Shown: positions 1-64,000 of the stretch, piece after piece
Numbering within the stretch: the stretch's first letter is position 1
Layout of the letters: each line of letters starts with the position of its first letter
NCBI RefSeq assembly: GCF_029633865.1
Contig: NC_079213.1
Coordinates: 110,694,836 to 110,758,835 of the forward strand
Length of the DNA: 64,000 bases
Direction of reading: 5' to 3'
DNA from: Lampris incognitus
Lineage: Eukaryota; Chordata; Actinopteri; Lampriformes; Lampridae
Program-made: the position numbers and the translations under genes
Notes under the pieces: generated by a model
The model's input: only the letters and a program-made list of their open reading frames with translations
Databases searched by the model: none
Told to the model about the DNA's origin: nothing

Positions 1-1806
1 TCCCCTCTGTGACACCTTCTACTTCAGACAAACCAATGTTCAAAGTACACAAATAGTGATTTTGCATTGTATTTTGAAATATAAGCATATGAAAGCGGGT
101 CTGGCCATGGAAGTTCACCTTAGCCTTACTGCGGAAAAGTGTCTATTGACGTCTACCTGTAACAGGGACGGCCTCAGAGGGTTGCAGGGCAGGCCGGTAT
201 ATGTGACCATCAGTGTCCTGGGTAAAGTCTGTGGCAGCAAGGATGGAGTTGCAATCACCGGGGGGGTTGATGCCTAAAGGACAAGAAGAGGCCTGTCACT
301 TTCTCACCATCCAGATGAACTGATTTATCATGCGGTTTTCTCAAATGATCAGCTGCAGTGGGTCCTCGTCAGACAAGAGTGCTTTCTGAACTTTTCAGCA
401 CACATGTGCATGCATGCATGTCACACATTTTGATTTAGCACGAGGCTGTGGCATAATTTTGAAATTGCATGAAATCTTCCAACAAAACATCACAGACTAA
501 CTTCCTCCTGTAAAAGTGACAGTAAATGCAGAAGAGTTGGCGTACTGCGGCGGGCGGTACTGTGTGTTTGTGCTGCCATTAACGGGAACGGTCTGGCCTT
601 GAAGCGGTTGTCAAGGCAGCCAGGGATGCTGCATAAAAAAGACCCGCTCACCGTCATGTCACCTGTAAATAAACAGGGTTAGCTAAAACCAGAGAGCGAC
701 GAGGGGGGGGGGTGAAGAAAGGGGGTTTCAAGTGTTGCTGTGGGTTGTTGCTCACTGTGGCGAAGGACTAAAGCTGTGAACAAGAAGTAAACTGAAGGGA
801 AACCACAAAAGCACAGAGCACACATGCCATCCATACACACATACACAGAGGGCCTTCACAGTTACACCGCATACACAGCAAACCATCATCTGGCCAATGA
901 TGGAAACTTTATTTTGCAAATCAAATACACCTTAGCAGCACTCTTAACACCGCTGGCTGTCAAACGTGTGTCAGGGTACTTCCACAGGACATTTAACTTT
1001 GCATTTACTTTGGGGGGCTGGGGCTGTCAGTTTGAAAGACCACGCATTTCCCATAAACAGATGGTTTCATCTTACAACAGCCATGCCATGCCGCTGGGAA
1101 CGGTGCACCGTTGTGGCGTGGTAGGACCCATATGATATCTACGGGTAGGACCCCCTAGCCTTCCTGGCAGCATGGAAATGTGCTGATGTTAATTCGCAAA
1201 ACCATAGCAGTCATCACATTTTCTGACAATAATATGAATGAAAAGAAAGCTCTTTCTTCTGGCCAACATCTCCTGAAAATCTCAAACAACCGACATAGAA
1301 AGCCCTTACCAAACACTTGTAAAAACGCTTTTGTTACCGGTTATGGTAGAAGAGCCTGATAACAATCTACAAAAAAAAAGCTAAAAAAGAAAAAACAACA
1401 ACTTCTCATCATGATAGATGAGAAGTTTGAGTATCCATAGACAAAACTTACCCAGAAGAATTGTGGCAAGGAAAGGAAGAAACCATCTACATCTAGGATC
1501 CTCTGCAATCATGTCTCAAAAAAGTAGAACTGAATAGAATAGGGTAGGATGGGATAGGATAGGATAGGATAGGGTAGGAAAGGATAGGATGGGATAGGAT
1601 AGGATAGGATCACACCACTTGAACTCTAGCAAAGATGAGACAGCTGAGGTTTGGTGACTGGAGTGTGAGCTGGTAAGGTGAAAAATCAACTACTCCCCTA
1701 AGTGACGAAATTTAGAGGAAGTCAATGGTAAGAGAGGGGGGGACGGCTCAGCCTCCCTCAGAATATTAACTTCATGACAGGTGACAGCCTCAGGAGTGTC
1801 CTATAA
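1..1806. other. Intergenic, no gene seen
   Basis: No convincing exon, RNA gene or element ends on either strand, apart from the GGATA repeat. Open frames here are short and not protein-like. Confidence 0.6.
1540..1612. repeat. (GGATA)n pentanucleotide repeat
   Basis: GGATA/GGGTA units with occasional changes. Confidence 0.95.
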
Positions 1807-1812
1807 GTATAT

Positions 1813-1909
1813 TGTAATGACCACGGAAGCCTAGACTCGCTAGCCCTTGGTTAACGGGTCGGACCCTTTAGTTGAGTGGTTAGCGCAGTCGCCCCCCGAA
1901 TTCGCTACA
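1813..1909 (+). mobile_element. Possible short tRNA-like LTR relative
   Basis: Starts TGTAATGACC and ends TTCGCTACA, flanked by GTATAT on both sides (1807-1812 and 1910-1915). Inside is GGGTCGGACCCTTTAGTTGAG, the same GGGTC-GACCC palindrome and A-box position as the better copies. The B-box half is missing. Confidence 0.4.
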
Positions 1910-1915
1910 GTATAT

Positions 1916-2343
1916 TCCTGTGGTGAGTCACTAAACGGGCACTGATTCGACTGCGCCGCGTTCTCTGTGTTTCTAAGGGAAGAGAAAGAGCGAATTATCA
2001 GGAACCGGGAACACCTCATTTGTCATTTCACCTCATGAAGTGAAACGACGTGCCGTTTCCCCCCAGCCCACAACACACATATGCAAACTAACACATATAC
2101 CCAAACCCTCCGCGTCCTGTCAGACCGCCCTCGGTGTTGCCTCCTGGGGTGCAGCTCCGGGCAAGGCCGCGGACCAGTGGGCCCAGCAGCCGATCCAGCG
2201 CCAGCTCTCCCGGCCAACAAACGAAGACAAAAATTCAGACGCAGACGTGGACAAAGACGCTGCACCGACGGTACTGGGTGAGGCCACCGCGAATGTGAAT
2301 CCGCGCCGCCATCTTCCCACACCGGAGGCATTATAAGGCAAAA
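1916..2343. other. CpG-rich stretch between two LTR-like copies
   Basis: GC-rich with overlapping open frames on both strands but no recognisable domain. Its right end shares GCCATCTTCC...GGAGGCATTAT with 13926-13962, so it is probably repeat-derived. Confidence 0.4.
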
Positions 2344-2347
2344 CATT

Positions 2348-2736
2348 GTAACCGGTTATTTTCTTGCCCGGTGCGGGATTCGATACGAGGTGTACTGCAC
2401 CACAAGGCGACGTCACTAACCGCTCGGCTAAAGGGTCAGACCCGTTAGCTAGGGGCTAAAGGCTCAGACCCGCTAGCTAGGGGCTAAAGGGTCAGACCCG
2501 TTTGCTAGGGGCTAAAGGGTCAGACCCGCTAGCTAGGGGGCTAAAGGGTCAGACCCGCTAGCTAGGGGGCTAAAGAGTCAGACCCGCTAGCTAGGGGCTA
2601 AAGGGTCAGACCCGTTAGCTAGGGGCTAAAGGGTCAGACCCGTTAGCAAGGGGCTAAAGGGTCTGAGTCGCTAGCTAGGGGCTAAAGGGTCAGACCCGCT
2701 AGCTAGGGGGCTAAGGTGTCTTATTAGTAGTTTACA
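2348..2736 (-). mobile_element. Solo tRNA-like LTR with expanded internal array
   Basis: Same family as the TRIM at 12.7 kb: TGTAACCGG on the left, TTTACA on the right. Flanked by an exact 4-bp target duplication, ACAT (2344-2347 and 2737-2740). The tRNA-like part is at about 2355-2440. The rest is a tandem array of about ten 28-29 bp units, where other copies have one or two. Confidence 0.8.
2428..2714. repeat. Ten-unit 28-29 bp tandem array inside the LTR
   Basis: Consensus CTAAAGGGTCAGACCCG followed by TTAGCTAGGGG (or CTAGCTAGGGG), about ten units with few changes. Each unit has two short palindromes, GGGTCAGACCC and CTAGCTAG. The unit is the A-box-upstream part of the LTR, so the array is an internal amplification. 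Confidence 0.9.
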
Positions 2737-2740
2737 ACAT

Positions 2741-3793
2741 CATCAACCGAGCAGAACTGCGACAGAGAGCTCTCCTTCATCGCCAAATCACCACCGTCTT
2801 CAAACGAGAGACTCTTTTCATGTAATAAAACTCACGGCAATTAAAAGCCAAGCTCCAAATCGTGTTACTGTATCGGCCTGAAGAGGAACACATCTAAATG
2901 CAGAATTTTTTAAAAAAAATTTCTTCCTCAGGTTGAAGCCAGCTGACACTTTCTTTTACTGTTTTGAGGAGATGGTGACGAAGTTCTCAGAGAGCCACGT
3001 TGTATTCCTGTGACCTTTGAACTCAAAGTCGAGTGTAGGAAGCAGCGCTGAACTTAGGCTGAGCCTCACAGCATTTCCTCCCAGGCTCGGCAGACGACCC
3101 TCCGCGTTTGTTTGAACGCGGGGGTCAAAGGTCACCGCATCAGCGCGGATGGAGTTTTTTTTTTATATATATATAAATCGTCGCGACGAGAAATGACCTG
3201 GTGTCCACGTGTTGACATTGATCCTCCGGCGTCCTTCGCGCTGGGCCCGACCCCCGCCCGAGACTGCGGGCCCTTCAAAACGGCGGCTCTTTGCGCCGGG
3301 TCGATCTACAGTAAACCACAAGAGGGCAGTATACACGCCAGTGTCTATGAACACGAGGCCATGTTTGCTTCTCCGGCATGGCGTCTACATTTCCAACCGA
3401 GTATGTTACTGCGGAGCTTTGCCTTTAGATAAACAGAGCTGCACCTTTGATACCCGGCATCCAAACCTCTCATCGTTCACCCCGTCTGACTTCTAACCTG
3501 TTGTTTGGTAACTGTAGTAGACCAACAGCGCTACCTAGCGGTGGTTAAGCTAGGCTCTCATATACCCCGGATGTTGACTGCTGCGACAGTCGGAGAGTTA
3601 CAATAAAGAGGACCGGACGTTGGGAATTGGTCTCCGGCTCAAATCACTGTTATGGATATATTAGCAGTATAAGATACATCCAGATGATATAGCGAATATA
3701 TTACAGTAACTATATATACATTTGTATACATTTTTATGTTTATACTCTCTGTATCACGTGTGCAACCAAGAGCCGAGTGTGTTGCTTTGCAAA
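2741..3793. other. Intergenic, nothing identified
   Basis: No element ends, RNA gene or convincing coding frame. Overlapping open frames at 3112-3496 in a GC-rich patch have no recognisable domain. Confidence 0.5.
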
Positions 3794-3797
3794 TATG

Positions 3798-3960
3798 TGT
3801 AAACTACTAATAAGACACGTTAGCCCCTAGCTAGCGGATCTGATCCTTTAGCCCCTAGCTAACGAGTCTGACCCTTTAGCCGAGCGGTTAGTGATGCCGC
3901 CTTATGGTACAGTATACTTCGTATCGAATCCCGCACCGGGCAAGAAAATAACCGATTACG
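3798..3960 (+). mobile_element. Solo tRNA-like LTR copy
   Basis: Starts TGTAAACTACTAATAAGAC and ends ACCGATTACG. Exact 4-bp target duplication TATG at 3794-3797 and 3961-3964. It has two of the 28-bp units, then the A-box TAGCCGAGCGG and the B-box-like GTATCGAATCC about 45 nt downstream. Confidence 0.8.
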
Positions 3961-4726
3961 TATGTTTTTCAATTTTCCAATTTTTTTTATTCTAAGAAAG
4001 TCCCAATTTTCTATTCTATATATCAGGCCCTTATTTTCTGTTTTGAACAAGTTGCACGTGGCCCAATTTCATATCGCTTGCTTCCTGTCAGGACAACCAA
4101 ATCAGGCTCTAAAAGCCACAATAAGGATTTTGTCAAGCACAACTCTTTTGTTTTTGTTTTTTTTTACATTTTTTGTTTTGTCTACTTTTTAAACGTTGCC
4201 TGGAATAGTTTGAACCCGGCTCACCTGTTTGCACACAGAGCAGCGCGGCGGGTGATGCGTCGAGGACATCGGTGTGGGGGTCGGTGACATCCGGGGTCAT
4301 GCAGGGTCAAGAGCCACAGGGACAAAGTATCAGCTAAAACACACAACTCGTCTACGTCACGAACACACACACACACAGAACACCGACAGTGGCCTTCTGA
4401 GCTCGGCTGAACTCGGGGGGCTCTCTGCCACAGAGCAGCCCACGCTAGTCGAGGCCCCTGTGCCCAGAGTCTGCAGTCGCCGTTGTACTGCCATGTTCAC
4501 AGCCCCGAGAGCTTCAGCTGCCCGTGACCTTTACACGCAACACGGGAGGTAGAGAAATCACCACACAGCTGCTGAAGTTATTATGAGGAAAGAAAAGGGG
4601 GGGGGCGGCAATCAAGTGCAAGTAATTGACATTTTATATATATATATATATATATACATACACACACACACACCAGTTAAACGCAGCAGTTATATGTCTC
4701 CATCTCATCTCTTGTTATATTTGTAT

Positions 4727-4793
<67 letters not shown>

Positions 4794-4890
4794 TGTTTTT
4801 TCTATGAATTTTTAACAAAAAAACAAAAACCGGTCGAAATGTTGCTTATTTCTCACCAGAAAATGTAACATATCCTTACAGTCATATTTG

Positions 4891-5054
<164 letters not shown>

Positions 5055-5143
5055 GTCTCATTCCAACTGATATATTGATTTGAGTGCGAGGAGAATTGAG
5101 CAAACAGGAGAGTCAACATTTACTTTCCAGCAACCTGGAACTA

Positions 5144-5205
<62 letters not shown>

Positions 5206-5239
5206 ACCTCCACTCTGTCCCCTGTGCCTTCATCCGTTA

Positions 5240-5365
5240 ATCAGGATCTCCACCAATAGTTTTCGGAGAAATCGGCTGTCACTCACTGAGTAGCAAGAAG
5301 TCAGTTTTGTGTCTGCACTCGGAGCGTCGCAGACGGAGGAGATACACCAGCTGCCTTCGGACAAG
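5240..5365 (+). promoter_or_regulatory. kng1: Probable kng1 promoter and noncoding first exon
   Basis: A good splice donor (GACAAG|GTAAGC, after 5365) lies about 500 bp before the coding start. It would pair with the acceptor after 5860 (C-rich tract, then GGAAGCAG), giving a 5' UTR exon that ends at 5365 and joins 21 nt before the ATG at 5882. Upstream are a GTTAATC half-site resembling HNF1 (about 5236) and CCAAT (about 5251), plausible for a liver gene. No TATA box is obvious. The exon's 5' edge is a guess. Confidence 0.4.
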
Positions 5366-5881
5366 GTAAGCCCCGCTCTCTCTACATCATCAGCATTTAT
5401 ACTAACGGAGAAAGTTGTGTTGTGTTGTGTTGTCGTGTTGTTGTTCTGTGTTAAGTACACCGAGAGAGCCATGAAACCAGAGTCAAACCCCACGTATATT
5501 CAAACCCACATGGCCAGCAAATGTGATTCTGATCCTGATTCTGATTGGGAAGAATGAAATGGTTGAAATTCAGCCAAAACAGGGGCTCTTTTTTAAGCTA
5601 CGGACCCGGATGAGAAATTTCGTCGTGTGAAAATTAGGGCCAAGGGGTTTCCTTTGTAGGTGGAAGGCAGTGAACAGCGGCATGGTTATATAGATGCATG
5701 CATATAGCCATGTAGATCAGTAGGCAGAGCGTTTCACTTCCCGTTCCCATCGGGGTCACCCTCAGCAGGTTATGATGTGTCTCAGCTAGGCCTCATATGC
5801 TGTGATATTTGATTTTTGTTTTTTCTCCCCCCCCCCCCCCCCATGGCTTTGTGGAAGCAGACGACAGCTAAAGACCGGACG

Positions 5882-7025
5882 ATGAGGACAGGAGTAGGGT
5901 TGTGTGTGCTGGGACTTCTGTGTCTCCACAGCCTGGTCCTGGGACAGGTACGACGAGAAGTAAAAACAGATGAATAAACAAAAAGGTCACGGTCTCTCTG
6001 TGTCTTTGTGGCCCGAAAGCCTCGTTTTCCTCTGCGAGATGGGATGACGTGGGTTAATTAGTTAATTACTTAATATGACTAGCGGTGGCACACTTAGTTA
6101 TGGATGTAAAACATTATAAATTCACAACACTAAGCATCATTTTGTATCGATCGAGTTAAACCCCAGTCCCATCAAGTACCAGACGGCTCTTTAGTTGAAT
6201 GTTGGCAACCACTATTTACTTCGTTTTCTATTATCGCTTGATGGTTTTCTTCTCTGGTCTTCCTCGGGGGCAGGACCAGGAGGCGGTGGAGGTCCCACCG
6301 GGGGTTCTGGTGTTTTGTGATGACCCGGCTGTACAGGAGGCCGTCGGCCTCGCTCTGGACAAGCTCAACGAGCATATTATTACTGGAAACAAGATGGCCC
6401 TCTATCAGATCCTGACGGCTAGCAAGGTAAACAAGAGAGGAAAATGGACAGATGCCAGTAAGGAAACACGAGGGACTCTGACAAGGGGGGGGGGGCGTAC
6501 TGGCAAAACATCAAGCGGTTGATTTTTACAGTGTCTTTGTAGTTACTTTTTAATGCTCGGTACATTTTACAGGTTTTAAATTGAATACTTTCAGTGTTGC
6601 GTAACTATGGATCGGGATGTGAGTTGATTTAGAGGTTGTCGCTCATTTGGACAGTCCATATTCAGCGTTGCTGTGAGCTCCATACAGCTGACGTCGAGAA
6701 GACGAGCACGGTGTATGGAAGTACGTAGTGTGAAGCACGAAATATGCACTGAGGATATGTTGACCCTGCATGTGTGTGTGTGTCTCTCTCTCTCTGTCTC
6801 TCTCTCTCTCTTTTTCTCATCGACCTCCTCCCAGTCGGAGAATGGCTCGGGCTCGTTCTACTCAGTTCAGTTCAGCAGCAGGAGGAGTGACTGTCCAGCT
6901 GAGAACGGCAACTCTTGGAGAGAATGTGGCTACCTTCTTGATGGTGCCAAGGTGAAAAATACTACTGCTTCTACTACTAAAACTACTGCTAACATCGGTA
7001 TTCATCATCATCATCATCATTATTA

Positions 7026-7072
<47 letters not shown>

Positions 7073-10000
7073 GCCTGTCTGTCTGTCTGTCTGTCTGTCT
7101 GCCTGTCTGTCCCCGCAACAGAAGGCCACTCTGTGCAACGCCACCATCTACGTGACGGGGACGGAAACTGTGGTAAAACAGGTGGACTGCCAAATGGGTG
7201 AGTGTGCAGGACAGGACAGGATCAGGGACCCTCAGTTAAAGGCCGGCGCTGTAAATACGGAAAAAGTTCAGGATGTGATTTTGCTTTGCGTTCAAGCCTG
7301 ACACGAAAGGAAGTGAAACCAAAATAAGCTGCTCGTAGACCATGGGAACCTACTCACTAAGAAGAGTTTGGATTAGATTTGATAGATCCGGATCGAGATA
7401 AAGTCACGTGCGAAGGTCGTCACTTTTTGCAGCGTGGGGAAAGGATTTGACAAAGGTTTCAGAGAACTGCGTCTCTCGAGAGACCGTTTATTTGACTTTT
7501 CTAGATCCTTCAGCGGCCTCCCTGCAGATAAAATCTGCAGATGTGGGTGTGTGTCCTGGTCTCTGAACTAGCGCCTCCTCTGGTCAGTCAGGGCACCTGT
7601 TCAGGGGGGAGGGGGAACTGGAGGGGGGGGGGTAGCGTGATTCTCCCACGTGCTACGTCCCCCCTGGCGAAACTCCTCACTGTCAGGGGAAAAGAAGCAG
7701 CTGGCGACTCCACATGTATGGGAGGAGGCATGTGGTAGTCTGCAGCCCTCCCCGGATCGGCAGAGGGGGGGGGAGCAGAGACCAGGACAGCTTGGAGGAG
7801 TGGGGGAAATTGGCCAAGTACAACTGGGGAGAAAAAGAGGGGGGGGGGGGGGAATCCTAGAAAAAAAAGAACCGGCGCACCTCAAGTCTCAATTCGCCTT
7901 TTATGAAAAGCCTCTTGGAAAGAGTTCTTGTCTTAATTCCACAGCAACAGAAAAACCCCCCTCTAATATGTGCCAGTCCCAAGTCTGCTCATCACTGGTT
8001 TGTTTGCTTCCAGAGGGAGTCAGTGGTCTGCCAGTACGGTGCACCGTGACTCATGGCAATGCAAAGTCCTGAGTTAAGGCGTCGAGCCAGACAGAGCACA
8101 TTTCACAGAAAGGAAACAGTGATTCATTGAGGAAAAAGTGCAACACGTGGGCGAAAGGAACACAGAGGCGAGCCGGTTGTGTAACAGATAAGCAGCATTA
8201 TGTCTGATACAGACAGCGCAACACTGAGTTTCAGCCAACCAGAGGAGGCTGCAGTTTAGCATAGACTTTACTCTGTTTGCCCGGCACTCACTGACTTCCA
8301 ACCCAAATCCTGAAACGGTGCTTCTTTTTTTTTTCCACCACCGCCCCATTCTTTAAACTGCTTTGCACTTCATTTAAGGGCGAGGGTCGAAAAATACCTT
8401 GAATATTAAAGTAGTGCCCACCTGCCTGGGCGTGCTTTGTCTCAGGAAAGTCAAATAGATTGTTGTGATACCGTCACCGGTAGGTGATGATGAGCTGGTT
8501 TAAAATGGGAGGCTGAAAGCAGCGTTGTAACTTGAAAGGCGAACCAGCACTGCAGCTCCAAACCTGTTTTCCTCGGACCGTTTGACATAAACCAGGCTTG
8601 CTGTTGCTATTTAACACGAGGAAAACAACATTATGACCGATGAGGATGTCTTTAAAGCAAAAAGGAGGATCGTAGGTGTGGTGCGTGATCTTGTTTTCAC
8701 ATTTTCCTTCTTAACAGTTATTAATAATGATAATAATATATCATATATAGCTATAACTGACAGGTAGCAGGTACACCGACACAAGTGAAAATATCCAAAT
8801 GGAGCTGCTTAGTGGTGGCGGATCATTTTCAAGGGAAAGTTAAAAAAAATCAAAATAACTATTAAGCCATAAAACTCAAAATGTGCATTTGAAAGCATTT
8901 CTAAATGTTTGCTAAAACAGTGAAGCTGCAAGTCTGAGAAAAAGTATTAACGAATCAGGGCCAGTGTAGCAAAGCAGATTACACCCCCCCCCCCCCGCCA
9001 AACTATACCCGGCCAAGCCTAAACTGTACCCTGGGGTATGAAATATGAAATAGCCTAGGCTGGTTTATACCCCTCTAGTCCAGATTATACCCCCCACTGT
9101 TAGTGCATACAAATGTCCTTCAGATTGGTAGATCAAGGTTAGGGGGGCTCCTAGTGAACACATATGTGTTAAAAAGCATGTTTTTGCTGTCATTTCTGAT
9201 GTTTTTAAGCTAAAATATTTATTAGCTTAGCTAAAAGGGCTAAAACTAGTTGCTAGTTAGCCAAAAGCTAATAGGCTAGGGAGGTGATCGAGATTTAAAA
9301 GTTTACATGTACGAAGTAACACTTCCGCTTGATCATGACGCCTCAATACTAATGGAACTGGGCCACTAAGTGGCGCTACAGCGAAACCTTTAATTTTATA
9401 TTTTTATCAACTATAAATAGGAATGGCCATGTGCATAGGCGTTTATAGCCCATTTTTGGGGGTGCTGCAGCACCCCTAAATTGAACCCCAGCACCCCTAA
9501 AATTGAAGAGATTTTTTATTTTTTACTGTATGTCCATGTTTAATAAACTGAAGAAATGTCAAAACCATATCCGGTATATGGTTTAAACGTAATTTTTTAA
9601 CAACAAAAATACAGCACCCCCCATGCTTCGAAAATGGTTTGATCCACCCCCCCCCCCCCCCAATTTATCTTGCCAGGGGGGCCAGCACTCTGGGTGCTCA
9701 GCACCCCTAAAGCTCTGATCCTAGAATCGCCCCTGGCCATGTGACAATTTGCCCCAGTAACTGTTATACATGTAATTAAATGATTCCATGATAAAATATG
9801 GTTTTGTGGGAATAACAAACAGAAGGAAGAAAATAAAGAAGCAAGGAAGAACAAGGGGAAGTGTAAAGTTTTGGGTGCCTACGTGTGTATTATTCAATTT
9901 TATTCGTTTTTTTCAAACAAAAATCCATCATGGATGATAACCTGTACAACCAGATTTTGAACTTCTACATCAGCTCTGTCTGAAAGTGTCCTCAGCATAT

Positions 10001-13000
10001 CTATGACCTGGATCTTGCCGAGAGCGTGAATGCAAAGTCTCAGTTTCGTCAAACAGCAAAGCCATTTGGTGCTGACGGTGGAACTCTCTTCCACGGGGTT
10101 ATGGAGGCTCTTGTCGAAACCCGTGTGCCCAACATCCTGAAGGCCTGTCATGACGATCCAGCCACATGAGGGCACTTTGGCAGAGATAAAACCTTCAGTA
10201 GAATATCTCACCGATATTACTGGAGAGGCATGAAGAATGATGTACATGAATACGTGAAGGCGTGTCCGAAGTGTTTTGTCAGTAATCCCAAAGTCAGCAA
10301 AGAAGCTTCGTCACTCAACCCCATACCTGTACCTATCAAGATCTGGAGTCTGGTTGGGATTGGCATTATTGGCCCTGTTCAAGAAACTACAAGTGGTAGC
10401 AAGTACATCGTTGCCATAACTGACCATTTCTCCAAGTGGCCTGAAGCCGCAGCTATCCCAGACAGGAGCGCAAAGTCAGTGGCAGAGTTCCTTTACTCTG
10501 TTGCATGTCGACTAGGCTGCACGGACACCCTTATCAGTGACCGGGGTCGTGAATTTGTAAACAAAGTTATTGACTTGCTTATGGACTGTTTCCAGACAGA
10601 TCACTGTATAGCCTCTGCACACCACCCACAGTCAAACGGCCAAAGGGAACGGGACAACAGGACACTCAAGGCTGCATTGAGTGAGCTCGTCAGCGACCAA
10701 GCCGATGATTGGGATCAGTACATTCCAGGCATTTTGTTGGCTTATCATACATCTATCCGTGCCTCAACAAAGTGCGTGCCCTTCGAAGGGATGTACGGCC
10801 ACACTGCCAAGCTACCCATCGACCTGAAGTCTGCCAACGAGAGTGATGAAGCACCACTTCCAGACTCAGCCAGCCCCGGTGTTCTGCAGACACTTCACAC
10901 CATTCCTAAAGACCTCTGTTCCACACTCTCCAGCAACATCGCCAGTGCACAGTCTTCTCAGAAGGAGAATTAGGATCGGTATAATCTGGACTAGAGGGGT
11001 ATAGTCTGGCCTAGCCCAAACAGTTTTAACAGTGATTACCATTATGCAGTGAAATCACATAATACCACAACAAGAGGTTACTTTCTTTACCTCCTTCACC
11101 TTCACCTCCTCTTTTCTCTCCGTTTCTCTTCGTCCTTCACCTCCCTCTAGATGATCCTGTGGTACCAGAGCGTGCCGCCTGTTTGGGCTGCCCCAAGGAT
11201 ATTGATACAGACTCGGAGGACCTGAAGGTCCCTCTGTCCGTCTCCATCGCCAAGTTCAACTCCATCTCCGACTCCACGAACCTGTTCGTCCTCAACCGTG
11301 TCGCCTATGCCACCAGACAGGTAGAGACTAACTGGGCGTGTGCAAGGGCCGGGGGCTGGTGGGGTGGTTAAGATAGAGCTGAGGTTTAAGCAGTTGAAAA
11401 TTAATGAGTTGAATGAGTCAAAGGATAATTCTGTTTTGTTTTTACTACCTGGGTCTTATTTTTGTAGTTTTTGCCGTTGTGCATATCAGTTATACCATTT
11501 TAGCCGCCAGCTTTATTTTGGAGATTTCGTACATGGGAGCACTACTACAGACAACATTAAAATGGCTTCTTATGGGGCAACTGAACATGTAGTACATGTC
11601 CCTTTAACAACAATAACAGAAAAACAAAACAGAACAAACAAACAAACAAAAAAACACATGATTTTCCATGACCTATGACTCCTCAATTAAGCTGGCCAGG
11701 TAGTTAGTTAATGGTTAACTACCATTAACTAACTACCTGGCCATACTTACCCACAGTAAGTATAGGCTGGTCATTCCTGTAAGTTGAACCAGGAAATAGC
11801 ACAGCAGCCCAATCGACCGTTCATGATATTGGGCATTTTGGGTAGTAACTTTTAACTTGCACTTACATTATCGCATCTAAATACGTGCTCGAGATCATTG
11901 GCTTAAATTAGACTTGTCTGACACCTTTATTCAGCTGCCCTATAAGAAGCTGTTGTAAAGCTCAGTCCAGTGTTGGTCCCATATCCAAAATCTCCACAGT
12001 GAAGCTGGCAAGTGAAATCATATCATAAACAATATGCACGATGGCAGAAACTACAAAAATTGAAACCCTCGTTGTAAAAACAACACAAAACCCAGAGTTA
12101 TCCTTTAACCACCGAATGTGGTTGTAAGGCACGTAGACATGACGAGTGGACAGCTCCTCCGTCCTGACTGCTTCTGTGTCCCTGCAGGTGGTGGCAGGTT
12201 TCAGGTACAAAGTGGGCTTTGATATGAGGAAGAGCACCTGCCCAAAGGCAGAACACAAAGACCTCAGTGACACCTGCGTCCCCCACGCCGATGACGTGGT
12301 AGGCCCCAAGTACAACGCTCATATCATAGATTGGCAGCACCCCATGCGATATTTATTATGAAGCTTTTTTTAAGTGTACCTTTGTATGTATGTGTGTGTG
12401 TGTGTGTGTTTATGTAGGAGCTGGCCCACTGTAACGCCACTGTGGATGTTGCTCCCTGGAGACATGAGGTTCCAGAGGCAAACATTGGATGCAGCCCGGG
12501 GGCCCATCCTGTCGTTGTAAGGGCCACTTGACACAGAATAGTTAGCTGTGGCGTCTGTGGGTTTTCTGTGGGCGTAACTGCGGGAAACGCTTTTACAGTT
12601 TTAAGGAAGAAATCAGAAATCCGTGCTATATTTCAAAGAGGGAGCTCGGCGCCAATGGGGGTAATTAAAGGGAAAACGCGCAAAATTGTCAACTTTATTT
12701 CTGTAGCCGGTTATTTTGTAGCCCGGTGCGGGATTCGATACGGGGTGTACTGCACCACAAGGCGACATCACTAACCGCTCGGCTAAAGGGTCAGACCCGT
12801 TAGCTAGGGGCTAACGTGTCTTATTAGTAGTTTACAGTCGTCACCCTCCCCGGAAGCTTGTTCTTCCCGCGCTCCGAAGAGACTTCTGAGGATCTGCACA
12901 CTTCCAGATCCCACCGCTGCCACCAATGTAAGCGGTTATTTTCTTGCCCGGTGCGGGATTTGATACAGGGTGTACTACACCACAAGGCGACATCACTAAC

Positions 13001-15442
13001 CGCTCGGCTAAAGGGTCAGACTCGCTAGTTGGGGGCTAACGTGTCTTATTAATAGTTTACACTTATTTCCATTTATTCATCGTAGCTTTGGCGTCGCTAT
13101 ATAACGCACACAATGCTCTCCAGCGTTGTCCGTATAGTTGTAGCGTTCCATAATAAACTAGCTCACTTCCGCCATCCATTGACGTCAGTGGATGACGTAA
13201 AGCCCACGACGCAGATCACCCGAGCCGTTCGTTTTCTAAAGGGACCGCAAACGGTAACTGAGCCGCATTTATATCAGGCTTTTCTAGCCTACCGACCGTC
13301 CACGCGTTCACACACGGACGGCGGAGGCTGCGGGGCAAGGCGTCAACCAACCCTAATCTCCGCCCCCCCTCTCGTGCGCAGGGGGTTGGTACCGCGGATC
13401 GGACGTTACGTTACACAAAACGCCGCTGGCCCCAACGGGAAGCGAGTGACGTCACGTAGCCCCACCATTTTGATCGGCGTTGCTTTTCAAAACAAGCGAA
13501 GAAGAGCAACTCGCATCCTCTCCAAAAAGGAAACCGTATTCAGCATCTTTGACAAATTTAGATACAACACCGTAATAATAATAATAAAAAAAATGCAACA
13601 GCACAGCAATTTTGAAAAGGTATTGTAAACTACTAATAAGACACGTCAGCCCCCTAGCTAACGGGTCTGACCCTTTAGCCGAGCGGTTAGTGATGCAGTA
13701 CACCCGTATCGAATCCCGCACCGGGCAAGAAAATAACCGGTTACAGTATTGAAGATATTACCCTCACGTAACATTTCAGAGGGGTCCTTTTTTACCTTTA
13801 CACTCTTCTGATCCTTTTTCTGCCTTTTTGGAAGCGTGCTGTGCATTCGTTTCTTTAAAAAAAAAATTTTTTTTTGTGTGTTGTCAATCGGTCTTTCGGA
13901 CTTGGGCCGTTTCCAAGGGCAACGCGACGCCGGGCGCCATCTTCCAAGGATCAGAGGCATTGTGACGCCACGACCGAAAGACCGATACTCGTTGTGAGAC
14001 AGCCGATATAATTTGCAGTTTTTTTATCGCACGGTTTTTTTATGTCCGTCACCTTAACATTCTCAATTAGTTCTTGGATTAGTCCCACCTTGCTAGCGCG
14101 GTTTTTCAATATTTGCACTGAGATAATAGAATAAATAAAACATTAGCCTTTATCAACTTGACAGGAGTCCTGCTGGAAGCCGCCATGTTTTCAGGACAGT
14201 CTGTACTTTTTTTGGTAATAGTGTAACGTGCGTGGATAAGTAGACACGTGGGTCCTTGAATAACAAGTCGGACCGTTTAGTCGACTGGTTAACGTTGTCG
14301 CTTGCGGCGCGGGAAATGTGGGTTCGCGTCCCGGCTGTGGCGACGGTTCCCGGACTGCTCCCCAATTAGCTACAATATCACTAAAATCACTGACAATAAG
14401 TAATACATGGTTTATGTACTGTATCTTGATAATCTTAAATGTATTGCCTGTTCTTATTTTTAAAGAATTAGGAGGTGACGTGGTGGTGGGGGGGGTGCCT
14501 GGTTGCTGTCAGCCAGACGGGGCAGAGGTCTTTCCCTCGATGTGATATAGAGCTCTGTGCAGGACAGCGCTATCCGCCACTGAGAGGCTCTCGCACAACG
14601 CATCCTGTAGAACCACAAGCCTTTCTTTCAGGCCACTGCTACCCTAAAGGTCGACTGGGAAGGCCACAGTTTACAATACCTGCTCCCCATTAGTGCAACC
14701 AAAAGTCAGAACTAAGAAAGTTTCAACCACAAGCCTTTCTTTTAGGCCACTGCTACCCTAAAGGTCGCCTGGGAAGGCCACAGTTTACAATACATGCTCC
14801 CCATTAGTGCAACCAAAAGTCAGAACTAACAAAGTTTCAACCACAAGCCTTTCTTTTAGGCCACTGCTACCCTAAAGGTCGACTGGAAAGGCCACAGTTT
14901 ACAATACCTGCTCCCCATTAGTGCAACCAAAAGTCAGAACTATGAAAGTTTCAACCACAAGCCTTTCTTTTAGGCCACTGCTACCCTAAAGGTCGCCTGG
15001 GAAAGGCCAGTTTACAATACCTGCTCCCCACTAGTGCAACCAAAAGTCAGAACTATGAAAGTTTCCGTTCTCCCGTTTCCCCTTTATAATCTATCAAAAC
15101 ACCCCCGTCTTCTCTCTCCTGCAGCAAACTTTCAGGCGACGTCCTCCTGGCTGGTCTCCACTCAGGAACATCCAGGAAAAGGTCCCACCCCCCACTTTGC
15201 TCCCTCTCGTCCTAGTACCCCCGGCACCCAAGGAGGAATCTTCCGAGGAGGAGGGCGACGCAGCCTCCAAGTCCTCCTCTGCCGACAAGTCTGGAGTCGA
15301 TAAGGAGGTCCACCCCTTCAACTGCCCCACCAAACCCTGGAAAAAGTTCAGTCCGGTTCGGCACGTTACGATCCCGAGCCCCGCTACCACAGACCTACCC
15401 GTCGTAGAGGGGGGATTCCGTGACGCGGACCTCCTGGGATAG
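5882..15442 (+). CDS. kng1: Kininogen (two cystatin domains plus bradykinin), complete, 8 coding exons
   Basis: Secreted plasma precursor of the vasoactive peptide bradykinin. Coding exons, all with GT/AG borders and consistent phase: 5882-5947, 6274-6426, 6835-6951, 7122-7197, 11151-11320, 12188-12298, 12418-12516 and 15125-15442. They total 1110 nt, or 369 aa. Residues 1-22 form a hydrophobic signal peptide (core LCVLGLLCLHSLVLG). Residues 23-137 are cystatin domain 1 and 138-264 are cystatin domain 2, each with paired cysteines and a CNAT glycosylation site. Domain 2 has the cystatin inhibitory motif QVVAG across an exon junction (194-198); domain 1 has no such motif and is probably non-inhibitory. 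The last exon gives the kinin (270-278), an acidic/serine stretch and a short tail with one cysteine, suited to linking heavy and light chains. There is no histidine-rich domain, so it is low-molecular-weight-like. Two cystatin domains instead of the mammalian three is usual for fish kininogens. Confidence 0.95.
7026..7110. repeat. (CTGT)n microsatellite in kng1 intron 3
   Basis: About 20 CTGT units with two CTGC interruptions, preceded by a (CAT)n run. It ends about 11 bp before the exon-4 acceptor AG (7120-7121), so it serves as that exon's pyrimidine-rich region. Confidence 0.95.
7536..7856 (+). mobile_element. SINE family A, 5'-truncated copy
   Basis: Shares CACATGTATGGGAGGAGGCATGT-type sequence, CCCCGGATCGGCAGAGG and the GGGGAGAAAAAGAGGGG tail with three other copies in this window, but lacks their tRNA head. 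It ends in a G-run. In kng1 intron 4. Confidence 0.8.
9434..9735. mobile_element. hAT-like MITE nested in the integrase element
   Basis: 302 bp, ends CATAGGCG and CGCCCCTG (imperfect TIRs), with an exact 8-bp target duplication GCCATGTG (9426-9433 and 9736-9743). It contains repeated CAGCACCCCTAAA motifs and a poly-C run. No coding capacity. Confidence 0.7.
9929..10973 (+). pseudogene. DDE integrase (Gypsy/Ginger type), broken by stops
   Basis: Reads MDDNLYNQILNFY at the start. A stop interrupts it about 17 codons in, and another TGA falls inside the HHCC zinc finger (ACHDDPAT-stop-GHFGRDKT). From 10230 the frame is open for 247 codons: zinc-finger CPKC, then the rve catalytic core with TDHFSKWPEA (D), SDRGREF (D) and GQRERDNRTLK (E). 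No reverse transcriptase or RNase H is present upstream. Confidence 0.8.
11694..11742. repeat. 49-bp perfect-arm hairpin in kng1 intron 5
   Basis: GGCCAGGTAGTTAGTTAATG and its reverse complement with a very short loop. Strong cruciform/hairpin potential. No element ends seen around it. Confidence 0.9.
12702..13061 (-). mobile_element. Complete miniature LTR retrotransposon (TRIM) with tRNA-like LTRs
   Basis: Two direct repeats of 135 bp (12702-12836 and 12927-13061, about 91% identical by eye) flank 90 bp. On the minus strand each LTR starts TGTAAACTA and ends in TACA. Right after the 5' LTR the internal part starts TTGGTGGCAGCGGTGGGAT. From TGG onward, 18 nt are complementary to the 3' end of tRNA-Leu(AAG) including CCA, as I know that tRNA. 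Right before the 3' LTR lies a purine tract, GGGGAGGGTGACGAC. Each LTR contains TAGCCGAGCGG, a perfect Pol III A-box, and CGAATCC/TCGA-type B-box sequence. There is no coding capacity. It sits in kng1 intron 7. No exact 4-bp target duplication; the flanks CTTTATTTC and CTTATTTCC are similar. Confidence 0.8.
13085..13520. promoter_or_regulatory. CpG-rich segment with two full CRE motifs in kng1 intron 7
   Basis: Many CG dinucleotides and two palindromic TGACGTCA sites (13180-13187 and 13447-13454), plus CTATATAACG near 13098. It sits between two LTR copies. Could be an internal promoter or the regulatory part of an unrecognised element. Motifs are visible; function is inferred. Confidence 0.3.
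13624..13745 (+). mobile_element. Solo tRNA-like LTR copy in kng1 intron 7
   Basis: Starts TGTAAACTACTAATAAGAC and ends AACCGGTTACA. Exact 4-bp target duplication GTAT (13620-13623 and 13746-13749). It carries one internal unit, the A-box and the B-box-like motif; the segment between the boxes is shortened. Confidence 0.8.
13886..13986. repeat. Short inverted-repeat unit, ATCGGTCTTTCGG ends
   Basis: ATCGGTCTTTCGG (13887) and CCGAAAGACCGAT (to 13986) flank a CpG-rich core with GCGCCATCTTCC and GAGGCATT. The core also occurs at 2305-2333 in front of another LTR copy, so it is part of a dispersed repeat. Confidence 0.6.
14222..14374 (+). mobile_element. Diverged tRNA-like LTR relative
   Basis: Starts TGTAACGTG and ends AGCTACA. 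Same order of parts: GGATAAGTAGACACG, then GGACCGTTTAGTCGACTGG (A-box position), then GGGTTCGCGTCCC, a B-box match. The flanks ATAG and ATAT match at 3 of 4 bases. Looks like a second subfamily. Confidence 0.55.
14611..15065. repeat. Four 114-bp tandem repeats before the bradykinin exon
   Basis: Units start AACCACAAGCCTTTCTTT at 14611, 14725, 14839 and 14953 and include GTGCAACCAAAAGTCAGAAC. They differ by only a few bases (e.g. GTCGACTGG against GTCGCCTGG). The array ends 60 bp before the acceptor of the kinin exon. Confidence 0.95.
15125..15442 (+). CDS. kng1: kng1 last exon with bradykinin RPPGWSPLR
   Basis: The exon follows a pyrimidine tract ending in CTGCAG and reads QTFRRRPPGWSPLRNIQEK. 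The kinin RPPGWSPLR is at 15140-15166. With the preceding Arg it is the [Arg0,Trp5,Leu8]-bradykinin known from teleosts. Basic residues on both sides give kallikrein-type release sites. Downstream come a proline-rich segment, an acidic/serine cluster (EESSEEEGD) and the tail with one Cys (HPFNCPTKPW), ending at TAG 15440-15442. Confidence 0.95.
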   Translation, partial: QTFRRRPPGWSPLRNIQEKVPPPTLLPLVLVPPAPKEESSEEEGDAASKSSSADKSGVDKEVHPFNCPTKPWKKFSPVRHVTIPSPATTDLPVVEGGFRDADLLG

Positions 15443-15636
15443 AAACATGCTCTCCAAACTTTTTCCCACTGGAATCCAAAATTATTTCCAGAATCTTTTT
15501 TTTTTTTTTGCTGAGCTACTTTAGATGTTCCTGACTAGCAGCAGTGTGAACAGGTCAGTGAGAAGGATGTAACACTGCAGGTGTGCAAAACTAAACTCAT
15601 GCGGCTAGAAACCTTTGGGCTACTGACATCATCGAT

Positions 15637-16331
15637 TAAAAGGTCCCATGAAATGAAAATGTGTTTGCGTTTAATCTAGATCTATTTAACACCATGTTCA
15701 AGAAACATACAACAACAAAAAACATGTAGTTTTAACGGGTTTCTTGTCTTCTAGACAGTTTCGTTGATGTCGTCCTTAACACAGGGCCGGATCTAGGCAT
15801 AGGCAAACCAGGCAGCTGCCTAGGGTCTAACTGCCACAGGGGGGCCCAGACAGATGGATAAAAACCTCAACTTTTGGTCTGAATTAAAAATATTTAACAT
15901 AAAATATTCTAAACTATAAATAGATAATAATAAACAAAAACATATACCTAACTAATTAACCATAATAACCATGTGGCAGTTAAAAGTGATACTGTTTGTT
16001 TACAAAGTATCAAAATGTGTTTGTTTGGGGGGGGGGGGGCCCAAGAAAAGTGCTCTGCCTAGTGTAATCTATCCATTTAATCCGGCCCTGCCTTAACACC
16101 GACAAAAGCGTCTCATTGAATGGGAGCCAGATGGAGAGAATACGAGTGATCTTGCACCACCAAATTGAAAGTAGCTTATAGCACATCGGCGTACACGTTC
16201 TTCTAGAAATGTCTGGCTGTTATTGGCCGTCAGTCAAGTCAAAGTCCCGCCCCGCCCCTCACAAAAACCCACCTGTCAAATTGCAAAAGTTTGCATTGCT
16301 CTACATGCCGTTTCATGGGACCTTCAATAAA
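15637..16331. mobile_element. Inverted-repeat element hosting the hAT MITE
   Basis: AGGTCCCATGAAATGAAAA near 15640 and TTTCATGGGACCT ending near 16322 are inverted copies. The hAT MITE at 15782-16090 sits inside. The target duplication is unclear. Confidence 0.5.
15782..16090. mobile_element. hAT-like MITE downstream of kng1
   Basis: 309 bp with TIRs CAGGGCCGG and CCGGCCCTG and an exact 8-bp target duplication CCTTAACA (15774-15781 and 16091-16098). No open frame of note. Confidence 0.85.
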
Positions 16332-16989
16332 AAGAGAAACCTGTTTCAGTGTTACAACAACGTTGGATTCTGACCACACTGTCCAGCTCACTGTCTGTAA
16401 ATTATAGTGTATAGGGGCTGACAAACTATGTTGTTTTCCCCCCCCATGTGACAAGAACCTAGGCATAAGCAGGGGAACGCCACCTAATATAGTTTGCAGA
16501 AGGTTCAAAATCAGGTTGTTTTTTTCCCCCTGTTTGGGGATAAATTACAGTTTGAATTGCAGAGTTACTGTTCCCTGAAACCGCAAATGCGACCAAAGCA
16601 AAGGAAAGAAGGAAAAAAAAAACCATATTTGCAATTGAAATATGTCAGTCTGTGTGAGTATTTTCTTTCCAGAAGTAAGAATGGAGGAAGAAGAGGAAGG
16701 GGCTCATTCGGGGGGGGGGGGGGGGTGGCGCAACAAAGTGAAATCCGGTATACTGGGAAAAAAAAGAAAAGAGAAGTGATCCGATCATTGGGGAAAGCCT
16801 TTAGAGCTGCATGTTATGGAACAAACAGACAATGTACACTACTGTCTATTACACCTTGCAGTAACCCAATAAAAAAAGATTTTGTAAAAAGAGTCCTGCG
16901 GGGGCGGTCAAATCCCAGCGCAGTGTGCTGTCTGTGTGGTGGTGGGTGGTGGGTGGTGGGAGGGGGGGGGGGCAGAGCAAACAGACCGG

Positions 16990-19900
16990 TAGATGTTTAA
17001 CCTAGCTTTTATTTGTACATCATCACAAAACACTCAGACGACCAGTCCATCAGCCGGTCTGTCAGTGAGTCAGGCCACGAAGCTGTACCCTGTAAACCAA
17101 GGCGCCCAGTGGAACACAGTATACACATGAAGAAAACTACAGGCCCTTGGTTGGTTGGTTGGAGTCTTCCTGTTAACCGTTACTAAACTTAAGGCAGTAA
17201 TTAATAAACATTCATATGGCTGCTTAGCAGACTAAGTAAAAAAACAAAACAACAAAAAGTCAACAAGAAATATTTATCTTTACCCAAACTCATGCAGGAC
17301 GACTCTGTGAAACAATACATTGGCCCAGTGTACATTCATATAAGGTTGTGACAGTACAGCAAACATACTACTGATAAATATACTCATGAGATACGGTACT
17401 GAGGGTTAAGAGTCCTGCATACGGAAGAGCGCGTGGAGCCGTAGTGGACCATCTGGGTCGGACACTAACTCCATCTTTCCCTTTTGAAGGGAGCGTGAGC
17501 TTCCTCGGCAGCCCCCCTGGATGGGCACTAAAGCTACCCCGCTCCTTTTCCCAAAAAAATGTTTTTTGCAAACGTGGTAAATGAAACAGACCGGTATTCA
17601 TAGGCCCCGCGGGTATCTAGTTAAGCTGGAAGCAGCCAGTGGGGTTGTTGAAAAGGCCGACCGAGGAACGCCGCCGCCGAGGCGGCCCGCTCCCCGTGGG
17701 CTTTCGAACCGCGGGTTTCGCAGGGCAGGCAGACAAGAAGTGGGAGTATGTTCATTCAAAAGCATCCGGGGCCAATTTTTAAGAACCGAGGCGCCGTCCT
17801 CAGGTCTTAAGTGAAAGCACAGCTTATGGCGTGGGACGACTGGGGACGAGATGGAAACAACTATAAATAATCCCCTTCTTGCCGAGCCTACCCCTACCCC
17901 TACCCACACCTTTGCTAGATCTCAACTAGTGCTGTTAATTAGCATCAAAAAGCCAGTTTATTACCAAAGGATGCTGCATCTCCAGCCAGGGCATGAATAA
18001 CTGGGCTACACGAGAGGTACAGGGGCTCTGTGTGCACATCGGCCAGCAGATGCGCCACTGAAGCCTGGAGACAGTCACATACAGTCGGAGCTGTCCGCAG
18101 AGCCGGAGTTCGGAGCTTATCTTGGAGGTTTATCGAGCAGCTCGGGAGCCGCGGGGCCCGGTTTGCGCTGAGCCTTGTTACGACGGTTCACCGACAGTTT
18201 AAGGGAGCAAACAATTTTTGTTGTTGAAGTAATTCAGCACCAAAGCGGTCGACGGAAAGGTTTACACGAGTGTGCGCCGAGAGGGATGCGAGAGCAGTTC
18301 CCGGGGTTTCCACCCGACCTTCCCGAATACTTGCGGGGCGGCTTCACTAAGGCCAACTCTAAAAATCGGGTAAGAGGTTTGTTCCCCCAAACGTATTAAC
18401 TTGATTTATTTTATTTTTTTTCACTGTGCCCTGCACTTGGGAATTTGGCTGCAACTTTGGTCCTTCCATTAGTTCAAGAAATGGTAGTTTTTTTGTTTTG
18501 TAACCTTATCCTGTAGGGCCCCGGCATCACAACAACATTCACGATCGGTTTTAAATAGCCTATACACAACGCTCCTCACGTCGACTTCGACTGACAACAT
18601 AACAAGTGTGGTTCAGATTTATGGCATTTCAAGTATAACATTTACAACAGAAGTATGGAAAAAAAAAGTCTTTTTCCTTTTCCTCGTCCTTCCCCCTCCC
18701 CCCCCCCTTCTTCTTCTTTACAAATGATGCAAAAACATTGAGCGCCGAACTTTTCTCTTCTCTGGCACAAACCAGCACGTGGAGAAAAAAAAAAGATTTA
18801 CAAAACATTGAGAGATTGTGGCACTGCAAACGTAACAGTGTCATCACGCGGACACGTGGACAGACAGAACGGGTTTCACTGGGACCTGCCCGTGAAGCTC
18901 TGCAACCTGCACAGAAACACATTTACCTCTCATGCACACACACACACACACACACGGAAAAGGTGGAGGACACATGGGAGAAGAGGCCATTATGGATAAG
19001 GGTATAATACTGCAGACACGTCATACTACACGAAGGCCTGTTATAAAAGCTCAGACACGGCAGCTGCACGCACACACTGCATTGATGCTGTTCGCCTTAC
19101 ACACACATTGGTTCAGCTGTTTGAGAAACACGCACGCTAGGCTAACGTCCTTCCTATACTGCCCTGCAGGAAAAGAAGGCATTGAGCGCGAGAAACGTTA
19201 AGTGCAAATCCCCACCAATGAATCGGAGCCTCCTATACTCTGAATGAACCGCGAGTCCAGATGAGAGTTCAGGACCAGATTTCAGAATTAGCGATCGGTT
19301 AGAAACGACTAAATGTGCAACGGAAAAAACAGGAATCCAAACATCCGAGTGGACTGGGCCGCCGGAGGTGGACGGTGCCAAGTACAAGTGCAATCGCTGG
19401 TGCACATGCACAAGCCCTCCTCCAACAGTTGACACCGACGCCAGCGCAGCACTATGCGATGGATAATGCAACCCCAGCATGAGCTTTTCACGATTCTCCG
19501 GACAATCTGGCACTGCAGTACAGCCACCTTCTGATCAGAAGCTACACACTGCACAGCGGCACAGCAACTGGCATTACAGAAATATGAAAAAGTGATGCAA
19601 TAACAGCAACATGCTGCATCGGGGTGCGAAGGCCACGTCTGCTGGCTAACACTACATTCTAACTATTACTGCTGCGATAGTAGGAACGATAGCACACACA
19701 CACCTCCCTGTCTAGAACCACACTGCTCAGGCCATCATAACATAAAGCTTGGTCTTTTCAAGACAATCAAAAGGATTTTCAGGCTCTCTCACGAGGCTGC
19801 TGAGGTGGTAACGTAGCTCGGTGTGTCTGTAGGAGAGTGGCGTGCGGCACCTATCCACGCTATCAGCCATGATGACACTCCGGCTTTCAGCAATGCACCG

Positions 19901-22099
19901 TGTTTGTGCTTCTCCAGTCCGCCGTCTGAGCTCTCCTGTAGGCCGCCGCTCAGGATGCCGTACCTGCCACGAAGGCCAATCAACCAAGCTTTAGAGTCCA
20001 GGAAACGACGACTGTTTTTTTCTGGGGGGAGTACTGAGGTGCTTCAGTTAAACAGGAGTTAGGTTTAACAGTTACAGGTATCCTGTAAACCGTTTGGCTC
20101 TCACACAAAAACAAAACAATCCTACATACACCAACGGTGCCATCAGGGAAAAAAACAACCTAAGAATCAAGGCAGACGCCGGTTGGTTTCATGGGCAAAG
20201 TATGGCACCAACAGCATCAAGGTTAGAGCCTTGAGTCCCTATGTTAGTCAACAGCACAAGCATGGCTCCAGCATCGCCGGGTTTCCGGGCTTTGTGTAAG
20301 GTGCTTTGGATACAGCATTTTAACCAACCGTGTTCTTATCACAAGATTTACTTTGCGCTTCGTATTACTGTTTCGAAAGGCATCACAATGAAGGCTCTGC
20401 TTAAAGCAGCCTACCAAGGTCAGAAAGAGACATCAGGGCAAAACAAAAGCGACCATGTCTGAATGCCACCATTATCATGCCTGCTGCAGTTTTCTTGCTA
20501 CAACCTGCTGTTAGCGGAGCCACCTGTAGAGAAGGTGAGTAGTGTGAGGCGAGTGCTGTGAAGCATTGTGCTGTAATGCCAAGGTATTTCATTAACAGGA
20601 AGACCTGACATTTCCCTGGGCCTCTGCTCGCTGACAAGACGGACGGACGGACGGACGGACGGACGGAGACAGAAAGAGGCAAAAGAAAAAAGGTCCCAGT
20701 ACTTAGAAAAAAACATGATGGGTGCTTTCACCCTTGTCCTTTTGCATCCCATTAGAAATGACAGTGTAGTTGGGGGTGGGGGGTGGGGGGTGAAAGGCGT
20801 AGGTTAGGTGTAGTGTGCAGGATAACTGATCAGGTCACATGACCACGCTGATCTTCACAGCGATGATGAGGCAAGCTGTCGTCAGATCAACGCTTATCTT
20901 TTTTGCTAATACGAGCCAGGCTCTACAAATGAGTGATGTGGGGGGCAAAGTTTGCATCCATGCTAGGCAGAAAGAAGCTCCAACTGAGAGGTAAACACGA
21001 GTACAAAAAACAAATATTTACACAAACAATGGAGTGATTGTAGAGGTTGAGTTAGCGTTTGTCATTGTAGAAACTGAAAGAGACTAGATACATACATGTT
21101 AAAAGTCATAGTAAATCTGTATATTACTCTGATGTTTTTTAAGTGCTGTATGTGATGGTGAGGCATCGTCACCCAGCAGTTTTTATAATTCAGTCGAAAA
21201 GCTGCACCACCAACCAATGTTCCCGAGGGGGCAGTGCTGTCACGTGGAGACAGCGGGGGCATTTGAAGGAGGGTGAAACTGCCCCCTAGACACTGCTCTG
21301 GTGTTTTGTTTCGTTCAGCTTCGAAACTTCCTCACAACTGGCTCTGGTTAGCAAAGGAGGGGAGGAAGCTGATCTTAAGTCAGCTCACACGGGCGGCGTT
21401 CATGTACTCCCCCGCTGTGAACGCACACCTTGACGGTTCAAGTAAAGTTGGTAGTTGGCAAATCAGTCAAAACTTCTCCTTGTGCCCTCGTCTTCAGAGG
21501 GCTGAAAACGGAACAAAATCTGAATTCTCCAAACAGCCACATGATAGCAGCGTCATAAAAGTAGTGCAGCAAATGCAGTGTCTGGCTGGATGCTGACAGC
21601 CGCCACACATGTAGCTAGTTAGATGGGATTTTCATTTCACTCTTCCCTTCCTTCAGTCTGTACTCTTCCACAGCGAGCCGCAGGGTCGGGGTTAACACAT
21701 CCTGGGTCACCTGTTCGTTCCTGTCTTTTAGTGCTTTAGAGGAGAAGAATCCGGTCACCTGCATTAGAGGTAACAGCCTAGCCAACGCTAGCAGAGGTGA
21801 GCGGAGGAGATGTCTACACAGTGACGCTCTCTCTTAGGTCCAGAGGAGCAGGACGACACATAAAGGGAGGTAATAATGAGAAAAATGCAGGCGAACAGGA
21901 AACCTCTTAAAATGAAAGGGATGGCTGCGTAACAAAAAAGTCTTAATGCTGTCAAACAAAATGGCGAAAAATCCCCTCAATGGATGAACAAGTCCCGGTA
22001 TTAGCAGTAAGGGTTAGTGTGGATGCTCTTCTATGGTAAAAGGATAGACAGCCGGAACTGGTCTCTTTAGAGTCTGTGGACTGTTGTGTATGCAGCATA
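16990..22099 (-). other. pik3ca: Probable long 3' UTR of pik3ca
   Basis: About 5.1 kb downstream of the stop, with no recognisable gene and, unlike its surroundings, almost no transposon. A minus-strand AATAAA lies at 17013-17008, which would place cleavage near 16990. Other AATAAA signals inside (e.g. near 18404) could give shorter forms. Human PIK3CA also has a multi-kilobase 3' UTR. The extent is inferred, not proven. Confidence 0.5.
20640..20667. repeat. (GGAC)n run in the pik3ca 3' UTR region
   Basis: Seven GGAC units, one of the few simple repeats in this otherwise repeat-poor stretch. Confidence 0.9.
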
Positions 22100-62873
<40,774 letters not shown>

Positions 62874-64000
62874 CTGAAAGGCAAGAGACTATCAGTATGT
62901 CTTCATGCATACCAGTACCCCAAGTTACAGGGCGAAATCAATTTGAGACACAATTTCAATTTACGGGTTTATAAGGTTTGAAATAATACCACTTCTCTAA
63001 CAAACATTATCATTTTACAAATTGGTCTAAGGTACATTGTAGCATGTTCTTAAAGTGTCACTGTCTGGCAGATTACGTTCTCTGCCTATTTGCTATTTTT
63101 TCCTTTTGTAGGTCTCATTGCAGGAAATATAACAGGCAATTTACTATTTGTCATCCTTACTGGGAGTAAGCTGTAAGCTATTTTCATGTAAGCATATTCG
63201 GTTCACTGCGTCTCATGACCTTTCATACTTGCAGCTTCAAAAAGCCAAAGGAAACCGGAATACGATGTATACAATACATGCACCAATAAATCGAACGATG
63301 GAGCAAAAATATAGGTGCCTTATGTTATGCTTAATCTGATTTTTACCTTGCCCCAGTTAAGATAATTGGATAAAGGCATCTGCATGCCATCTTCTAAAGT
63401 GAGAGTACTGCCTTTATCATTTTATGACTGTATTATTATTCTGCATGTAAATATAGCCGAACTCAGCTTCTGATGCTTTCAAGCCCTCGGTGAAAAGTAT
63501 GAGCTAAAAAAGAAAAAAAAATGTTCATACAAGTGTCAATTTACACTGCATCCCTCATCTTAATGGTTGTAATTAATATATCAAAATCACGTTATATTGT
63601 GATTTTAATTTAGGATAAGTTATAATGCAACATACTTAATGACTACATGAACTGATGCAAGCTGTGACACATGCGCCTGGTTTAAAAAAGTCTTTAACAT
63701 GGTTAAAGAAGGCGAAATTGAGATCTCATTCCTAAGATGTAGTTTCACACAAGCATCTGTGATTCTCAACTTTGTGTATCTGATTCTCATTAACAGGATT
63801 GAAGAAGAAAAAAAAATGCAGCTTCTTGGAAAGTAAAATTGCTAGTGGTCAGGGGACTACTATGAAAGTTATACAATTAATTTATTGTGCAGCAAACAAA
63901 AAACTTAATTATATTTCATCAAAAGCACTGGCATTTCATCTTAAGAATGGGCCATAGTGAACATCCTAAACATGTTACTATACAGAAGGTGTCTGAAATC
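62874..64000. other. Upstream intron or flank of pik3ca
   Basis: No exon, CpG island or promoter visible. The A/T-rich content fits an intron between the start-codon exon and an upstream noncoding exon outside the window. Confidence 0.5.

Follow-up and report, generated by a model that had tools for sequence, protein, structure and literature searches.

Results

The window, that is the whole 64,000-nucleotide stretch of DNA that was analysed, contains a complete miniature element at 13061-12702 on the minus strand. It is 360 bp long and has the structure LTR (135 bp), 90 bp, LTR (135 bp). When the minus strand is read, the 5' LTR lies at 12927..13061 and the 3' LTR at 12702..12836, and both start with TGTAAAC and finish with CTACA or TTACA. 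The two are direct repeats with 91% identity and a start-to-start distance of 225, so that the two 135-bp TG...CA repeats around 90 bp reported in a preliminary description of this DNA were found exactly as reported. The 8.9% divergence of this pair is the largest among 50 LTR pairs compared (median 3.7%), and the 3' LTR has 94-99% identity to other near-full-length genome matches, among the matches listed. The region between the LTRs (12837..12926, minus strand) is non-coding and measures 90 bp, compared with 102-104 bp in many other copies that were fetched.

This internal region opens with T followed by TGGTGGCAGCGGTGGGAT, an 18-nt primer-binding site (PBS) at 12908..12925 (minus strand) which is exact in 40/50 full copies. 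As had been proposed, it corresponds to tRNA-Leu: its sequence is exactly complementary to the 3' end of a tRNA-Leu including CCA, which is added to tRNA 3' ends, and a pattern search of the host's own genome (≤3 mismatches) gave six tRNA-Leu-like places, three of which end in ATCCCACCGCTGCCA. A purine tract, GGGGAGGG, was recognised by eye at 12844..12851 (minus strand). The tract itself was correctly noted beforehand, but it ends 7 nt short of the 3' LTR and does not abut it, as had been thought. The window's full copy has no target site duplication (TSD), its flanks being TAAG and GAAA; the eight flanking bases on each side, GAAATAAG and GAAATAAA, are almost alike, which might be the result of recombination between two insertions.

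Within the internal region, the sense stretch AGTCTCTTCGGA-GCGCGGG (12866-12884, minus strand) is close to the variable arm of the tRNA-Leu-like places in the same genome. When three host variants were aligned to it, 0, 5 and 54 of 2000 shuffles were as good. This may be just a shared UUCG hairpin, and because CUC-UUCG-GAG is a common hairpin the likeness was set aside as evidence.

Copies of the element were sought in the host's own assembly (1.48 Gb, 537 contigs). A 36-nt LTR core was found at 9,049 places (4,546 + 4,503) and a 36-nt pattern spanning PBS and internal region at 2,386 places (1,204 + 1,182), both with ≤2 mismatches; the reversed patterns, used as controls, gave none. The copy count called for at the outset is thus about 9,000 LTR cores and 2,400 internal segments. 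If each internal segment goes with two LTRs, slightly less than half of the LTR cores would stand alone, as solo or orphan LTRs, an estimate affected by any difference in sensitivity between the two patterns. A search with the full-length element gave at least 44 matches (best 40 of 3,077 candidates scored). Exact junction patterns were found neither in viral contigs nor in prokaryote genome contigs.

The 90 loci that were fetched are the best-scoring ones, partly overlapping, and not a random sample. Once LTR hits with <84% identity had been dropped, along with elements that had incomplete ends or lay <60 nt from a locus end, 74 distinct elements were kept: 50 LTR-internal-LTR copies of 349-379 bp, 19 solo LTRs and 5 longer arrays, one of which (L022) has four LTRs and three internal regions. 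Full units and solo LTRs occur side by side. TGTA...TACA ends were seen in 48/50 full copies. Perfect 4-bp TSDs flank 27/50 full copies, 11/19 solo LTRs and 4/5 arrays, where cross-pairing of flanks would give 1.9, 0.2 and 0.25 respectively; the other 32 of the 74 elements have no perfect TSD. Exact 5- and 6-bp flank matches, by comparison, were absent from each class (0/74), so that long variable TSDs of the SINE kind were not seen at the ends. Because 42/74 elements have perfect 4-bp TSDs, integration of this family is of the LTR-retrotransposon type and is not SINE insertion. Together with the anatomy, this result bears out the original proposal of a miniature LTR retrotransposon with tRNA-like boxes.

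The window holds three solo LTRs of the same family (family 1), each with a 4-bp TSD: 2347..2736 (minus strand, TSD ACAT), 3798..3960 (plus strand, TSD TATG) and 13624..13745 (plus strand, TSD GTAT). The first has swollen to 390 bp through repetition of a 28-bp unit, which it holds in about ten copies and the second in about two (3820-3881). In the swollen LTR the repeated units (2426-2714) lie upstream of the A box, and each holds a GGGTC-GACCC palindrome. A second, related family (fam2) is represented by an LTR at 14222..14374 on the plus strand, with no TSD at this copy. A related family has left a shortened LTR (TGTAATGACC...CGCTACA) at 1813..1909 (plus strand); instead of a 4-bp TSD, the 6-bp direct repeat GTATAT stands on either side of it (1807-1915).

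Other repeats were also observed in the window. There is a large inverted repeat at 32112-33314 (94% match to its own reverse complement over 1.2 kb), a 114-bp unit repeated four times in tandem at 14611-15065 (95% matches) and another interspersed family at 7540-7869, 27079-27452, 45301-45712 and 58734-59145 (81-84% pairwise identity). Heads of a tRNA-type SINE lie at 28216-28247 (minus strand) and 50049-50080 (plus strand); a reversed genome control for this head gave none.

On the sense strand both LTRs of the full element carry an A box and a B-like box, as had been claimed. The A box, TAGCCGAGCGG, has 0 mismatches to TRGCNNAGYGG in the 5' LTR (13000..13010, minus strand) and is likewise exact in the 3' LTR (12775..12785, minus strand). 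The B-box-like motif is GTATCAAATCC in the 5' LTR (12956..12966, minus strand), with 3 mismatches to GGTTCGANNCC (8/11), and GTATCGAATCC in the 3' LTR (12731..12741, minus strand), with 2 mismatches (9/11). Only 1 and 2 of 1000 dinucleotide shuffles did as well as the box pairs of the element's two LTRs. An exact A box is present in the first LTR of 64/74 elements. Variation over 118/119 LTRs was 1.2% in the A box, 1.1% in the B box and 2.9% elsewhere; ranked for conservation among 125 eleven-nt LTR windows, the A box is 22nd and the B box 13th, which is unremarkable.

Likeness to an actual tRNA was also considered. ARAGORN found no tRNA gene in the window or in 21 loci, Rfam gave no match at the gathering score in the window or in 8 loci, and the predicted LTR fold is not a cloverleaf; a real tRNA gene was rejected on these three results. 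Thus the promoter scan suggested earlier was positive for A and B boxes and negative for tRNA genes. None of the four LTR types described here was more similar to a tRNA-Val sequence than shuffles were, and only one of eight LTR-SINE comparisons beat all shuffles. With 11/12 comparisons within shuffles, ancestry of the LTR body from tRNA-Val or a SINE is unsupported.

Related LTRs were then followed in the genome. Fam2 was found by a search with window positions 14222-14382 (best 40 of 2,659 candidates scored), and perfect 4-bp TSDs were present in 5/12 fetched copies. One copy (L101) has the structure LTR, 93 bp, LTR and a different PBS, TGGTGCCAGAAGTGGGAT, which we take to resemble another tRNA-Leu. 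The PBS pattern, with the window family excluded, occurs at 178 places in the genome, of which four (L103, L104, L105 and L106) were fetched. L104 holds a variant of family 1, a diverged relative (fam1b) is found at L105, and L106 has a third LTR type (fam3) with the box B GGTTCGATCCC; fam1b and fam3 are known from one locus each. L103 leads into coding-type sequence. The four LTR types, represented by one LTR each, align from end to end, the agreement being clearest at GGGTC-GACCCTTT and at the A box; the alignment carries no significance figure. In the window family and the three related types the sum of A and B box scores was equalled by 1-6/1000 shuffles; the counts for fam1b and fam3 are weaker support for boxes because their best-scoring A box is off the position homologous to that of the window family. 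The B box core is GTATC in the window family instead of GGTTC, the core that fam2 and fam3 have.

The last 150 nt of the L103 LTR gave at least 41 matches in the genome (best 40 of 499 candidates scored), and pairs of such LTRs about 6 kb apart occur, e.g. at 38019517 and 38025529 on contig C6. A 901-bp piece between this pair matched RT_RNaseH (PF17917, E=4.8e-26); its match to RVT_1 (E=4.7e-4) is weak and does not reach the Pfam cut-off. The reading frame of this Gypsy copy is interrupted. Its LTR is 254 bp long (TGTAACC...CGGTTACA) and is preceded by GTAGGAGGGGAGGTA. TSDs of CTAT and CTGT were seen in both of the copies in which both ends were read, a third copy having been left out because the 5' sequence fetched for it did not reach the LTR start. 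Of the 50 full copies of the miniature element, 32 carry the 27-nt junction of the Gypsy (CGGTTACA + T + PBS) unchanged. The two have LTR tips, primer site and TSD length in common, as well as a purine tract that is broadly similar by eye; the LTR body is not common to both. No box pair of note is present in the Gypsy LTR (766/1000 shuffles were as good), which has four TTTT runs. The search for an autonomous partner with the same LTR ends or PBS has thus provided a candidate: the ~6 kb Gypsy is the best partner found for mobilising the miniature element, which it may do. It came from one of the four PBS places fetched out of 178, and the comparison of LTR tips covered this one Gypsy family.

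Discussion

These results indicate that the window element is very probably a TRIM of the kind named Helenus (TRIMp3): a gene-less element of about 350-380 bp that would be transcribed by Pol III and copied by Gypsy enzymes. The LTR-PBS-PPT-LTR anatomy, the integrase-type 4-bp TSDs, the solo LTRs and the tandem LTR-internal-LTR arrays were all observed directly. In the proposed mechanism TFIIIC and Pol III would use the boxes, and RNA would start slightly upstream of the A box, at about LTR position 40. The RNA would then extend across the internal region and enter the 3' LTR, with no TTTT terminator on the way. Copying from a tRNA-Leu primer and insertion of the copy would be carried out by the reverse transcriptase and integrase that an autonomous Gypsy element encodes. 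Judged by anatomy, use of the LTR boxes by Pol III is likely. A sense-strand TTTT was found in 0/50 full copies, 0/19 solo LTRs and 1/5 arrays. This is weak support for Pol III read-through, because the copies share a founder and 67% of dinucleotide-shuffled full copies also lack TTTT (33% have it).

Other explanations need to be weighed against this. If an ordinary tRNA-derived SINE were present twice in tandem, the "LTRs" would be two SINE copies; the A and B-like boxes would fit such an arrangement, and the tRNA-type SINE head is indeed found at 31,701 places (≤3 mismatches), two of them in the window. The precise TG...CA ends, the 4-bp TSDs in 42/74 elements with no exact 5-6-bp matches (elements with incomplete ends having been dropped beforehand) and the PBS-internal segment at 2,386 places all speak against it, and on the TSDs and termini the SINE reading was rejected as extremely improbable. 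The recurrence of box-like motifs among the related LTR types found in this genome, together with the exact A box in the first LTR of 64/74 elements and, weakly, the lack of a sense-strand TTTT in 69 full and solo copies, makes it unlikely that the TRIM is driven by Pol II and that the motifs are a relic, no longer relevant, left by a SINE or tRNA that inserted long ago. Such a relic would nevertheless agree with the degenerate B box of the window family, with the failure of ARAGORN and of Rfam (gathering score) to detect a tRNA and with boxes that are not clearly better conserved than other LTR windows.

It is also quite possible, though somewhat short of an even chance, that the family has already been catalogued by Kojima among fish Helenus of the LTR-11_DR type and so is not a new one. 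Size class, 4-bp TSD and tandem arrays are all alike, and the tRNA-Leu primer is within the tRNA-His, -Leu or -Lys reported for vertebrates (PMC10886601). The 5575 LTRs and 2618 internal regions of LTR-11_DR compare with 9,049 and 2,386 here, bearing in mind that the counting methods differ.

The four LTR types may tentatively be seen as a small radiation within one genome, Pol III-promoted, built on one body plan and with two primer sites, which would share with its Gypsy helper only the parts handled by the helper's enzymes (the tips, the primer site and the purine tract) and would retain a polymerase of its own for making its RNA; this broader picture is rather doubtful. Were it true, evidence from LTR tips and TSDs would be added to the link between animal Helenus and Gypsy, made from the PBS alone in Kojima's account (PMC10886601). 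More generally, another genome, with TSD statistics, confirms that animal LTR retrotransposons can carry tRNA-like promoter boxes, and there is now a concrete autonomous candidate for how Gypsy enzymes could copy a Pol III transcript.

Like the element described here, tRNA-derived SINEs have internal A and B boxes and a high copy number and borrow their enzymes; the LTRs, PBS and PPT, TG...CA ends and 4-bp TSDs found here set it apart from them. Helenus-like elements could confuse SINE annotation. The plant TRIM Cassandra has a Pol III-type promoter in its LTRs (PMC10886601), as is proposed here. Its promoter is of the 5S rRNA type, whereas no 5S match was found in the present element with Rfam at the gathering score. 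PbTRIM of the harvester ant (PMC3532108) is also an animal TRIM; the opening of its abstract mentions no Pol III-type promoter.

The closest likeness is to Helenus, the name given by Kojima in 2024 to TRIMs with tRNA-derived LTR parts from fungi, animals and one plant (PMC10886601), the only paper on Helenus or LTR-11_DR found in the open-licence library searched, with no other on tRNA-like LTRs among the titles listed there. The question of whether such an element had been described is thereby answered, as to its kind. According to that account, animal Helenus make 4-bp TSDs, tandem arrays such as those here occur among fish families including zebrafish LTR-11_DR, and similarity of the PBS points to Gypsy as the presumed helper. 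The present element is likewise short (TRIM < about 1000 bp) and non-coding, with A and B boxes in the LTR (on the boxes alone), a PBS after the 5' LTR, a PPT before the 3' LTR (by eye) and 4-bp TSDs in 42/74 elements and the 3/3 window solo LTRs, though not at the window's full copy. The two also have in common the tRNA-Leu primer, thousands of copies (a number similar to that of zebrafish Helenus), a presumed Gypsy helper and, mostly, no functional tRNA. As a further example of this kind, and not a new type of element, the window element is well supported. The GGTTC said there to be conserved in Helenus box B is replaced by GTATC in the window family; Pol III transcription is unvalidated there too. 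Kojima argued that a TRIM and its helper should differ in the LTR body and share tips, primer site, purine tract and TSD length, as in the Gypsy pair found here. Beyond Helenus as characterised in PMC10886601, the Gypsy candidate is matched by LTR tips and TSD besides the PBS, and the three related LTR types that stand beside the window family in the same genome are an addition to Kojima 2024.
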